A DNA stretch of 64,000 nucleotides from Jannaschia pagri (GTDB lineage: Bacteria; Pseudomonadota; Alphaproteobacteria; Rhodobacterales; Rhodobacteraceae): the NCBI RefSeq assembly GCF_019655435.1, contig NZ_BPFH01000002.1:62001-126000 (forward strand), given 5' to 3'. Each line of letters opens with the position of its first letter. Within the stretch, counting starts at the first letter, position 1. The translations under genes and the position numbers were made by a program. The notes below the pieces were generated by a model. The model had not been told where the DNA came from. It searched no databases and saw nothing but the letters and a program-made list of their open reading frames with translations. Shown here in pieces: positions 1-64,000 of this stretch.

Positions 1-1191
1 CAGCCCGATGCCATTGCTTGGCTGCTTAACATTCGGGGGTCGGACATCGAACGAACGCCCATCGCCCAGGCCTTTGCCGTCATCCACGACGATGCTTCGG
101 TCGATCTGATCTGTTCAGAGGCGAAGGCCACCCACGTGCGCGACCATCTCGGACCGGAGGTGCGCATCGTAGATCCAGCGGATTTGCCGGCCCTGCTTGC
201 CGGATTGGACGGACCCGTTGGCTATGACGCGGCAACCTGCCCTGTCGCCATCGGCGAAAGCCTCAGAGATCGCCGCGCGGTCACGGACCCGCTGGCCATC
301 CCGAAGGCTCGCAAGTCCCCAGCGGAAATCGCCGCCACGACCGAAGCGCATCTTCGCGATGGCGCCGCCATGGTCCGGTTCCTGCGGTGGTTGGACGAAG
401 ACCGGCCGTCCGACGCCACTGAAATCACAGTGGCCAAAGCTCTGGAGGGGTTCCGGCGGGACACCAACCAGCTACGCGATATCAGTTTTGAGACCATTTC
501 GGGCTCCGGTCCAAATGGGGCCATCGTGCACTACCGGGTCAACGAAGAAACCGACAGGCCGCTTGCCGGGGACCCGGTCATCTTGGTGGATTCAGGCGGA
601 CAGTATCTGGACGGGACAACTGACATCACGCGCACAGTGCCCCTGGTCGATCCAGTGCCGTCTGAGATCGTCCATGCCTTTACCCGGGTTCTGCAAGGGA
701 TGATCGCCGTCTCTCGCGTCCGCTTTCCCAAGGGGGTCGCGGGCTGTCACCTTGATGCCCTGGCAAGGGCGCCGCTTTGGGCAGAACATAAGGACTATGA
801 CCACGGGACGGGCCATGGTGTGGGCGTCTACCTGGGCGTCCACGAGGGGCCGCAGCGGATCAGCCGCCTCAGCCGTGTCCCTCTCGAGACCGGGATGATC
901 CTGTCCAATGAACCCGGCTACTACCGGGAGGGGGCCTTCGGCATTCGGATTGAGAACCTGATCCACGTGGTTGAGGCGACACGTCCCGAGGAGGGCGACG
1001 ACCGCGAGATGCTGGCCTTTGAAACGCTGACCTGGGTGCCCATCGACCGGCGGCTTATCCAGACGGACTTGCTGTCACCGGATGAGCGCGCCTGGATCGA
1101 CAGCTATCACGCGGGCGTCGCGGACCGTATCGGCCCATTGGTCACCGGCACGGATCGAACCTGGCTGATGCGTATGACAGCGCCGCTGTAA
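1..1191 (+). CDS. pepP: Xaa-Pro aminopeptidase (M24B), 5' end cut by window
   Basis: The reading frame is open from base 1, so the gene starts outside the window; 396 C-terminal residues are visible. The protein is a creatinase-fold metallopeptidase that removes an N-terminal residue preceding proline. The first residues (PDAIAWLLNIRG) match the end of the N-terminal domain of aminopeptidase P. The metal ligands of the pita-bread fold are present in order: two aspartates in LVDSGGQYLDGTTDITR (near base 590-625), the histidine in HGTGHGVG (near 800-825), the glutamate in SNEPGYY (near 905) and the glutamate in RIENL (near 945-960). It ends with the usual C-terminal extension. The family is clear; cytosolic peptide turnover is the expected role. 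Confidence 0.93.
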   Translation, partial: QPDAIAWLLNIRGSDIERTPIAQAFAVIHDDASVDLICSEAKATHVRDHLGPEVRIVDPADLPALLAGLDGPVGYDAATCPVAIGESLRDRRAVTDPLAIPKARKSPAEIAATTEAHLRDGAAMVRFLRWLDEDRPSDATEITVAKALEGFRRDTNQLRDISFETISGSGPNGAIVHYRVNEETDRPLAGDPVILVDSGGQYLDGTTDITRTVPLVDPVPSEIVHAFTRVLQGMIAVSRVRFPKGVAGCHLDALARAPLWAEHKDYDHGTGHGVGVYLGVHEGPQRISRLSRVPLETGMILSNEPGYYREGAFGIRIENLIHVVEATRPEEGDDREMLAFETLTWVPIDRRLIQTDLLSPDERAWIDSYHAGVADRIGPLVTGTDRTWLMRMTAPL

Positions 1192-1248
1192 GGCTTTCCC
1201 GGCCCGGGAATGCCCGCTAGGGTCCGCGCACAGGGAACAGGAGGGACC

Positions 1249-1590
1249 ATGGCCCAGATCAAAATCGCACCCGCCAAGGGTGTTTGGACGGTGCGCAGCG
1301 ACGATGGCGTTCTGGTGGAATCACGGAATGCCCTCGCCCTGACGGAAGGGAGCATGGAGCCTGTGATTTACTTCCCCCGTTCGGATGTGGCCATGGCCCT
1401 CCTGGAGCGGTCGGACAGTACGACGCGTTGCCCCCACAAAGGGACCGCGAACTATTATTCCTATGCGGGCCAATCCCAGTCGATCCCCGACGTTGCCTGG
1501 ACCTACGAAGAGGTGGTGAACCCTGACGCCAAGGGGATCGAAGGGTATCTTGCCTTCTATGGAAGCAAGCTGACCGTCGAACAGATTTGA
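1249..1590 (+). CDS. DUF427 family protein
   Basis: This 113-residue protein belongs to the DUF427 family (Pfam PF04248), small beta-rich cytosolic proteins of unknown biochemical role. Typical features are the central CPHKGTANYYS segment, the VAWTYEEVVNP segment and the terminal IEGYLAFYGSKLTVE. The ATG at 1249 is chosen because a strong ribosome binding site (AGGAGGGA) lies a few bases upstream; an upstream in-frame ATG at 1210 would add 13 residues that do not fit the family. The gene follows pepP by 57 bases and is probably cotranscribed. No enzymatic function can be assigned from sequence. Confidence 0.85.
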   Translation: MAQIKIAPAKGVWTVRSDDGVLVESRNALALTEGSMEPVIYFPRSDVAMALLERSDSTTRCPHKGTANYYSYAGQSQSIPDVAWTYEEVVNPDAKGIEGYLAFYGSKLTVEQI

Positions 1591-2106
1591 CATACCGTCT
1601 TTGGGTGCGCTGCTCCCACTGAGGGGTGGCGTGCGCCAGCGCGGCGTTCAGTCGGAACGGGCGGGAAATGCTATATTTCATCCCATCTGATCGGGCGTCC
1701 CGGGACTGCAAGAGCGGCGTGGTTGGGAACCAGAGCCCGCACGCGTTGAAACGCCGCGCCATGGCCTAAACACTTGGAAGGCGGATCTCGGACGCCCGAC
1801 AGGACCCAAGTTCGAATGACGGAGGACGGAGGACGGATTGACGTGCCGTTTCTTGGCGCGACTAGAAGAGCAATCCCGACCCTCCTTTGCGCCATAGGCC
1901 CGGGCACGCACTTTGGCTGCCACGTGTCCGGTGTCGATCGAACGCCATCGAGCCGTCGTCACGGGAACCATCCCTGGCGACTCGCACCACCAAGGCTCTT
2001 TGTGAAAGAGCCTTTCCGGAGATTTCGCTGAAATCTCCCTTGTGCGCCCCGTCGGGTCTTCAACGAAGACCCGGGAAAGACTTTTCTCCGAAAGGTCTTC
2101 CACCGG
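1591..2106. other. Convergent intergenic region without genes
   Basis: Between the DUF427 gene and the converging FAD oxidase gene I see no open frame with a plausible ribosome binding site or recognisable protein. The only structured part is the four-hairpin array at 1992-2099, listed separately. Confidence 0.6.
1992..2099. repeat. Array of four perfect short hairpins with 3-nt loops
   Basis: Four consecutive inverted repeats occur in 108 bases: 1992-2014 (10-bp stem, loop GTG), 2018-2038 (9-bp stem, loop GCT), 2053-2073 (9-bp stem, loop AAC) and 2077-2099 (10-bp stem with one G-T pair, loop TCC). Each stem closes on a TTT or TTC against AAA or GAA next to the triplet loop, but the stem sequences differ, so pairing rather than sequence is conserved. 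The array begins after a gene-free stretch and stops 8 bases before the stop codon of the minus-strand oxidase gene. It may act as a bidirectional transcript end or RNA-stability element; that role is inference. Confidence 0.7.
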
Positions 2107-3480
2107 TCAGTTTTGGCGAACCAGTTTGCCCGGGTTCATGATGCGATCTGGGTCCAGGGCGGTCTTGATGGCGCCCATGATGTCCCAAGCTGCACCGTGT
2201 TCTTGCTCCATCACGTGCAGCTTGCCCAGGCCAACACCATGCTCGCCCGTGGCCGTCCCGCCCAACTCTAGGGCATGGGCCACCATCGCATCGGACAGAC
2301 GCTTGGCCTCCGCACGCTCCGCCGCCGAGGTCGGGTCGACCAAGAGAATAGCATGGTAATTGCCGTCGCCCACATGCCCCAGGATGGGCCCTGACACCCG
2401 GCTTGCGGCGATGTCACGGGCCGCGCGGTCGATGGCCTCACCCATGCGACTGATCGGCACGCAAACATCGGTGACCACCGCCGTCGCGCCGGGACGCGAG
2501 GCCAGGATGGTATGGTACGCGCGATGTCGCATCCGCCAGAGGCGGGTCCGATCTTCGGCCTGTGTGGCCCATTGGTAGCTGGTGCCGCCTGACTCCGCCG
2601 CCAGGTCCCCAAATCGTGCGGCCTCTTCGGTGACAGCAGCCTCCGAGCCGTGGAACTCCAACAAAAGATGGGGCGTCTCGGCGAAACTGGCCCCATCATG
2701 GGCGTTCAAGATGGCGGCGGTCGTCGCATCGACGAATTCGATGCGCGCGGGACGTAGGCCCATTTGCATCGCCAGGATCACGGTCTGGATCGCCGCCTCG
2801 GTCGACGGGAAACCGCAAATGGCCGCCGATATGGCCTCTGGCTGACCATGGAGCCGCAGCGTCAGCTCTGTGATCAGGCCCAAGGTCCCCTCGGAGCCGA
2901 CGAAAAGACCCGTCAGATCGTATCCCGCACTGGATTTCGCGGCCATCGTGCCCGTGCGGATGATGCGCCCATCGGGCACCACCACCTCCAAGCCGCGCAC
3001 CTGGTCGCGCATGGTCCCATACCGGACAGCCGTGGTGCCCGAGGCCCGGGTGGCGGCCATCCCGCCGAGCGAGGCATTCGCCCCGGGATCGACGGGGAAC
3101 ATCAGGCCCGTGGCCCGGAGCTCAGTGTTCAGCGCCTCTCGGGTGCAGCCCGGCTGGACCCGCACGAGCATATCCTCGGACCGCACCTCCAGCACCGCAG
3201 CCATGTTGCGAAAATCCACTGTCAGCCCACCCAAGGGGGCGGAGCCATGCCCCTCCAAGGCCGTGCCCGTCCCCCAGCCGATCACGGGTACCCCGTGGCG
3301 GGCACAGAGCCGCACGATCTCGGCCACTTCGGCGGCGGATGTCGGATAGGCGACGGCATCGGGCGGCATCTCGGGATGCCAGGTCTCTGAACGGCCATGG
3401 AGCGCCAGATCGCTCTTTCCCGTGCTAAGCCGTTCGCCTAGCATCATCGACAATTCGCGCAGCGCGTCGTCTGGGATCAT
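2107..3480 (-). CDS. dld: FAD-binding oxidase, D-lactate dehydrogenase (cytochrome) type
   Basis: The 457-residue protein has a VAO/PCMH-type FAD-binding domain (PF01565) followed by the FAD-oxidase C-terminal domain (PF02913). Visible marks are VIGWGTGTALEGHG and PGANASLGGMAATRASG in the FAD domain, VGSEGTLGLITE, and near the C-terminus GHVGDGNYHA and GEHGVGLGK, which carry metal/substrate histidines in D-2-hydroxyacid dehydrogenases. It probably oxidises D-lactate or a related 2-hydroxyacid and passes electrons to a membrane acceptor. The frame stays open upstream, but the ATG at 3480 has a good AAGGAGG site and the family-like start MIPDDAL. The exact substrate (D-lactate versus glycolate) cannot be told; no glcEF partners are adjacent. 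Confidence 0.85.
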   Translation of the reverse strand: MIPDDALRELSMMLGERLSTGKSDLALHGRSETWHPEMPPDAVAYPTSAAEVAEIVRLCARHGVPVIGWGTGTALEGHGSAPLGGLTVDFRNMAAVLEVRSEDMLVRVQPGCTREALNTELRATGLMFPVDPGANASLGGMAATRASGTTAVRYGTMRDQVRGLEVVVPDGRIIRTGTMAAKSSAGYDLTGLFVGSEGTLGLITELTLRLHGQPEAISAAICGFPSTEAAIQTVILAMQMGLRPARIEFVDATTAAILNAHDGASFAETPHLLLEFHGSEAAVTEEAARFGDLAAESGGTSYQWATQAEDRTRLWRMRHRAYHTILASRPGATAVVTDVCVPISRMGEAIDRAARDIAASRVSGPILGHVGDGNYHAILLVDPTSAAERAEAKRLSDAMVAHALELGGTATGEHGVGLGKLHVMEQEHGAAWDIMGAIKTALDPDRIMNPGKLVRQN

Positions 3481-3543
3481 CCGCCCCCCTCCTTCGTCCT
3501 GCCAAAAGGATGAACGACCCCGGGCCCAAAGGACACCCCAGAC

Positions 3544-5214
3544 GTGAGCGATAGCGCCCCCTCCAAGCTGCCATCCGCCCGCCTGCGGCGCGCCTGGCAG
3601 GTGGTTCGGACGCGCGGGCCCTCCCAGATGCAGTTCTGGTTCATTGCCCTGGCGGTGGGGATCGCCTCCGGCTACGCCGCCGTGGGGTTCATGACCTCCA
3701 TTCGGACCTTGCAAACGTTTCTCTACGGCACCGAAGACCCCCGGACGTTGCACAGCTTCGCTGCGACACTGCCGTGGTGGTGGGTCCTGCTGCTTCCTGC
3801 CCTGGGCGGCTTGGTGGTCGGCTTCATCCTGACACGGTTCACGCCCGACGGACGGGTGCGCGGGGTGGCCGAAGTGATCGAGGGCGCGGCCATGAAGGAA
3901 GGCCGGGTGGAGCGGCGCGCGGGGATGGCCTCGGTCGCGGCCTCGCTGATTACCCTGTCCTCCGGCGGCTCGAGCGGGCGAGAGGGACCCGTCGTCCACA
4001 TGGTCGGGCTGATCGCGGGCTGGGTGTCGAACCGAATGAACGCAGACGGCATCACGGGGCGAGACCTCTTGGGCTGTGCCGTAGCAGCCGGTGTCGCGGC
4101 CAGTTTTAACGCACCTATCGCAGGCGCTTTATTCGCGCTGGAGGTCGTGTTGCGGCACTTCGCGGTCCATGCCTTTGCCCCGATCACAATTGCGGCCGTA
4201 TCGGGCAGCGTTATCAGCCGTGTGCATTTCGGCGATGTGACCGAATTCACCCTGCCCCAGGCGGGAATCCTAGCCTTTTATGTGGAACTCCCAGCCTTTC
4301 TTCTTTTGGGGCTGACCTGTGGCCTGATCGCATTTGTGCTCATGCGATCCATCTTTTGGGTCGAAGATCTGGTCACGCGGGTCCAAGGACGTCTGCGTCT
4401 GCCGCCGATGTTGCGCCCGGCCCTCTCTGGTCTGCTGCTGGGCGCCATGGCGATTTGGTTTCCCCATATCATCGGCGTCGGGTACGAGACGACGTCAGCG
4501 GCGCTCTCGGGAAGCTTGCTGTTCCATGAGGCGGTGATTTTCGCCATGCTCAAAGTGGCAGCCGTCTCCATCACCATGGGCGGGCGCATGGGCGGCGGTA
4601 TCTTTTCGCCGTCTTTGATGGTCGGTGCGCTGGTCGGTCTGGCCTTTGGCATCGTGGCCACCGCAATCCTGCCTGACGTCAGCGGCTCCGAAACACTCTA
4701 TGCGTTGGCGGGTATGGGAGCGGTGGCGGCGGCGGTGTTGGGCGCGCCGATCTCGACCACCTTGATCGTGTTCGAGCTGACGGGCGACTGGCAAACGGGT
4801 CTGGCCGTGCTGGTTGCGGTCAGCATGTCCACGGCCTTGTCGTCGCGCCTGGTCGACCGGTCCTTCTTTTTGACCCAGCTGGAGCGGCGGGGCATCCATC
4901 TGGCGGCGGGCCCCCAGGCGTATCTGTTGGCCATGTTCAAAGTGTCGTCAGTCATGAAGGCCCCAGAACACCCGCGCGCACCAAACGAAGACCGCGTACG
5001 GCGGGCCGTGAACGAGGCGCTGTTCGTGGCCCCCTCCGATACCCTGGAGACCGCGATGCCCCTCTTCGAGCGCTCGAACAGTGATTTCTTAGCTGTGGTC
5101 CGCCTGTCAGAACAGGCGGGACCGCCTGAGATCCTTGGCGTTTTGCTGCAAGTGGATGCCTTGCGCGTCTATAACAGGGCCTTGGCGGCGACGGCTGCGG
5201 AAGAGCATTCCTGA
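3544..5214 (+). CDS. ClC-family chloride channel/antiporter
   Basis: A 556-residue integral membrane protein with about ten hydrophobic helices and the ClC anion-selectivity motifs GREGPVV (carrying the gating glutamate) and GGGIFSPSLMVGA (the GxFxP motif). The last 80 residues resemble a single CBS-like segment, shorter than the paired CBS domains of many ClC proteins. It should move chloride, possibly with proton exchange, across the inner membrane. The start is GTG at 3544; it is divergent from the FAD oxidase, 63 bases away. ClC identity is firm; channel versus antiporter is not resolved here. Confidence 0.92.
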   Translation: MSDSAPSKLPSARLRRAWQVVRTRGPSQMQFWFIALAVGIASGYAAVGFMTSIRTLQTFLYGTEDPRTLHSFAATLPWWWVLLLPALGGLVVGFILTRFTPDGRVRGVAEVIEGAAMKEGRVERRAGMASVAASLITLSSGGSSGREGPVVHMVGLIAGWVSNRMNADGITGRDLLGCAVAAGVAASFNAPIAGALFALEVVLRHFAVHAFAPITIAAVSGSVISRVHFGDVTEFTLPQAGILAFYVELPAFLLLGLTCGLIAFVLMRSIFWVEDLVTRVQGRLRLPPMLRPALSGLLLGAMAIWFPHIIGVGYETTSAALSGSLLFHEAVIFAMLKVAAVSITMGGRMGGGIFSPSLMVGALVGLAFGIVATAILPDVSGSETLYALAGMGAVAAAVLGAPISTTLIVFELTGDWQTGLAVLVAVSMSTALSSRLVDRSFFLTQLERRGIHLAAGPQAYLLAMFKVSSVMKAPEHPRAPNEDRVRRAVNEALFVAPSDTLETAMPLFERSNSDFLAVVRLSEQAGPPEILGVLLQVDALRVYNRALAATAAEEHS

Positions 5215-5221
5215 GTGTCGA

Positions 5222-5300
5222 ACCGCCCTTGGCGGTCCGACCAGGGGGGCTCTGCCCCCCGGCCTGCGGCCGCCCCCCGGAGGTATTTTTACCGAGAAGA
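5222..5300. repeat. Intergenic hairpin cluster plus TATTTTT tail, copy 1
   Basis: Directly after the ClC stop codon come three hairpins: 5222-5236 (6-bp stem), 5244-5260 (7-bp G/C stem, loop TCT) and 5261-5271 (4-bp stem), then CCCCCCGGAGGTATTTTTA and CCGAGAAGAAAA. A second copy with the same layout and the same tail (GTATTTTT.CCGAGAAGAA) is at 60144-60220. Both copies lie between converging genes. This looks like a lineage-specific bidirectional terminator or REP-like element; the function is inferred from position. Confidence 0.7.
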
Positions 5301-5317
5301 AAACAGGCGAGGGGCGC

Positions 5318-6076
5318 TTACAGTTCATGGAGCGCCTTGGCCGTAACTCGGGCGCCTTGCAGCATGAAAGCATGTTCAGAGGCTACGAAGAACATGGTGA
5401 CGCCCAGGCTGCGAAGGTCCGGTCCGGCTGCGGCGGAGGGGGCGAAGGTCATGAAGGCTTTGCCGTGTTTGGCGGCCGCCTGGCCCACATGGACCATGGC
5501 ATCGCGGACGGGTCCCGTTGATTGGTCGGTGACCCCATAACAGACGGCAAGGTCGGCAGGGCCAACGAAGAGGCCATCAATGCCGGGGAGCGCGGCAATC
5601 TCCTCGGCCGCCTCGACGCCCTCCGGCTCTTCGATCTGGGCAATCACGATGGTTTCGGCATCTTGGGCCAGCACGTCGGGCATGGTGCGAGTGGCGTAGC
5701 CGGCCCAGCGGGTGGACCCAGCATAACCGCGCCCGCCGTGTCCGAAATGGGCGGCTTTGGCGATGGACCGCGCCTTCTCGACCGAATTGACATGGGGCAC
5801 AACGATACCCGTGGCGCCAGCGTCGAGCGCCTTCAGGATCTCAGACGGTGTGCCCGTTGGTACGCGGATGAGCGTTGGAAACCCCAGGGCGCGCGCCACG
5901 GCGAGGCAAGCATCCATGCGCCCACGGTCGAACGGCGCATGCTCCGCGTCGAAGCACAGGAAGTCCAAGCCCGACAGGTGCAGCACCTCCACCAACTCAT
6001 GGGCAGGCGTCTTGAAGAAGGTCCCGGCCAGGATCTCTCCGGCGAGCATACGGGTTTTGAAGGAAGCGTCGGCCAT
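5318..6076 (-). CDS. HpcH/HpaI-family aldolase
   Basis: The 252-residue protein belongs to the class II HpcH/HpaI aldolase/citrate lyase family (PF03328), which cleaves 2-keto-3-deoxy acids to pyruvate plus an aldehyde using a divalent metal. Family marks are DFLCFDAEHAPFD, ALDAGATGIVVPHV, the metal-binding region QIEEPEGVEAAEEIAA and GIDGLFVGPADLA. Start ATG 6076 is preceded by GGAGAG; the upstream in-frame ATG has no comparable site. It is divergent from the amidohydrolase at 6196, which suggests related catabolism. The real substrate cannot be read from sequence. Confidence 0.85.
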   Translation of the reverse strand: MADASFKTRMLAGEILAGTFFKTPAHELVEVLHLSGLDFLCFDAEHAPFDRGRMDACLAVARALGFPTLIRVPTGTPSEILKALDAGATGIVVPHVNSVEKARSIAKAAHFGHGGRGYAGSTRWAGYATRTMPDVLAQDAETIVIAQIEEPEGVEAAEEIAALPGIDGLFVGPADLAVCYGVTDQSTGPVRDAMVHVGQAAAKHGKAFMTFAPSAAAGPDLRSLGVTMFFVASEHAFMLQGARVTAKALHEL

Positions 6077-6195
6077 GTCTCTCTCCTGCCTGCGACGGGC
6101 GCACTCCACCGAAGACCGATCGGCGCGTCAAGCGCCGTTGCGCGGGGCTCGGAGCCTTGGCTAGGCTGGCGTGATCTTGATCGGAGCCATCTGCC

Positions 6196-7065
6196 ATGTC
6201 CCTGCCCCGCGCAGCCCTCCCCATCGTTGAACCGACCGCGCCCAAGGCCCCGCTGCCTGAGGGGGCCTGTGATGCCCATGTCCACATGATGGGCGACGAT
6301 TTCCCCCTATGGGACGGCCGCGTCGAGGACCCGGCCCCGGGTCTGTTGGAGGACTGGGCCCAGCGGCTCGAACGTCACCTGGCGCGACTGGGGCTGGCGC
6401 GGGTCGTGATCGTGCATTCTATCGTTTACGGGGGCGACAATGCTGTCACTCTGGCGGCCGTACGGCGACTGGGCGGTCGCGCGCGGGGCATTGGGCTTGT
6501 CACCGATGGCGCCACGGAGGCGGAGTTGGACGCCCTGGCCGAGGCCGGTGTGCGCGGGGTTCGACTCAACTACGTCCATGGCGGCATCCTCAGTTGGGCG
6601 GGCGTCCAGGCCATGGCCCCGCGGCTGGCTGCGCGGGGGATGCACGTGCAGATGCTGATGAATGCCCACAGGCATATGGCGGACTTGGCAGACGCCGTCC
6701 GTGGCATGCCAGTTCCGGTTGTTTTTGATCACATCGGCTGGCCGAACCTGGGCGCCGGACCGTCCGAACCCGGATTTGACCAGTTGCGCGGTTTGGTGGC
6801 GGATGGCGCGGCTCTGGTGAAGCTGTCGGGGCTGTATCGGTTATGCGACGCGCCCTACGACGCCGCAGCGGAGCATGTGGCGTCCCTAGCGACGGCAAAC
6901 CCGGACGGATGCCTTTGGGGCAGTGACTGGCCCCACATTATGTTGGCGGACGCCAAGCAGCCCGATGCAGGGATCCTGTTAAACGCCTTCCTGGATGTTG
7001 TGACGCGCGATGCCGATCGGCGAACAATCCTGACGCAGGTGCCGGAGCGTCTTTACGGGTTTTGA
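6196..7065 (+). CDS. Amidohydrolase-2 family, 2-pyrone-4,6-dicarboxylate lactonase-like
   Basis: A 289-residue TIM-barrel hydrolase of the Amidohydro_2 family (PF04909, COG3618). The strand-1 metal/substrate motif DAHVHM, the arginine-containing GVRGVRLNYVHGG segment, VFDHIGWPN and the C-terminal WGSDWPHIM motif match the LigI/PDC-hydrolase branch, which opens lactone rings. Length is typical. It is divergent from an HpcH/HpaI aldolase with about 120 bases between starts; together they could process a sugar-acid or aromatic ring-cleavage product. That link is inference. Confidence 0.82.
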   Translation: MSLPRAALPIVEPTAPKAPLPEGACDAHVHMMGDDFPLWDGRVEDPAPGLLEDWAQRLERHLARLGLARVVIVHSIVYGGDNAVTLAAVRRLGGRARGIGLVTDGATEAELDALAEAGVRGVRLNYVHGGILSWAGVQAMAPRLAARGMHVQMLMNAHRHMADLADAVRGMPVPVVFDHIGWPNLGAGPSEPGFDQLRGLVADGAALVKLSGLYRLCDAPYDAAAEHVASLATANPDGCLWGSDWPHIMLADAKQPDAGILLNAFLDVVTRDADRRTILTQVPERLYGF

Positions 7066-7086
7066 CCCGCGTGCTGGGTGGGGCTC

Positions 7087-8268
7087 CTAGCTGCCGCTCA
7101 CAAAATAGCGCTCGGCGATGGGCGCATAGGCGGCCCCCATGGCGCGGGCGTTCTCTCCGATCCGACCGGCGCGGATGTCGGGCACGACCAGGCCCCGCGT
7201 ATCGACGCCTTGGAGGGTGGCGCGCGCCACCTCCACAAGGCCGGTCCTGATATCGGGCGGGACGGCCCCGTCGATGATGACCGCCGGAAAGTCGATCACG
7301 GCGCAGACCGAGACCAGCGCTTTCCCGATGGCCGCCCCGGTGTTGCGCACCCAAGGATCGATCTGTTGCGCAAAGGGCGACCAATCGCGCGGCTCCGTCC
7401 AGAGGCCCGCAGGGTCGCCGCCATCCGCCGAAATGGCGTCCTCCAGCAAGTAGAGCGACGCCGTGTCGAGCAGGGGCGCAGGCGTGCCATCAGGACGCTG
7501 GCTGGCAATGGGGCCAAACCCGCCTGCGTTCCCGTGGGGGCCGTCGAACACGCTGCCCCCCAGGACCACGCCCCCGCCGACGAACGAGCCCACGAAGATA
7601 TAGGCATAATCACGCAGGCCCGGACCCTCGCCCAGGGCGTTTTCGGCCATGCAGGCAGCGGTTGCGTCATTCAGGACAGTGACCGGAAAGCCCGTGCGCT
7701 GCGACACGTCTTGGGCGAAATCCACATCGCGCCAAGCCGCGAACTCCTGCGCGGGGGCGCCGATGGCGTCAGACCATTTCCAAACCTCGAACGGCGCCGC
7801 GATCCCGATGCCGCAGACGCGCTGCCGCTGGGTTGGGGTCAGCAGAGCCAGGAAGCGCTTGAGCCCAGAATCGAGGAACGCAAACACGGCGTCTGGCATG
7901 GGGTAGCGAAAGTGGATCTGCGTTTGGTCTCGGATGACGCCGTGAAAGTCCATCAACGCCAGGTCCGCGCTGCGCCGCCCGATCTTCAGCCCAATGGAAA
8001 ACACGCCGTCAGGCGCGAGGCCAATGGGCACCGACGGCTTGCCTACGCGGCCCTTCTGGGGCTGACCGCGTGTCAGAAGCCCCTCTCCTTCGAGCGACCG
8101 CAAGATGACGGACACTGTCTGGGCTGACAAACCAAGACGACGGGCTAGTTGTGAGCCAGGGATGGTGCCCATCCGGTTGATGGCCGACAACAGCAACCGT
8201 TCGTTATGGTCGCGCACACCGCTCTGCGTGGCCGCCCGACCGAGGTCTATGTCGATGTCCTGGGCCAT
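7087..8268 (-). CDS. ROK-family transcriptional repressor (FrcR-like)
   Basis: The 393-residue protein joins an N-terminal winged helix-turn-helix (about residues 25-75, with GSQLARRLGLSAQTVSVILRS) to a ROK sugar-kinase-like domain (GIGIAAPFEV, VLNDATAACMAE, YIFVGSFVGGGVVLGG, GNAGGFGPI). The CxCGxxGCxE zinc motif of many ROK proteins is not present. It is divergent from frcB, and the 161-bp spacer holds a perfect 14-bp inverted repeat, the probable binding site. In Sinorhizobium meliloti a regulator gene similarly precedes frcBCAK, so this is likely the local sugar-responsive repressor. Confidence 0.85.
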   Translation of the reverse strand: MAQDIDIDLGRAATQSGVRDHNERLLLSAINRMGTIPGSQLARRLGLSAQTVSVILRSLEGEGLLTRGQPQKGRVGKPSVPIGLAPDGVFSIGLKIGRRSADLALMDFHGVIRDQTQIHFRYPMPDAVFAFLDSGLKRFLALLTPTQRQRVCGIGIAAPFEVWKWSDAIGAPAQEFAAWRDVDFAQDVSQRTGFPVTVLNDATAACMAENALGEGPGLRDYAYIFVGSFVGGGVVLGGSVFDGPHGNAGGFGPIASQRPDGTPAPLLDTASLYLLEDAISADGGDPAGLWTEPRDWSPFAQQIDPWVRNTGAAIGKALVSVCAVIDFPAVIIDGAVPPDIRTGLVEVARATLQGVDTRGLVVPDIRAGRIGENARAMGAAYAPIAERYFVSGS

Positions 8269-8308
8269 GGGGTCCCTTCTCCTGAACCCCTCAAAAATGC
8301 AAAGTCGA

Positions 8309-8337
8309 AATTAATAAATCAACTTGATTTATTAATT
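8309..8337. promoter_or_regulatory. Perfect palindromic operator between ROK repressor and frcB
   Basis: Two 14-base arms, AATTAATAAATCAA and its exact reverse complement, flank a single C at 8323. The site is pure AT-rich sequence in a GC-rich region and lies 41 bases from the repressor start and 93 bases from frcB. A perfect repeat of this length between divergent regulator and target genes is typical of a ROK repressor operator. The protein-DNA pairing is inferred. Confidence 0.82.
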
Positions 8338-8429
8338 GACGGAACCGCCAAAACCCGTCACGCCTTGGGATGCGGGGGCGAGGAGACGGCCCCGCGACCG
8401 GCGCATCGCGCCGACCAAGGGAGAGAGAC

Positions 8430-9449
8430 ATGAAAAAACTGCTGACCGGCACCGCCCTCGCGCTCGCCGCAACCTCTGGTATGGCCCTGGCCGATGGCCA
8501 CGGCACAACCGCCTGCCTGATCACAAAAACTGACACCAACCCCTTCTTCGTTAAGATGAAAGAAGGCGCCACGGCCAAAGCCGAGGAGTTGGGGATCACA
8601 CTCAAAACCTTTGCAGGCCAAGTGGATGGGGACCACGAAACCCAAGTGGCGGCCATCGAGACCTGCATCCTGGACGGGGCGTCGGGCATTTTGATCACCG
8701 CCTCCGACACCTCGTCTATCGTGTCGTCGGTGCAGCAAGCGCGGGATGCGGGGCTGCTCGTAATCGCGTTGGACACGCCGCTGAACCCCATCGACGCAGC
8801 CGATGCGACCTTTGCCACGGACAACTTCCTGGCGGGCGAATTGATCGGACAATGGGCCGCAGCCTCGCTGGGCGATGCCGCCGCCGATGCCAAGATCGCC
8901 ATGCTGGACCTCGCCGTGAGCCAGCCCACCGTTGGCGTGCTGCGCGACCAGGGTTTCCTGACGGGCTTCGGCATTGATGTGAAGGACCCGAGCCGCTGGG
9001 GCGACGAGGACGATCCCCGGATCGTCGGCAATGACGTGACCCAGGGCAACGAGGAAGGCGGTCGCCGCGCCATGGAAAACCTGCTGGCCGTCGATCCAGA
9101 GATCAACGTGGTCTACACGATCAACGAACCCGCCGCCGCTGGCGCCTATGAGGCTCTGCGCGCCATCGGGCGTGAAAACGACGTGCTGATCGTCTCGGTG
9201 GATGGCGGGTGTCCCGGTGTGCAGAACGTCGCCGACGGCGTGATCGGGGCCACCTCGCAGCAGTACCCCCTGTTGATGGCGTCCTTGGGCGTAGAGGCCA
9301 TTGCCCAGTTCGCCGCCGACGGCACCGTACCGGCGCCAACGGAAGGGAAGGACTTTACCGACACCGGTGTGGCCCTGGTCACCGCGACCCCCGTCGATGG
9401 CGTCGACAGCATCGATGTCGCCGAAGGCATGGAGCTTTGCTGGGGCTGA
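8430..9449 (+). CDS. frcB: Sugar ABC transporter periplasmic binding protein (FrcB-like)
   Basis: The 339-residue protein begins with a classical signal peptide ([14 protein letters not shown], cleavage near ALADG at about residue 22) followed by a type I periplasmic sugar-binding fold (PF13407): [44 protein letters not shown]. It should capture a monosaccharide such as fructose, mannose or ribose for the FrcC/FrcA importer. Start ATG 8430 follows GGGAGAGAG. The gene heads an frcB-frcC-frcA-frcK arrangement as in Sinorhizobium meliloti. A strong hairpin just after the stop probably helps keep its mRNA more abundant than the downstream genes. Sugar specificity is not determinable. Confidence 0.88.
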
Positions 9450-9458
9450 CCTGCGGCG

Positions 9459-9596
9459 CCCCCGGCACCGCCGGGGGTGGGACGGACCGGCGCTTTGCGC
9501 GCGTTGCAAGCGAGTCGTCCCTCCCCGCGCCGGTCGTCCTCGGGTCTCACCCGAGGACCTCCCCCGTCTGAGATCCTCGGGCCACGCCCAAGGATC
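9459..9596 (+). repeat. Three stem-loops in frcB-frcC gap
   Basis: Within the 209-base gap are hairpins at 9459-9477 (8-bp stem, loop ACC), 9536-9558 (10-bp perfect stem built on GTCCTCGGGT, loop CTC) and 9572-9596 (6 bp plus 4 bp around one mismatch). The second and third share a CCTCGGG core, like REP-type palindromes common in alphaproteobacteria. Their position after a binding-protein gene suggests a role in mRNA stabilisation or partial termination. Confidence 0.65.
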
Positions 9597-9658
9597 ACAC
9601 CACCAAAGGGGCGCGTACGGTCCAGAGGCGCGCCCCCACCCGACAACATGGGATCCAC

Positions 9659-10738
9659 ATGGCCGAGACCGACAGTTACGAGACCGCCATCAACCGCACC
9701 GATCGCGTCGCGGAGTTCGAAGACACGCGGCGCGGGTTTGTTGGCACGGTCCAACACGTGCTCCATACCAATCCGGCGCTGGTCCCCTTGATCGTGCTGG
9801 TCCTGTCGATCCTCACCTTCGGGGTCCTCCAAGGGTCGCGGTTCTTTAGCCCCTTCGCCCTGACCCTCATCCTGCAACAGGTGCAGATCGTGGGCATCGT
9901 CGCCGCCGCCCAATCCCTGGTGATCTTGACGGCTGGCATCGACCTTAGCGTGGGCGCCATCGCCGTCATCTCCTCCGTGGTGATGGGCCAGTTCACGTTC
10001 CGCTACGGCCTGCCTGTTGAGGTCGCCGTTGCCTGCGGTTTGGCCCTCGGCACGGCCATCGGATATCTGAACGGCTGGCTCGTGGCGGTGATGAAACTGC
10101 CGCCTTTCATCGTGACGCTGGGGATGTGGCAAATCGTGCTGGCAGCGAACTTCCTCTATTCCGCAAACGAGACCATCCGCAGCCAAGAGATCGAAGCCAA
10201 CGCGCCCCTGCTGCAATTCCTGGGCACCACCTTCAAGGTCGGTGCCGACGAAAGCGGGCGTGGCGGCGCAACCTTCACCTATGGCGTCATCTTCATGGTG
10301 CTGCTGGTGCTGGTGCTCGCCTACGCCCTGCGCCACACGGCCTGGGGCCGCCACGTCTATGCCGTGGGTGATGATCCGGAGGCGGCGCAACTGTCCGGCG
10401 TAAACGTCAAGCGCACGCTGATTTCGGTCTACGCGCTTGCCGGTCTGATCTGTGCCTTCGCGGGCTGGGCGCTGATCGGTCGGATCGGCTCCGTCTCGCC
10501 CACGTCGGGGCAGCTTCTGAACATCGAAAGCATCACCGCCGTGGTGATTGGGGGCATCTCGCTCTTTGGGGGACGTGGCTCCATCTTGGGGACGTTCTTT
10601 GGGGCCCTGATCGTCGGCGTGTTCACCCTGGGTCTGCGCCTGATGGGCGCGGACGCCCAATGGACCTACCTTTTGATTGGTGTGCTGATCATCGCGGCCG
10701 TCGCCGTGGACCAATGGATCAGAAAGGTGGCGGCATGA
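9659..10738 (+). CDS. frcC: Sugar ABC transporter permease (FrcC-like)
   Basis: A 359-residue inner-membrane permease of the BPD_transp_2 family (PF02653) with about nine to ten hydrophobic segments. The characteristic TAGIDLSVGAIAVISSV segment and the cytoplasmic-loop region GGISLFGGRGSILGTFFGA, which contacts the ATPase, are present. The N-terminus carries a 50-residue hydrophilic extension as in FrcC. It pairs with FrcB and FrcA; its stop codon overlaps the frcA start (ATGA). Confidence 0.9.
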   Translation: MAETDSYETAINRTDRVAEFEDTRRGFVGTVQHVLHTNPALVPLIVLVLSILTFGVLQGSRFFSPFALTLILQQVQIVGIVAAAQSLVILTAGIDLSVGAIAVISSVVMGQFTFRYGLPVEVAVACGLALGTAIGYLNGWLVAVMKLPPFIVTLGMWQIVLAANFLYSANETIRSQEIEANAPLLQFLGTTFKVGADESGRGGATFTYGVIFMVLLVLVLAYALRHTAWGRHVYAVGDDPEAAQLSGVNVKRTLISVYALAGLICAFAGWALIGRIGSVSPTSGQLLNIESITAVVIGGISLFGGRGSILGTFFGALIVGVFTLGLRLMGADAQWTYLLIGVLIIAAVAVDQWIRKVAA

Positions 10739-11502
10739 CAGAGCCCATCCTCAAAGCCCGCAATCTAGTCAAACGATACGGCAAGGTAACCGCCATCGAT
10801 CACTGCGATTTCGATCTGATGCCGGGCGAGATCCTGGCTGTGATCGGGGACAATGGTGCGGGAAAGTCGAGCCTGATCAAGGCGATATCCGGCGCAGTTC
10901 AACCCGACGAGGGGGAGGTCTGGCTGGAGGGCAAACCCGTGCACTTTGCTTCGCCAATCGCGGCACGGCACGCGGGTATTGAGACCGTCTATCAGACCCT
11001 GGCCATGTCCCCTGCCCTGTCGATCACGGACAATATGTTCATGGGGCGGGAGCTGCGCAAACCCGGTATCATGGGAAAATGGTTCCGCCAATTGGACCGC
11101 AAAGCGATGGAGACCTTCGCCCGCGACAAGCTGTCGGAGTTGGGATTGATGACCATTCAGAACATCAACCAGGCTGTTGAGACGTTGTCAGGTGGTCAAC
11201 GCCAAGGCGTGGCCGTCGCCCGTGCGGCGGCGTTCGGGTCGAAGGTCATCATCTTGGATGAGCCGACGGCCGCGCTCGGCGTCAAGGAAAGCCGCCGGGT
11301 GCTGGAACTGATCCAGGACGTGAAAGCGCGGGGCATCCCGATCATCCTGATCTCCCACAACATGCCCCATGTGTTCGAAGTGGCCGATCGCATCCACGTC
11401 CACCGCCTGGGCAAACGTCTGACAGTTATAGACCCCAAGGATCACACAATGTCGGATGCGGTCGCCTATATGACCGGCGCGAAGGAGCCGGAGGCCGCAT
11501 GA
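10735..11502 (+). CDS. frcA: Sugar ABC transporter ATP-binding protein (FrcA-like)
   Basis: The 255-residue protein is a single ABC ATPase domain: Walker A GDNGAGKSS at residues 38-46, signature LSGGQRQGVAVARA, Walker B VIILDEPTAAL and the H-loop ILISHNMPHV. Unlike RbsA or XylG it has one, not two, ATPase modules, as FrcA does. Start ATG 10735 overlaps the frcC stop; the end overlaps the frcK start (ATGA at 11499), so translation is coupled. It energises uptake through FrcC. Confidence 0.92.
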   Translation: MTEPILKARNLVKRYGKVTAIDHCDFDLMPGEILAVIGDNGAGKSSLIKAISGAVQPDEGEVWLEGKPVHFASPIAARHAGIETVYQTLAMSPALSITDNMFMGRELRKPGIMGKWFRQLDRKAMETFARDKLSELGLMTIQNINQAVETLSGGQRQGVAVARAAAFGSKVIILDEPTAALGVKESRRVLELIQDVKARGIPIILISHNMPHVFEVADRIHVHRLGKRLTVIDPKDHTMSDAVAYMTGAKEPEAA

Positions 11503-12074
11503 CCCGGCAGGCCCTGGCCGCGCGTATCCGGTCCCTGCCCGGTGCGCGCGTCCTCGTCGCCTTGGCGGGTCCGCCCGCGTCCGGCAAATCCACGCTGGCC
11601 GAAACCCTGGCGGCGGAGATTGGCGGCGCTGTCCTGCCCATGGACGGCTTTCACTTGGACAATCGGATCTTAGAGGCGCGCGGATTGCTCGCCCGAAAGG
11701 GCGCCCCCGAGACCTTTGATACAGGTGGCCTCGCCCGCACGCTTGACGCCCTCCGGTCTGGGGGCGAGGTCATCCATCCGGTCTTTGACAGATCCCGGGA
11801 GATCGCCATCGCCGGGGCTGGCGTCATCCCTGCGGCGATCCGCGTTGTGATCGTGGAGGGCAACTGGCTTTTGCTGGACCGCGATCCGTGGCGCGCGCTG
11901 CAGTGGGATCTCACGGTACGATTGGATGTGCCCGAGGAGGTCCTGCGACAACGTTTGACGGAGCGGTGGTCCTGGATGACGCCAGAGGCCCGCGCGGAGA
12001 AGATTGAGGGCAACGACCTCCCGAACGCCCGACTGGTGCAGACAGGCTCACGACCGGCAGATGTTATCCTGTAA
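11499..12074 (+). CDS. frcK: P-loop kinase of frc operon (FrcK-like)
   Basis: The 191-residue protein has a Walker A motif (AGPPASGKST, residues 23-32), the MDGFHLDN segment typical of the uridine/phosphoribulokinase-like kinase fold, EGNWLLLDRDPW and the lid-region RLTERWSWM. Proteins of this kind are the fourth gene of the frcBCAK operon in rhizobia and are annotated nucleoside/nucleotide kinase family. It probably phosphorylates the imported sugar or a related small molecule; the substrate has to be treated as unknown. Start overlaps frcA by four bases. Confidence 0.82.
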   Translation: MTRQALAARIRSLPGARVLVALAGPPASGKSTLAETLAAEIGGAVLPMDGFHLDNRILEARGLLARKGAPETFDTGGLARTLDALRSGGEVIHPVFDRSREIAIAGAGVIPAAIRVVIVEGNWLLLDRDPWRALQWDLTVRLDVPEEVLRQRLTERWSWMTPEARAEKIEGNDLPNARLVQTGSRPADVIL

Positions 12075-12218
12075 TTGGCCATAGGATCTATTCGCAGCAC
12101 AGGGCAAAACGACCGCTCGGCAAAACGCTGCGGAATTCGAACGCGTGCAATACGGCCGATTGCGGCGTTGAGAGGGTACGCATACCTTCCGCGAGGCGAC
12201 ACAGATGGGGGATCAGTC

Positions 12219-13445
12219 TTGCGGCGCAGGCACATCTTGAGCGCGGCCTTGGCTGGCCTCGTCCCCGGTGCGATACCGAAAATAGCAAAGGCCAAAGGGC
12301 GTCGCGCCCCGACTGGCTTCCTACGGACGAATTGGAGCCAGGATCCCTATAGCCGCGGGTCTTATTCGTTTGTCGCCAGAGGTGCCCGGAAGAGCCACCA
12401 TCGTGCCTTGGGTCGGCCATTGAACGAGCGGTTACTGTTCGCGGGCGAGGCGACCCATCCGACGTACACCAGCACGGTCCACGCCGCCTATGAATCGGGG
12501 CTGTTCGCGGCGGACGCCGTTCTTAAAACGGATGCCAAAACAATCGGGATTGTCGGCGCCGGTATCAGCGGCCTAGCAGCGACAAATGCGCTGATAAAAC
12601 AGGGATATAGTGTTACGATCCTAGAGGCCCGCGACCGTATTGGGGGCCGCGTCTGGACCGATGAAAGCCTCGGGGTGCCACTTGATCTCGGCGCAAGCTG
12701 GATACACGGCACCGACGGCAATCCGCTGGTATCGCTTGCCGACGACGTCAAGGCGCAGATAAGCGAAACAGACGATAGTTTCATCATGCGGGGTGGCGAT
12801 GGACGGCATATCCCGGATCGCCTGGCACCCGGTTGGTTAGAAGAGGTCCTATCGGTTCAACATACGGCAGGGGCCAGCCAGAGCGATATCAACACCTTCG
12901 CCTATTGTCGAGACAGCGACTATTCCGGTGAAGACGCTGTTTTCCCCGATGGCTTTGCGCAGGTGTTTGATGCGTTTTCAGAAGCCATCGATATTCAGTT
13001 CAATCACGTCATAAGACATGTGCGCTGGCAGGACACGCATGTTCAATTGGAAAGCCAAGACGGGCTCACTCAAACATTCGACGCTGTGATCGTCACTGTT
13101 CCACTCGGCGTTTTAAAGAGCGGCGCAATTTCTTTTGATCCACCCCTCTCTGCCGACAAACTGACGGCCATTGAGAAACTCGGAATGGGCGTCTTGGATA
13201 AGGTGTACCTGCTGTATGATGACGTCTTCTGGGATAAGGACATCACTTGGATCGCCACGCCCGAAAACGGATTGCCCCGTGGTCAATTTAACCAATGGCT
13301 CAACCTTTATCCCTACATCGATGCCCCTGTGATTATGGCGTTTAACGGCGCCCAACCGGCGCGCGATCTGGCCGCCTTGTCCGATGCGGAGATCTTGGAG
13401 CGGGCGCAAGACACCCTGGACGCGGCCTATCCAGGGGCACGTTAG
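12219..13445 (+). CDS. Flavin amine oxidase, circularly permuted
   Basis: The order of family motifs is rotated. From TTG 12219 the 408-residue product starts with a Tat-like leader (RRRHILSAALAGLVPG), then residues 34-100 carry what is the C-terminus of ordinary amine oxidases (TNWSQDPYSRGSYSF, LLFAGEATHP, TVHAAYESGLFAA). The normal N-terminus follows: GIVGAGISGLAA (residues 110-121), EARDRIGGRVWT and LDLGASWIHG. The substrate-domain body then runs to the end (DYSGEDAVFPDGFAQVF, VIVTVPLGVLKSG). The chain stops at LDAAYPGAR, where ordinary enzymes run into the TRW..DP..RGSYS segment, and no second copy lies downstream. The start is uncertain; the frame is open from 12075. It follows frcK by 144 bases. 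FAD-dependent amine oxidation is likely if it folds; substrate unknown. Confidence 0.78.
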   Translation: MRRRHILSAALAGLVPGAIPKIAKAKGRRAPTGFLRTNWSQDPYSRGSYSFVARGARKSHHRALGRPLNERLLFAGEATHPTYTSTVHAAYESGLFAADAVLKTDAKTIGIVGAGISGLAATNALIKQGYSVTILEARDRIGGRVWTDESLGVPLDLGASWIHGTDGNPLVSLADDVKAQISETDDSFIMRGGDGRHIPDRLAPGWLEEVLSVQHTAGASQSDINTFAYCRDSDYSGEDAVFPDGFAQVFDAFSEAIDIQFNHVIRHVRWQDTHVQLESQDGLTQTFDAVIVTVPLGVLKSGAISFDPPLSADKLTAIEKLGMGVLDKVYLLYDDVFWDKDITWIATPENGLPRGQFNQWLNLYPYIDAPVIMAFNGAQPARDLAALSDAEILERAQDTLDAAYPGAR

Positions 13446-13507
13446 CCGCCATTTGGCCGTCGCACGGTGCAGGTGTGGGGTGCGGCCAGGAAATTTCAGC
13501 TGAGGTC

Positions 13508-13531
13508 GCGGCGCCCGTCACCGGGCGCCGC
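13508..13531. terminator. GC-rich hairpin between converging genes
   Basis: A perfect 10-bp stem (GCGGCGCCCG with its complement) and a TCAC loop lie 7 bases beyond the comE stop and 62 bases beyond the amine oxidase stop. There is no strong U-run, so it may act with Rho or only as a 3' stabiliser. Confidence 0.45.
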
Positions 13532-13537
13532 GCCCAC

Positions 13538-14092
13538 TCAGGCCTTCACGGCCTCCATAAACCGATGACGGATCACCACAGGGTCCATGGTGATCACCGG
13601 CATCTTAGCGTTGCCGCTGTCGCATTTCACAACGATGATATGCATTTTGCCGCTGTCGAGCGCCTTTTGCAGCACCTCGCCCGTGTCCACGTCTTGGCAT
13701 TCGACGACGTTCTCGCACCCACAGGCCTCGGCCACTTTGGCGAGCGAGGTCCGCTTACCGGTATAGGTCGGCTGATCCCCGGTGGAGCCATAGGATCCAT
13801 TGTCGATGATCATCAGGATATAATTGTCGGCCACATTGTTGGCGATGGTCGGCAAGGTTCCCATATTCGTAAGGATGGAGCCATCGCCGTCGATGACAAT
13901 CACCGGCTTTGGCTGGCTCAGGGCCAGACCCAACCCGATGGAAGACGCGAGCCCCATGGTGCCCAACATGTAGAAATTCGTCGGTTGGTCATCAATCGCA
14001 TGGAGTTCCTGGGACGGAATACCAATATTACAGACAACCAATTGATCACGCAGGATCGGCGCGATTTCTTTCAGGATTTCAGAACGGATCAT
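13538..14092 (-). CDS. comE: Sulfopyruvate decarboxylase, beta subunit
   Basis: A 184-residue thiamine-diphosphate enzyme subunit carrying the TPP-binding motif GDGSILTNMGTLPTIANN (from residue 69) and the C-terminal half of the TPP-enzyme fold. With ComD it forms sulfopyruvate decarboxylase, which converts 3-sulfopyruvate to sulfoacetaldehyde and CO2. The start overlaps the comD stop (ATGA, 14089-14092), the usual arrangement of the split enzyme. It closes an operon that begins with hpsN, so it probably works in catabolism of C3 sulfonates rather than in coenzyme M synthesis. Phosphonopyruvate decarboxylase is a possible alternative, but no phosphonate genes are nearby. Confidence 0.85.
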   Translation of the reverse strand: MIRSEILKEIAPILRDQLVVCNIGIPSQELHAIDDQPTNFYMLGTMGLASSIGLGLALSQPKPVIVIDGDGSILTNMGTLPTIANNVADNYILMIIDNGSYGSTGDQPTYTGKRTSLAKVAEACGCENVVECQDVDTGEVLQKALDSGKMHIIVVKCDSGNAKMPVITMDPVVIRHRFMEAVKA

Positions 14093-14595
14093 TGGTCGCC
14101 GTAGCCTCCCCAGAAATTGGCGTCGGTCAGGATGGCGACCGGCTTATTGCACATGAAGGTGTACTTTAGGATGTTGTCGAACTCCTCCACGTCCTTCTGC
14201 CAATGGAAGTGGTAGGTGGGGATGTGCAGCTGGGCCAGCAGCGCCTTGGTGTGCACCGCCATCTCGACCTGGCAGGCCACCGGCTCCCGCAATTCGCCAC
14301 GGTAGGAGATGATCATCGGCAGGGGCATGCGGTAGAACTGCGTAAGGGTGGCGAGCGTGTTGATCGTCACACCCAGCGCCGTGTTCTGCATGATGATCGC
14401 GGGCCGCTTGCCGCCCATCCAGGCACCAGCGCAGAGGCCCATCCCTTCGTCTTCCTTGTTCGAAGGAATGTGGAAGATCTCTTCGCGGGTCTCGATATGC
14501 TCGATGACGCCAGCCAACTGCTTGCAAGGGACGGTGGTCACGAACGAGACGTCGTTCGCGATCAAATCGTCACATATCTTCTTGTCGATATCCAA
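14089..14595 (-). CDS. comD: Sulfopyruvate decarboxylase, alpha subunit
   Basis: The 168-residue protein is the N-terminal (PYR-domain) half of a TPP decarboxylase: VTTVPCKQLAGVIEHI, the catalytic-glutamate region HIPSNKEDEGMGLCAGAWMGG, and IIMQNTALGVTINTLATL. I chose TTG 14595 because an AGAGGA site lies at proper distance and the length matches ComD proteins; upstream in-frame residues are translation of the end of the dehydrogenase gene. It is coupled to comE by a four-base overlap. Together they decarboxylate sulfopyruvate. Confidence 0.83.
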   Translation of the reverse strand: MDIDKKICDDLIANDVSFVTTVPCKQLAGVIEHIETREEIFHIPSNKEDEGMGLCAGAWMGGKRPAIIMQNTALGVTINTLATLTQFYRMPLPMIISYRGELREPVACQVEMAVHTKALLAQLHIPTYHFHWQKDVEEFDNILKYTFMCNKPVAILTDANFWGGYGDQ

Positions 14596-14609
14596 GGGCT
14601 TGGGTCCTC

Positions 14610-15569
14610 TCAGGCTTCGGGTGTCAGAATGATTTTGGGCGCGGCAACGGTGCCCGCGCGGATATCGGCGAAGGCGCGGGCGCCTTCGGACAGGGGACGG
14701 GTTTCCACCCAATCGAGCGGACCCAACCGCCCCGCGAACATCGCCGCTGCCGTGTCGCGGAAGTCCTGCGAGGTGTAGGTATAGATCCCGAATACCGCGA
14801 TCTGCTGCAGGGTGATACGGCGCAGGTCCAGACCACCCTGCCCGCCGCCTAGGCCGATGTGCACAATCGCCCCGCCAGGACGAACCGAGGCACTGGCCGC
14901 AGCGCGCGTTGCGTCCATACCGACAGCGTCGACAACTACATCAAAGGCGCCATCGGGCGCCTCCGAGACAGCCTGCACATAGTCGGTCAAATAGGCCCGG
15001 CGCGTCGCGTTGGGCTCCACCAGGGTGACCGCCTCCGCACCTTGGGCGGTCAGACACAGCGCCGCGCCCAGGCCAATGGCCCCGCCACCCAGAACCAGAG
15101 CACGCGTCGCCCCACTCGTATGGCCAAGACCGACACGCGCGCCGTTCCAGCCGCAGGCGATGGGTTCCGCCAAAGCAGCCTGGGCGTCGGTGATATGATC
15201 GGGGACGGTGACAAGATTGCCCTCGGGCATGGCCACGGCCTCCGCAAAGGCCCCCTCGCGTGGCGGCATGGATATGATCTGGCGCGCAGCGCAGAGGTTT
15301 TCGCGACCCGCCACGCACGCATCACAGATGCCACAGATGACAAGCGGGTTCACGGTCACGCGCCGCCCGTCCGCCGTCACACCCGCCGCCTCATGCCCCA
15401 AGATCAGAGGCGCAGGTCGCCGGTCGTCATGGCCCAGGTAAGCGTGCATATCCGACCCGCAAATCCCGACGCGCCGGACGCGGACCAGGACTTCCCCTTG
15501 TCCGGTCTCCGCATCCGGCACGTCCCGGTAGGCCAGGGCCTCCGGTCCCGTGTAGACGAGAGCTTTCAC
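14610..15569 (-). CDS. Zinc-type alcohol dehydrogenase of sulfonate operon
   Basis: A 319-residue medium-chain dehydrogenase with the catalytic zinc region GICGSDMHAYLGHDD and LGHEAAG, the structural zinc cysteines in CGICDACVAGRENLC, and the Rossmann motif VLGGGAIGLGAA. It lies between hpsN and comDE; its GTG start overlaps the hpsN stop. Dihydroxypropanesulfonate catabolism uses alcohol dehydrogenases (HpsO, HpsP) to interconvert DHPS enantiomers, and sulfolactate must also be oxidised to sulfopyruvate for ComDE. This enzyme could perform either step; sequence alone does not choose. Confidence 0.82.
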   Translation of the reverse strand: MKALVYTGPEALAYRDVPDAETGQGEVLVRVRRVGICGSDMHAYLGHDDRRPAPLILGHEAAGVTADGRRVTVNPLVICGICDACVAGRENLCAARQIISMPPREGAFAEAVAMPEGNLVTVPDHITDAQAALAEPIACGWNGARVGLGHTSGATRALVLGGGAIGLGAALCLTAQGAEAVTLVEPNATRRAYLTDYVQAVSEAPDGAFDVVVDAVGMDATRAAASASVRPGGAIVHIGLGGGQGGLDLRRITLQQIAVFGIYTYTSQDFRDTAAAMFAGRLGPLDWVETRPLSEGARAFADIRAGTVAAPKIILTPEA

Positions 15570-16873
15570 CCCTCCGCGCTCAGATCGAAGTTTTCGCCTG
15601 GGAAGTACTTGGCCAGCCGGATGTCGGCGGTGCGGGCATGGCCCTCCATCCCTTCCAGGCGACTGATCCGCGCCGTCGCGATGGCCACATCCCGGGCGCC
15701 GGTCCGGGTGGCCCGCTGCCAGGTGACGATCTTCATGTATTTGTGCACGGACAGCCCGCCCGTGTAGGTCGCCGCCCGCGACGTCGGCAGCACATGGTTC
15801 GTCCCCGAGGCCTTGTCGCCGAAGGCCACCGTCGTCTCCTCACCCAAAAAGAGCGAGCCGTAGCAGGACAGGCGGCCCAGCCACCAATCCAAGTCTTCGG
15901 CCTGTACGGTCAAATGTTCGGGCGCGTATTCGTCCGATGTCGCGGCCATCTCTTCACGGTCCGCACACAGGATGACCTCAGCATAGTCGCGCCAGGCGGC
16001 TTCAGCGTTCTGGCGATTCAACTCAGGCAAGTCAGCGATCAGGGCGGGCACCCGTGCCATAACCGTCTCGGCCAGATCGCGGCTATCGGTGACCAGCCAA
16101 ACGGGCGAGTTATACCCATGCTCCGCCTGCCCCACGAGGTCCGCGGCCACGATCTCCGGGTCTGCCGCGCCATCGGCCAGGACCAGCGAGTCCGTCGGCC
16201 CAGCAATCATGTCGATGCCAACGCGCCCATAGAGGATGCGCTTCGCCTCCGCCACGAACTGGTTGCCCGGCCCAACCAGAATGTTGGCTTTGGGCAGACC
16301 GTGAAGACCAAAGGCCATGGACGCAACCGCCTGCACCCCGCCCATGGCCAGGATCGCATCGGCGCCGCAGACCTTGGCCGCGTAAACAATGGCAGGCGCG
16401 ATCCCCACGCCGGGACGCGGCGGCGAACAGGCCGTGATGTGCTTGCAGCCCGCCACCTTCGCCGTCGTCACCGTCATGATCGCGCTCGCGATGTGGCTGT
16501 AACGCCCGCCCGGCACGTAGCAGCCAGCCGCATCCACGGGGATGACCTTTTGACCCGCGATCAGGCCCGGCACGACCTCCACCTCCACGTCTGTCATCGT
16601 GGACTTCTGCGCCTCGGCAAAGCGGCGCACATTGTCATGGGCGAAGCGGATGTCCGCCTTCAATTTCTCGGGGACTTGGGCGCAAGCGGCCTCGATTTCA
16701 GCGTCGGACATCAACGTGGGGCCGTCGTATTTGTCGAACTTGGCCGCGTATTCCAGCGCCTTGGCGTCGCCGCCCGCTTCGATGTCGTCGAGGATACCCT
16801 GCACCGTGGCCGAGACGTCGGCGGCATCCGAGCGCGCCGTCAGCGTGGCCTTCTTAAGATATTCGCGGGCCAT
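15566..16873 (-). CDS. hpsN: Sulfopropanediol dehydrogenase (HisD family)
   Basis: The 435-residue protein has the histidinol dehydrogenase fold with its zinc ligands and catalytic pair: [10 protein letters not shown] (Gln, His), YAPEHLTVQ (Glu-His), GDKASGTNHVLPT (Asp) and GMEGHARTAD (His). It is not the histidine-pathway HisD: it heads an operon with an alcohol dehydrogenase and comDE. HpsN oxidises (R)-2,3-dihydroxypropane-1-sulfonate to (R)-sulfolactate in two NAD-dependent steps, a common trait of marine roseobacters. Start ATG 16873 has a strong AGGAGGGG site. A double LacI-type operator lies about 30 bases upstream. No DHPS importer is in the window. Confidence 0.83.
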   Translation of the reverse strand: MAREYLKKATLTARSDAADVSATVQGILDDIEAGGDAKALEYAAKFDKYDGPTLMSDAEIEAACAQVPEKLKADIRFAHDNVRRFAEAQKSTMTDVEVEVVPGLIAGQKVIPVDAAGCYVPGGRYSHIASAIMTVTTAKVAGCKHITACSPPRPGVGIAPAIVYAAKVCGADAILAMGGVQAVASMAFGLHGLPKANILVGPGNQFVAEAKRILYGRVGIDMIAGPTDSLVLADGAADPEIVAADLVGQAEHGYNSPVWLVTDSRDLAETVMARVPALIADLPELNRQNAEAAWRDYAEVILCADREEMAATSDEYAPEHLTVQAEDLDWWLGRLSCYGSLFLGEETTVAFGDKASGTNHVLPTSRAATYTGGLSVHKYMKIVTWQRATRTGARDVAIATARISRLEGMEGHARTADIRLAKYFPGENFDLSAEG

Positions 16874-16905
16874 AACGCTCCCCTCCTCGACTCATTTGCC
16901 ACCCG

Positions 16906-16941
16906 TGTAAGCGCTTGCATCGCACTATGCAAGCGCTTACA
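16906..16941. promoter_or_regulatory. Double LacI-type operator between hpsN and lacI-family gene
   Basis: TGTAAGCGCTTGCAT at 16906-16920 and its exact reverse complement at 16927-16941 are separated by 6 bases. Each arm is itself a LacI/GalR-type operator with the central palindrome AAGCGCTT. The site lies 32 bases upstream of the hpsN start and 34 bases upstream of the regulator start, well placed for repression of both genes. Confidence 0.85.
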
Positions 16942-16975
16942 TTGCGATTGGTCGAAAGCCTGCTAAGGACACCCC

Positions 16976-18004
16976 ATGGACGGCCCTCCTCCCCCACGTG
17001 TTCCAACCCTGGCCGATGTCGCCGCCCGCGCGGGTGTGTCAACGGCGACGGTCTCCCGCTGCCTGAATGCGCCCGACCGGGTGCAAAAGGATACGCGGGA
17101 CCGCATCTTAGAGGCGGTGAAACACCTGGGCTATTCGCCGAACTTTGGCGCCCGCGCCTTGGCGGCCAAGCGTACGGACACCATCGGCGCAATCATCCCG
17201 ACCATGGACAATTCGATCTTCGCGCGCGGTCTGCAAGCCTTTCAGACAGCGTTGGTCGACCACGGCATGACGCTGCTGCTGGCGTCGTCGTCTTACCGTC
17301 GCGACTTAGAAGAGACGCAGATCCGCACCCTGGTGGCGCGCGGTGCCGATGGCCTTTTATTGATCGGCCATGATCGGGACCCAGCCCTCTATGATTTTCT
17401 TGCGCGCCACACCGTTCCGGTGCTGGTGTCCTGGGTGTTCGACCCAACGCAGCCCCGCCCCTCCGTAGGCTTCGACAACAGGCAGGCGATGGCGGAGATG
17501 ACCCACAGAGTGCTCGCACAGGGGCATCGTCGGCTGGCGACCATCTCTGGCTATACCAGCGACAACGACCGCACCCGGGACCGTGTCGCCGGGGTCCGGG
17601 ACGCCATGGCGGAGGTGCCAGACTGCGCGCCGCTCAACGTGGTAGAGACCCGGTATGGCATCGAGACGGGCGCCCGCGCCTTTGCGCAGATCTTGGCGAA
17701 GACCCCAGAGACGACAGCGGTCATATGCGGCAACGATCTCCTCGCCCTGGGCGCCATGCGGCAAGCCCGCACCATGGGGTTGCGCGTCCCACAGGACATA
17801 TCGATCACAGGGTTCGACGATATGGAGATTGCCGTGATCGCGGACCCGCCCCTCACGACGGTGCGCGTCCCCCACGGGGATATGGGCCGCCAAGCCGCCT
17901 CGATGCTGACAGAAATGGTCCGCTCCGGCACGACACCCGACACGGTTGCCCTCCCCTGCGAGATCATGGAACGCGGCTCCCTCGGCCCCGCGCCGCGCTC
18001 TTAG
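16976..18004 (+). CDS. LacI-family transcriptional regulator
   Basis: The 342-residue protein starts with a LacI helix-turn-helix (PTLADVAARAGVSTATVSRCLN, residues 10-31) and hinge, followed by a periplasmic-binding-protein-like effector domain (DTIGAIIPTMDNSIFARGL, GADGLLLIGHD, AVICGNDLLALGAMR, ISITGFDDMEIA). The ATG follows AAGGA. It is divergent from hpsN across a tandem operator and probably represses the hpsN-adh-comDE operon, responding to DHPS or a breakdown product. The ligand is inferred from context only. Confidence 0.9.
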   Translation: MDGPPPPRVPTLADVAARAGVSTATVSRCLNAPDRVQKDTRDRILEAVKHLGYSPNFGARALAAKRTDTIGAIIPTMDNSIFARGLQAFQTALVDHGMTLLLASSSYRRDLEETQIRTLVARGADGLLLIGHDRDPALYDFLARHTVPVLVSWVFDPTQPRPSVGFDNRQAMAEMTHRVLAQGHRRLATISGYTSDNDRTRDRVAGVRDAMAEVPDCAPLNVVETRYGIETGARAFAQILAKTPETTAVICGNDLLALGAMRQARTMGLRVPQDISITGFDDMEIAVIADPPLTTVRVPHGDMGRQAASMLTEMVRSGTTPDTVALPCEIMERGSLGPAPRS

Positions 18005-18341
18005 AACAGCCTAGACAAGACACCTTAGGCCTACGGCGCGCCGCCGATCTCCCATCGTTGCACCAGACACGCGTGACATACCGACATCAGGCAACGGGCG
18101 CCCAGAGAAACCGGATGGGACAACTCCCGTTTCGATGTTCCCCAAATATGCCGTCGCGCCCGATGCACTAAGCCTGTCCGTAGATCGAAGGCTCCCAGCA
18201 CCCTCCCGACCCGCCTCACCCTGAACCCCAAGCGCTTCGCCGGACCAATGCGCCCGCAACCGCAGAGGTTATTGCAAAGCATCCGAGGCCGGAGTAAACA
18301 CATCTCGAATACGTATTCAAACCCACAGAAGGGCCGTTGCC
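18005..18341. other. Intergenic region, one dispersed repeat
   Basis: No gene is visible between the LacI-family gene and the second HisD-like gene. The only recognisable element is the 23-bp dispersed repeat at 18131-18153. A promoter for the downstream pair is expected here but I cannot point to a convincing one. Confidence 0.55.
18131..18153 (+). repeat. Dispersed 23-bp repeat, copy 1
   Basis: TTCGATGTTCC, then CC, then AAATATGCCG. Two further copies in the window (27526-27548 and, inverted, 37790-37812) differ only in the two middle bases. All three are intergenic. Confidence 0.75.
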
Positions 18342-19670
18342 ATGCCGATCGAATACCTGAAGCGCGGGAAGTCCGCGGGCGAGCGTTTGGAGGATGATGC
18401 CCGCACGTCCGACATCGTTGCCGGGACGCTTCGGGACATCGAGGCCCGTGGCGATACCGCCGTGCGGGAATTAGCGGTGAAGTTCGACGGCTACGACCGC
18501 GAGACCTATCGCCTGACCGAAGCGGAAATCGAGGCGATCATCGCCAAGGTCTCGGACCAGGACATGGCCGACATCCGGTTCGCCCAAGATCAGGTTCGCG
18601 CCTTTGCCCAGATTCAGCGTGACAGCATGACGGACGTGGAGGTTGAGACCCAGCCCGGCGTCATCCTGGGGCACAAGAACATCCCCGTCCAATCGGTGGG
18701 CTGTTACGTCCCCGGCGGCAAGTTTCCGATGGTTGCCTCCGCCCATATGTCCGTGGCCACGGCCAGCGTGGCGGGCGTGCCGCGCATCGTGGCCTGTACC
18801 CCGCCGTTCAATGGCGAACCGAACCCCGCCGTGATTGCCGCCATGCATCTGGGCGGCGCCCATGAGATCTATGTGCTAGGTGGTATCCAGGCGGTGGGCG
18901 CCATGGCCATCGGAACGGAAACCATTGATCCAGTGCACCTCCTGGTTGGGCCGGGCAACGCATTTGTCGCCGAGGCCAAGCGCCAGTTGTTCGGTCGTGT
19001 GGGCATCGACCTTTTCGCTGGACCGACTGAAACCATGGTCATCGCAGACGAAACCGTGGACGCCGAACTCTGCGCGACGGACCTGCTGGGACAGGCGGAG
19101 CATGGCTACAACAGCCCCTGCGTCCTGCTGACCAACTCCCGCAAACTGGCCGAAGACACCCAGATCGAGATCGAGCGTCTGCTGACGATCCTTCCGACCG
19201 CCGACACAGCCCGCACAAGCTGGCGCGACTACGGCGAGGTCATCCTCTGCGACACCTACGAAGAGATGCTGAGCGTGGCCGACGATATCGCCTCGGAGCA
19301 TGTCCAGGTCATGACCGACCGCGACGATTGGTTCCTAGAGCATATGACCTGCTACGGCGCGCTCTTCCTGGGGCCGCGCACCAACGTGGCCAACGGCGAC
19401 AAGGTGATCGGCACCAACCATACCCTGCCAACGAAAAAGGCGGGGCGGTACACCGGCGGGCTCTGGGTCGGCAAGTTCTTGAAGACCCACAGCTATCAAA
19501 AGATCCTGACCGACGAGGCCGCGGCAGAGATGGGCGCCTATGGCTCTCGCCTGTGCATGTTGGAAGGGTTCGTGGGCCACGCCGAGCAATGCAACATCCG
19601 CGTCCGTAGGTACGGGCGACGGAATGTCCCCTACGGACAGGCCGTCCCCCATAAGGCCGCTGCCGAATAA
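18342..19670 (+). CDS. HisD-family dehydrogenase, second paralog
   Basis: The 442-residue protein keeps the HisD fold and metal/catalytic residues ([41 protein letters not shown]) but differs clearly from the hpsN product, with an ending rich in Arg ([15 protein letters not shown]). Such paralogs are often annotated histidinol dehydrogenase, yet here it is followed by a bicupin protein and lies next to the sulfonate cluster, not with his genes. It is most likely an NAD-dependent oxidase of a polyol- or sulfonate-like alcohol to the acid. The substrate is unknown. Confidence 0.78.
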
Positions 19671-19776
19671 CATCCCCCGCGCGGGTGATGGCGGGGGACC
19701 GGCCCTCCATCACACGCGTCCCCTCCTGGCGCCCCAGCCGCCGCCACCGGCGCCAGGTCCACGTCAGGAGAATGAC

Positions 19777-20745
19777 ATGCTGCAAACGACCCCAGACATC
19801 GACGCCCGCATCGTTCGATATGGCGCCCTGCGCCCATGCAAGACGGCCTTCATCGACGCCCACACCCCGGGCTCCGATCAAAAGGAAAACTTCACCATCA
19901 TCGGGGGCGGCGTATCCGAAAGCCCCGATCAGCATGTGCATATCGCGGACACGCCGGGCTTCAACATCGGCGCGGCGGGCCAGCCGCCCAAGTGTCGCAA
20001 TTCCCTCCATTCCCATCGCACCGCCGAGGTGTTCTTCGTGCTCAAGGGGCGCTGGCGGTTCTTTTGGGGTCGCTGGGGCACCGCGGGAAGTGTGATCCTG
20101 GAGGAAGGGGACATCTTCAACATCCCCACCGGGATCTTTCGCGGGTTCGAAAACGTGGGCACCGACTATGGAATGATCATGGCAATCCTGGGCGGTGACG
20201 ATGCAGGCGGCGGTGTCATCTGGGCGCCCCAGGTGATCGAAGATGCCCAGGCCCATGGCTTGATCCTCGGGGAGAACGGGCGCCTCTATGACAGCAAACG
20301 GGGCGAGGCCTTGCCCGACGACGTGGCGCCCATGCCGCTCTTGTCCGAGGCGGAGCTGGCCAACTTCCCCGAGCCGCGCGCGGCGGACGTCATCCCTGGC
20401 TATGTCGCCCGCTACCAAGATCTGATGGCCCTGGCCGCCGATGGTCCCGCCGCTGTGATCGGGCCGAATGGCTGCCTGCGCGACCGGCCAGGGTTCGAGG
20501 TCGAGTTCCTGACCCGTGGCTCCCTGCCGGACACGCGCGCCGTCGCCGAAAAACACGTGGTTCTGATGCCCATGCGCGGCCATTGGCACCTGAGCCTGGA
20601 TGGCGCAGACCGCCATCTGAACCCGGGCGACACCTGTTTGATCAAACCGGGCGAGGGCTATGCCTTGACCCCGTCCATGACCGGCGAGGCCAGCCTGTAC
20701 CGTATCACGGAAACGGACGATCCGGCCGGTCCGACCGTCGTCTGA
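19777..20745 (+). CDS. Bicupin protein
   Basis: The 322-residue protein has two cupin barrels: an N-terminal one with NSLHSHRTAEVFFVLKGRWRF and GDIFNIPTGIFRGFENVG, and a C-terminal one with HVVLMPMRGHWHLSLDG and NPGDTCLIKPGEGYAL. Metal-binding histidines are seen in the first barrel. ATG 19777 follows AGGAGA at ideal distance. It comes 106 bases after the HisD-like gene in the same direction, suggesting a shared pathway, for example as a dioxygenase, isomerase or ligand-binding protein. No precise function is supported. Confidence 0.72.
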   Translation: MLQTTPDIDARIVRYGALRPCKTAFIDAHTPGSDQKENFTIIGGGVSESPDQHVHIADTPGFNIGAAGQPPKCRNSLHSHRTAEVFFVLKGRWRFFWGRWGTAGSVILEEGDIFNIPTGIFRGFENVGTDYGMIMAILGGDDAGGGVIWAPQVIEDAQAHGLILGENGRLYDSKRGEALPDDVAPMPLLSEAELANFPEPRAADVIPGYVARYQDLMALAADGPAAVIGPNGCLRDRPGFEVEFLTRGSLPDTRAVAEKHVVLMPMRGHWHLSLDGADRHLNPGDTCLIKPGEGYALTPSMTGEASLYRITETDDPAGPTVV

Positions 20746-20919
20746 GGGGGAACGGTCGGGTAGAAATCTACGGCTGACATCAGCTTTACGGGATCAACGC
20801 GACGCCGTCCAAGGCCAGGGCCCTGGCGGCTGGGTGAGCGGCGCACAACAGCGGAAGGCGTCCATCAAAGTCGGTCGCAAAGCCTGCCCCAGACATGACA
20901 CCCGACCCCGACGGCGCGC

Positions 20920-22014
20920 TCACGCCGTCGGATCGAACCCATAGAGCCAATCATAGCGCCGCAGCAGCGCCCCAGGCGATACGCGACCGACCGCGCGGAG
21001 GACGGCATGGGCCGCCATCTTCGGCACCCCGGTCAGGTGATAGCTACGGGCATTTCCCGCTGCAGCCGCCAGGGCGCGTGTGACCCTGTCCCGGCGCGCG
21101 CGCTCATAGGCGGCGGGGTCTTCGACCATCCGCGCGAGAGCCCAGGCATCCTCCAGGGCCAGATTAGCCCCTTGGGCGAGAAAGGGCAGCGTCGGATGCG
21201 CCGCGTCCCCGATCAGCGTGCAGGCCCCCCGGGTCCAGCGCGGCAAGGCGCCGTGATCCATCAGCCCCCAAAGGTTGACCGTCTCGACCCGGCTCAGCAG
21301 CTCACGGATTGGCGCCGCATAGCCATCGAAGGCCCGCCGTAGATTGGATGGATCATCGGTCTGGGACCACCCCGCTGCGGTCCAGGCCGACCGCTCCTCC
21401 ACCGCGACGATGTTGAGCAGACGCCCGTCGCGCAACGGGTACAGGACCATGTGTCGACCGGGCCCCACGTGAACTTGCGCTTCGGGCGGCCAACCATCCA
21501 CAGGGACGAGCGCCCGCCACGCAACTTGCCCGGTGAACCGCTGGGGATGATCCGGCGCCACGAACCCGCGGCTTGCCCCACGCACCCCATCCGCCCCGAT
21601 GAGGCGTCGCGCCGAGCGGCGCGTGCCGTCGTCAAAGACCAGGTCTGCGTCACCCTCGATCTGCGTAACCTGAGCCCGCAGAGTCAGCGTGACACCATCG
21701 AGCTTGCGCGCCAGAGCCTCGATAAGGTCCGCACGGTGGACCAAGCGAAACCCGGGGCCGAGCGGCATCCGCACGAGGGATCGGCCCGATGGTCCATCAA
21801 TCAAATGCACGGCTTGGCTGTCGATGCCCGGCACCTCGATGCCCAGAGCGCGCAGGACCCGCATACCGTTGGGCGCGATCTGCAACCCAGCGCCCACCTC
21901 TGTGAGGGCGGGCGCCTGCTCAATCACCTCAACCGACCGGGAGGCCCGGGTACAGGCCACGGCCGCCGCAAGACCGGCAATCCCCGCCCCTAAGATCGTG
22001 ACATCGGCATCCAT
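20920..22014 (-). CDS. FAD-dependent monooxygenase (UbiH/salicylate hydroxylase type)
   Basis: A 364-residue group A flavoprotein monooxygenase (PF01494). The FAD-binding Rossmann motif ILGAGIAGLAAAVACTRA is at the start, the DG motif appears in IGADGVRGASRG, and the GD motif in LIGDAAHPTLPFLAQGANLALEDAWAL. It would hydroxylate an aromatic ring or related compound using NAD(P)H and oxygen. ATG 22014 is chosen since the upstream extension crosses the dksA terminator. Substrate unknown; 3-hydroxybenzoate or salicylate-type hydroxylases are the nearest recognisable relatives. Confidence 0.85.
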   Translation of the reverse strand: MDADVTILGAGIAGLAAAVACTRASRSVEVIEQAPALTEVGAGLQIAPNGMRVLRALGIEVPGIDSQAVHLIDGPSGRSLVRMPLGPGFRLVHRADLIEALARKLDGVTLTLRAQVTQIEGDADLVFDDGTRRSARRLIGADGVRGASRGFVAPDHPQRFTGQVAWRALVPVDGWPPEAQVHVGPGRHMVLYPLRDGRLLNIVAVEERSAWTAAGWSQTDDPSNLRRAFDGYAAPIRELLSRVETVNLWGLMDHGALPRWTRGACTLIGDAAHPTLPFLAQGANLALEDAWALARMVEDPAAYERARRDRVTRALAAAAGNARSYHLTGVPKMAAHAVLRAVGRVSPGALLRRYDWLYGFDPTA

Positions 22015-22085
22015 GGCGCAGATATGGCGCGACCAGGATGGAACGGCCAGTGAGATTTGCGTGGACGCAGCCACTGCAAGCCACG

Positions 22086-22117
22086 AAAAAACCGCCGACG
22101 CAGGCCTGCGCGGCGGT
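22086..22117 (-). terminator. Rho-independent terminator of dksA
   Basis: Read on the minus strand: a 7-bp outer stem (ACCGCCG with CGGCGGT) around an inner CGCAGG/CCTGCG pairing, followed by a run of six T. It lies about 80 bases after the dksA stop and upstream of the monooxygenase gene. Confidence 0.85.
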
Positions 22118-22195
22118 CTTTCCAAAAGGCCGGTTCCGTCACAAGACGTGGCCACAAACCTATCGGTGAAACACGCCCCTCAGACGGAAGTGACG

Positions 22196-22618
22196 TCAGT
22201 CGTCGCGATGGACCTTCTCGCGCCGCTCATGACGCTCCTGCGCCTCCAGCGACAGGGTCGCGATGGGACGGGCGTCCAAGCGCTTCAGCGAAATCGGCTC
22301 ACCGGTCATTTCGCAATAGCCGTATTCGCCCTCGTCGATCCGGCGCAGGGCCGAGTCGATCTTTGCAATCAACTTGCGCTGACGGTCCCGCGTTCGCAGT
22401 TCCAGCGCGCGGTCGGTCTCCTCGGAGGCGCGGTCGGCAATGTCCGGAATGTTGCGGGCCGCGTCTTGCAGACCCTCAATGGTCGTGGCCGTCTCATCCA
22501 GCAGATCGGCCTTCCAAGCCAACAGCTTACGACGGAAATACTCGACCTGGCGGTCGTTCATGAACGGTTCGTCCTCGGCGGGGATGTAATCGTTCGGAAG
22601 AAAGGTCTCAGCCTTCAT
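22196..22618 (-). CDS. dksA: RNA polymerase-binding transcription factor DksA, cysteine-poor type
   Basis: The 140-residue protein has the DksA layout: N-terminal helix, coiled coil with the tip motif D59-x-x-D62-x-A64, and a C-terminal globular domain. It binds the RNA polymerase secondary channel and works with ppGpp in stringent control. Only one (C102) of the four zinc-finger cysteines of E. coli DksA remains (YGYCEMTGEPI, then ATLSLEAQ), as reported for Rhodobacter sphaeroides DksA. ATG 22618 gives the usual length; a terminator follows the gene. Confidence 0.93.
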   Translation of the reverse strand: MKAETFLPNDYIPAEDEPFMNDRQVEYFRRKLLAWKADLLDETATTIEGLQDAARNIPDIADRASEETDRALELRTRDRQRKLIAKIDSALRRIDEGEYGYCEMTGEPISLKRLDARPIATLSLEAQERHERREKVHRDD

Positions 22619-22803
22619 ACTGCGCTCCCTCGCGGCGGGGTGCCTGGCCAGATGATCCAAGAAGGATCTGGTCCGGTCCCGTTGTGTCATAGCCGCCGAT
22701 TACATCAGCCCTGGCCACTTGTCACGCCCCCTTGACGGTTTGGTTGCACACCTGTGAACGACTGCTAGGGTGCCGACGGATTGATTACGGTACGGAGACA
22801 ACC

Positions 22804-23643
22804 ATGCGTTTTGACGGCACCAAGGACTATGTGGCGACCGAAGACTTGGCCGTTGCCGTCAATGCCGCCATCACCTTGCAACGCCCTTTGCTGGTGAAAG
22901 GGGAGCCTGGGACGGGCAAAACAGAACTGGCCCGACAGGTGGCCAAGGGCCTGGGTGTTCCGATGTTGGAATGGGCCGTCAAATCAACCACCCGGGCGCA
23001 GCAGGGGCTCTACGAATATGACGCCGTATCGCGACTCCGCGACAGCCAGTTGGGCGACGACCGCGTCCACGACATCGGCAATTACATCCGCCGGGGCAAG
23101 CTGTGGCAGGCCTTCGATGCGGAGGAACGGGTCGTTCTGTTGATCGACGAGATCGACAAGGCCGACATCGAGTTTCCCAACGACCTGTTGCAGGAACTCG
23201 ATAAGATGGAGTTCCACGTCTACGAGACCGGTGAGACCATCCGCGCCCGTCATCGCCCGATCGTCATCATCACGTCCAACAACGAAAAAGAGCTCCCCGA
23301 CGCCTTCCTGCGCCGGTGCTTCTTTCACTACATCCGCTTCCCCGAGATGGAGACGCTGAAGCAGATCGTCGAGGTCCATCATCCCGGAATCCAACAGGCC
23401 TTGCTGACCACAGCGTTGACGCAATTCTACCAAGTGCGGGAGCAACAGGGGCTGAAGAAAAAACCCTCGACCTCCGAAGTGCTCGATTGGCTTAAGCTGC
23501 TTTTGGCGGAGGATCTGACGGCAGAGGATCTTAAGTCTGAGACGGGTAGCGCCCTCCCACGGCTGCACGGCGCCCTTTTGAAGAACGAGGCGGACGTGCA
23601 TCTGTTCGAACGGTTGGCCTTCATGGCGCGGGGCGGTCGCTGA
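22804..23643 (+). CDS. MoxR-type AAA+ ATPase
   Basis: The 279-residue protein is a MoxR AAA+ ATPase: Walker A GEPGTGKTEL (residues 33-42), Walker B VVLLIDEIDKAD, sensor 1 IITSNNEKELPDAFLRR including the arginine finger region. MoxR ATPases act with VWA-domain partners as chaperones for metal-cofactor insertion or complex assembly. The likely partner is the CoxE-type VWA protein at 27849-29033, 4 kb downstream on the same strand. ATG 22804 begins the family sequence MRFDGT. Confidence 0.9.
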   Translation: MRFDGTKDYVATEDLAVAVNAAITLQRPLLVKGEPGTGKTELARQVAKGLGVPMLEWAVKSTTRAQQGLYEYDAVSRLRDSQLGDDRVHDIGNYIRRGKLWQAFDAEERVVLLIDEIDKADIEFPNDLLQELDKMEFHVYETGETIRARHRPIVIITSNNEKELPDAFLRRCFFHYIRFPEMETLKQIVEVHHPGIQQALLTTALTQFYQVREQQGLKKKPSTSEVLDWLKLLLAEDLTAEDLKSETGSALPRLHGALLKNEADVHLFERLAFMARGGR

Positions 23644-23793
23644 GGCCAATATACCGTCACCGGGATTGGTATGGGCGGCGGGCGTTCTGACGAACCGGTC
23701 CCGCCTGTCCCCCCTATGACATGCGGGATCACCCGGCTACGGTCCGACCAAAGTCCCGTCCGCATGCCCCTGTGCCCTAAGGAACACCAGCCG

Positions 23794-24417
23794 ATGTATT
23801 ACACCGAGACCGCCGACATCCGCATCGGCGACGCAACAGTCAAACTGCCCCAAGGCATCGAAGGACGGATCGGCGGAGCGTGGAACAATGGCCGCTTCTA
23901 TGAAGCTGGCTTGTTGGAAGATGTGCGTCAGGTGAACCGCGCGGGGACCTATGTGGACGCGGGGATGAACAACGGCAATCACACCCTGTTCTTCGCCGCC
24001 TGTTGCCCCTCGACCCAGGTGCTGGGGTTTGAGCCCTATCCGATCTACATCGACCGGGCCTATGAGCTGTTCCAAATCAACGATGCCATGCGCAAGATCC
24101 GGGTGATGTCCTGCGCCTTGGGCGCCGCGCCGGGGACGGTCGATCTCCATATCCGCAACCGCCGCACGTCTTCGCCGCGCATGCGCCTCGATGACCTGGC
24201 GCTCACGGACACGGCTGTTCTCAAGATCGACGTCGAGGGGATGGAACGGCAAGTCTTGGAGGGGGCGGAAGCGACCATCCGGGATCAGAAGCCCCATCTC
24301 TATGTGGAGATCTTCGATCAAACCTTCGATGAGACCGCCGCCTATATCGAAGCCTTCGGCTACAAGCGCGGGCGCAAGTTCGGCAGCACCCCGACCTATT
24401 CGTTCATTCCAATCTGA
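23794..24417 (+). CDS. FkbM-family methyltransferase
   Basis: The 207-residue protein has an FkbM SAM-dependent methyltransferase domain (PF05050): VDAGMNNGNHTLFFAA (SAM loop), VLGFEPYPIYIDRAY, ALGAAPGTVDLHI, RLDDLAL and VLKIDVEGMERQVLEGA. These enzymes methylate hydroxyl groups of sugars or polyketides. I prefer ATG 23794, which follows AAGGA at good spacing; an ATG at 23764 lacks a site. No glycan cluster is nearby, so the acceptor is unknown. Confidence 0.82.
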   Translation: MYYTETADIRIGDATVKLPQGIEGRIGGAWNNGRFYEAGLLEDVRQVNRAGTYVDAGMNNGNHTLFFAACCPSTQVLGFEPYPIYIDRAYELFQINDAMRKIRVMSCALGAAPGTVDLHIRNRRTSSPRMRLDDLALTDTAVLKIDVEGMERQVLEGAEATIRDQKPHLYVEIFDQTFDETAAYIEAFGYKRGRKFGSTPTYSFIPI

Positions 24418-24419
24418 CC

Positions 24420-24502
24420 GGCGGATGGCATCCGCCTGGGCGGCGCCAGCCGTGGTGCCTTGGCACCGCTCTATCCGGTGCGAACAGCGCGCAGCCGGAT
24501 AG
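24420..24502. terminator. Stem-loops between converging FkbM and panB genes
   Basis: Two stems are evident: 24420-24436 (7-bp GGCGGAT stem, loop GGC) and 24471-24502 (8-bp CTATCCGG stem extended by TGCG/CGCA). They lie just after the methyltransferase stop, between converging genes. A short T-run (CCTTTTCG) follows the second. Bidirectional termination is plausible. Confidence 0.45.
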
Positions 24503-24597
24503 GGCCGTCCCTGGCCTTTTCGAAGACTGCCGAAAACCCGAACGGACTCCACTGACATTGGGACCGACCCCTGAAAAACGCTCAGCGGCTTGGGGAC

Positions 24598-25422
24598 CTA
24601 CCCCCTCGGCTTATACACCTGATCCTCCGTCGGAAACGCCCGGTTGCGCACGTCTTCGGCGTATCGACCCACGGCGCCTTCGATCTGACCCAACAGATCC
24701 CCGTAGACCTTCACGAATTTCGGCGGTGTCGGGTTGAGCCCCAGCATGTCCTCCAGCACGAGGATCTGACCGTCGCAGTGCACGCTGGCCCCGATGCCAA
24801 TTGTCGGAATGGCGATCTCTTGGGTGATCTCGGCGGCCAAGGGCTCGACCATCCCTTCCAGCACCAGAGCAAAAGCACCGGCCTCGGCCACGGCGGCAGC
24901 ATCGGCCTTATGGGCGCCCCAGGTCTCCGCATCATGCCCTTGGGTCTTAAAGCCGCCCATGACGTGGCTCGACTGCGGGGTCAGACCGATATGGGCCATC
25001 ACGGGAATGCCGCGCTCCACCAAGAAGCGAATGGTCTCGGCCATGCGGGCGCCCCCTTCCAGCTTGACCGCCCCGCAGCCGGTTTCTTTCATGATCTCGG
25101 CGGCATTGCGAAAGGCGACTTGGGGGCTTTCCTCGTAGGTGCCAAAGGGCATATCCACCACGACCAGGGCCCGACGCGTGCCCCGCACCACCGCGCGCCC
25201 ATGCATCATCATCAGGTCCAGGCTCACGCCCACCGTTGTCTCCATCCCGTGCATGACCATGCCAAGGCTGTCACCCACAAGAATGAAATCCGCGTGGGCA
25301 TCCACGATGGCCGCCGTATGGGCGTGGTAAGAGGTGAGCGACACAATCGGCGCCCCACCCTTTCGCGCCATGATCTGGGGCACCGTGATACGGCGGATGG
25401 GCTTTCTGGGATCTGTGCTCAT
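24598..25422 (-). CDS. panB: 3-methyl-2-oxobutanoate hydroxymethyltransferase
   Basis: The 274-residue enzyme makes ketopantoate from 2-oxoisovalerate and methylene-tetrahydrofolate, the first committed step to pantothenate and CoA. Typical segments are [36 protein letters not shown] (metal-binding Asp), [35 protein letters not shown] and [18 protein letters not shown] 25422 follows CAGGAGG. panC is not adjacent in this window, although panB and panC are often neighbours. Confidence 0.95.
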
Positions 25423-25474
25423 GACGGCCTCCTGCGGGTGGTCGGACGCCGGTCTAGGCAGCTGGGGCCGCACG

Positions 25475-25639
25475 TCAAGTTCGGCTAAGGTCGGGATACG
25501 GCTCGCGCGCCTCTGCCCGACCTCGCCAGCGATGGCCACAAAGGGCCGGACAGCGCAGGGTGTCGTACAACCGACGACCATAGACAATTGCCGCACGCCC
25601 CGACCGGGTCGCGCGCTGTCTGCCCAACTCCCGCCACAT
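25475..25639 (-). CDS. Hypothetical 54-residue Arg-rich protein upstream of panB
   Basis: A short frame ([14 protein letters not shown]...YPDLSRT) starts at an ATG with a strong AGGAAGG site five bases upstream and ends 52 bases before panB. It is basic, with several Trp/Tyr and two Cys, and no recognised domain. The site and position favour a real gene, but it could be chance coding in the panB leader. Confidence 0.35.
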
Positions 25640-25685
25640 TGCCTTCCTAGTGTCGCGGTAAAGAAGACAAATCAGGCGGATTACC

Positions 25686-26144
25686 ATGGGTGCGGATACA
25701 GTCACGCTCCGGGCCATAGGGCCCGCGGACCGGGCCGTCTGGACACCTCTTTGGCGCGCCTACTTGGCGTTCTACGACACCGTGCTGCCGACAGACGCCT
25801 ATGACGCGGCCTTTGCACAGCTTCTCTCTGATGATCCGGCGGCATTCCGGGGCTTTCTAGCCTGGCGGGGCGACACCGCCCTCGGCCTCGTCCATTACGT
25901 GATGCACCCGCACATGTGGCAGCCCGCCGGGACCTGCTACCTGCAGGATCTCTACACAGCCCCCGAGGCGCGGGGACAGGGCATCGCCCGCCGCTTGATC
26001 GACGCGGTCTCCGCCGCAGCGAAGACCCAGGGCGTGGCCAGCGTCTATTGGATGACCCAGCAGGACAACGCTACCGCCCGGCGCCTCTATGATCGGGTCG
26101 GGACACTGACGCCGTTCATCAAATACATGCGGACCCTGCCCTGA
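25686..26144 (+). CDS. GNAT-family N-acetyltransferase
   Basis: A 152-residue GNAT protein (PF00583): TLRAIGPADRAVWTPLW at the start, the central YLQDLYTAPEARGQGIARRLI with the acetyl-CoA motif R/QxxGxG/A (ARGQGIAR), and YWMTQQDNATARRLYDRVG. It transfers an acetyl group from acetyl-CoA to an amine of unknown identity. Its stop overlaps the start of the downstream lipoprotein gene (TGATG). Confidence 0.88.
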   Translation: MGADTVTLRAIGPADRAVWTPLWRAYLAFYDTVLPTDAYDAAFAQLLSDDPAAFRGFLAWRGDTALGLVHYVMHPHMWQPAGTCYLQDLYTAPEARGQGIARRLIDAVSAAAKTQGVASVYWMTQQDNATARRLYDRVGTLTPFIKYMRTLP

Positions 26145-27514
26145 TGTTGCGGGTGCTGACCCTCTTGGCGGCCACGGCCCTGGCCTCCTGCACGCCGTCT
26201 GCGCCACCGTCGGAGCCCGCAGCCACCCGCGCCGCCGTCGTCACGGCGCAGCAAAGCCTTCCCGCGCCCCGGCGCTTTTCCGGCCGCCCCGCGCTCCGCA
26301 CGCCGGTGCAACCGAACGGCCAATTGGCGCGGGACTTCATGGCGCTCACCTTCCAACTGGAAACCGGGCGCGCCCTGCCCGTTTTCACGCGGTTCGAAGG
26401 TCCCGTCACCGTGGCCGTCGAAGGGAATGCACCCACCTCCCTGACCCGCGATCTCGACGATCTGCTGACGCGCCTGCGCCGCGAAGCCGGGATCGATATC
26501 TCACGGGCCGGTCGGGGCGAGGCTGCCTCCATCACCATTACCGCGCTGCCCCGCGCCACCCTCCAGGCCGAGGTGCCCGGGGCGGCGTGTTTCGTGGTGC
26601 CCCGCGTCAGCGGCTGGCGCGACTACCTGGGCAAGCGCACGGGCCCCGCCATCGACTGGACCACCCTCAGACAACGCACCCGGGCGAGCATCTTCCTGCC
26701 GTCCGACGTCAGCGCCCAGGAGATTCGGGATTGCCTGCACGAGGAATTGGCCCAAGCGCTTGGGCCGCTCAACGACCTCTACCGCCTCCCCCATTCGGTC
26801 TTCAACGACGACAATATCCACGTGGTGCTGACCGACTATGACATGACGCTGCTGCGCGCGACCTATGACCCGGCACTGCGGTCGGGCATGACACAGCAGA
26901 GCGTCGCCAAGATCCTTCCTCAGATCCTGGCGCGCGTGAACCCGAAGGGCCGCACCGCAGATCGCGCTCCCATCCTCCCCAGCGGGACGGCCTGGACCTC
27001 GGCAATCCGCGCAGCGCTCAGCCCTGCGGGCAGCGACCGCACCCGACTGGCCGCCGCGCAAAACGCCGTCACCCTGGCCGAAAGCGCTGGTTGGCGCGAC
27101 AACCGCTTGCCGTCCGCGCATTTGGCCCTGGGGCGCGCAGCGCTGCCCTTGGATGGGGATCTGGCGATTGACGCCCTTTTGACAGCGGGCAGTGGGTTTC
27201 GCGACTTGTATGGCGACGGCATCCACGCAGCCCATGCCGCGCAGCAATTGGCAGCCTTCGCCCTGACCACCGGCCAACCGGACGGCACCCTGCGCATCGT
27301 GGATCGCGCCATCCCGGCCGCCGATGATGCGCAAAACCCGAGCGTTCTGGCGACCCTCCTGCTCCTGCGGGCGGAGGCGATGGATCTGCAAGGCAACCCA
27401 TCGGACGCCGCCCGCACCCGGCGCGAGGGGCTGGCGTGGGGACGCACCGCTTGGGGGGACAGCGCCCTCATGCGCCGCGACGCTGAAATCCGCAGCCTCG
27501 CCCCAGGCGCCTGA
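26144..27514 (+). CDS. DUF2927 lipoprotein
   Basis: The 456-residue protein begins with a lipoprotein signal (MLRVLTLLAATALASC, Cys at about residue 16) and contains a DUF2927 domain: ACFVVPRV, SAQEIRDCLHEELAQALGPLNDL and YRLPHSVFNDDNIHVVLTDYD. The HEELAQ segment looks like a degenerate zinc-protease motif, known for this family. The second half is alpha-helical, possibly TPR-like. It overlaps the GNAT gene by one base. An outer-membrane or periplasmic role is likely; function unknown. Confidence 0.8.
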   Translation: MLRVLTLLAATALASCTPSAPPSEPAATRAAVVTAQQSLPAPRRFSGRPALRTPVQPNGQLARDFMALTFQLETGRALPVFTRFEGPVTVAVEGNAPTSLTRDLDDLLTRLRREAGIDISRAGRGEAASITITALPRATLQAEVPGAACFVVPRVSGWRDYLGKRTGPAIDWTTLRQRTRASIFLPSDVSAQEIRDCLHEELAQALGPLNDLYRLPHSVFNDDNIHVVLTDYDMTLLRATYDPALRSGMTQQSVAKILPQILARVNPKGRTADRAPILPSGTAWTSAIRAALSPAGSDRTRLAAAQNAVTLAESAGWRDNRLPSAHLALGRAALPLDGDLAIDALLTAGSGFRDLYGDGIHAAHAAQQLAAFALTTGQPDGTLRIVDRAIPAADDAQNPSVLATLLLLRAEAMDLQGNPSDAARTRREGLAWGRTAWGDSALMRRDAEIRSLAPGA

Positions 27515-27525
27515 CGCCCACCCCC

Positions 27526-27548
27526 TTCGATGTTCCACAAATATGCCG
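27526..27548 (+). repeat. Dispersed 23-bp repeat, copy 2
   Basis: TTCGATGTTCC, AC, AAATATGCCG, followed by a G-run. It lies 12 bases after the DUF2927 stop. See the copies at 18131 and 37790. Confidence 0.75.
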
Positions 27549-27684
27549 GGGGGGCTCGCATCGCGAGCGGGGGCTGGCCCCCACCCGGCGCGACGCAAAA
27601 AGCAGCGCTGCAGTAAACGACACAGCGCAGCGGTTCTGCACGGGGCGGCTTGCGACCCTTGGCACATCCCCCTAAATCACGACC

Positions 27685-27846
27685 ATGCTACCGCTTATCA
27701 CAGCCGCCCTTGGGGCCATCGCCGGTGTCTTTCATGTCCGTCGCAAGAACGGCAATGGCTTCGATATGGCGCAATATGCCGCCGTCTGGGCGGTGATGGG
27801 GGGGCTCCTCGGCCTCATCGCGTCGATCTTGATCGTGCGGCTTTAG
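27685..27846 (+). CDS. Small two-helix membrane protein (53 aa)
   Basis: This short gene encodes MLPLITAALGAIAGVFHVRR, a charged NG-rich turn, and a second hydrophobic segment ending in LIASILIVRL. Two transmembrane helices are obvious. It ends two bases before the start of the VWA gene, so the two are translationally linked. Proteins of this type upstream of CoxE-type VWA genes are sometimes labelled apolipoprotein acyltransferase in databases, but it is far too short for that enzyme. It may anchor or assist the MoxR/VWA pair. Confidence 0.72.
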   Translation: MLPLITAALGAIAGVFHVRRKNGNGFDMAQYAAVWAVMGGLLGLIASILIVRL

Positions 27847-27848
27847 GC

Positions 27849-29033
27849 ATGTTCCTGCGCTTCTTCGAAGCGTTGCGCGGCGCGGGCGTCCCGGTCTCCC
27901 TGCGCGAACATCTGGCCTTTCTGGACGCGATGGCCGCGAACTTGGTCACGTACGATGTGGAGGGGTTCTACCATCTGGCGCGCACCTGCCTCGTGAAAGA
28001 CGAGCGTCACATCGACCGCTTCGACCGGGCCTTTGCGACGACGTTTGAGGGGCTTGAGCAGATCTCAACGCAGGAGATCCTAGAGGCCATGGACCTGCCC
28101 GCCGACTGGCTGGAAAAACAGGCCGAAAAGCACCTCTCGCCGGAAGAGCGCGCCGAAATCGAAGCCTTGGGCGGGTTCGATAAGCTGATGGAGACGCTAA
28201 AGGAGCGTCTCAAAGAACAGGAGGGGCGCCACCAAGGCGGCTCCAAGTGGATCGGCACGGCGGGCACGAGCCCGTTTGGCGCCTATGGCTACAACCCCGA
28301 AGGCATTCGCATCGGCCAAGACCGCTCACGCCACCAAAGGGCGGTCAAGGTCTGGGACAAGCGCGAATTTCGCAACCTCGACGACCAGGTCGAACTGGGG
28401 ACGCGCAACATCAAGGTCGCGCTGAAGCGCCTGCGCGCTTGGGCCCGGGACGGCGCGGTCGACGAATTGGACCTGGACGACACGATCCGCTCCACGGCGA
28501 AGGCAGGCTATCTGGACGTCAAAACCCGACCCGAACGGCGCAACGCGGCCAAGGTTCTCCTGTTCCTGGACGTGGGCGGCTCCATGGACCCGCACGTGAA
28601 GGTCGTGGAGGAATTGTTCTCCGCCGCGCGTTCAGAGTTTCGGACCTGCGAGTATTTCTACTTCCACAATTGCCTCTACGAAGGCGTGTGGCGCGACAAC
28701 CGTCGCCGTTGGAACGCGGTCACGCCCACGCGGGAGGTGCTCAATACCTACGGGCCGGATTACCGCTGTATCTTCGTTGGGGACGCCTCCATGTCGCCCT
28801 ATGAAATCGCCTACCCCGGCGGCGCGAACGAACACTGGAACGAAGAAGCGGGCCAAGTCTGGCTGGAGCGGGCGCGGGAGCAGTGGGCCGCTCACCTCTG
28901 GATCAACCCGCTGCCCGAAGCCCATTGGCCCCACACCCATTCCATTCGCATGATCCGAGAGATCTTTGAGGATCGCATGGTCCCCATGACCCTCGATGGA
29001 TTGTCCCGTGGCATGCGACTGTTGACGCGCTGA
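27849..29033 (+). CDS. VWA-domain protein, CoxE type
   Basis: The 394-residue protein belongs to the CoxE-like VWA family (COG3552, PF05762). The N-terminal half is helical and charged; the VWA domain begins near residue 235 with VLLFLDVGGSMDPH, a variant MIDAS motif (DxGxS). C-terminal YRCIFVGDASMSPYEI and LWINPLPEAHW are typical. Such proteins partner with MoxR ATPases; the MoxR gene is at 22804. The role is probably assembly or metal loading of a complex not identifiable here. Confidence 0.87.
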   Translation: MFLRFFEALRGAGVPVSLREHLAFLDAMAANLVTYDVEGFYHLARTCLVKDERHIDRFDRAFATTFEGLEQISTQEILEAMDLPADWLEKQAEKHLSPEERAEIEALGGFDKLMETLKERLKEQEGRHQGGSKWIGTAGTSPFGAYGYNPEGIRIGQDRSRHQRAVKVWDKREFRNLDDQVELGTRNIKVALKRLRAWARDGAVDELDLDDTIRSTAKAGYLDVKTRPERRNAAKVLLFLDVGGSMDPHVKVVEELFSAARSEFRTCEYFYFHNCLYEGVWRDNRRRWNAVTPTREVLNTYGPDYRCIFVGDASMSPYEIAYPGGANEHWNEEAGQVWLERAREQWAAHLWINPLPEAHWPHTHSIRMIREIFEDRMVPMTLDGLSRGMRLLTR

Positions 29034-29090
29034 TCCCAGATCGGGCGACGCAGGCGGGCGGGCCCCCGCCCTACCGCTGACAGACGCCAA

Positions 29091-29522
29091 TCACAGGCGG
29101 CAGGCGATCGCCGAAACCGTCAATGCAGCCACCACTGGCAAAGAGATCCTGGCCAAGCGGCACCGCCCCCACCGTTCGATCACCACCTCGGGTCCAGCGA
29201 CCCCGGCATGCCGAGCGTGTGGCGCCATATCCGCAAGGGGACGCAGATCCCCGCGCCCGGCATTCCAGAACCACTCCTCAGAGAGGTGAATCGGGGCCTC
29301 GACCAACGCGGCGCGCAGGCATCCCATGACCCGTGGCGGGGTCAGCCCTTCTTCGGCCAAGACCTCGGCGGCGGCCAGCAGAAGACAGGCGCCCCCGCCG
29401 CCGGGATGGCACCGCGCAATCGCGGCGCGCCGGAATAGGATCGCCTCCGCAGGTGGGGCCTCGGGCGCTGCCTGCCCTAGAATGTTCAGAAACTGGCGCT
29501 CCCAAAGGTGTGCATCAGTCAT
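29091..29522 (-). CDS. Hypothetical protein with C-terminal membrane anchor
   Basis: A 143-residue protein without a family I recognise. The N-terminal part is soluble and helical (WERQFLNILGQAAPEAPPAE); the last 20 residues (LPVVAALTVSAIACRL) form one hydrophobic segment. It overlaps the end of the upstream tetR gene by 8 bases and so belongs to the same operon. ATG 29522 is preceded by GGAGA. Confidence 0.6.
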   Translation of the reverse strand: MTDAHLWERQFLNILGQAAPEAPPAEAILFRRAAIARCHPGGGGACLLLAAAEVLAEEGLTPPRVMGCLRAALVEAPIHLSEEWFWNAGRGDLRPLADMAPHARHAGVAGPEVVIERWGRCRLARISLPVVAALTVSAIACRL

Positions 29523-30132
29523 CTCTTGTCTCCAATCTGGACGGCCCAAACCGGGCCTTCACCATCTCATCAAACACATCGTACAACCTGCCCCGCTCCT
29601 GCGCCGACAGGTCCGGCGAAATCACGGGCAATCCCACAAACGCGGCGTAATCAATCCGCGACAGGTCCCGGGCCAGGGGTTCCGACAGATCGAACCGCCG
29701 CATGTAGAGACCTGCCATGAGGTCCATGCGCCGGGTGTCTGTTTCACGCAGGAGCCGGTCAACTCCGTCGTGGGTTTCCGCCAGATGGCGAATGCCTGCT
29801 TCGAGGGACATGTCCAACGCTAGGATCGTTCGCGTCAGTTCGGTGATATCCTGTTCCGTCATCTCATTGAATGCAAAGCGAGATGTAGGGGCATCGGTCT
29901 GAACGGCAATCCACCGCTCAGTGACTGCCAACACAAAGGCGTCGTGGTCGGCAAAGTGGTGGTAGAACGACCCCTTCGTCTTGCCCGCCGCCGCACAAAT
30001 GGCGTCCAGGCGCAGCGCTTCGGGGCCATCGGCGCAGAGGCGGGCCAACGCCAAGTCCAGCCAACCGGTCCGGGACAATCGGGCTGGGGCGGAGCGAGTA
30101 ACGTCCCCAGCCTCTGGTGTGGCCCGGGTCAT
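29515..30132 (-). CDS. TetR-family regulator
   Basis: The 205-residue protein has the TetR N-terminal HTH (LRLDAICAAAGKTKGSFYHHFADHDAFVLAV, about residues 40-70) and a helical ligand domain. It follows a membrane-protein gene with a four-base overlap (30129-30132), and a palindrome stands upstream of that gene at 30529. It probably represses its own operon; the ligand is unknown. Confidence 0.87.
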   Translation of the reverse strand: MTRATPEAGDVTRSAPARLSRTGWLDLALARLCADGPEALRLDAICAAAGKTKGSFYHHFADHDAFVLAVTERWIAVQTDAPTSRFAFNEMTEQDITELTRTILALDMSLEAGIRHLAETHDGVDRLLRETDTRRMDLMAGLYMRRFDLSEPLARDLSRIDYAAFVGLPVISPDLSAQERGRLYDVFDEMVKARFGPSRLETRDD

Positions 30133-30485
30133 CGCATCACACCCACGACGGCCAGAGCGGTTACGGGAACGAACAACCAACCCTGGGGCAAAACCGCAAA
30201 CGGAAGGCGGCGCCCGATCTGAAGTCCGATTCCGACTGCCGTGAGGCCGCCAGACAGGACCAACCCAGCCCAAGCGAGGATCACCTCACCTGACACCGCT
30301 GCCCAGGCGAACAGACCGGTCAAGAACAGCAGAACGAAGCTCGTCATATGCCAGACCAGCAAGGCCGTTTCGCGCACGACCGTGTCCATCGGTGCGGCGC
30401 GCAGAGGGGCAGCCACCTGTGCGCCGCCCGCGAAAATATGCACGAGCGCCCAAAGTCCCGACAAAAGACTGGCGGCGATGAACAT
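30129..30485 (-). CDS. Small four-helix membrane protein
   Basis: A 118-residue hydrophobic protein with four predicted transmembrane helices (MFIAASLLSGLWALVHIFAG, TALLVWHMTSFVLLFLTG, VILAWAGLVLSGGLTAVG, LFVPVTALAVVGVM). No family name is certain. It is the first gene of an operon with tetR and is likely the regulated product. ATG 30485 is chosen because upstream residues overlap the operator. Confidence 0.75.
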   Translation of the reverse strand: MFIAASLLSGLWALVHIFAGGAQVAAPLRAAPMDTVVRETALLVWHMTSFVLLFLTGLFAWAAVSGEVILAWAGLVLSGGLTAVGIGLQIGRRLPFAVLPQGWLFVPVTALAVVGVMR

Positions 30486-30528
30486 CCCAACGCCCTTCCT
30501 ACGACGATGCGGCTCTACTCCCCAAAAT

Positions 30529-30546
30529 ATACCATATGGTATGGTA
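30529..30546. promoter_or_regulatory. Candidate TetR operator
   Basis: A 14-base perfect palindrome (ATACCATATGGTAT, 30529-30542) overlaps a second inverted repeat, TACCATA-TGG-TATGGTA (30530-30546). It is 44 bases upstream of the membrane protein-tetR operon and 80 bases from the divergent M48 protease gene. Autoregulation is inferred from position and symmetry. Confidence 0.6.
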
Positions 30547-30624
30547 CGCAATCGGCATCCGTTTTGAAGGCGTCAGATCGTCACCTCCCTTGGCGTGGCG
30601 CCCGGTACGTCCCATATTTTGATC

Positions 30625-31320
30625 ATGTTGAAATTCCCCGCCCTCTTTCTGACCGTCGCCTATGGCGTCGTCCTGTGGTTCTTTTCCGCCTGGCGTCTGA
30701 AGCGGGAGATGGATGCCACCGCGACCCCGCTCGCGGATCCCGAATTGGAGGTGGAGTTCGCCAAGATGGCCCGCGTCCTGGAGGTGGATCGGATTCGTGT
30801 GCATGTCCATGAGGTCGAGCCCGTCAATGGGTTGGCCGCACCGGACGGTCGGATCTTCCTCACCCGAGGGTTCGTGCGCAAATACCACGCAGGCGAGGTT
30901 ACGGCGGCCGAAATGGCAAGCGTGGTGGCCCATGAGTTGGGCCACGTCGCCCTGGGACATGCGCGGCGACGGTTGATTGATTTCTCGGGTCAGAACGCCA
31001 TCCGCGTGGTTCTTGCGGGGGTCTTGGGCCGGGTTATCCCCGGGGTCGGCCCCTATATCGCGAACCTGCTGGCCTCGCTGGTGGCCGCGCGGCTGTCACG
31101 GCAAGATGAGTATGAGGCCGACGCCTATGCCAGCGCGCTTTTGGTGAAGGCCGGAATTGGCACAGGGCCCCAGAAGACACTGTTCGGGAAGCTGTCCGCC
31201 CTGACCGGCATGGGCGGGCGCGGCGCCCCGGCGTGGTTGATGAGCCACCCAAAGACCGAGGATCGGATCGCGGCCATCGAAACCCTGGAAAGTCGCTGGG
31301 GCCTGTTGGAAAAGCGCTGA
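30625..31320 (+). CDS. M48-family metalloprotease
   Basis: The 231-residue protein has an N-terminal membrane segment (about residues 5-22), the zinc motif HELGH (103-107) and the third-ligand glutamate in SRQDEYEADAYAS, followed by a second hydrophobic stretch (IPGVGPYIANLLASLVAARL). This matches the HtpX/M48 membrane protease family, which degrades damaged membrane proteins. ATG 30625 is used; a GTG at 30595 is an alternative. Neither has a clear SD site. Confidence 0.87.
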   Translation: MLKFPALFLTVAYGVVLWFFSAWRLKREMDATATPLADPELEVEFAKMARVLEVDRIRVHVHEVEPVNGLAAPDGRIFLTRGFVRKYHAGEVTAAEMASVVAHELGHVALGHARRRLIDFSGQNAIRVVLAGVLGRVIPGVGPYIANLLASLVAARLSRQDEYEADAYASALLVKAGIGTGPQKTLFGKLSALTGMGGRGAPAWLMSHPKTEDRIAAIETLESRWGLLEKR

Positions 31321-31667
31321 GCGCACGACGTCTAAGCGCATGAGCTGTTTCTGTGAGGACAGTCACCCGCGCCTCGCGGTTGGACTTCTTGGTATGCAGT
31401 CTGGATCGAGGGGGTCAGCCGAGACCCACCTCTATCGGGTCGTACCTACGGTGATCCGGAACTCACTCGAACGGCGGTGACGTAGCTCCGAAGGTGACCA
31501 AACACCGCTCCGTCGCGGCGCCCGATCCCCAATACGCCCCACAGACCGGGGATCCGGGACCGGACCACAAGCATCGTCCTCAACGGCCACCTGCATCGGG
31601 CGCCTGCCGCGCACTGCACCCAAAGCACCCACTGGCCAGGGCGATGGGTTTGCGGCATCAACCGTTC
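31321..31667. other. Intergenic region without genes
   Basis: No convincing open frame or structured element is seen between the M48 protease and PsuK-like genes. The frame of the kinase is open upstream to 31494, but the residues there have no family similarity. Confidence 0.5.
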
Positions 31668-32540
31668 ATGACACCGGATATCCTCTGCATTGGCTCCGTC
31701 CTGTGGGACATCATTGGCCGCTCCAACACCCATATGACCCAGGGGTCCGACCGACCCGGACGGATCACACGCGTCCCTGGCGGCGTCGCGCTGAACATCG
31801 CTATGGCGGCGAAGGCCTATGGGATGAAGCCCGCATTGCTGTCGACGGTCGGACGGGATGACGAAGGCGATACCTTGGTCGCCGCCCTGGATCGGCTCGG
31901 GCTGATCACAGAAACCCTCTATCGTTCCGAGGACCTGCCGACGGATGTCTACATGGCGGTGGAAGGCGCCAATGGCTTGATCGCGGCCATCGCGGATGCG
32001 CACTCCCTTGAGGCGGTCGGGAACAAGATCCTCCGGCCCCTCGACGGTCCCCTGGCGGGCTGGCAAGGCCCCATCGCCGTCGACGGCAACCTGACGACCA
32101 ATCTGCTTGCGGAGATCGCTCAAGACAGGCGGTTTATGCAATCCGACCTCCGCGTGGCGCCCGCTTCGCCGGGTAAGGCCGAGCGCCTGCTGCCGTTTCT
32201 CACCCACAAATCGGCTACGCTCTACGTCAATCTGGAGGAAGCCAGCCTGCTCTTGCATGACGTCCAAACCGATGCCGCCCAAGCCGCGCTGCGCTTGCGC
32301 GACCGGGGCGTCTATCGGGCGTTGGTCACGGACGGACCGCGTCTTGCGGCCTGTGCCTATCCCGGCGGTGTCGAAGCGCACCGCCCGCCAGAAGTCATGG
32401 TGACCCGCGTGACCGGAGCGGGCGACACCTTCATGGCCGCCCATATCGCTGCCGAACGGGGCGGCGCCGATGTTGGCGCGGCGCTCCTGCGCGCCGTAGA
32501 AGCCGCCGCGACCTATGTGTCGGGCGACACATATTCGTGA
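31668..32540 (+). CDS. psuK: PfkB-family kinase, pseudouridine kinase type
   Basis: A 290-residue ribokinase-fold protein: ILCIGSVLWDIIGR at the start, GGVALNIAMAAKAYG, the substrate-binding STVGRDDEGD, and the C-terminal catalytic motif VTRVTGAGDTFMAAH (PfkB signature 2). The overall sequence resembles roseobacter pseudouridine kinases, which phosphorylate pseudouridine before PsuG splits it. No psuG gene follows, which weakens the functional call; another nucleoside or sugar could be the substrate. ATG 31668 fits the family start. Confidence 0.7.
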   Translation: MTPDILCIGSVLWDIIGRSNTHMTQGSDRPGRITRVPGGVALNIAMAAKAYGMKPALLSTVGRDDEGDTLVAALDRLGLITETLYRSEDLPTDVYMAVEGANGLIAAIADAHSLEAVGNKILRPLDGPLAGWQGPIAVDGNLTTNLLAEIAQDRRFMQSDLRVAPASPGKAERLLPFLTHKSATLYVNLEEASLLLHDVQTDAAQAALRLRDRGVYRALVTDGPRLAACAYPGGVEAHRPPEVMVTRVTGAGDTFMAAHIAAERGGADVGAALLRAVEAAATYVSGDTYS

Positions 32541-32861
32541 CCATCTGAGCGGCACGTCGGCTGGTGTTTGGGGCCAGGACTCCAGCAGGTCGACCAAGGG
32601 TGCGAGCGCGCCCGAGGTTCTCGCCGGCTCCCGCCGGAGGCCAAACCCCTGATCCGTCGCAAGCAGCGCACTTGGACGCTCGCCCAGGCCTGCCCCTTCC
32701 AACCGTCCCACCCAGTATCGCGCAGTGCCTAAGCGGCGGGCACATTCTTGTCTGTCCGACCCCGTTCTGACCTCGGGCCGGGCCCATCAACCCCGGCGGC
32801 TTGTTCCCGCAAGCAACGCCGCATATGTGATCTAGGATTCTTTCTGCGGACGACCATCGGC
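32541..32861. other. Intergenic region where psuG might be expected
   Basis: The 321 bases between the kinase and the DUF502 gene contain no recognisable gene or remnant in any frame that I can see. Confidence 0.5.
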
Positions 32862-33572
32862 ATGCAACTCGGCGAAGACAGCCTTCAACGGCCCCCAAGA
32901 CCGGGGCTTCTGACGCGGCTTAGGAACAACTTCTTGACGGGGTTGATCGTCATCGCGCCCATTGGCCTGACCTTTTGGCTGATCTGGTCCGTGATCGGAT
33001 GGATCGACGGCTGGGTCTTGCCCTTCGTGCCCCTGGCCTACCGACCTGACATTTGGCTGCTTCAGCAGTTCGGGCTGGACGTGGACATTCGCGGGATCGG
33101 CGTCGGGTTCTTCCTGCTCTTCACCCTCTTGGTCGGGTGGATGGCCAAAGGTCTGATCGGTCGATCCATCATTCGCTATGCGGAGAACCTTGTGCAGACC
33201 ATGCCGGTGGTCCGCTCGGTCTATGGCGGGCTCAAGCAGATTGCGGAAACCATCCTGGCCCAGGATCAGAGCAGTTTCGAGAAAGCCTGTTTGGTCGAGT
33301 ACCCGCGCAAGGGGCTTTGGGCCATCGCCTTCATCTCCACCTCCGCAAAGGGCGAGGTCAAAGCCCGGGCGGCGGCGCCGATGATGTCGGTTTTTCTACC
33401 GACCACGCCGAACCCGACCTCTGGCTTTCTGCTGTTCGTCCCGGAGGAGGACGTGGTCGTGCTGGACATGTCGGTCGAAGACGCGGCCAAGCTGGTGATC
33501 TCGGCGGGCCTTGTCTATCCCGCCGGGCAAGTCCCCGATGATGCGCCCGCCTCGGCGCGGGCGTTGTCCTAA
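32862..33572 (+). CDS. DUF502 membrane protein
   Basis: A 236-residue DUF502 (PF04367) protein with two N-terminal transmembrane helices: TGLIVIAPIGLTFWLIWSVI and GIGVGFFLLFTLLVGWMA, followed by the family signature VVRSVYGGLKQIAETIL and TTPNPTSGFLLFVPEEDVV. Its function is unknown; homologues are widespread in proteobacteria. ATG 32862 gives the family length. Confidence 0.9.
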   Translation: MQLGEDSLQRPPRPGLLTRLRNNFLTGLIVIAPIGLTFWLIWSVIGWIDGWVLPFVPLAYRPDIWLLQQFGLDVDIRGIGVGFFLLFTLLVGWMAKGLIGRSIIRYAENLVQTMPVVRSVYGGLKQIAETILAQDQSSFEKACLVEYPRKGLWAIAFISTSAKGEVKARAAAPMMSVFLPTTPNPTSGFLLFVPEEDVVVLDMSVEDAAKLVISAGLVYPAGQVPDDAPASARALS

Positions 33573-33680
33573 CCGCAGGTGGCGGGGCGCACGTAGTCTC
33601 GCGGCGCAGCGGAAACCAAAGTTTGATTTGCCCCGGCGGCGGACCACCCTTTGTGGGGTCAAACCGTGCTGGGGCCTGCG

Positions 33681-34175
33681 ATGATCCGATTGTTCTCCCT
33701 CCTTTTGTCTGGGCTTGTCCTGACAACGACCGCTAAGGCCGATCTTTTGGTGACGTTCCGAGACGGCGCGCCAAAGGACCGCTTTGTCCTACGCCATGAC
33801 GGCGGTTGCGCGCTGGAGCGCGTGGAGGTGATCATTGACCTGTCCCCCGCACCCGCCGGTCTGATCTTTGACATCACCGCGCAGGGTGCCGGTGTGGAGG
33901 TATTTCAACCCTTCGAGATCGTGTCTGGGGCAGATCTGTTGCTGCGCTCGCCCGAGGTTCGAGACGGGGATACCTCGCTCGTTTTGGCGTTGGAGCGTTT
34001 GACACCTGGGGCCGAAGTCGCCTTTACAATCGACGTGGACGACACGCTCTCGTCGCGCGGGATCACGGTGTCTGGGTCAGAAATGGCGGGCGCGGTGGTT
34101 CGGTTGGACGGGGTCTCGGCGCGCTTCGACGAGAGAGCCGAGGCACGGCTCCCGCTCACCGGCTGCCTGTCCTAG
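33681..34175 (+). CDS. Secreted small protein (aggregation factor core-like)
   Basis: The 164-residue protein starts with a signal peptide (MIRLFSLLLSGLVLTTTAKA, cleavage after about residue 20). The mature part is beta-rich, with LVTFRDGAPKDRFVLRH, GLIFDITAQGAGVEVFQPFE and FTIDVDDTLSSRGITVSG. Related roseobacter proteins carry the database name aggregation factor core, but no activity has been shown to my knowledge. It is preceded by DUF502 and followed, converging, by murD. Confidence 0.68.
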   Translation: MIRLFSLLLSGLVLTTTAKADLLVTFRDGAPKDRFVLRHDGGCALERVEVIIDLSPAPAGLIFDITAQGAGVEVFQPFEIVSGADLLLRSPEVRDGDTSLVLALERLTPGAEVAFTIDVDDTLSSRGITVSGSEMAGAVVRLDGVSARFDERAEARLPLTGCLS

Positions 34176-34301
34176 CGCCCACGGGATCGACGCCGCGGCG
34201 GCAGCGTCGGGGCGTCAGTCTAGGCACGACAGGCGGCGCGTGTCGCCCACTAGGGCCCGAAAAGCCTTCACGCTGGCAGACCGCCTGAGACGCAGCGCCC
34301 C

Positions 34302-35690
34302 TCAGTCAGCACCCAAAGCCGCAACGCACGCGACAAAGTCTTCCCCGCGGCGCTCGAAGCTATCGTATTGGTCAAAACTCGCGGCGGCGGGGGCCAGCAG
34401 GACCGTCTCGCCGGGTCCGGAATCGGCGGCGGCGCGGGCGACGGCGGTGGCCATATCGGTGCAGATATCCGTCTCCACATCCGGGCCCAGGGCGAGCGCA
34501 AAGGCCTGGGCCTCGCGGCCAATGACATAGGCGCGGGCCACACGCGCCAGATGCGGATGCAGGGCCGCCAAGCCGCCGTCCTTCTGCAGGCCACCACATA
34601 TCCAGCGGATCCGGTCAAAGGCCTGCAGGGCCTGCGCGGCGGCATCCACGTTGGTTGCCTTGGAATCGTTGACGTATGTCACGCCTCCACGCTCCGCGAT
34701 CCGCTGGGACCGATGGGGCAACCCGGGATAGCTGCGGAGACCGGCCTCAATCTCGCGGGGTGCCAGCCCCAAGGCACGGGCGGCGGCCCAGGCGCAGCAA
34801 GCGTTCTGGTGGTTATGGCGACCGGGCAAACCGGGGATATCCCGCAGGTCAACGCTGGCCACCTGACGGCCCTTGCGGGTTTCCGCCAGCCACCCCTTGC
34901 GCGCAGTCACAAGCCATCCGGGACCGGACAGCTTGCCCAGCGACACGCGGATCACACGGTCATCCACCAGGGCCTCCTGCATCTGTCCGGCCAGAAACAG
35001 GCCCTCGGGCTCATCCACGCCGATAATCGCCCGATCCGGCCCGCCTTCGGCAAACAGGCGCCGCTTGGCCGCGAAGTAGCCGCCATAGCCGCCGTGGCGA
35101 TCCAGGTGGTCGGGGGTGAGATTGGTGAACACCGCCACATCTGGCGTCAGGGACCGGGCCAACTCCGTCTGATAGCTGCTCAGTTCTAGCACGATCACAT
35201 CGTCGGTGCCGGGGGGGTCCAGATCCAGGACCCCTCGCCCGATGTTGCCGGCAAGATGGGCGCGGCGCCCGGCTTGGGTCAGCACATGGTGCAGCAGCGC
35301 GGAGGTGGTGGATTTCCCGTTGGAGCCGGTGATGGCCACGACACGCGGAACGCTGTCCCCCCATCCCAATGACCGGAAGAACAGGCCAATGTCATTATCG
35401 ACGGCGACCCCCGCTGCCAGCGCCGCCGCGATGGCGGGGTGCGGCGCGGGGTAGAGGTGGGGGATCCCTGGCGAGGTCACAAGGGTCGTCACGCCGTCCA
35501 ATGCGCCAGGCTGTGTGGGATTGCGCACCTCGAAGCCCTCGGCCTCGGCAGCCTCTCGCCCTTTGGCACCGTCGTCCCAAGCCAGCACATGGGCACCGCC
35601 CGCACGCAAGGCGCGCGCCGCCGTCAGACCGCTGCGGCCCAGTCCTAGGACCACGACCGTAGCCCCATCGAACCCGCGCACCGGGATCAT
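34302..35690 (-). CDS. murD: UDP-N-acetylmuramoyl-L-alanine--D-glutamate ligase
   Basis: The 462-residue enzyme adds D-glutamate to UDP-MurNAc-L-Ala in the cytosol. The ATP loop TGSNGKST is at 121-128; [44 protein letters not shown] and the C-terminal [23 protein letters not shown] are typical of MurD. It overlaps a 70-residue membrane protein gene by four bases. It is separated from mraY by about 2.6 kb of unrelated genes, and ftsW, murG, murC and murB do not follow. Confidence 0.95.
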
Positions 35691-35899
35691 TGGGCGCCGC
35701 CCGTGGCGAGTTCCCAGCCGAACAGACGCATCTCGTTCCAGCCATCTGTGGCCTCTGGCGCGGGGCCACCGTCACTCCCCATGCGGTAGCCTTGGACGAC
35801 GGGCCAGGCGAGAACGGCAAGCCCGAAGACCAGGCCAACGGCCCCATAGCGCGCAGCCTTGGTCGATAGGCTCAGGGGGTTTTCACCGCGTGTCAGCAT
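35687..35899 (-). CDS. 70-residue single-pass membrane protein coupled to murD
   Basis: A short gene with ATG 35899, preceded by GGAGAGAG, whose stop overlaps the murD start (ATGA). The product has one hydrophobic helix ([21 protein letters not shown], residues about 18-38) and a periplasmic tail ([20 protein letters not shown]). Translational coupling to murD argues that it is real. No family is recognised. Confidence 0.65.
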
Positions 35900-35953
35900 C
35901 GGTTGGCTCTCTCTCCTGCATCGCGCAGACAGAACCCCGATCCGCGCCGGGGT

Positions 35954-36478
35954 TCAATGCCCCAGGCCCGCCGAGATCAGCTTTTGCCACGTTGTCCAAT
36001 TGCGCGCCGTCCCGGGCCTCCCCAGCAGGCGCGTCAGTTTGGGACCCGTAAGCCGCGACCGACCAATCCCGTCAATATAGTCGACAAAGGCCACCCGACC
36101 GCGCACGGCAATCCGTTCGGGTCCAGGCCAGGCAGGCTGCTCGGGCGCGCCATCGGTGACATGGATCAACAGATGGTTGGCCCGATCCAAGGCATCGGGG
36201 AACGGGTTATCACGAGCAATGCGCGCCAAGTCCCCATGATCGAGAACAAAGGCACGGCGATCGACACCAAACTCCGCCATGGTTTGCTGAACCATCGCGG
36301 CCAAGTCGGCGGAGGCCATGTCAGATCGGCACAGGATATTGCCCGTGGACAACAGACTGCGCGGCGCCATTACGCCATGCCGGGCTATGGCATCGCAGAG
36401 ATCCGCTAGGCGCATCTTTTTGTGGGTCGCCGCACCAATACCGGCCAAGAGGATCACGCGGAGGTCGGCGCCTACCAA
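35954..36478 (-). CDS. DUF1697 family protein
   Basis: The protein matches DUF1697 (PF08002): VILLAGIGAATHKKMRLADL, SLLSTGNILCRSD, VLDHGDLARIARDNPF and GPKLTRLLGRPGTARNWTTWQKL near the end. Function is unknown. The family starts just before the RVILLAG strand, so I use TTG 36478 (174 residues), which overlaps the upstream SDR gene by a few bases; GTG 36457 is an alternative. Confidence 0.75.
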   Translation of the reverse strand: MVGADLRVILLAGIGAATHKKMRLADLCDAIARHGVMAPRSLLSTGNILCRSDMASADLAAMVQQTMAEFGVDRRAFVLDHGDLARIARDNPFPDALDRANHLLIHVTDGAPEQPAWPGPERIAVRGRVAFVDYIDGIGRSRLTGPKLTRLLGRPGTARNWTTWQKLISAGLGH

Positions 36479-37125
36479 GGCACGGGCTTTCGGTCGCGAA
36501 AGAAGCCACCGGTTGGGCCGTCCTCCGGCAGTGTGGCCAGCCAAAGCGCGGTGTCGGCCCCCTGCTCCGGCGTTCGCGGTGCGGCCGCGCCGCCCATGCG
36601 GGTATGCACCCAACCGGGACACATGGCATTGATCTTAACGCCATCGGGCGCCTGCTGGGCCGCGCGGACGGTCAAGGCGTTCAGCGCCGCCTTGGCAGGC
36701 GCATAGGCCCCACCACCGCCCAACCCTTGACCAAAGCTCCCCCATTGGGACGAGACGTTTACGATGCGGCCATGTCCCCGCGCGCCCATCCCAGGCAGAA
36801 CATGCCGCATGAGCAGATAGGGCGCGCGCACCATCACCGCGAAACTGGTGTCAAAGTGACCCGGATCGTCCCAAAGCCCGTCCTCCCACAAGACGCCCGC
36901 GTTGTTCACAAGGATATCGACGGGGGCAATGCCCCCCATGGCGGCGTCAATGGAGGCCGGGTCCGCCAGATCCATGGAGAGGGCCGCGCATCCCAATTCC
37001 GCTGCAGTGGGGTCCCCTGTCTGGCTGTCGCGGCACGCGATGGTGACGCTCTGGCCCTGCGCAAGCAGTCCCTTGGCAATCGCCCGCCCGATGCCACGAT
37101 TTCCGCCGGTGACGAGTGCGTGCAT
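36472..37125 (-). CDS. Short-chain dehydrogenase/reductase
   Basis: A 217-residue SDR: TGGNRGIGRAIA (TGxxxGIG cofactor loop, residues 6-17), NNAGVLW, the catalytic Ser in NVSSQWG and the YAPAK motif (Tyr, Lys). Length is short for the family, but all catalytic residues are present. NADP(H) preference and substrate are not known. It is within the gap between mraY and murD. Confidence 0.9.
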   Translation of the reverse strand: MHALVTGGNRGIGRAIAKGLLAQGQSVTIACRDSQTGDPTAAELGCAALSMDLADPASIDAAMGGIAPVDILVNNAGVLWEDGLWDDPGHFDTSFAVMVRAPYLLMRHVLPGMGARGHGRIVNVSSQWGSFGQGLGGGGAYAPAKAALNALTVRAAQQAPDGVKINAMCPGWVHTRMGGAAAPRTPEQGADTALWLATLPEDGPTGGFFRDRKPVPW

Positions 37126-37165
37126 GGGACCTCCTCAAATGTGTTGGTTTGGCCTTTAGGGGACC

Positions 37166-37741
37166 CTAGCCGGCGGCGTCTGTCCAGACCTGCCGCGTCA
37201 TCCAGGCGACGCGGTCTATCACCGGCAAACGGGGGACGTTGAGATAGGGCACGGCATGGCGGTGCAACCAGCTTTGGATGTGGTCGTACTCGGCTAAGGC
37301 CGCGTCCAAGCCATGGCGGCGGTCGGCATCGTGCTCAAAGAGATCGGGCCAAGGGGGCGCCAGCAGGATCGGTCTTGCAAAGAGTGCGAGGCACGCCACG
37401 TCCGGCTCTGGCCCCCGGCCCAGACGCGCCAGTCCGAGAGCCGCGTCCAGACCCCCTCGGTCATGGATTGTTCGGGTCCCCCTGGTGCGTTGACGAAGGT
37501 CCCCCTGCGCCAGATCCATGCAGGCCCGCAAGAAGGCTTCCATGTTCTGCCAGGGCAGAGCTTGCGTGCCCGTCGCCTGTGCCTGGGCGATCACCCGCCG
37601 CCCGGGTTCCGCGACGCAGGTCCAACCCTGCGCGACCATGGCCGAGGCGAGCGTCGATTTACCAGCGCCCGAACAGCCCGTCAGAAGGATACGATGTGAG
37701 ATGCGTTGGATCGGTGACCTCCGAAGGACGGGGATGCCCAC
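37166..37741 (-). CDS. AAA_28-type P-loop ATPase/kinase
   Basis: The protein has a Walker A motif in ILLTGCSGAGKSTLASAM and VAEPGRRVIAQAQATGTQALPW, HDRGGLDAALGLARLG, matching AAA_28 (PF13521) proteins, small nucleotide-binding proteins similar to NadR-type kinases. Substrate unknown. The start is uncertain: GTG 37741 gives 191 residues; ATGs at 37777 and 37795 lie in or near the 23-bp repeat and lack good sites. Confidence 0.65.
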   Translation of the reverse strand: MGIPVLRRSPIQRISHRILLTGCSGAGKSTLASAMVAQGWTCVAEPGRRVIAQAQATGTQALPWQNMEAFLRACMDLAQGDLRQRTRGTRTIHDRGGLDAALGLARLGRGPEPDVACLALFARPILLAPPWPDLFEHDADRRHGLDAALAEYDHIQSWLHRHAVPYLNVPRLPVIDRVAWMTRQVWTDAAG

Positions 37742-37789
37742 CGGAGCGCGCCAGGATTTCGATCGGCGTGGCGGCATGGACCGTTGCGT

Positions 37790-37812
37790 CGGCATATTTT
37801 GGGAACATCGAA
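37790..37812 (-). repeat. Dispersed 23-bp repeat, copy 3 (inverted)
   Basis: On the minus strand: TTCGATGTTCC, CA, AAATATGCCG. It lies between the ACT-domain gene and the ATPase gene and differs from the other two copies only in the two middle bases. Confidence 0.75.
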
Positions 37813-37853
37813 GCGGGGCGTTAACCTTAATGTTCGGTTACCCTGGGCGGAGA

Positions 37854-38234
37854 TCAGGCGGATCTAGCCCTCGCGCGGAGAATCGCGACGGCGCGGTCCA
37901 CATCGGCGATGGGCACGAAGGCGTGGTCGTGGTGGTGCCCGGCCACCATGTTACAGGCGATGCCGGCGTCGGCCAGGGCCATCGACACAGCTGCCGTTAG
38001 TCCAACGCCGTCCAGGGCCGACGTCACTTCCAAGGTGATCTGCCCCATGGGAAGCGCGTCGGGCGCCAGGGAGGCCGGAACGATGGCGGACAGCCCCTCT
38101 GCTTCACGCATGGTAGCAATGGCCTGGGACAGCACATCAGCGTCGGGATCGGTCACGAAGGCCCATTCTCCGGGGCGCGCCGTCGGGGACATGCCTGATA
38201 TCATCGCCTGCGTGTCGCGGACTGGATCTGCCAT
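37854..38234 (-). CDS. ACT-domain protein
   Basis: A 126-residue protein with a tandem ACT-like arrangement (COG3602; PF10000/PF13840): GEWAFVTDPDA, ITLEVTSALDGVGLTAAVSMALADAGIACNMVAGHHHDHAFVP. ACT domains bind amino acids; this stand-alone form probably senses or buffers a small ligand. It lies just after mraY in the direction of transcription, 58 bases downstream of its stop. Confidence 0.8.
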   Translation of the reverse strand: MADPVRDTQAMISGMSPTARPGEWAFVTDPDADVLSQAIATMREAEGLSAIVPASLAPDALPMGQITLEVTSALDGVGLTAAVSMALADAGIACNMVAGHHHDHAFVPIADVDRAVAILRARARSA

Positions 38235-38292
38235 GGAGAACTCCCCGTGATTTAGAGGCCTATGGAATCGTTGAGGCTTGCTACCGCCGACG

Positions 38293-39378
38293 TTAGCGGA
38301 CCTTCAGGGTGGCGAGGCCAATCAGCGCGAGGATCAGCGCGATGATCCAGAAACGGATGACCACCTGAGGTTCCGCCCAGCCCTTCTTTTCGAAGTGGTG
38401 ATGGATCGGTGCCATCAGGAAGACACGCTTGCCCGTCGCCTTGAAGTAGGCGACCTGGATGATGACCGAGAGCGCTTCGACCACGAAGAGCCCTCCGATG
38501 ATGGCCCAAACCAACTCGTGCTTGGTAAGTACGGCGGCTGTGCCCAGCCCGCCGCCCAGGGCCAGCGATCCCGTATCGCCCATGAACACGGCCGCAGGCG
38601 GGGCGTTGTACCATAGAAAGCCAAGGCCCCCGCCGATCAGCCCTGCGGCGAAGATCAGGAGCTCGCCGGTTCCGGGGACGTAATGGACATCCAGGTAATC
38701 GGTGAAGTCGACACGACCGACCGCATAGGCGATGACGCCTAAGGTGCCTGCCGCGATCATGACGGGCATAATCGCAAGGCCGTCCAACCCATCCGTTAGG
38801 TTCACCGCATTAGCGGAGCCCACGATCACGATCATCACAAACGGCAGGTAGAGGATCAGGCCCATGTTCCACAGGACGTCTTTGAAGACCGGAAAGGCCA
38901 ATGCGCCAGACAGCTCTGGCGGGTGGGTCCAGACTGCCACGAGCCCCGCCACCAGGGCGATTACAAACCCCAGGGCGAGGCGCACACGCCCGGGCACGCC
39001 CTTGGTATTGCCCGCACTGACCTTCGCGTAATCATCAACGAAGCCAATGGCCCCAAAGCTGATCGTGACCCCTAGGACGAGCCAGACATACGGGTTGTCG
39101 AGCCGTCCAAAGAGCAGGGTGGACACCGTCACGGCGCCCAGAATGAGCACTCCGCCCATGGTGGGTGTCCCGGCCTTGGCAAAATGCGTCTCGGGACCGT
39201 CATCGCGGATCGGCTGTCCCTTGCCCTGGCGCTTGCGCAGCAGGTTGATCAGCGGCTTCCCGAAAATGAACCCAAACAGAAGCGCCACGAAAAAGGCGCC
39301 TCCGGCCCGGACGGTGATGTAGCGGAACAGGTTGAAGACGTCCCCGCCGTCGGAAAATGTGGTCAGCCAATACAGCAT
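38293..39378 (-). CDS. mraY: Phospho-N-acetylmuramoyl-pentapeptide-transferase
   Basis: The 361-residue integral membrane enzyme transfers phospho-MurNAc-pentapeptide to undecaprenyl phosphate, forming lipid I. About ten transmembrane helices are seen, with the family motifs [20 protein letters not shown] (catalytic Asp pair), [13 protein letters not shown] and the HHHFEKKGW loop. Length matches E. coli MraY. It follows murF by 8 bases. Confidence 0.97.
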
Positions 39379-39386
39379 GTCGGTCC

Positions 39387-40766
39387 TTACCCTTGCCCGT
39401 CACCCAGGGCGCGCAGGCCAGTCACGAGGACGGCCATATTCATGGAAAGCGATCCTTTGACCATCACCGCATCGCCTGGGGCCACCATGTCGCGCAGATG
39501 CGCGGCCATGGCCTCGGAGGTGTCGGTGTGGTGCCCCCGTTGCGCGGGGGGCAAGGTCTCGTGAAGATGTTTCATCAGGGGGCCAACTGTGTGGATCTGG
39601 TCTAATCCAGCCACGCCCCCATGGTCCGCCAAGGCCGCATGGAGCGCGGGCCCCGTTGGGCCGAGTTCTTTCATGTCACCCAGAATTGCGATCCGGCGGG
39701 CGCGGCGCGGGACCTCTGTCCCGGCCAAGAGCGCGAGGGCCGCACCAACGCTGGCGGGGTTGGCGTTATAGGCATCGTCGATCACGTCCACAGGGGGATG
39801 ATCGGGATGTAATGCGACCGCGTGCCGTTGGCCGCGCCCTTCTGGCGGAGTCCAATCGGCCAGGGCCAGGGCCGCCTGGGGCACATCGGCACCAACGGCA
39901 TGGACGGCGGCGAGCACCGCCAGGGCATTCAGGGCGAAATGCGCCCCGGGCGCGCCGATCCGGAACATCAGATCCCCCACAGGGGTCGCAGCGGCGCAGG
40001 CGGTGCCATCGGCCCCGGCCACAACTTCGGTCAGCGACCAATCCGCGTCAGCGCGCCCAAAACTGACGGTGCCCTGTTCGGCCAAGATCTCCGAGACGTC
40101 CAGATCCGCGTTCCAAATGGCCGCGCCCCCTGGAACAAGACCCGAGAAGATCGCGGCCTTTTCGCGGGCAATGCCGGGGACGCCGTCGGCAAATGCCTCC
40201 AGGTGGACGGGCGCGACCGTTGTCACCATGGCCACATGGGGGGCGGCCTGGGCTGCCAGTGGCGCGATCTCTCCCGGATGGTTCATACCAATCTCGATGA
40301 CGGCGTAATCGGTATCGACCGGCAAAGCCGCCAGGGTCAGCGGAACACCCCAGTGATTGTTGAAACTCTTGATTGCGGCATGGGTCTTGCCTTGCGGCGC
40401 AAGGACATGGCGGAGCATCTCCTTGGTGGAGGTCTTGCCCACGCTGCCGGTAATGGCCACGACCTTGGCGCGACTGCGTGCGCGACCTGCCCGTCCCAGG
40501 GCCTCCAACGCGGCTTGGACGTCGTCCACCAGCAGCAAGGGGCCGTCTTCGCATCCCTCAGGGACATGGCTGACCAGCGCAGCACCTGCCCCCTTCTCAA
40601 GCGCCTGACCCACGAAATCATGGCCGTCCCGGGCCGCCTTGAGCGCCACGAACAGATCGCCCGGTCGGAGGGTTCGGGTGTCGATGCTGAACCCCGAAAC
40701 CGCCCAATCGCCGATGGCTGTGCCGCCCGTGGCCGTTGCCGCGTCCGTTGCCGTCCAAAGGGTCAT
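39387..40766 (-). CDS. murF: UDP-N-acetylmuramoyl-tripeptide--D-alanyl-D-alanine ligase
   Basis: The 459-residue Mur ligase adds D-Ala-D-Ala to UDP-MurNAc-tripeptide. The ATP loop TGSVGKTST is at 106-114; [32 protein letters not shown] and LGDMKELG are MurF marks. ATG 40766 follows AGGAG. It lies between murE and mraY in the standard order. Confidence 0.96.
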
Positions 40767-40830
40767 CGCAGGCTCCTGACGATCATCGCGGCCTGCCGCC
40801 TTTGATCGCCCACGGAGAGGACAGGCGTAC

Positions 40831-42282
40831 TCATGCCCGGCCCTCCAAAGCTGCGACCGAAATCGAGGCCTGTTCCACATCATCGAAGGGTAGCACCATA
40901 TCGCCGACCGTCTGCCCGGTCTCGTGCCCTTTCCCCATAATCAGAAGCGCGTCGCCAGGCTCCAGCATATCGGCGCCCGTGAGGATCGCCTCGGCCCGGT
41001 CCCCGATCTCCGTGGCGCCGGGGGCGCCCTCGATCACGGCGGCGCGGATCACGCCCGGGTCTTCGGAGCGCGGGTTGTCGTCGGTTACGATCACCACCTC
41101 GGCGTGGGCCTGGGCCGCCTGGCCCATCAGCGGGCGCTTGCCCCGGTCACGATCCCCACCGGCGCCAACGATGGCGACGATCCGCCCCATAACATGGGGG
41201 CGCAAGGCGCGGAGCGCGGTTTCAACGGCGTCAGGCGTATGGGCATAGTCCACAAAGGCCGTGGCTCCGTTGGCCCGCGTCGCGGCCAGTTGCATCCGAC
41301 CCCGCACACCCGACAGCTTGGGCAGCGCGGCGAAGGTTGCCTCCGGGTCTTCGCCACCGGCAATGACCAAACCGGCGGCCAAAAGCGCGTTCGCGGCCTG
41401 GAACCCGCCGATGAGGTCCAATCGGACCGAAGAGGCACGGCCTTGCCAGCGGAACAGAACCTCTTGGCCGGTCGCGTCGAACCGTTGACCGGTCAGGCGC
41501 AGGCGCGCGGCCTCGGCCTCTCCGACGGTGATGACCTCTTGTCCACGGGCCTCACAAGCGGCGGCCAGGGCGACTCCATGGGCGTCGTCGATGTTGACCA
41601 CCGCCACGCCGTCGCCGGGCAAGAGACGGTAAAACAATCCCGCCTTGGCCTCGAAATAGGCCTCCATGGTCCCGTGGTAGTCGAGATGGTCCTGGGTCAG
41701 ATTCGTGAAGCCCGCGGCGGCCAGGCGCACGGCCTCCAACCGGCGTTGATCCAATCCATGGCTGCTGGCCTCCATGGCGGCATGGGTCACCCCTGCGGCG
41801 GCCATATCGGCCAGCAAGCGGTGCAATGTGATCGGCTCTGGCGTGGTATGGGCGGACGGCGCATGGAACGCCCCTTCCACACCTGTCGTCCCGATATTGG
41901 CGGCGGACAGGCCCAGCGCCTCCCACAGCTGACGCGTGAAGGCCGCGACCGAGGTCTTTCCGTTGGTCCCCGTCACAGCGACCATGCAGTCGGGCTGCGC
42001 CCCCGCCAGCAGCGCGGCGGCAAAGGCCAAGGCGGCGCGCGGGTCTTCCACCGTGATGACGGTGGCGCCGTCTGGCAGCATCGCCGCGCCTTCGGGGTCG
42101 GTCAGGACGGCGACGGCCCCCCGGTCCAAGGCATCGCCCGCAAAGCGCGCGCCGTGGGTCGCACTGCCCGGCAGGGCGGCGAACAAATCACCGGGCCGCA
42201 CGCGGCGGTTGTCGACGGCCAAACCTTCGACCTCGACCGTGTCCGGTCCTGTCAGCCCCAGTTGCGACAGCCTCATGCCCAT
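40831..42282 (-). CDS. murE: UDP-N-acetylmuramoyl-L-alanyl-D-glutamate--2,6-diaminopimelate ligase
   Basis: The 483-residue Mur ligase adds the third residue of the stem peptide. The ATP loop TGTNGKTSV is at 104-112, NLTQDHLDYHGTMEAY and YAHTPDAVETAL are typical. The DNPR motif (DNPRSEDPG) specifies meso-diaminopimelate rather than lysine. Starts at 42282 and 42276 (second Met) are both possible; GAGGGGG lies upstream. Confidence 0.96.
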   Translation of the reverse strand: MGMRLSQLGLTGPDTVEVEGLAVDNRRVRPGDLFAALPGSATHGARFAGDALDRGAVAVLTDPEGAAMLPDGATVITVEDPRAALAFAAALLAGAQPDCMVAVTGTNGKTSVAAFTRQLWEALGLSAANIGTTGVEGAFHAPSAHTTPEPITLHRLLADMAAAGVTHAAMEASSHGLDQRRLEAVRLAAAGFTNLTQDHLDYHGTMEAYFEAKAGLFYRLLPGDGVAVVNIDDAHGVALAAACEARGQEVITVGEAEAARLRLTGQRFDATGQEVLFRWQGRASSVRLDLIGGFQAANALLAAGLVIAGGEDPEATFAALPKLSGVRGRMQLAATRANGATAFVDYAHTPDAVETALRALRPHVMGRIVAIVGAGGDRDRGKRPLMGQAAQAHAEVVIVTDDNPRSEDPGVIRAAVIEGAPGATEIGDRAEAILTGADMLEPGDALLIMGKGHETGQTVGDMVLPFDDVEQASISVAALEGRA

Positions 42283-42333
42283 GGCGCCCCCTCGTTCGCG
42301 CGACCCTCTAGCCTGCGACGCCGCGCCCGTCCA

Positions 42334-44130
42334 TCAGCGTGCGGCAGCCTGTGTCAGATATGCACCGAAATCGTCGCGCCCGGGGTCGAAGTTCGGGCGC
42401 AGCCCCATCAACGGCGCGACCCGGCGCACGATTTCCGAGGAGACGGGCACAGCCGTCCAACCCGCCGTCCGCCGCGCCTCGCCCGCCGCCTCGATTTCGG
42501 GCTCGTCCAGGCTGACCACAAGGACGTATTTCGGGTCATAGGCAGGGAAAACACTGGCAAAGGTCGAGATGACCTTATCGTCCCAATATCCCCCGGTGTA
42601 CTTGGGCTTATCGGCTGTACCTGTCTTGCCGCCAACCTGATAGCCCGCGACTTCCCCCATGGAGGCGGTGCCTTCCATGACCACACGGCGCAGCATGTGA
42701 CGCGCTTCGGCCGAGACGCGCGGGCTGATGATACGGGGACCAGGCGGCGGGGGATCATCCCGCGCCAAAAGGGTTGGCGTCACCCGCGTCCCCCCATTCA
42801 GAAGCGAAGCATACCCCACCGCAAGGTGCAATGGAGAGGCCGACAAACCATGCCCATAGCTGACGGTCATTGTGGTGATGTCCGGCCAACGCTCGGGCAC
42901 CAGGGGCTGAATGCCGGGCGCCTCAATCAACTCAAGCGGGGTCGGCTCCATGAAGCCGAGCGACTCCAGAAAGGCCCGTTGACGCGCGCCCCCGATGTCC
43001 AGCGCCATGCGCGCCGTGCCGATGTTCGACGACTTGCGAATGACATCGGTCACCGACAGGCGGGGCCCGTAGTTGTCGAAGTCCCGAATGCTGAATCGTC
43101 CCTGCCGCAACGGCCCCCGGGTGTCGATCATCGTGCCCGCATTTGTCAGGCCCAGTTCCAGGGATTGCGCGGCGGTGAAGATCTTAAAGGTGGAGCCGAG
43201 TTCATAGACCCCCTGCACCGCGCGGTTGAACAGCGGGCTATCGCCCGGGTCCCCTTCGGTCGCGGGGCGGGGCCGGTCGTTGGGGTCGAAATCGGGCAGC
43301 GAGGCCAGCGAAATCACCTCGCCGGTGTGAATATCCATCAAAATGGCCGCCGCGCCCTTGGCGTTCATCAGGCGCATCCCGCCGTAGAGCACCTGCTCCA
43401 CCGCCGTCTGCACGGGCATGTCGATGGACAGGCGCAAAGGCGCGCCTTCTTGCGCGGGGTCGGACAGGAAGCCGTTGAAGGTCTTTTCCACGCCCGCGAC
43501 ACCCTTGATCTCGGCGGCGCGCACATCTTGTTCGCCGTATCGGGCGCCCCCCAGCAAATGGGCGGCCAGGGGGCCGTTGGGATAGAGCCGCATCTCGCGA
43601 CTTCCAAACAGAAGCCCCGGCTCTCCCAGATCATGGACGGCCTGCTGCTGCTCCGGCGAGATGTTGCCCTTGAGCCAATAGAACTTGGAGCCGGAGGTGA
43701 AGCGACGGGTCCAGGTCTCGGCGTTCATATCCGGGAAGATCGCGGCCAGCCCTTGGGCGGCGGCCACTGGATCGACCATCTTATGGGGCTGCGCATAGAG
43801 GGCCGTCGCGGTCACATTCGTGGCCAGGACCCGACCTTCCCGGTCGGTGATATCGGCCCGCTGGCTAACGATACTGGCGCCTAGCAGAGAGCCGGTGGCA
43901 GGTTCCCGCGCCTCCGAGGCGGCGATGGCCCCCATCTTGATGGCGACGACCGCAAAGCCCAGGACAAAGCAGGAGGCCGTGAACTTGAGCCGCCGTTCGG
44001 CGCGCAGGCGCCCGATCTCTGGGTTTTCGCGGGGGACCACCGGCGCAGGTTCGGGCGCACGGGGGACGGTCGGCGTTACCGGCACAAAGGGGTCGGTCGG
44101 TTGCGGACGACCTCGGCGGCGAAAGATCAT
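42334..44130 (-). CDS. ftsI: Peptidoglycan D,D-transpeptidase FtsI (PBP3)
   Basis: The 598-residue division-specific penicillin-binding protein has a short cytoplasmic segment, one transmembrane helix (FTASCFVLGFAVVAIKMGA, about residues 50-68), a pedestal domain and a transpeptidase domain with the active-site motifs ELGSTFK (Ser near 312), SSN and KTGTA (near 501). It crosslinks septal peptidoglycan. Start overlaps the ftsL stop (ATGA). The N-terminal 45 residues are proline-rich. Confidence 0.96.
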   Translation of the reverse strand: MIFRRRGRPQPTDPFVPVTPTVPRAPEPAPVVPRENPEIGRLRAERRLKFTASCFVLGFAVVAIKMGAIAASEAREPATGSLLGASIVSQRADITDREGRVLATNVTATALYAQPHKMVDPVAAAQGLAAIFPDMNAETWTRRFTSGSKFYWLKGNISPEQQQAVHDLGEPGLLFGSREMRLYPNGPLAAHLLGGARYGEQDVRAAEIKGVAGVEKTFNGFLSDPAQEGAPLRLSIDMPVQTAVEQVLYGGMRLMNAKGAAAILMDIHTGEVISLASLPDFDPNDRPRPATEGDPGDSPLFNRAVQGVYELGSTFKIFTAAQSLELGLTNAGTMIDTRGPLRQGRFSIRDFDNYGPRLSVTDVIRKSSNIGTARMALDIGGARQRAFLESLGFMEPTPLELIEAPGIQPLVPERWPDITTMTVSYGHGLSASPLHLAVGYASLLNGGTRVTPTLLARDDPPPPGPRIISPRVSAEARHMLRRVVMEGTASMGEVAGYQVGGKTGTADKPKYTGGYWDDKVISTFASVFPAYDPKYVLVVSLDEPEIEAAGEARRTAGWTAVPVSSEIVRRVAPLMGLRPNFDPGRDDFGAYLTQAAAR

Positions 44131-44561
44131 GGCAATTGCTCCCCATCGTCAGCCAGGGTGGGCGGGGCGATCAGCGTCGCCTCGACGTCGGCGCCGTAGC
44201 GGTGGTTCATGATGATGACGTCGCTCAGGTCTTCGGCCAGCGCTTCGGCCAGGGCCTCGGACGCGGGCGGCTCCGGCGGCGGGTATCCGACTTGATCGGT
44301 CAGCGCGAAATGGTCGGGCGAGAGCGCCATGAGGCCCAGCCGTTCAAAATTCATCTCGGCCAGCGCATGAAGGCGGTCGGGCCGGTTCAGATAGGCCCAT
44401 TCCGCGCGCAGCATCGACAGCTCCTGATGGCGTTGGCCGATCTGACGCTCCAACGCGGCGACGGCCTTTTCGGAGGCGCGCGTCTCATACCCTTCGCGGT
44501 ACGCCCAAAAGCCCAGGGCCACGACGGCAATCACCGAAAGTGTGTATAGAAGACCACGCAT
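44127..44561 (-). CDS. ftsL: Cell division protein FtsL
   Basis: A 144-residue bitopic protein with one N-terminal transmembrane helix (LLYTLSVIAVVALGFWAY) followed by a coiled coil (SEKAVAALERQIGQRHQELSMLRAEWAYLN). NRPDRLHALAEMNFERLGL matches alphaproteobacterial FtsL. It links FtsQ/FtsB to FtsI at the septum. Its position between rsmH and ftsI is canonical. The acidic/proline tail after residue 95 is longer than in E. coli. Confidence 0.9.
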   Translation of the reverse strand: MRGLLYTLSVIAVVALGFWAYREGYETRASEKAVAALERQIGQRHQELSMLRAEWAYLNRPDRLHALAEMNFERLGLMALSPDHFALTDQVGYPPPEPPASEALAEALAEDLSDVIIMNHRYGADVEATLIAPPTLADDGEQLP

Positions 44562-45542
44562 CTAACTCATTCCTTTGGATATCACAGCCTCGGGCAGACC
44601 CAACTCCCGCCGGGTGACGGTGCCAGCGGGCGCATCGGTGCGCCGCGCCACGCGCAGGCGTGCGGACCGAGCGCGGGGGTTGGCCGCGACCTCGGCCTCG
44701 GTCGGGCCGATGGCCTTGCCGACCACCTCGAAGGCAGGCGCGCGGGCGGCCCGCTCGGGTAAGTGACGGCTGCCGCCCCCGCCCGCGTCGGAGCGCGCCG
44801 CCAAGAACCGCTTCACCGCCCGATCCTCAACCGAATGGAAGGTCACAACGGCCAGCCAACCTCCAGGGGCGAGCGCACGCTCAGCGGCCTGAAGGCCCTC
44901 GGCCAACTCGCCAAATTCATCGTTCACGGCGATGCGGATCGCCTGAAAGCTGCGGGTCGCGGGGTGGCTTTGGCCCGGCTTGGGCCGCGGCAGGTTGGCG
45001 GCGACAGTCTCGGCCAGTTGCAAGGTAGACACGAACGGCGTTTCGGTCCGCGTCCGAATGATCGCACGCGCAATGCGGCGTGCGGCGCGCTCTTCGCCGT
45101 AGCGATGCAGAATATCGGCCAGCATGCCCTCGGGCGCATCATTAACGATATCGGCGGCCGTCAGCCCATCATCGCCCATGCGCATGTCCAGCGGCCCGTC
45201 CCGCAGAAAGCTGAACCCCCGGTCGGCCCGGTCCAACTGCATAGAACTAACGCCCAGATCCAGGACCACGCCATCGACGCCCGTCGCGACCTCATCCATG
45301 CGTGAAAACACTGTCTTAACGGTCTGCAGGCGATCACCGTAGGGTGCGCCCCAGGCCGCGGCCATATCATGGGCCAGCGGATCACGATCCAACCCGATTA
45401 GGTGGGATGCACCCGCCTCCAACAGGGCCCGGCTATAACCCCCTGCCCCCATGGTTCCGTCGATCCAGGTCCCGGACAAGGGCGCCACGGCATCGAGGAT
45501 CGGCTGCAGGAGGACAGGCACATGGGGGGCCGCCTCGGTCAT
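44562..45542 (-). CDS. rsmH: 16S rRNA (cytosine1402-N4)-methyltransferase
   Basis: The 326-residue enzyme methylates C1402 in the 16S rRNA decoding region. [13 protein letters not shown], the SAM-binding [14 protein letters not shown] (from residue 28), [30 protein letters not shown] and [14 protein letters not shown] are diagnostic. Its start overlaps the mraZ stop by one base. Confidence 0.97.
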
Positions 45543-46048
45543 CAGGTGCCCTCGCCCGCGTCGTCTTGGGGGAGCAGCGCAAAGATCGAGGTGCCCGGCG
45601 GCAGTTGCGACATCTGTTGCGACAGTTTGGAGACGGCCGCGCGCGGCACATCTGGCGAGTAGATCCGAAAAGTATCACCGCGCCCGCCGAAGATGATCTC
45701 ATCCCCCAAACCAGCATGATCGCGGAGAGATTTCGGCATGTTGCATCGGCCGTTGGCGTCTAACGACAGCTCGTGGACGTTCTCATAGATGAATTCTTCG
45801 AGGGCTTCGCGACGGGGATCGCCCTTGTGCATCTTTTTGATGCTCTGGGTCATGTCCGCCATGAAGGTATGGGTCATGCAGGTCAGGAAAGGCTCGGTTT
45901 CCAACTGCGAGATATAGAGGGTGGCCGGCTCGCCTTCTGCGCGGCCTGGGTGGTTTGCTTCCAGGGCACGGCGAAAGGTCGCCGGGATGGACACGCGCCC
46001 CTTCCCGTCAACCTTAACCGTGTGTTTGCCCCTGAACTGGTCGTCCAC
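45542..46048 (-). CDS. mraZ: Transcriptional regulator MraZ
   Basis: A 168-residue protein with two AbrB/SpoVT-like MraZ domains: [19 protein letters not shown] at the start and [23 protein letters not shown] in the middle. MraZ binds upstream of its own operon and sets dcw cluster expression. The GTG at 46048 fits the family start. I could not identify convincing tandem TGGG-type boxes, but the upstream region is unusually long. Confidence 0.93.
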
Positions 46049-46883
46049 CGTGGCCTCTGCGCCCTCTTATGTTTGCGACCCCGTCCCAAAGGGTCGCGCC
46101 TGCTTGTGCCCCTAAACGGGAAGCGGCGGCGCGGGAGTCTGCCAGTCCCGTGCCGCCGCCCTGCCCCGTAGTCCGGGCTTCCGATCCGCGCTGTCACCTG
46201 GGGGGATGATGTGCTCGCTACGCGGTTTCGGATCTTCGTCGTCTGGAGACGTTGGAAAGTGCCTGTATGTCCTGCCTCGTTCGTGCGGGATGGGTTCGTT
46301 TGGTGACCCGTGTTTCCCTCGTGCTCCGTGGGGATTTGATGCCATGGGAGGATGGATCGCGCTACCCGGAATTTGGGACAACCTCCCGCCTAAATTATCC
46401 ACAGGTGTGGAATACGCTGTGGATAACCAATATGTGTGGTGTTAACGCTGACATATAACAACATATTGTATGGTAAGAAGTGGGAGATCTGGCTACGCCA
46501 GAAGAAGGCCGTGACCAAATCTACACAGTTACAAAACAATACAGGGACTCACGCGGGATGCGCAGATTTATGCTTGCGTCGTGATTTTTCCGCTCACTTA
46601 AGACAAAACACCTTAAAATTAAGCGATTACTGCGGACGCCGCTGCGCGACACGAATCGGAGCCTCAGCATCAACGCGATTCGACGTCGATGCGGTTGGAC
46701 AAATGGTGGCGCGCGTGGGCAAGCCGCCCCAGATCGGTGGGGCGCTTTCCCAACAAATCCGAAACACCCCAAATGTGGGACAAGTTCCCATGGTCTGACG
46801 CCCCAGGGGCGCGAAAGACCACCCTAGGTACCGAAACCCTCCGCGCAGAGCGCCGCTCTTGCTCGGGCGAGGCGGGCTCGGGG
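46049..46883. other. 835-bp gene-free, AT-richer region upstream of mraZ
   Basis: No frame here has a plausible start site or family similarity. The segment from about 46380 to 46640 is clearly richer in A/T than the flanks and includes two perfect DnaA boxes (46395-46426), AT-rich stretches such as ACATATAACAACATATTG and CTTAAAATTAAG, and three GANTC (CcrM) sites at 46546, 46653 and 46677. The mraZ promoter must lie here as well. A replication-related or DnaA-regulated role is possible but unproven. Confidence 0.6.
46395..46426. promoter_or_regulatory. Pair of perfect inverted DnaA boxes
   Basis: TTATCCACA at 46395-46403 and TGTGGATAA at 46418-46426 both match the strict DnaA consensus and face each other, 14 bases apart. 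The centre carries a further weak match (GTGTGGAAT). They could bind DnaA to control mraZ, titrate DnaA or be part of an origin. Confidence 0.65.
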
Positions 46884-47963
46884 CTAGGCCAGGTCGCGCG
46901 CAACCAAATCAGACGCAATCCGGGCGAAGGCCTCGGCCATGGGCCCCTCTCCCGCCGCGACGGGTCGCCCACTGTCCCCGGCAAGCCGCGTGTCCAAGTC
47001 GATAGGCAAAGCGCCAAGGAACGGCAGGCCCAAGCGCTCGGCCTCCGCCACGACACCACCAGTGCCGAAGACCGCCGCCTCGTACCCACACTTGGGGCAA
47101 TGGAAGAGAGACATGTTCTCGATCAGCCCCACAACCGGCGTCTTGAGGGTCGCGAACATGTCGAGCGCCTTGCGCGCGTCCAGCAGGGCGACATCCTGGG
47201 GCGTAGAGACAACGATCGCGCCATCCACCACGGACTTGGTGCATAGCGTCAGTTGCACATCACCCGTCCCAGGCGGCAGATCGACGATCAGCACATCCAG
47301 GTCTTGCCCTCCGGTGTGATGTGTCCAAACCACTTGGCCCAGCATCTGTTGGAGCGCGCCCATCAACATCGGCCCCCGCCAGACCACCGCTTTGTCCTCG
47401 CCCAGCATCAAGCCGATGGACATCAAGGTGACCCCATGGGCCTGAAGCGGGTGGATCGTTTTCCCATCGGGTGACGCCGGTCGCTTGCTGGCGCCCATCA
47501 TCCGCGGCTGGCTCGGGCCATAAATATCGGCATCCAGCAGCCCGACGCGACGGCCCTGTTTCGCAAGCGCCACGGCAATGTTGGAGGAGACCGTCGATTT
47601 GCCAACGCCCCCTTTGCCCGATGCGATGGCCAACAGGCGCTTAACCCCCGGCACGCGCATGGGCCCGTCCTGGGGTTTGGGGTGACCGCCCAATTTCAGG
47701 GATGGCGGTTGCTTGGCCTCGGTCGGTGCGGACAACACCGCTTGGACGCGCGACACCCCAGGCAGGTCAGCCACCAACCCCTCCGCCGCTTGGCGGATCG
47801 CCTCCATCTTGCGGGCAATCTCTGCGGAGGGGGCTTCAATCACAAAAGAAACACCATCGCCGCCCAGCGTGACAGCCCGGATCATATCGCGCGACACCAA
47901 TGACCCCCCATCCGGCAAGGCGATCCGATCAAGCGCAGCCATAACGTCGTCGCGGGTGGTCAT
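46884..47963 (-). CDS. apbC: Mrp/ApbC iron-sulfur cluster carrier ATPase
   Basis: The 359-residue protein has an N-terminal DUF59/MIP18-like domain (residues 1-85) and a ParA/MinD-type ATPase domain with the deviant Walker A SGKGGVGKST (115-124), VDLPPGTGDVQLTL and the cluster-binding CPKC in NMSLFHCPKCGYE. It carries and delivers Fe-S clusters in the cytosol. Length and domain order are standard. Confidence 0.94.
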   Translation of the reverse strand: MTTRDDVMAALDRIALPDGGSLVSRDMIRAVTLGGDGVSFVIEAPSAEIARKMEAIRQAAEGLVADLPGVSRVQAVLSAPTEAKQPPSLKLGGHPKPQDGPMRVPGVKRLLAIASGKGGVGKSTVSSNIAVALAKQGRRVGLLDADIYGPSQPRMMGASKRPASPDGKTIHPLQAHGVTLMSIGLMLGEDKAVVWRGPMLMGALQQMLGQVVWTHHTGGQDLDVLIVDLPPGTGDVQLTLCTKSVVDGAIVVSTPQDVALLDARKALDMFATLKTPVVGLIENMSLFHCPKCGYEAAVFGTGGVVAEAERLGLPFLGALPIDLDTRLAGDSGRPVAAGEGPMAEAFARIASDLVARDLA

Positions 47964-48258
47964 CGGGATCTCCTTTAGATGGCAGGCAGTAAGTGGCGCT
48001 GCCCCCGCACCAAGACAAGGGCAAAGCGCGGCTGTGTCCCATCACTGAGGTGGACCCACCCGACCGGCAGGGGCAGACAATAGCAATCGGATCGCACCGC
48101 GCCCTACCCCTGTCAGCCGCGCAGCACGCAATATGACCCACCCCGTGCATGACCAAGCCACCCGTCAAGTCCACCAAAAGTCTTAGGCCGAGTTTTGCCG
48201 CGCATCGCAAAAGGCCGCTGGATCAAACACTTGCTACGTCACCCGATACCAGGCGCAC

Positions 48259-48277
48259 CTATGCAGATGCTGCATAG
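48259..48277. promoter_or_regulatory. Perfect 8-bp inverted repeat upstream of DUF1127
   Basis: CTATGCAG, spacer ATG, CTGCATAG. It lies upstream of the candidate promoter and may be an operator. No regulator is identified. Confidence 0.4.
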
Positions 48278-48297
48278 CGGCAATGACGAGGCTCCGA

Positions 48298-48328
48298 GTT
48301 GTGCAAACGCAGCATTGGCCCCAAATAT
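48298..48328 (+). promoter_or_regulatory. Candidate heat-shock-type promoter for DUF1127 and RNA array
   Basis: GTTGTGCAA followed after about 14 bases by CCCCAAATAT resembles RpoH-type -35 and -10 elements (CCCCATNT consensus for -10). In Rhodobacter sphaeroides the homologous DUF1127-CcsR unit is transcribed from an RpoHI/RpoHII promoter. The match here is imperfect. Confidence 0.3.
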
Positions 48329-48413
48329 CACTCAACACAGCACGGCGGGTCGAGACAATCCGGTCCAACCGCCAACCGGGGGCACAACGCCCCTTCAAAC
48401 GAAAGGGTCTGTT

Positions 48414-48632
48414 ATGGCTTACACCACCTACGGCAATTCGGCCGCCACCTCCACCCTGCGCGCCCGCGTTGCGGCTCGCCTCGACGCCATCCGTCAGGAT
48501 TGGTCCAAGTGGCGCCTCTACCGCAAGACGTACAACGAACTGTCCGCACTGTCGAACCGCGACTTGGCCGACCTGGGCCTGAGCCGGGCGATGATCGCCT
48601 CCGTCGCGTTCGAGGCCGCTTACGGCGCGTGA
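48414..48632 (+). CDS. DUF1127 protein (CcaF1-like)
   Basis: The 72-residue protein ends in a DUF1127 domain (WSKWRLYRKTYNELSALSNRDLADLGLSR, residues about 30-58), a small Arg-rich helical motif. In Rhodobacter sphaeroides the DUF1127 protein CcaF1, encoded directly upstream of the CcsR sRNAs, is an RNA-binding protein that affects their maturation. Here the first anti-SD hairpin begins 16 bases after the stop codon, the same arrangement. ATG 48414 is preceded by GAAAGGG. Confidence 0.88.
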   Translation: MAYTTYGNSAATSTLRARVAARLDAIRQDWSKWRLYRKTYNELSALSNRDLADLGLSRAMIASVAFEAAYGA

Positions 48633-48647
48633 CCTGACTTTCCCTGC

Positions 48648-49031
48648 GCCGCTTTCCTCCTCCCTTTGAGCGGCTCGGGGACGCAACCTGGCCTTCCTCC
48701 CTTGGCCATGTTGCAGCCTGACGATCCTTTCCTCCCATCGGATCGCAGGTTCCTGGCCCCAACCTCCCTTGGGGTCTTCGAGACCGGACCGACGGCGCCT
48801 TTCTCCTCCCATTTGGGCGTCGTCGGGATCCGGTCGGGAACAACAACGCGCGTGCCGCGTTAGAGATAGACTTCGACGCTTGGCGGTCCTCCCTCCGCCC
48901 AGTCGATTGGACCCGATACGCTGTCCTCCCAATTTGCGTGTCGGTTCCGCTGAAGATGGCCTGCGCTTCCTCCCATATGCGCAGCCATCACACAAAGACG
49001 GCGGTGCCCCTCCTCCCTTGGGCGCCGCCGT
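48648..49031 (+). ncRNA. Array of nine CCUCCC-loop hairpins (CcsR/cuckoo-type sRNAs)
   Basis: Nine consecutive stem-loops each expose CCUCCC: 1, 48648-48674 (loop with CCTCCTCCC); 2, 48683-48714; 3, 48717-48749; 4, 48755-48776; 5, 48782-48835 (long stem, CTCCTCCC); 6, 48873-48906; 7, 48909-48948 (13-bp stem, one mismatch); 8, 48955-48989; 9, 48998-49031 (12-bp stem, CTCCTCCC). Stems differ in sequence but always pair, showing compensatory variation. CCUCC is complementary to Shine-Dalgarno sites. Known relatives are the four CcsR RNAs of Rhodobacter sphaeroides, each of two such hairpins, processed from a transcript with a DUF1127 gene and involved in stress and C1/pyruvate metabolism. Here they may form four or five RNAs; boundaries cannot be set from sequence. 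Confidence 0.88.
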
Positions 49032-49042
49032 TCTTGTTTCTG
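48998..49042 (+). terminator. Terminator formed by the last anti-SD hairpin
   Basis: Hairpin 9 has a 12-bp stem (ACGGCGGTGCCC against GGGCGCCGCCGT, one G-U pair) followed by TCTTGTTTCTG, a U-rich tail. It probably ends the DUF1127-sRNA transcript about 78 bases before the Hsp70-like gene. Confidence 0.75.
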
Positions 49043-49119
49043 CCCCCACCCCGTTGACGACGGCCCGCCGCTGCGCCACAGGCCAGTTTTCTTGAATACG
49101 GGCGGCATAGGGACACCCA

Positions 49120-50367
49120 ATGACGAACATCGGTCACACCCTCGGCATCGATTTTGGCACGTCCAACTCTGCCGCCGCCGTCATGTGCGATGGCCGCGCC
49201 CACCTCATCGAAATGGCGCCCGGAGAAACCGGTCTGCCCACGACGTTCTTCTTTGATTTCGACAGCCGAGAAACCCTAATCGGAACCCCCGCAAACGACG
49301 CCCTTCTCGAAGGACGGGACGGGCGCTTTATGCGGGCGCTGAAACGGGTGCTCGGCACGCCGCTGATGCATGAGCCGCGCCAAATCCTGAATGAACGGGT
49401 CACCTTCGTCGAGGTTATCGGCCGGTTTCTGTCCGAGGTTAAGGCCAGGGCCGAGGCGAACATGGGCCGGTCGTTTGACAGCGTTCTCTCAGGGCGTCCC
49501 GTCGTGTTTCACGGCGCGGATGACCCTCGGGAAGCGCAAGCCGAGGCCGATCTCCGCGCGTGTTATGAGGCCGCCGGGTTCACCCAAATCGCGTTCCTGC
49601 CCGAACCCGAAGCGGCGGCGGTGGCCAACGGCGCCTCTGACCACGCGGGGGAATTGGGCCTGATCGTGGATATCGGCGGCGGCACCTCGGACTTCTCGCT
49701 GTTTCGCGTCACGGAGTCGGGCATCGAGATCCTCGCAACCCACGGCATTCGCATCGGAGGCACGGATTTTGATCGGGCGATCAGCATCGCGGCGGTCATG
49801 CCACTGTTGGGGCGCGGTGGCGTGTTGCGGAATGCGATTGGGGATGGAACGACGCGCGCGCCGAAAGCGATCTTCCACGACCTGGCCACATGGGAAAAGA
49901 TCCCGTTCCTCTACACCGCGCAGAACCGCCGGGCCGTCGCAGAGATGGCCAAGTTGGCCCAGACACCAAAGCCGTTCCAACGCTTGGTGGACGTTCTCAC
50001 CGATGAGCTTGGCCATGATCTGGCCTTTGCCGTGGAGGTCGGAAAAATCGACGCTAATCGGGGCGCGCATGGGGCGCGCATTGACCTTGGTGTCGTCGAG
50101 CGGGCGCTGACGGCCGACCTATCCGCGCCCGCCATGCAGGAGATGCTTGCCCCCCATGCAATGGCCCTACGGGACGGTGCGTTGGACACCGCCGTCCAAG
50201 CGGGGGTCTCCCCTGACCAGGTAGATCGCGTGATTTATGTGGGCGGGTCTAGCCTCATGTCCCTGGTGCCGACGACCATGGCCGAGGTCTTTCCGACCGC
50301 CACCCATGTAACGGACGATGTCTTTTCAGCCGTGACCCGAGGTCTCGCCATGGCAGCGGACCGCTGA
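49120..50367 (+). CDS. Hsp70-like protein, YegD type
   Basis: The 415-residue protein is an Hsp70/actin-type ATPase domain without a full substrate-binding domain: phosphate 1 loop LGIDFGTSNSA (residues about 8-18), phosphate 2 loop IVDIGGGTSDFSLF, GGTDFDRAI and adenosine-motif YVGGSSLMSLVP. It matches the YegD group of short Hsp70 relatives. A chaperone-linked or regulatory role is likely. It follows the stress-type sRNA array on the same strand. Confidence 0.9.
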   Translation: MTNIGHTLGIDFGTSNSAAAVMCDGRAHLIEMAPGETGLPTTFFFDFDSRETLIGTPANDALLEGRDGRFMRALKRVLGTPLMHEPRQILNERVTFVEVIGRFLSEVKARAEANMGRSFDSVLSGRPVVFHGADDPREAQAEADLRACYEAAGFTQIAFLPEPEAAAVANGASDHAGELGLIVDIGGGTSDFSLFRVTESGIEILATHGIRIGGTDFDRAISIAAVMPLLGRGGVLRNAIGDGTTRAPKAIFHDLATWEKIPFLYTAQNRRAVAEMAKLAQTPKPFQRLVDVLTDELGHDLAFAVEVGKIDANRGAHGARIDLGVVERALTADLSAPAMQEMLAPHAMALRDGALDTAVQAGVSPDQVDRVIYVGGSSLMSLVPTTMAEVFPTATHVTDDVFSAVTRGLAMAADR

Positions 50368-50457
50368 TGCAGCCACAGAGCCCCGTGTAACCAATGCCAC
50401 CGGCGCCTGACCTCGGCACCCCGCGCGAGGACGACGGTCACGTCGGACGAGCGGCCC

Positions 50458-52881
50458 CTAGAAAGGCACATCTCCGGCCTGATCGGCGGGCATCAAGAAC
50501 CGCCCCACGACCTTCTTCGTTCCGGCTTTGTCAAACGCCACTTCAAGCTTGTCGCCCTCGATCGCCTGCACCTCACCGTAGCCGAACTTGGTGTGGAACA
50601 CCCGATCACCCGTGCCAAACGCGCTGACCGCGCTGGCATCGATGGTCAGGTTCTTCGCCTCAGACGGCTGCCGAATGGGTCGCGCCGCATTCGATTGCAG
50701 CCGCCGCCATCCGGGCGAGTTGTAGACGTCCGCCTTGGCGGCCTTCTCCTGCAAGTTCGAGGTCACGCCACCGCCCATGGCCGACTGCTGCGCCGCCGCC
50801 ATGCCAGTCGCACCGAATCCACCGCCATAGAGGCCCGGGGGCGTCAAAACCTCTACATGGGCCTCGGGCAGTTCATCCACAAACCGCGATGGCAGCGCCG
50901 ATTGCCATTGACCATAGACCCGGCGGTTGGCTGCGAAACTGATGGTACAGACCTGCTCGGCCCGCGTGATCCCCACGTAGGCCAGCCGCCGCTCCTCCTC
51001 CAACCCTTTCACGCCGCTTTCGTCCATGGACCGCTGGGAGGGGAACAGCCCGTCTTCCCAACCCGGCAGGAACACCGCCGGAAACTCCAACCCCTTGGCC
51101 GCATGCAGAGTCATCAGCGTGATCTTTGGCTCTTCCTCGGCGTCAGAGTTATTGTCCATGATCAGCGAGACATGTTCGAGGAAGCCTTGCAGGTTCTCGA
51201 ACCCCTCCAGAGCCTTCACCAACTCCTTCAGGTTTTCTAACCGACCGGGCGCCTCCGGCGTCTTTTCGTTCTGCCAGAAACCGGTGTAGCCGCTTTCGTC
51301 CAGGATTTCCTCGGCCAAGCGAATATGGTCCCGCCCATCCAGCAGCTCGGCACGCCAGCGGGCGAAGCCGTTGACCAGTTCCCCCAGGGCCTTGCCGCCC
51401 TTGCCACCGATGGTCTTGGACTGCACGCAGAGCCGCGCGCCTTCCAGCAAGGAGACGCCGTTCGATCGCGCCATGACCTGAATGGTCTGTTGCGCCTTAT
51501 CACCTAGGCCCCGCTTAGGCGTGTTCACGATCCGCTCAAACGCGAGGTCGTCGTCGGGCGAGACGACAACGCGGAAATACGCCATGGCATCGCGGATTTC
51601 GAGCCGTTCGTAAAACCGCGGACCGCCAATCACACGGTAAGGCAGCCCGATGGTCAGGAACCGATCCTCGAAGGCACGCATCTGATGCGCCGCTCGGACC
51701 AGAATAGCCATATCGTCCAGCGAATACGGCGCCATCCCACGGGTGCCGCCCTGCATGGCCTCGGCCTCTTCACCGATCCAGCGGGCCTCTTCGTCGCCGT
51801 CCCAATGGCCGATCAGGCGAACTTTTTCGCCCTCCTCAGCCTCGGTCCACAGCGTCTTGCCCAGCCGCCCCTTATTGCCCGCAATGACACCGGAAGCCGC
51901 CGACAGGATATGGGGGGTGGAGCGATAGTTCTGCTCCAACCGAATGACCTCGGCGCCTTCGAAGTCCTTCTCGAACCGCAGGATGTTGCCCACCTCGGCC
52001 CCGCGCCAGCCATAGATCGACTGATCGTCGTCGCCGACGCAGCAGATATTCCGATGCCCACCGGCCAACAGGCGCAGCCACAGGTATTGGGCCACGTTGG
52101 TATCCTGATACTCGTCGACCAGAATGTAGCGGAACCAAGTCCGGTACTTCTCCAACACGTCGTCATGGGTCTGGAAGATGTGGATGACGTGCAGCAGCAG
52201 GTCCCCGAAATCCACCGCGTTTAGGGTCAGAAGCCGGTCTTGATACTGGCGGTAGAGATCCACCCCGCGCCCGTCAAAAGCCTGCGCCTCATGGGCTGGG
52301 ACCTTGTCGGGGGTCCAGGCGCGGTTCTTCCAATTGTCGATGATCCCGCCCAGCATCCGGGGGGGCCATTTCTTTTCGTCCATCTCGGCGGCGATGATGA
52401 GTTGCTTGAGCAACCGGTTCTGATCATCCGTGTCGAGGATGGTGAAATTTGACCGCAGGTGCAGATCCCGCGCGTCGCCGTTGACCATGATCTGCCGACC
52501 GACCAGTTCCGCATGGCGGCGCAGCAGCTTGACGCAGACCGAATGGAAGGTGCCGAGCCAGGGCATCCCTTCCGCCACCTGGCCCATCATCTTACCCACA
52601 CGCTCCCGCATCTCCCGGGCGGCCTTGTTGGTGAAGGTCACGGCCAAGATCTCGTTCGGGCGTGCCCGTCCCTGGGACATCAGATGCGCAATGCGCGCGG
52701 TGAGGGCGCGGGTCTTGCCCGTGCCCGCCCCCGCCAGCATGAGGACGGGGCCGTCCAATGTCTCCACCGCCAACCGCTGGGCTGGGTTCAGCCCGTCCAA
52801 ATAGGGCGCAGGCCGTGCAGACATGGCACGGGCGGAGAGGCTGGCCGCCTCCATGGCATCCGAGTCGTCGTGAAAGCTCAT
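50458..52881 (-). CDS. uvrD: DNA helicase UvrD/PcrA
   Basis: The 807-residue superfamily 1A 3'-5' helicase has all motifs: Q motif LNPAQRLAVE (31-40), Walker A GAGTGKTR (51-58), Ia VTFTNKAAREMRER, II VDEYQDTN, III GDDDQSIYGWRGA, IV RLEQNYRST, V TLHAAKGLEFPAVFL and VI YVGITRAEQ. It unwinds DNA in excision and mismatch repair. The C-terminus has the FGYGEVQAIEGDKLEVAFD domain that binds RNA polymerase in PcrA/UvrD. Start ATG 52881; the upstream ATG would add ten residues. Confidence 0.95.
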   Translation of the reverse strand: MSFHDDSDAMEAASLSARAMSARPAPYLDGLNPAQRLAVETLDGPVLMLAGAGTGKTRALTARIAHLMSQGRARPNEILAVTFTNKAAREMRERVGKMMGQVAEGMPWLGTFHSVCVKLLRRHAELVGRQIMVNGDARDLHLRSNFTILDTDDQNRLLKQLIIAAEMDEKKWPPRMLGGIIDNWKNRAWTPDKVPAHEAQAFDGRGVDLYRQYQDRLLTLNAVDFGDLLLHVIHIFQTHDDVLEKYRTWFRYILVDEYQDTNVAQYLWLRLLAGGHRNICCVGDDDQSIYGWRGAEVGNILRFEKDFEGAEVIRLEQNYRSTPHILSAASGVIAGNKGRLGKTLWTEAEEGEKVRLIGHWDGDEEARWIGEEAEAMQGGTRGMAPYSLDDMAILVRAAHQMRAFEDRFLTIGLPYRVIGGPRFYERLEIRDAMAYFRVVVSPDDDLAFERIVNTPKRGLGDKAQQTIQVMARSNGVSLLEGARLCVQSKTIGGKGGKALGELVNGFARWRAELLDGRDHIRLAEEILDESGYTGFWQNEKTPEAPGRLENLKELVKALEGFENLQGFLEHVSLIMDNNSDAEEEPKITLMTLHAAKGLEFPAVFLPGWEDGLFPSQRSMDESGVKGLEEERRLAYVGITRAEQVCTISFAANRRVYGQWQSALPSRFVDELPEAHVEVLTPPGLYGGGFGATGMAAAQQSAMGGGVTSNLQEKAAKADVYNSPGWRRLQSNAARPIRQPSEAKNLTIDASAVSAFGTGDRVFHTKFGYGEVQAIEGDKLEVAFDKAGTKKVVGRFLMPADQAGDVPF

Positions 52882-52955
52882 GGCAAACAGATAGCCCGGG
52901 CGGCCCCACAAGGAAAGCCCGTGTTCTTGGTGTGTTCCGTGTGACTTAGGGGAGC

Positions 52956-52999
52956 GCCCCGGGTGAAAACCCGGGGCTTGTCACGGGTCACCCGTGACA
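52956..52999. repeat. Two tandem strong hairpins, first with GAAA tetraloop
   Basis: 52956-52977: 9-bp GCCCCGGGT stem closed by a GAAA (GNRA) loop. 52979-52999: 9-bp TGTCACGGG stem with loop TCA. They lie between the small lipoprotein gene and uvrD, both on the minus strand, and may end or stabilise the lipoprotein mRNA. Confidence 0.6.
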
Positions 53000-53020
53000 C
53001 CGCAAACGGGGAGTGCGTCC

Positions 53021-53392
53021 TCAGCGACTTACGGTCACGGTATAATTGTCGCCGGTGAAGGTATTGCTGAACGCCAACGTCTCGCCAATCTCGGTCACGG
53101 TCCCTTGGGATCCGGCGTCGTTCACGTAGCCCAACTGATCCCCGCGATAGACCAATCGACCATCCGTCACCTTGGTGCCTTCACTGACCCAGCTGTAGGA
53201 CCCATCGGCCGCGATTGTGATCGTCATCGGGCGGGTCGAGCCGTTCAACCTCACCTGCTGCCCGGTCCAAACCCCTTGAAACGCCGCAAAGCGGGGGTCC
53301 GCCGATGCCCCTGAGGGGGCGTTCGACGCGTTACACGCCGCCAGTGTGAGCGTCGCGGCGGCTGCAAAAGTTAAAAAGTATCGGCGATCCAT
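53021..53392 (-). CDS. Small lipoprotein
   Basis: A 123-residue protein with a Tat/Sec-like start MDRRYFLTFAAAATLTLAAC, lipobox LAAC and Cys near residue 20. The mature part is beta-rich (GVWTGQQVRLNGSTRPMTI, YSWVSEGTKVTDGRL), resembling small lipocalin-like or META-type folds, but no family is certain. It should be anchored in the outer membrane or periplasm. Confidence 0.75.
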   Translation of the reverse strand: MDRRYFLTFAAAATLTLAACNASNAPSGASADPRFAAFQGVWTGQQVRLNGSTRPMTITIAADGSYSWVSEGTKVTDGRLVYRGDQLGYVNDAGSQGTVTEIGETLAFSNTFTGDNYTVTVSR

Positions 53393-53612
53393 AACGTGCT
53401 CCGTGAAAAAAGTTCTGCGACAAGGTCTTTGGTGAGACCGCACGCGACAAGATGTTACCCAATCTGACCACAATGTCTTGCGCTTTTGACGTCCCGCGCG
53501 CCGTCCAAGGCCTTTTCTTTTCGTTAGCGCCACCATACCCAATCACCGCAAGTTGCCGCTTTCTGACGATGCCGTTACGAAACCGTCACCAAATTCGACC
53601 TCGGGGGACCAC

Positions 53613-56600
53613 ATGGCCGACTTTCAGAAAATCCTCATCGCCAACCGCGGAGAGATCGCCATCCGCGTGATGCGCGCCGCAAACGAGATGGGGAAGAAGA
53701 CGGTCGCCGTCTACGCCGAGGAGGACAAACTAGGCCTGCATCGCTTCAAGGCGGATGAGGCGTACAAGATCGGGGAAGGCCTCGGGCCGGTCGCCGCGTA
53801 TCTGTCGATCCCAGAGATCATCCGCGTCGCCAAAGCCTCGGGCGCCGACGCGATCCACCCGGGCTATGGTCTGCTGTCCGAGAACCCGGAGTTCGTGGAC
53901 GCCTGTACCGAGGCGGGTATTACTTTCATCGGTCCAAAGGCCGAAACGATGAGGAAGCTCGGCGATAAGGCGAGCGCTCGACGCGTGGCCATCGAAGCGG
54001 GCGTGCCCGTCATCCCCGCCACCGAGGTGCTGGGGGACGACATGGCCGCTATCAAGGCCGAAGCCGCCCAGGTCGGCTATCCTCTGATGCTCAAGGCCTC
54101 CTGGGGCGGGGGCGGGCGCGGGATGCGGCCGATCTTCTCCGAGGATGAGTTGGAGGAAAAGGTCCTGGAAGGCCGCCGGGAGGCCGAGGCCGCCTTCGGC
54201 AACGGCGAAGGCTATCTGGAAAAGATGATCACCCGCGCCCGCCACGTGGAGGTGCAGGTGCTGGGCGACAAGCATGGCAATACCTACCACCTCTATGAGC
54301 GGGACTGCTCGGTCCAGCGCCGCAACCAAAAGGTCGTGGAACGCGCCCCTGCCCCCTACCTCAGCGGCACCCAGCGCGAGCAAATCTGCAACCTGGGCAA
54401 GAAGATCTGCGAACACGTCAACTATGAATGCGCGGGCACGGTCGAGTTCCTGATGGATATGGACTCGGGCGAGTTCTACTTCATCGAGGTGAACCCCCGC
54501 GTGCAGGTGGAACACACCGTCACCGAGGAGGTGACCGGCATCGACATCGTCCAGGCCCAGATCAAGATCGCCGAGGGCAAGAGCCTGACCGAGGCCACGG
54601 GCGTCGCCAGCCAGTATGACGTCAAGCTGGACGGGCACGCGCTTCAAACCCGCGTCACGACCGAAGACCCGACCAACAACTTCATCCCCGATTATGGGCG
54701 CATCACCACCTACCGCGCCGCCACCGGCATGGGCCTGCGCTTGGACGAAGGCACGGCCTATTCCGGCGCCGTCATCACGCGGTATTACGACAGCCTGCTG
54801 ACCAAGGTCACCGCCTGGGCGCCCACGCCCGAGGCCGCGATCAAGCGCATGGACCGGGCATTGCGCGAATTCCGTATCCGGGGCGTCAGCACCAACATCG
54901 CCTTCGTCGAGAACCTGCTGAAGCATCCGACCTTCCTGTCGAATGAATACACGACCAAGTTCATCGACGAATCCACGGATCTGTTCGACTTCCCGCCCCG
55001 CCGCGACCGGGCGACCAAGATCCTGACCTATATCGCCGACATCTCGGTCAACGGTCACCCGGAGACCGAGGGTCGCCCCCGCCCCGCCGCCGACGTGCGC
55101 GCGCCCGTGGTGCCCAAGCTGAGCACCGACACGCCCCCCGATGGCACCAAGCAGATCCTGGAGCGGGAGGGCGCCAAGGCCCTGGCCGATTGGATGCTGG
55201 CCCAGGACCGGCTGCTGCTGACCGATACGACCATGCGCGACGGGCACCAGTCCCTGCTGGCGACCCGGATGCGGTCCATCGACATGCTCAAGGTCGCGCC
55301 CGCCTATGCGGCCAACCTGCCGCAGCTCTTCTCGATGGAATGCTGGGGCGGCGCGACCTTCGACGTGGCCTATCGCTTCTTGCAGGAATGCCCGTGGCAG
55401 CGTCTGCGCGACCTGCGCACGGCCATGCCGAACCTGCTGACCCAGATGCTGCTGCGCGCGTCCAACGGCGTGGGCTACACCAACTATCCCGACAACGTCG
55501 TCCAGGCCTTCGTCAAACAAGCGGCCGAGACGGGGATCGACGTCTTCCGCGTCTTCGACAGCCTCAACTGGGTCGAAAACATGCGCGTCGCCATGGACGC
55601 GGTAATCGAGAGCGGCAAGGTCTGTGAGGGCACCGTCTGCTACACCGGCGACCTGCTCGACCCGAACCGCGCCAAGTATGACCTGAAGTACTATGTCTCC
55701 ATGGCCAAGGAGTTGGAGGCCGCAGGCGCCCACGTCCTGGGCCTCAAGGATATGGCCGGTCTGCTGAAACCCGCCGCCGCGCGGGTGCTGATCAAAGCCC
55801 TGAAGGAGGAGGTCGGCCTGCCCGTCCACTTCCACACCCATGACACGGCGGGCATCGCCTCGGCCACGATCCTGGCCGCAGCGGATGCGGGTGTGGATGC
55901 CGCCGACGTCGCCATGGACAGCCTGTCGGGCAACACCTCCCAGGCGACCTTCGGCACCATCGTGTCGTCGCTCAAAGGCGATGCGCGCGACACCGGCATC
56001 GACATGACCGCCGTGCGCCGGATCGACACCTATTGGGATGCCGTACGCGCCCAATACTTGGCCTTTGAGAGCGGGATGCAGGCCCCCTCCTCCGAGGTCT
56101 ATCTGCACGAAATGCCCGGCGGCCAGTTCACCAACCTCAAGGCCCAGGCCCGCTCCATGGGGTTGGAGGAACGCTGGCACGAGGTCGCGCAAATGTACGC
56201 CGACGTGAACCAGATGTTCGGGGACATCGTTAAGGTCACGCCCTCGTCCAAGGTCGTGGGTGACATGGCCCTGATGATGGTGGCCCAGGGGCTGACCACC
56301 GATCAAGTCCAAGACGCCAAGACGGACGTGGCCTTCCCCGACAGCGTCGTGGACATGATGCGCGGCAACCTGGGTCAACCCCCCGGCGGCTGGCCCAAGG
56401 GCATCCAGAAGAAGGCGCTCAAGGGCGAGAAGCCTTCGACCGAACGTCCGGGCAAGAACCTGCCCCCCGTCGATCTGGAAGCGGTGCGCAAAGAAGTCGA
56501 GGCCAAGATCGGCGAAACTGTCGATGATGAGGATCTAAACGGCTACCTCATGTATCCGAAGGTCTTCACCGACTATGCCGCGCGCCACGCCACCTATGGC

Positions 56601-57053
56601 CCCGTCCGCGCCCTGCCCACGCCCGTCTTCTTCTACGGCATGGAGCCGGGCGAAGAGATCGAGGCAGAGATCGACCCGGGCGTGACCCTCGTCATCCGCT
56701 GCGTCGCACGCGGTGACACGACCGATGACGGGGATGCCCGGATCTTCTTTGAACTGAACGGCCAGCCCCGCGTTATCCGTGTGCCGGACCGCCGCGTGGC
56801 GGGCACGGCGGTCAAGATGCCGAAGGCCGAGGCCGGCAACCCCAACCACGTGGGCGCCCCCATGCCCGGCGTCGTGGCCAGCGTGGTGGCCCAACCCGGG
56901 GCCAAGGTGAAACAGGGGGACCTGCTGCTGACGATCGAAGCCATGAAGATGGAAACGGGCCTGCATGCGGACCGCGATGCCACCATCACGGCGGTGCATG
57001 TCACGCCGGGCGCCCAGATCGACGCCAAGGATCTGCTGATCGAACTGGGGTAA
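53613..57053 (+). CDS. pyc: Pyruvate carboxylase
   Basis: The 1146-residue enzyme carboxylates pyruvate to oxaloacetate using ATP and biotin, replenishing the TCA cycle. Domain order is biotin carboxylase (residues about 1-460, IANRGEIAIRVMRAA, GGGGRGMRPI, FIEVNPRVQVEHTVTEE), carboxyltransferase (about 530-1000, TDTTMRDGHQSLLATRMR, FHTHDTAGIASA with metal histidines) and biotinyl domain (C-terminus, biotin Lys in EAMKMET near 1112). It is a single-chain alpha4-type enzyme. ATG 53613 fits the family. A Rho-independent-like stem follows the gene. Confidence 0.97.
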   Translation: MADFQKILIANRGEIAIRVMRAANEMGKKTVAVYAEEDKLGLHRFKADEAYKIGEGLGPVAAYLSIPEIIRVAKASGADAIHPGYGLLSENPEFVDACTEAGITFIGPKAETMRKLGDKASARRVAIEAGVPVIPATEVLGDDMAAIKAEAAQVGYPLMLKASWGGGGRGMRPIFSEDELEEKVLEGRREAEAAFGNGEGYLEKMITRARHVEVQVLGDKHGNTYHLYERDCSVQRRNQKVVERAPAPYLSGTQREQICNLGKKICEHVNYECAGTVEFLMDMDSGEFYFIEVNPRVQVEHTVTEEVTGIDIVQAQIKIAEGKSLTEATGVASQYDVKLDGHALQTRVTTEDPTNNFIPDYGRITTYRAATGMGLRLDEGTAYSGAVITRYYDSLLTKVTAWAPTPEAAIKRMDRALREFRIRGVSTNIAFVENLLKHPTFLSNEYTTKFIDESTDLFDFPPRRDRATKILTYIADISVNGHPETEGRPRPAADVRAPVVPKLSTDTPPDGTKQILEREGAKALADWMLAQDRLLLTDTTMRDGHQSLLATRMRSIDMLKVAPAYAANLPQLFSMECWGGATFDVAYRFLQECPWQRLRDLRTAMPNLLTQMLLRASNGVGYTNYPDNVVQAFVKQAAETGIDVFRVFDSLNWVENMRVAMDAVIESGKVCEGTVCYTGDLLDPNRAKYDLKYYVSMAKELEAAGAHVLGLKDMAGLLKPAAARVLIKALKEEVGLPVHFHTHDTAGIASATILAAADAGVDAADVAMDSLSGNTSQATFGTIVSSLKGDARDTGIDMTAVRRIDTYWDAVRAQYLAFESGMQAPSSEVYLHEMPGGQFTNLKAQARSMGLEERWHEVAQMYADVNQMFGDIVKVTPSSKVVGDMALMMVAQGLTTDQVQDAKTDVAFPDSVVDMMRGNLGQPPGGWPKGIQKKALKGEKPSTERPGKNLPPVDLEAVRKEVEAKIGETVDDEDLNGYLMYPKVFTDYAARHATYGPVRALPTPVFFYGMEPGEEIEAEIDPGVTLVIRCVARGDTTDDGDARIFFELNGQPRVIRVPDRRVAGTAVKMPKAEAGNPNHVGAPMPGVVASVVAQPGAKVKQGDLLLTIEAMKMETGLHADRDATITAVHVTPGAQIDAKDLLIELG

Positions 57054-57068
57054 CCGACACCAATCCCC

Positions 57069-57100
57069 GGCTGAGGCGGAACCAATACGCCGCCTTAGCC
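57069..57100 (+). terminator. Stem-loop after pyc
   Basis: A 10-bp stem (GGCTGAGGCG with CGCCTTAGCC, one G-T pair) lies 16 bases after the pyc stop. No strong T-run follows, so termination efficiency is uncertain. Confidence 0.45.
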
Positions 57101-57216
57101 ACCATTGTCGTGGTTAATCCGGGGCATTCGACACAATTTCGCGCCCCGATCTGCACGATTTGGTCAGATCCGCTGGGTACGCAGGACCCCTCTAGTCCCG
57201 TTCCGAGTGCTCCGTC

Positions 57217-57966
57217 ATGCGCCTGATCCGCACCTTCACGTCTTTCTTGTCGTCTTGCCAGGGCGCGGTCACCGTCGATTACGTCGTCCTCACCGCCGCC
57301 GCCAGCGGGGTTGCGATTGCCGCCAGTGGTGTCCTGAAGGAAGGGTACCGCGCGCTGTCTGTCACCGTGACGGGAGAGCTTTCGGGTTCGACCACGGAAA
57401 CGGTTGGGCTGTCCTACAATGATGGCTTCGACAACGGCTCCGGCGATTGGATCGGTGGTCACGTCACGGATATGGGCGATCAGATTGGCTTGGTGCTCGG
57501 CCCTCTGGGCGGCTCGGGCGACAACGCCAGCGTGAAGCGTGATTTCGAACTGACAGACGGGATTGAGAGCACGACCATTGCGTTCGATCTCTATGCCATG
57601 GACAGCCACGACGTCAGCGACGGCGACCACGGCGCGATCTTCCTCGGCGATACGGAAATCGGTCGCGTGATCAAAAACGGGGACACCACGACATTCGTGT
57701 CAAACAACGTCGCCAACGTCGAAGTCGAATCGACGCTCGTGCAAACGGACGTGCAGCTAGGCGGCTTTGTCGGCAACCAAAGCTGGTGGCGCGACAGTCA
57801 GATGGCTCTATCGATTACGGTGACGGACCCGACCAGCTTTCCCGGGAGCAGTTCCAACGTCCTCTCCTTTGAGTTCCAGGCGAATCTCAACCAAGACACC
57901 GGCGATGAGAGCTTCCTGATCGATAACTTCTCCATCGACGGGTTGAACGACCCGGACGCTCAGTAA
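57217..57966 (+). CDS. Secreted protein with Flp-pilin-like N-terminus
   Basis: The 249-residue protein starts with a type IVb (Flp) prepilin-like leader: SSCQG|AVTVDYVVLTAAASGVAIAA, with probable cleavage after Gly16 and an acidic residue (Asp21) at mature position 5. After about residue 60 comes a beta-rich domain (NDGFDNGSGDWIGG, SFLIDNFSIDGLNDPD) similar to ligand-binding domains of secreted roseobacter proteins. No tad pilus genes are nearby. It may be a minor pilin or surface adhesin; that is inference. Confidence 0.65.
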   Translation: MRLIRTFTSFLSSCQGAVTVDYVVLTAAASGVAIAASGVLKEGYRALSVTVTGELSGSTTETVGLSYNDGFDNGSGDWIGGHVTDMGDQIGLVLGPLGGSGDNASVKRDFELTDGIESTTIAFDLYAMDSHDVSDGDHGAIFLGDTEIGRVIKNGDTTTFVSNNVANVEVESTLVQTDVQLGGFVGNQSWWRDSQMALSITVTDPTSFPGSSSNVLSFEFQANLNQDTGDESFLIDNFSIDGLNDPDAQ

Positions 57967-58018
57967 GGTTCGCGTCGGGGCCGCCCCCTGATCCCTTGGA
58001 CAGAGGGTAGCTGACGGC

Positions 58019-58474
58019 TCACGGCCCCTCTGCCCGCTGTTCGGGACCTGCGACAAATTCGACGGTGTTGCCCTCTGGGTCCTGGATGAAAACGCCGCGC
58101 CAACCGATCCAATCGAAGACCTCGGTGTGATGGGGCACGCCCCGGGCGTCGAGAAAGTCTCGCAGGGCCGGTTGGGCCGCGCGATCAACGGTCAACGCCA
58201 GGTGGTGGAGCGACGACCCCGCGCCCGTCCGCGGTGCCGCCTGACCGGTTGGGTGCCCGCGCGCGGCCCCAGCCGTTTTGTCGAACAGGGCCAGCACAGT
58301 GGTATGGCCACCAAACCCGGGTGCCACCTTGAAAAACACGATGCCGCTCCTGTCCGCAAAATCCTCTAGGATCTCCAACCCCACGATGTCGCGGTAGAAA
58401 TCCCGCATCCCGATGACATCGTCACAACGGATGGCGATTTCGCCCAGGGCATGGACCTTGGCTGGATTCTTCAT
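58019..58474 (-). CDS. VOC-family (glyoxalase-like) protein
   Basis: The 151-residue protein has two beta-alpha-beta-beta-beta repeats of the vicinal oxygen chelate fold: LGEIAIRCDDVIGMRDFYRDIVGLEILED, LHHLALTVD (metal His) and GVFIQDPEGNTVEFVAGP (metal Glu). It could be a dioxygenase, lyase or resistance protein. Starts at 58474 and 58486 are both possible. Confidence 0.83.
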   Translation of the reverse strand: MKNPAKVHALGEIAIRCDDVIGMRDFYRDIVGLEILEDFADRSGIVFFKVAPGFGGHTTVLALFDKTAGAARGHPTGQAAPRTGAGSSLHHLALTVDRAAQPALRDFLDARGVPHHTEVFDWIGWRGVFIQDPEGNTVEFVAGPEQRAEGP

Positions 58475-58669
58475 GCGCACCAACATCCCTTCGCCCGGAT
58501 GACCATTGGCGAGACGACCATTCCCGCCGCCCGCTCAAGCGTGACAGATCCCATGGATCGGAGCAATGACGACGCCGAAACCGAGACAATGACGAAACCG
58601 ACCCGATCAAGCGCATTTTCCTCTTGCGCCCCCGGCGCCGGTTATCTATCTCGCCGCTACCAACCGGAT

Positions 58670-58744
58670 GCGGGCGTAGCTCAGGGGTAGAGCATAACCT
58701 TGCCAAGGTTAGGGTCGTGAGTTCGAATCTCATCGCCCGCTCCA
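58670..58744 (+). tRNA. tRNA-Gly (anticodon GCC)
   Basis: A complete cloverleaf: acceptor stem GCGGGCG/CGCCCGC, D arm with AGGGGTAGAGC, anticodon stem TAACC/GGTTA around loop TTGCCAA (anticodon GCC at 58702-58704), T arm GTGAG-TTCGAAT-CTCAT, discriminator T and encoded CCA (58742-58744). No integrated element is attached to its 3' end. Confidence 0.97.
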
Positions 58745-58910
58745 GTTTGGTTCTCGATCGGGTCGCCCTCTGGGCGACCCGTCGTCGTTTTGGCCCCAAC
58801 CCCTGCGATAAATCGGTCGCAGCCATTTCAGGGCCGCGCCCGCTACCCTTCCGTCCTGACCGGCGTCTGCGTATACGGCGCCCGTTGTTCCCCGTCATTG
58901 GAGCCCCGCC

Positions 58911-59498
58911 ATGCGCCGCGCCACCATCACCCGCAAGACCGCCGAGACCGACATCACCGTCACGCTCGACCTGGATGGGACCGGCACCTACGACAACCAG
59001 ACGGGCGTCGGCTTTTTCGACCACATGCTGGACCAATTGGCGCGCCATGCCCTGATCGACATCACAGTGCGCTGCGACGGGGATCTGCACATCGACGACC
59101 ACCACACGGTCGAAGACGTGGGTATCGCCATCGGTCAGGCCCTGACTCAAGCTATGGGCGATAAGCGCGGCATCCGCCGCTACGGGTCCTGCCTGCTGCC
59201 CATGGACGACGCGCTGGTGCGCGCGGCGCTCGACCTGTCGGGCCGGCCTTGGCTCGCTTGGGAGGTGCAGATGACCGCGCCCCAGATCAAAACCTTCGAC
59301 ACGGAACTGGTGCGGGAGTTCTTCCAAGCCCTGTCCACCCATGGTGGGATCACCCTGCATGTGGACGGCCTGCGCGGCGTCAACAGCCATCACATCGCCG
59401 AGGCCGCCTTTAAGGCCGTCGCCCGCGCCCTGCGCGACGCGCTGGAGGTCGACCCGCGCAAGGCCGATGCCGTGCCCTCCACCAAGGGGACATTGTGA
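58911..59498 (+). CDS. hisB: Imidazoleglycerol-phosphate dehydratase
   Basis: The 195-residue enzyme catalyses step 6 of histidine synthesis. [38 protein letters not shown] (metal histidines), the mid-protein [12 protein letters not shown] and [25 protein letters not shown] are diagnostic. It is the monofunctional form, lacking the phosphatase part found in E. coli. It precedes hisH by one base. Confidence 0.97.
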
Positions 59499-59499
59499 C

Positions 59500-60138
59500 G
59501 TGCTGACGGTTCTGGTCGACTACGACAGCGGCAATCTGCACTCCGCCCAAAAGGCATTCGAGCGGATGGCCCGCGAAACCAATGCGGGCGACATCTTGGT
59601 CACCCAACGCCCCGAAGATGTGGCCCGCGCAGACCGCGTCGTGCTGCCCGGTGACGGAGCCTTCCCGGCCTGCCGTCGGGGCTTGCAGGCCTTTGACGGG
59701 TTGGAAGAGGCCGTGTTGGAGGCCGTGACCCGCCGCGCCGTCCCCTTCCTGGGGATTTGCGTGGGCATGCAGATGCTCGCCACCACGGGCCGCGAGTATG
59801 AGGACGTGGCGGGCTTTGATCTGATCGGTGGCACCATTGATCGGATCGTGCCCTCGGATGCGGCGATGAAGGTGCCGCACATGGGCTGGAACGATCTGGT
59901 GGTGACGGGCGCGCATCCGGTCTTGGACGGGGTGAGCACCGGCGACCACGCCTATTTCGTCCATTCCTATGCCATGACCATGGCCGACCGGACCGACCGC
60001 TTGGCCCATGTGGACTACGGCGGCGAGGTCACGGCCATTGTCGCCCGCGACACGGTGGTCGGCACACAATTCCACCCGGAAAAGAGCCAGGCCACAGGTC
60101 TGCGCCTGATCGCGAATTTTCTACGGTGGGCGCCCTAG
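59500..60138 (+). CDS. hisH: Imidazole glycerol phosphate synthase, glutamine amidotransferase subunit
   Basis: The 212-residue class I amidotransferase supplies ammonia to HisF. VDYDSGNLHSAQKAF starts the domain, FLGICVGMQML holds the catalytic Cys, and GTQFHPEKSQ the His-Glu pair; HMGWNDLV and YFVHSYA are HisH-specific. Start is GTG 59500, one base after hisB. Confidence 0.96.
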   Translation: MLTVLVDYDSGNLHSAQKAFERMARETNAGDILVTQRPEDVARADRVVLPGDGAFPACRRGLQAFDGLEEAVLEAVTRRAVPFLGICVGMQMLATTGREYEDVAGFDLIGGTIDRIVPSDAAMKVPHMGWNDLVVTGAHPVLDGVSTGDHAYFVHSYAMTMADRTDRLAHVDYGGEVTAIVARDTVVGTQFHPEKSQATGLRLIANFLRWAP

Positions 60139-60143
60139 CTGTT

Positions 60144-60220
60144 TCGGCCCGATGGGATCGGGCCGACCAACCGGGGGGCCAGCCCCCCGGACCCCCCGGA
60201 TGTATTTTTGCCGAGAAGAA
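60144..60220. repeat. Intergenic hairpin cluster plus TATTTTT tail, copy 2
   Basis: Right after the hisH stop: hairpin 60144-60166 (10-bp stem TCGGCCCGAT, loop GGG), hairpin 60171-60190 (8-bp CCGGGGGG stem), then CCCCCCGGATGTATTTTTG and CCGAGAAGAAGCG. Copy 1 is at 5222-5300. Like copy 1 it separates converging genes. Confidence 0.7.
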
Positions 60221-60227
60221 GCGCAGG

Positions 60228-60614
60228 CTACTGCACCTTGACCCAGCTTTGACGCGCGCAGATTAGGCCTCCGGCGACGCAGCCGCGCAGGGACATCTGA
60301 TTTCCCGAGAGTTGGATTTTGCCCAGGTAGACTTTGTCGTTCGAGGGCCGCCACACGCGTCCTTCGTAGGCGCCACCGCCTTGCGCGGCCATATTGCGGA
60401 CGATCTGCTTACCCTTGTTGGGCGAGTTGTATTCCCCGCCCGCGTTGAACGTCCGGGTGATGGTTCCACAGAAGTTGGCACCACAGGGTGCGATGGTCAC
60501 AAGCGCGTAGGACCCGTCGTCGGGTTGGGTCTGCCAAACGCCTTCGATGGGGTCAGCGGCGGCAGCGGTGGCCAGGCCCAGGACGGCCGCGACGGCCAGC
60601 GCAAAGTTCTTCAT
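60228..60614 (-). CDS. DUF2147 secreted protein
   Basis: The 128-residue protein has a signal peptide (MKNFALAVAAVLGLATAAAA) and a DUF2147 domain: IEGVWQTQPDDGSYALVTIAPCGANFCGTI, GGAYEGRVWRPSNDKVYLGKIQLSGNQMSLRGC. This beta-barrel-like family is periplasmic and of unknown function. ATG 60614 follows GGAGG. It converges on hisH inside the his gene cluster. Confidence 0.88.
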   Translation of the reverse strand: MKNFALAVAAVLGLATAAAADPIEGVWQTQPDDGSYALVTIAPCGANFCGTITRTFNAGGEYNSPNKGKQIVRNMAAQGGGAYEGRVWRPSNDKVYLGKIQLSGNQMSLRGCVAGGLICARQSWVKVQ

Positions 60615-60829
60615 GGTTTTTCCTCCCTCGTGAGTGGGCGAAGGGTGGCGGCGGGCCACGCACTGAAGCAAGTGTGACGTTTCGGCAAAGCGCATGTTCC
60701 CTAACGACAAGTAAACCCTTAGGTCACCGCATCGCCGGATGCCCCTAGCGGCGGCCCCCCGGCCTTTCCCCCGCCCGTCGAATGCGGCAGAAGCCACGGC
60801 AAACGACCACGCCGTGCCCGGAGCCACCT

Positions 60830-61549
60830 ATGATCCTGTATCCCGCCATTGACCTCAAAGACGGACAGGCCGTGCGGCTTGTGCATGGTGAAATGTCATC
60901 TGCCACCGTTTTCAACGACGATCCGGCGGCCCAGGCGCGGGCCTTTCAGGACGCGGGCTGCGACTGGGTGCATCTTGTGGACCTGAATGGCGCCTTCGCG
61001 GGTCAACCTGTGAATGGCGCAGCGGTAGAGGCGATCCTGGGCGCATTGACCGTACCCGCCCAATTGGGCGGCGGCATCCGCGACATGGCCACCATCGAGG
61101 GGTGGCTTAGCAAAGGGCTGTCCCGCGTCATCCTCGGGACGGTTGCCGTCGAGACCCCCGATCTGGTGCGCGAGGCCGCCCGCACCTTCCCCGGACAGGT
61201 GGCCGTGGGTATCGATGCGCGCAAAGGGATGGTCGCCACCAAGGGTTGGGCCGAAGAGACGGATGTCACAGCCACCGATCTGGCAAAACAGTTCGAGGAC
61301 GCGGGCGTCGCTGCCATCATCTACACCGACATCGACCGCGACGGGGCCATGGGCGGCCCCAACGTCGAGGCAACCGAAGCCCTGGCCCGTGCCGTCTCGA
61401 TCCCCGTCATCGCCTCGGGCGGGGTGTCATCGCTGGAGGATCTGTCGCGGCTTAAAGCCACTAGGGCCATCGCGGGGGCTATTTCGGGCCGGGCGCTGTA
61501 TGACGGGGCGATCGACCTGGGCGCAGCCTTGGAGCTGTGCCGGGCGTGA
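60830..61549 (+). CDS. hisA: Phosphoribosylformimino-5-aminoimidazole carboxamide ribotide isomerase
   Basis: The 239-residue half-barrel duplicated TIM-barrel enzyme catalyses step 4 of histidine synthesis. [16 protein letters not shown] (catalytic Asp), [31 protein letters not shown] and [14 protein letters not shown] (second catalytic Asp) with [13 protein letters not shown] are diagnostic of HisA. It is followed by a small membrane protein gene overlapping by four bases and, 2 kb later, by hisF. Confidence 0.96.
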
Positions 61550-61809
61550 GGCGTATGGGGCTGGCCATGGCGGGGGCCTTGCTGACCTATGGCGCCCTGC
61601 GCCTTGGCCTGGCCTGGCTGATTGAGTCTCATCCCTGCGGCGTTGCGTGGCTGCCCCGTTGGTGGCCGGACTGGGCGGCCTTGTGTGCCCGTGATCCGGG
61701 GGTGATTGCCGCCCGTGCCGTCCAGGTGGCAGACTGGCACAAAGCCCTGCCGATCATGGGGGCCTGCGCGACGTTTCTGCTGGCCGCCTGGCCGTGGAGA
61801 CGTGGGTAA
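61546..61809 (+). CDS. Small membrane protein after hisA
   Basis: The frame overlaps the hisA stop (GTGA) and encodes 87 residues with two hydrophobic segments ([19 protein letters not shown] and [16 protein letters not shown]). No family is recognised; ATG 61555 is an alternative start. Coupling to hisA supports that it is translated. Confidence 0.5.
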
Positions 61810-62182
61810 AAGGCGGGGCGCTTGGTCAGTGCGTTTCTTGCGGACAGAGCATAGCCCGGGACGATGGGCGTGGACCGTAATCGATGCTTTGGACTACCGC
61901 TCATCGCCGTCAAACAGAGCGGCCAAACAACCACAACGGTTCGCGATTGAGGCTCGCATGACAGGTGTTGCGCGACCCTGCGCAATGCCGGCGTCCGTGA
62001 CAACATAACGCTGATGCCGACGCCCCGAATGAAGGCGCGCTCAATCCATCAGCGCTCAGCGCAGGCGGGACACCGTTCTCTCTCATACGACCGCGAAGGA
62101 GCGACCCGGTCTGACCGCCCCTGCCACACTGTGGGAGGGCGGCACCCCACTGACGCACCGCCCCAAGTCGTCGCGAGCCGCC
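61810..62182. other. Intergenic region without recognised genes
   Basis: The 373 bases between the membrane protein and the converging DUF302 gene show no gene or strong repeat. Confidence 0.5.
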
Positions 62183-62623
62183 CTATTCCGAAGTCGCAGC
62201 CCCGGTCAGCTTACCCAAGGCGCCCTGCATCATCTGAACCGCTTTGGCGTCCAAATCGACGTCCATCCCTGCGAACATCTCGTCCGGCGACTGCCAAGTC
62301 ACGACGGTGCCCGCCTCGCCCTCGTGGACCAGGACGCGCAGCGGCAGGACCAGACCAGCCCGCAGATCATCCTGCATGATGGGCGAGCCAATACGCGGGT
62401 TTCCAAACACCAAAAGCTGCGCGTCGGGCAGGTCCATCTCGACGGAGGCCGCACCAACCCCATGGTCCACACGGGCAAAGACCGTAGCGCCAGCACCCTC
62501 CACCGCGGCCACCAAACGGTCCATGGTCTCGGTCACGGAATGCGGCGAGGTCACAGCCTCAAAGGCGGCGGCGGGCATGGCCGTAAGCCCGACAAAACAC
62601 GTGACTAGAATACTGCGGATCAT
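62183..62623 (-). CDS. DUF302 secreted protein
   Basis: The 146-residue protein has a signal peptide (MIRSILVTCFVGLTAMPAAA) and a DUF302 domain (PF03625): SVTETMDRLVAAVEGAGATVFARVDH and VEMDLPDAQLLVFGNPRIGSPIMQ, DLRAGLVLPLRVLVHEG. The family is periplasmic and of unknown role. Start ATG 62623. Confidence 0.85.
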   Translation of the reverse strand: MIRSILVTCFVGLTAMPAAAFEAVTSPHSVTETMDRLVAAVEGAGATVFARVDHGVGAASVEMDLPDAQLLVFGNPRIGSPIMQDDLRAGLVLPLRVLVHEGEAGTVVTWQSPDEMFAGMDVDLDAKAVQMMQGALGKLTGAATSE

Positions 62624-63519
62624 CTGTGATCTCCGGTTGAAATTGATGGTGCCTTGGCAGCTAGCCGCCCGCCAGAGCAATCGCACATCACGAGCGTGTC
62701 ATCGGCAACCACTGGCCCATTGGGCCAGCGGGCGCGCGGCACGGCCCTTTCCGGAGGCGGCGGAGCCGGTCGCCCCAAGCCCATGCCAAAGCCACAGCTT
62801 AGTCCCTGGTTGGAGATGGCCCGCAGTCGCTTGGCCAAAGAGGTTCGCGTCGCGGCCCTATTCTCTGACGAAGGTTTCACCTCCTTTTCCGCGGCGCCCT
62901 GAAATCACCCTTTGATCTAGATACTCCACTGCCATTGCCGCGCCCTCCCCAGACAGACGTCTTTGCCATTGGAACCGCACAGCTAGTCCCCACCGCCCCC
63001 GTAGGAACGAGCTTAGGCTCCTTGCCGTCCAACAAATAATAGCCTCCGCACCGCAAGCGTTACGTCCTTGCCGCGTGTGGCGTTTGAGACCTCAGAAACG
63101 CGTGCGCACCCGCTCAGGCCAAGTCCGATCCCATTTTGTACCCTCCATCGGCGAAGCATTATCCGCACCACTGCCAATCAGAATGCGGTCCGGCGCATCA
63201 AGCCGCCGATCCGCGCCGAATGTGCACTGAACGAACGCAGCACCGCTTCCCGAGAGGAACGGCTCAGTCGTTACCGCGCGGCCAACTTGCCGACTGCTCA
63301 AATGACGATCAGTCGTATGGATCCCCTGGGATAGTCGCGCCGCCGCACAAGTGTCCCCCTCAAGGACGCCCCTTGGCGTCGGGGGGCCGAGCCTAAATGT
63401 AGCACACCGCCGCGCAAACCCACGCGCCCCATGGAGGCAGATAACTGGGCCGCGCCGGGCCGACTGCTTGCAGACACCTGCCCCTTGTCAGGCGGCGCGG
63501 AACCGGTCACACCGCGCCC
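62624..63519. other. 896-bp region without recognised genes, before hisF
   Basis: Short frames exist on both strands, but none has a credible start site or similarity that I can recognise. Composition remains GC-rich and coding-like in places (for example near 62650-62900), so degraded genes are possible. The hisF promoter or leader should be in the last 150 bases. Confidence 0.45.
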
Positions 63520-64000
63520 ATGTTGAAGACACGTATCATTCCCTGTCTGGACGTGGCCGATGGCCGCGTGGTGAAGGGCGTCAACTTCGTCGATCTGATC
63601 GACGCGGGCGACCCTGTGGAAAGTGCCCGCGCCTATGACGCGGCGGGCGCGGATGAGTTGTGTTTCCTGGACATCCACGCAACCCACGAAAATCGCGGCA
63701 CCATGTATGACTTGGCCACCCGGACCGCCGAGGCTTGCTTCATGCCGCTGACCATCGGTGGTGGCGTTCGGACGGTGGAGGACGTGCGCAACCTGCTGCT
63801 CGCCGGAGCGGACAAGGTCAGCTTCAACTCCGCAGCCGTGGCCGACCCAGACGTGCTGGCCCGAGCGGCAGACAAATTCGGAAGCCAATGCATCGTCTGC
63901 GCCATTGATGCCAAGACCGTCGCCCCCGGCAAGTGGGAGATCTTTACCCACGGCGGGCGCAAACCCACTGGGATCGACGCCGTCGAATTTGCGCGGAGGG
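63520..64000 (+). CDS. hisF: Imidazole glycerol phosphate synthase, cyclase subunit (3' end outside window)
   Basis: The first 160 residues are visible and the frame runs off the window. [23 protein letters not shown] includes the catalytic Asp11, [46 protein letters not shown] (phosphate loops) and [10 protein letters not shown] (second catalytic Asp near residue 130) are HisF hallmarks. With HisH it forms the IGP synthase that makes imidazole glycerol phosphate and AICAR. Confidence 0.97.

Follow-up and report, generated by a model that had tools for sequence, protein, structure and literature searches.

Nine tandem anti-Shine-Dalgarno hairpins behind a DUF1127 gene in Jannaschia pagri: a probable stress sRNA locus of the CcsR/cuckoo type

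The window analyzed here, a stretch of 64,000 nucleotides of Jannaschia pagri DNA, contains an array of nine stem-loops that each present CCUCCC in the loop and that stand directly behind a gene for a small DUF1127 protein. The whole is probably a stress operon of the CcsR/cuckoo type—that is, one in which the array would be the precursor of small RNAs (sRNAs) that mask Shine-Dalgarno (SD) sequences of mRNAs. Two conserved sequence boxes in the promoter region resemble binding sites of PhaR, a repressor that senses polyhydroxybutyrate (PHB).

Structure of the hairpin array

All nine of the stem-loops claimed in a preliminary description of this DNA (48648–49031) are present, each with CCUCCC in its loop, and the array extends slightly beyond those limits, from 48641 to 49037 on the + strand. 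The hairpins comprise 8–17 base pairs each, with energies of -11.4 to -29.3 kcal/mol, and the wobble pairs noted in the same description amount to 11 of the 104 stem pairs. The spacing, on the + strand throughout, is uneven: H1 (48641–48681), H2 (48683–48714), H3 (48715–48751), H4 (48755–48776), and H5 (48789–48826) are followed by a motif-free linker of 51 nt (48827–48877), and then by H6 (48878–48903), H7 (48908–48949), H8 (48955–48989), and H9 (48992–49037). H9, together with the interrupted U-run after it, is likely a terminator. Predicted folds lengthen the H5 stem across a bulge by pairing GACCGGA with TCCGGTC (48779–48838), and several loci of the genus have a comparable extension in different letters (GAAGG with CCTTC).

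Dinucleotide shuffling of the region, repeated 500 times, gave 0.018 CCUCCC hairpins with E<=-10 on average and 1 at most, compared with the 9 observed; when the loops were held fixed and the rest was shuffled, chance hairpins numbered 0.56 on average and 3 at most, again versus 9. The fold of the whole region has a z score of -10.8. For all nine array sites, the predicted probability of CCUCCC being fully unpaired is 0.93–1.00, with the 32 remaining CCUCCC sites in the window having a median of 0.002 and exceeding 0.5 at 4 sites. Since CCTCCC shows no overall enrichment in the window (41 found versus 62 expected), the signal lies in the clustering and folding of the sites. An initial, lenient hairpin detector, which flagged 104 of the 129 + strand CCTCC sites in this G+C-rich DNA, was replaced.

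The DUF1127 gene and its surroundings

The gene preceding the array (48414–48632, + strand) encodes a CcaF1-like DUF1127 protein of 72 aa (PF06568, E 2.2e-13), which shares 50% identity across 54 aa with its DUF1127 counterpart at a CcsR1-positive locus, L149. A DUF1127 gene followed by an array was found in 20 of 20 same-genus genomes, that of J. pagri included, and a DUF1127-like ORF lies <=120 nt upstream of the array in 79 of 83 arrays of the family (the family DUF1127 profile was built from 18 proteins of the genus, with two wrong-frame sequences dropped).

H1 begins 8 nt past the stop codon of this gene. Such close placement, as well as the terminator-like last hairpin, would suit a 3′ UTR element that serves the stability or termination of the DUF1127 mRNA and never acts in trans. 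Stability, however, needs no invariant CCUCCC loop. Moreover, the same genome has a second anti-SD locus (L003, 1472–1590; contig C5, 341646–341764), with two hairpins (341677–341764) that have CUCCUCCUCCC loops, and no relative of the DUF1127 protein, which has one match in the whole genome, was found there. A purely local role of this kind is therefore considered improbable.

Two ORFs on the plus strand (48666–48863 and 48769–49095) were rejected as coding, with matches in 0 and 1 of the 19 other same-genus loci, respectively. A 298-aa ORF on the minus strand (48234–49130) has matches in 17 of these 19 loci; the six matches listed all cover the portion complementary to the promoter and coding region of DUF1127, with three extending into the array. 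This ORF is treated here as, rather than proved to be, a shadow ORF. The gene after the array (49120–50367) encodes a short Hsp70-like protein, for which the top NCBIfam model, that of the YegD-type chaperone PRK11678, scored far under its cut-off.

Selection on stems and loops

Compensatory changes in the stems, which the preliminary description had proposed to look for in orthologous loci, were found in two hairpins, and they are the two that the formal covariation count covers. In an alignment of H5 from 13 same-genus loci, 100% of the cells are paired and both sides have changed at 6 of 12 pairs; in that of the terminal hairpin from 14 loci, the values are 99.1% and 8 of 17 pairs (alignments A1 and A2, drawn from the 20 genus loci after exclusion of those in which the hairpin was missing or clearly different). 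The earlier claim of selection on both RNA structure and loop was supported.

When arms were swapped among orthologues, a hairpin's own arms paired better in 294 of 306 comparisons for the first hairpin, 238 of 262 for the pre-linker hairpin, 267 of 272 for the post-linker hairpin, and 276 of 302 for the last hairpin (loci L047 and L054 were left out, and two of the four classes comprised 17 loci rather than 18). For all nine hairpins of the window, the strongest partner of the 5′ arm is the 3′ arm of the same hairpin (mean -19.1 versus -7.8 kcal/mol). The differences among stems allow each hairpin to fold independently.

Beyond the CCUCCC common to all loops, CUCCUCCC occurs in 3 of the 9 (H1, H5, and H9), and the strict form CCUCCUCCC in 2 (H1 and H9). 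In counts that are partly fixed by the hairpin-finding procedure, CUCCUCCC is present in 670 of the 701 family-sample hairpins versus 79 of 145 in the 19 other genus loci; with the window included (L038–L057), the genus retains it in 82 of 154 hairpins and CCUCCC in 150 of 154. Judging by these counts, the loop of the genus Jannaschia is shrunk towards its core, and the shortened loops suggest CCUCCC to be the functional core. In the loop logo, the outer five stem positions carry ~0.05–0.2 bits of information; the CCUCC core of that logo is fixed by hairpin selection, leaving the flanks as its only informative positions.

These features bear on whether the array might instead be a decoy platform, the loops or stems of which titrate ribosomal subunits or a protein (the DUF1127/CcaF1-like protein or Hfq), or exert feedback on the operon, all without pairing to mRNA. 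Although the tight linkage of a DUF1127-like ORF to the array (79/83) would agree with such a function, what does not vary is the loop complementary to the SD sequence, with the stem positions being low in information. In addition, the loop has the same letters as the 3′ end of 16S rRNA, and would for that reason pair with the SD sequences of mRNAs and not with the 16S 3′ end itself. A decoy is thus regarded as unlikely, if somewhat less so than the 3′ UTR element discussed above, and the loops are taken to be sites of pairing with mRNA.

Array size among relatives

Nine hairpins are an ordinary number. In the 20 same-genus genomes, J. pagri included, arrays have 6–11 hairpins, mostly 7–8, and the usual layout consists of five hairpins, a linker (42–81 nt in 19 of 20 loci; none in L056), and three hairpins, with the last as terminator; the second block in the window has four hairpins versus the usual three. 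Across the family, 83 of 90 loci from 90 genera have arrays of 3–19 hairpins with a median of 8, 34 having at least 9 and 25 at least 10; no array of three or more was found in the other seven (L075, L112, L119, L121, L131, L138, and L145). Layouts among the 83 divide into alternating pairs (23), no linker >=25 nt (22), one linker (22), and mixed forms (16).

The 90 loci, of 207 matching genomes, comprise 30 from the ar14 search and 60 chosen by match strength, so that weak arrays are under-represented and strong matches favored; six other genomes on the list were omitted, and the locus taken from genome G100 is not its best match. Hairpins were counted at E<=-6 with gaps <=140 nt. Hairpins with large internal loops escape the counter (H4 of L042 and of L044 were seen by eye). 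The counter may also add chance hairpins downstream (L041, L044, and L054), and for L047 it covers only the second of two blocks.

The largest array, with 19 hairpins (L111), is made up of near-identical three-hairpin units of ~140 nt and is, by the likeness of these units, a recent tandem expansion; its closest DUF1127-like stop codon lies 329 nt upstream. In the array with 17 hairpins (L120), the stems are mostly distinct. A search of the open-licence PMC literature did not yield a figure for the largest array known. The cuckoo-family paper of Reinkensmeier and Giegerich from 2015 reportedly describes 2 to 4 hairpins.

The preliminary description had viewed the array as expanded, its odd number of hairpins and varied stems pointing to diversified targets. 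In the corresponding model, every hairpin would have a target set of its own, read by its stem, and the stem sequences, loop lengths, and flanks do vary among hairpins. However, nine is close to the family median of 8, and the CcsR set, with two hairpins in each of its four RNAs, already amounts to eight; the family sample holds many even-sized as well as many odd-sized arrays; and the loop core is constant in all hairpins while the stems drift between orthologues by compensation, which would be unexpected of targeting stems. Neither the expansion nor the diversification was borne out, and this model is the least credible of those considered here.

Relationship to known sRNA families

The search with covariance models, proposed in the preliminary description as a check on kinship with the CcsR/cuckoo sRNAs, gave a divided answer: ar14 (RF02344) and CcsR1 (RF02791) came out as the best Rfam relatives, but both remained under their gathering scores. 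Infernal matched ar14 with E 5.5e-6 and 2.8e-5 (best 40.2 bits versus 58.8 required) and CcsR1 with E 1.6e-3 and 0.013 (best 23.8 bits versus 65.3 required). Four other RNA families—6C, Scr3202, ftsZ-DE, and Mnt IRES—were discarded, all being under the gathering score. With a DUF1127 gene upstream and these two sub-gathering families as best relatives, the kinship was upheld, and the window locus is likely a CcsR/cuckoo-type locus.

Matches to ar14 with E<=1e-3 were obtained in 207 of 246 genomes of the family (one per genus), 33 of them over the gathering score, and in 0 of 14 controls; for CcsR1 at E<=1e-4, the numbers were 197 of 246, with 8 over gathering, and 0 controls. The positive control was the CcsR1-positive locus L149, where a DUF1127 protein of 71 aa is followed by eight hairpins arranged as four pairs, in agreement with the description of ccaF1-CcsR1-4 in R. 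sphaeroides (PMC10253847), and where the promoter boxes are the same as in the window locus. In a class-wide draw of 289 genomes, 13 matched (E<=1e-4), four from the same family and nine from outside it, and the hairpin counter found 0–4 hairpins at each of the nine.

The closest described system is the CcsR1-4/ccaF1 locus of Rhodobacter sphaeroides (the 'CIN1 locus', RF02791). According to the accounts consulted, it likewise has a DUF1127 gene followed immediately by tandem hairpins with CCUCC-type loops, and it has an RpoH-type promoter and a terminator hairpin (PMC10253847), to which the RpoH-like pattern and the terminator-like H9 of the window would correspond. CcsR1-4 are reported to arise from the ccaF1 3′ UTR by the action of RNase E, driven by RpoHI/HII, and to have flhR mRNA as a target (PMC10253847, PMC8625941, PMC8307010). 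In loci of this type, the DUF1127 protein aids RNase E in producing the mature sRNAs. They are, however, four RNAs of two hairpins, whereas the window has five hairpins, a linker, and four hairpins, with most loops shortened to CCUCCC and a CcsR1 score of 23.8 out of 65.3 bits; given this layout unlike the four pairs of R. sphaeroides, processing may differ. The alpha-r14/NfeR1 sRNAs of Sinorhizobium meliloti (RF02344; with SmelA075 and SmelA099) are also described as having hairpins in tandem, the anti-SD loops of which are identical and the stems variable, but they are trans-encoded, have an RpoD-type promoter, and contain three or four hairpins (PMC3927594, PMC10746234), in contrast to the nine hairpins behind a DUF1127 gene in the window (40.2 out of 58.8 bits).

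Promoter region and PhaR-like boxes

Upstream of the DUF1127 gene, a sequence of the form TTGTGCA...CCANNT resembles a promoter of a heat-shock sigma factor, the RpoH-like element proper (TTG...CCAAAT) spanning 48299–48326 on the + strand. The window and 18 of 20 genus loci have the pattern TTG-N16-19-CCA[TA]NT, but among the family loci it was seen in no more than 23 of 80, compared with 2.5 in shuffles. For the R. sphaeroides locus, control by RpoHI and RpoHII has been reported (PMC10253847), and RSs0680a is described as RpoH2-dependent (PMC3688512).

Two further boxes in this region are conserved more widely. Box 1 lies in an upstream element (48260–48286, + strand) with the core CTGCATAGCGGCA at 48270–48282, and the genome has no second copy of this element at up to 3 mismatches, nor of CTGCATAGCNGCA. 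Box 2, TTGTGCAAACGCAGC (48299–48313), overlaps the RpoH-like promoter, and the two boxes are 29 bp apart in the window (48260–48313). In the 80 family loci with sufficient upstream DNA and a DUF1127-like stop codon at most 400 nt ahead of the array, box 1 (C[TC]GCAT[AG]GCNGCA, 28–29 bp before the TTG) was found in 64 (0.05 in shuffles) and is absent from 16, and box 2 (TTGTGC[AG]N3GC[AG]GC, at the TTG) was found in 74 (0 in shuffles); both occur in 20 of 20 genus loci. Since the two patterns were derived from the genus alignment, the family counts constitute the test.

The resemblance of these boxes at -35 to PhaR sites suggests an additional control by that repressor. The PhaR site of R. sphaeroides is given as CTGCNNNGCAG, two palindromes are described as flanking the -35 of S. 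meliloti phasin promoters, and the promoter of the sRNA gene mmgR (S. meliloti; a PhaR/AniA target) is reported to hold a site, CAATTGTGCACCGCAGCATTA, that is bound efficiently (PMC12542648). This last site is similar to box 2 of the window, GTTGTGCAAACGCAGCATTG, although mmgR is a different RNA and the inner spacer is one base longer in the window. The window box differs from CTGCNNNGCAG by one base, and box 2 has a spacer one base longer; PhaR also accepts a spacer of four. Exact CTGCNNNGCAG copies precede the DUF1127 gene in 47 of the 80 family loci, compared with 0.5 in shuffles, but in only 5 of the 20 genus loci, compared with 0.2.

The genome has a PhaR gene (PF07879, E 1.3e-27; also PF05233), with a gene for PHB synthase and one for a phasin (PF09361, barely above the cut-off) next to it. 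The promoter region of the phasin gene contains two copies of CTGCATCGCAGCA that are 26 bp apart, and the sole place in the window that matches the 15-letter phasin box with up to 3 mismatches is box 1 of the array promoter (2 mismatches). Box-like 15-mers as such are not enriched, with the window having 1 versus 1–6 in six shuffled windows at <=3 mismatches and 1 versus 0–2 at <=2 mismatches; the shuffled windows being no poorer in such places, only the position of box 1 is telling. Similarly, CTGCNNNGCRGCA occurs 66 times in the genome versus 48 times for the reversed pattern, so that most copies are due to chance. At the second anti-SD locus of the genome, a PhaR-like box with 2 mismatches ends 16 nt before the first hairpin. 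That locus sits behind a gene for a putative metal-ABC-permease-like protein, identified by ORF reading.

It is tentatively proposed, as an idea somewhat more apt to fail than to hold, that the anti-SD sRNA operons of the family are under the joint control of heat-shock sigma factors and the PHB-granule sensor PhaR, with the two boxes, 28–29 bp apart, flanking or overlapping the -35 element. Build-up of PHB would take PhaR off the DNA and, combined with stress, would release many anti-SD loops. The count in the genus and the results from shuffled windows make this proposal slightly less probable. No mention of a link between PhaR and anti-SD arrays was found in open-licence PMC papers, among the matches listed (10 of 357 for the combination of PhaR with CcsR, CcaF1, or DUF1127).

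Proposed mechanism

By analogy with the work on R. sphaeroides, a single transcript would start at the RpoH-like promoter, carry the DUF1127 (CcaF1-like) gene and the nine anti-SD hairpins, and end at H9. Its 3′ part would then be cleaved, most likely in the 48827–48877 linker, to give a five-hairpin and a four-hairpin RNA. The stems would keep the loops open, and would have to differ for each hairpin to fold on itself, with the single-stranded CCUCCC loops being offered to purine-rich ribosome-binding sites (GGGAGG and its kin). Under stress, pairing between loop and SD sequence would lower the translation of a number of mRNAs, and the number of hairpins would set dose or avidity rather than the range of targets. 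PhaR might add a further control through the two boxes at -35.

The genome contains 279 instances of GGGAGG-N4-10-ATG (versus 70 for the reversed pattern) and 308 of AGGAGG-N4-10-ATG (versus 55), which means many possible targets. The GGGAGG counts speak for an explanation of the CcsR type, against which stand the hundreds of SD sites that would match the loops of the array and the presence of strict CCUCCUCCC in just two of the nine loops.

Significance

The array in the window would be one further locus of a known family of stress sRNAs, with nothing unusual in its nine hairpins. Since arrays range from 3 to 19 hairpins and one appears to have grown by tandem duplication, hairpin copy number may be a natural variable of sRNA dose. 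The two conserved PhaR-like boxes suggest that carbon storage and translational control are linked in a simple and testable way. If this link is true, carbon storage would be tied to a multi-copy brake on translation initiation, the strength of which evolves through the copy number of the hairpins.
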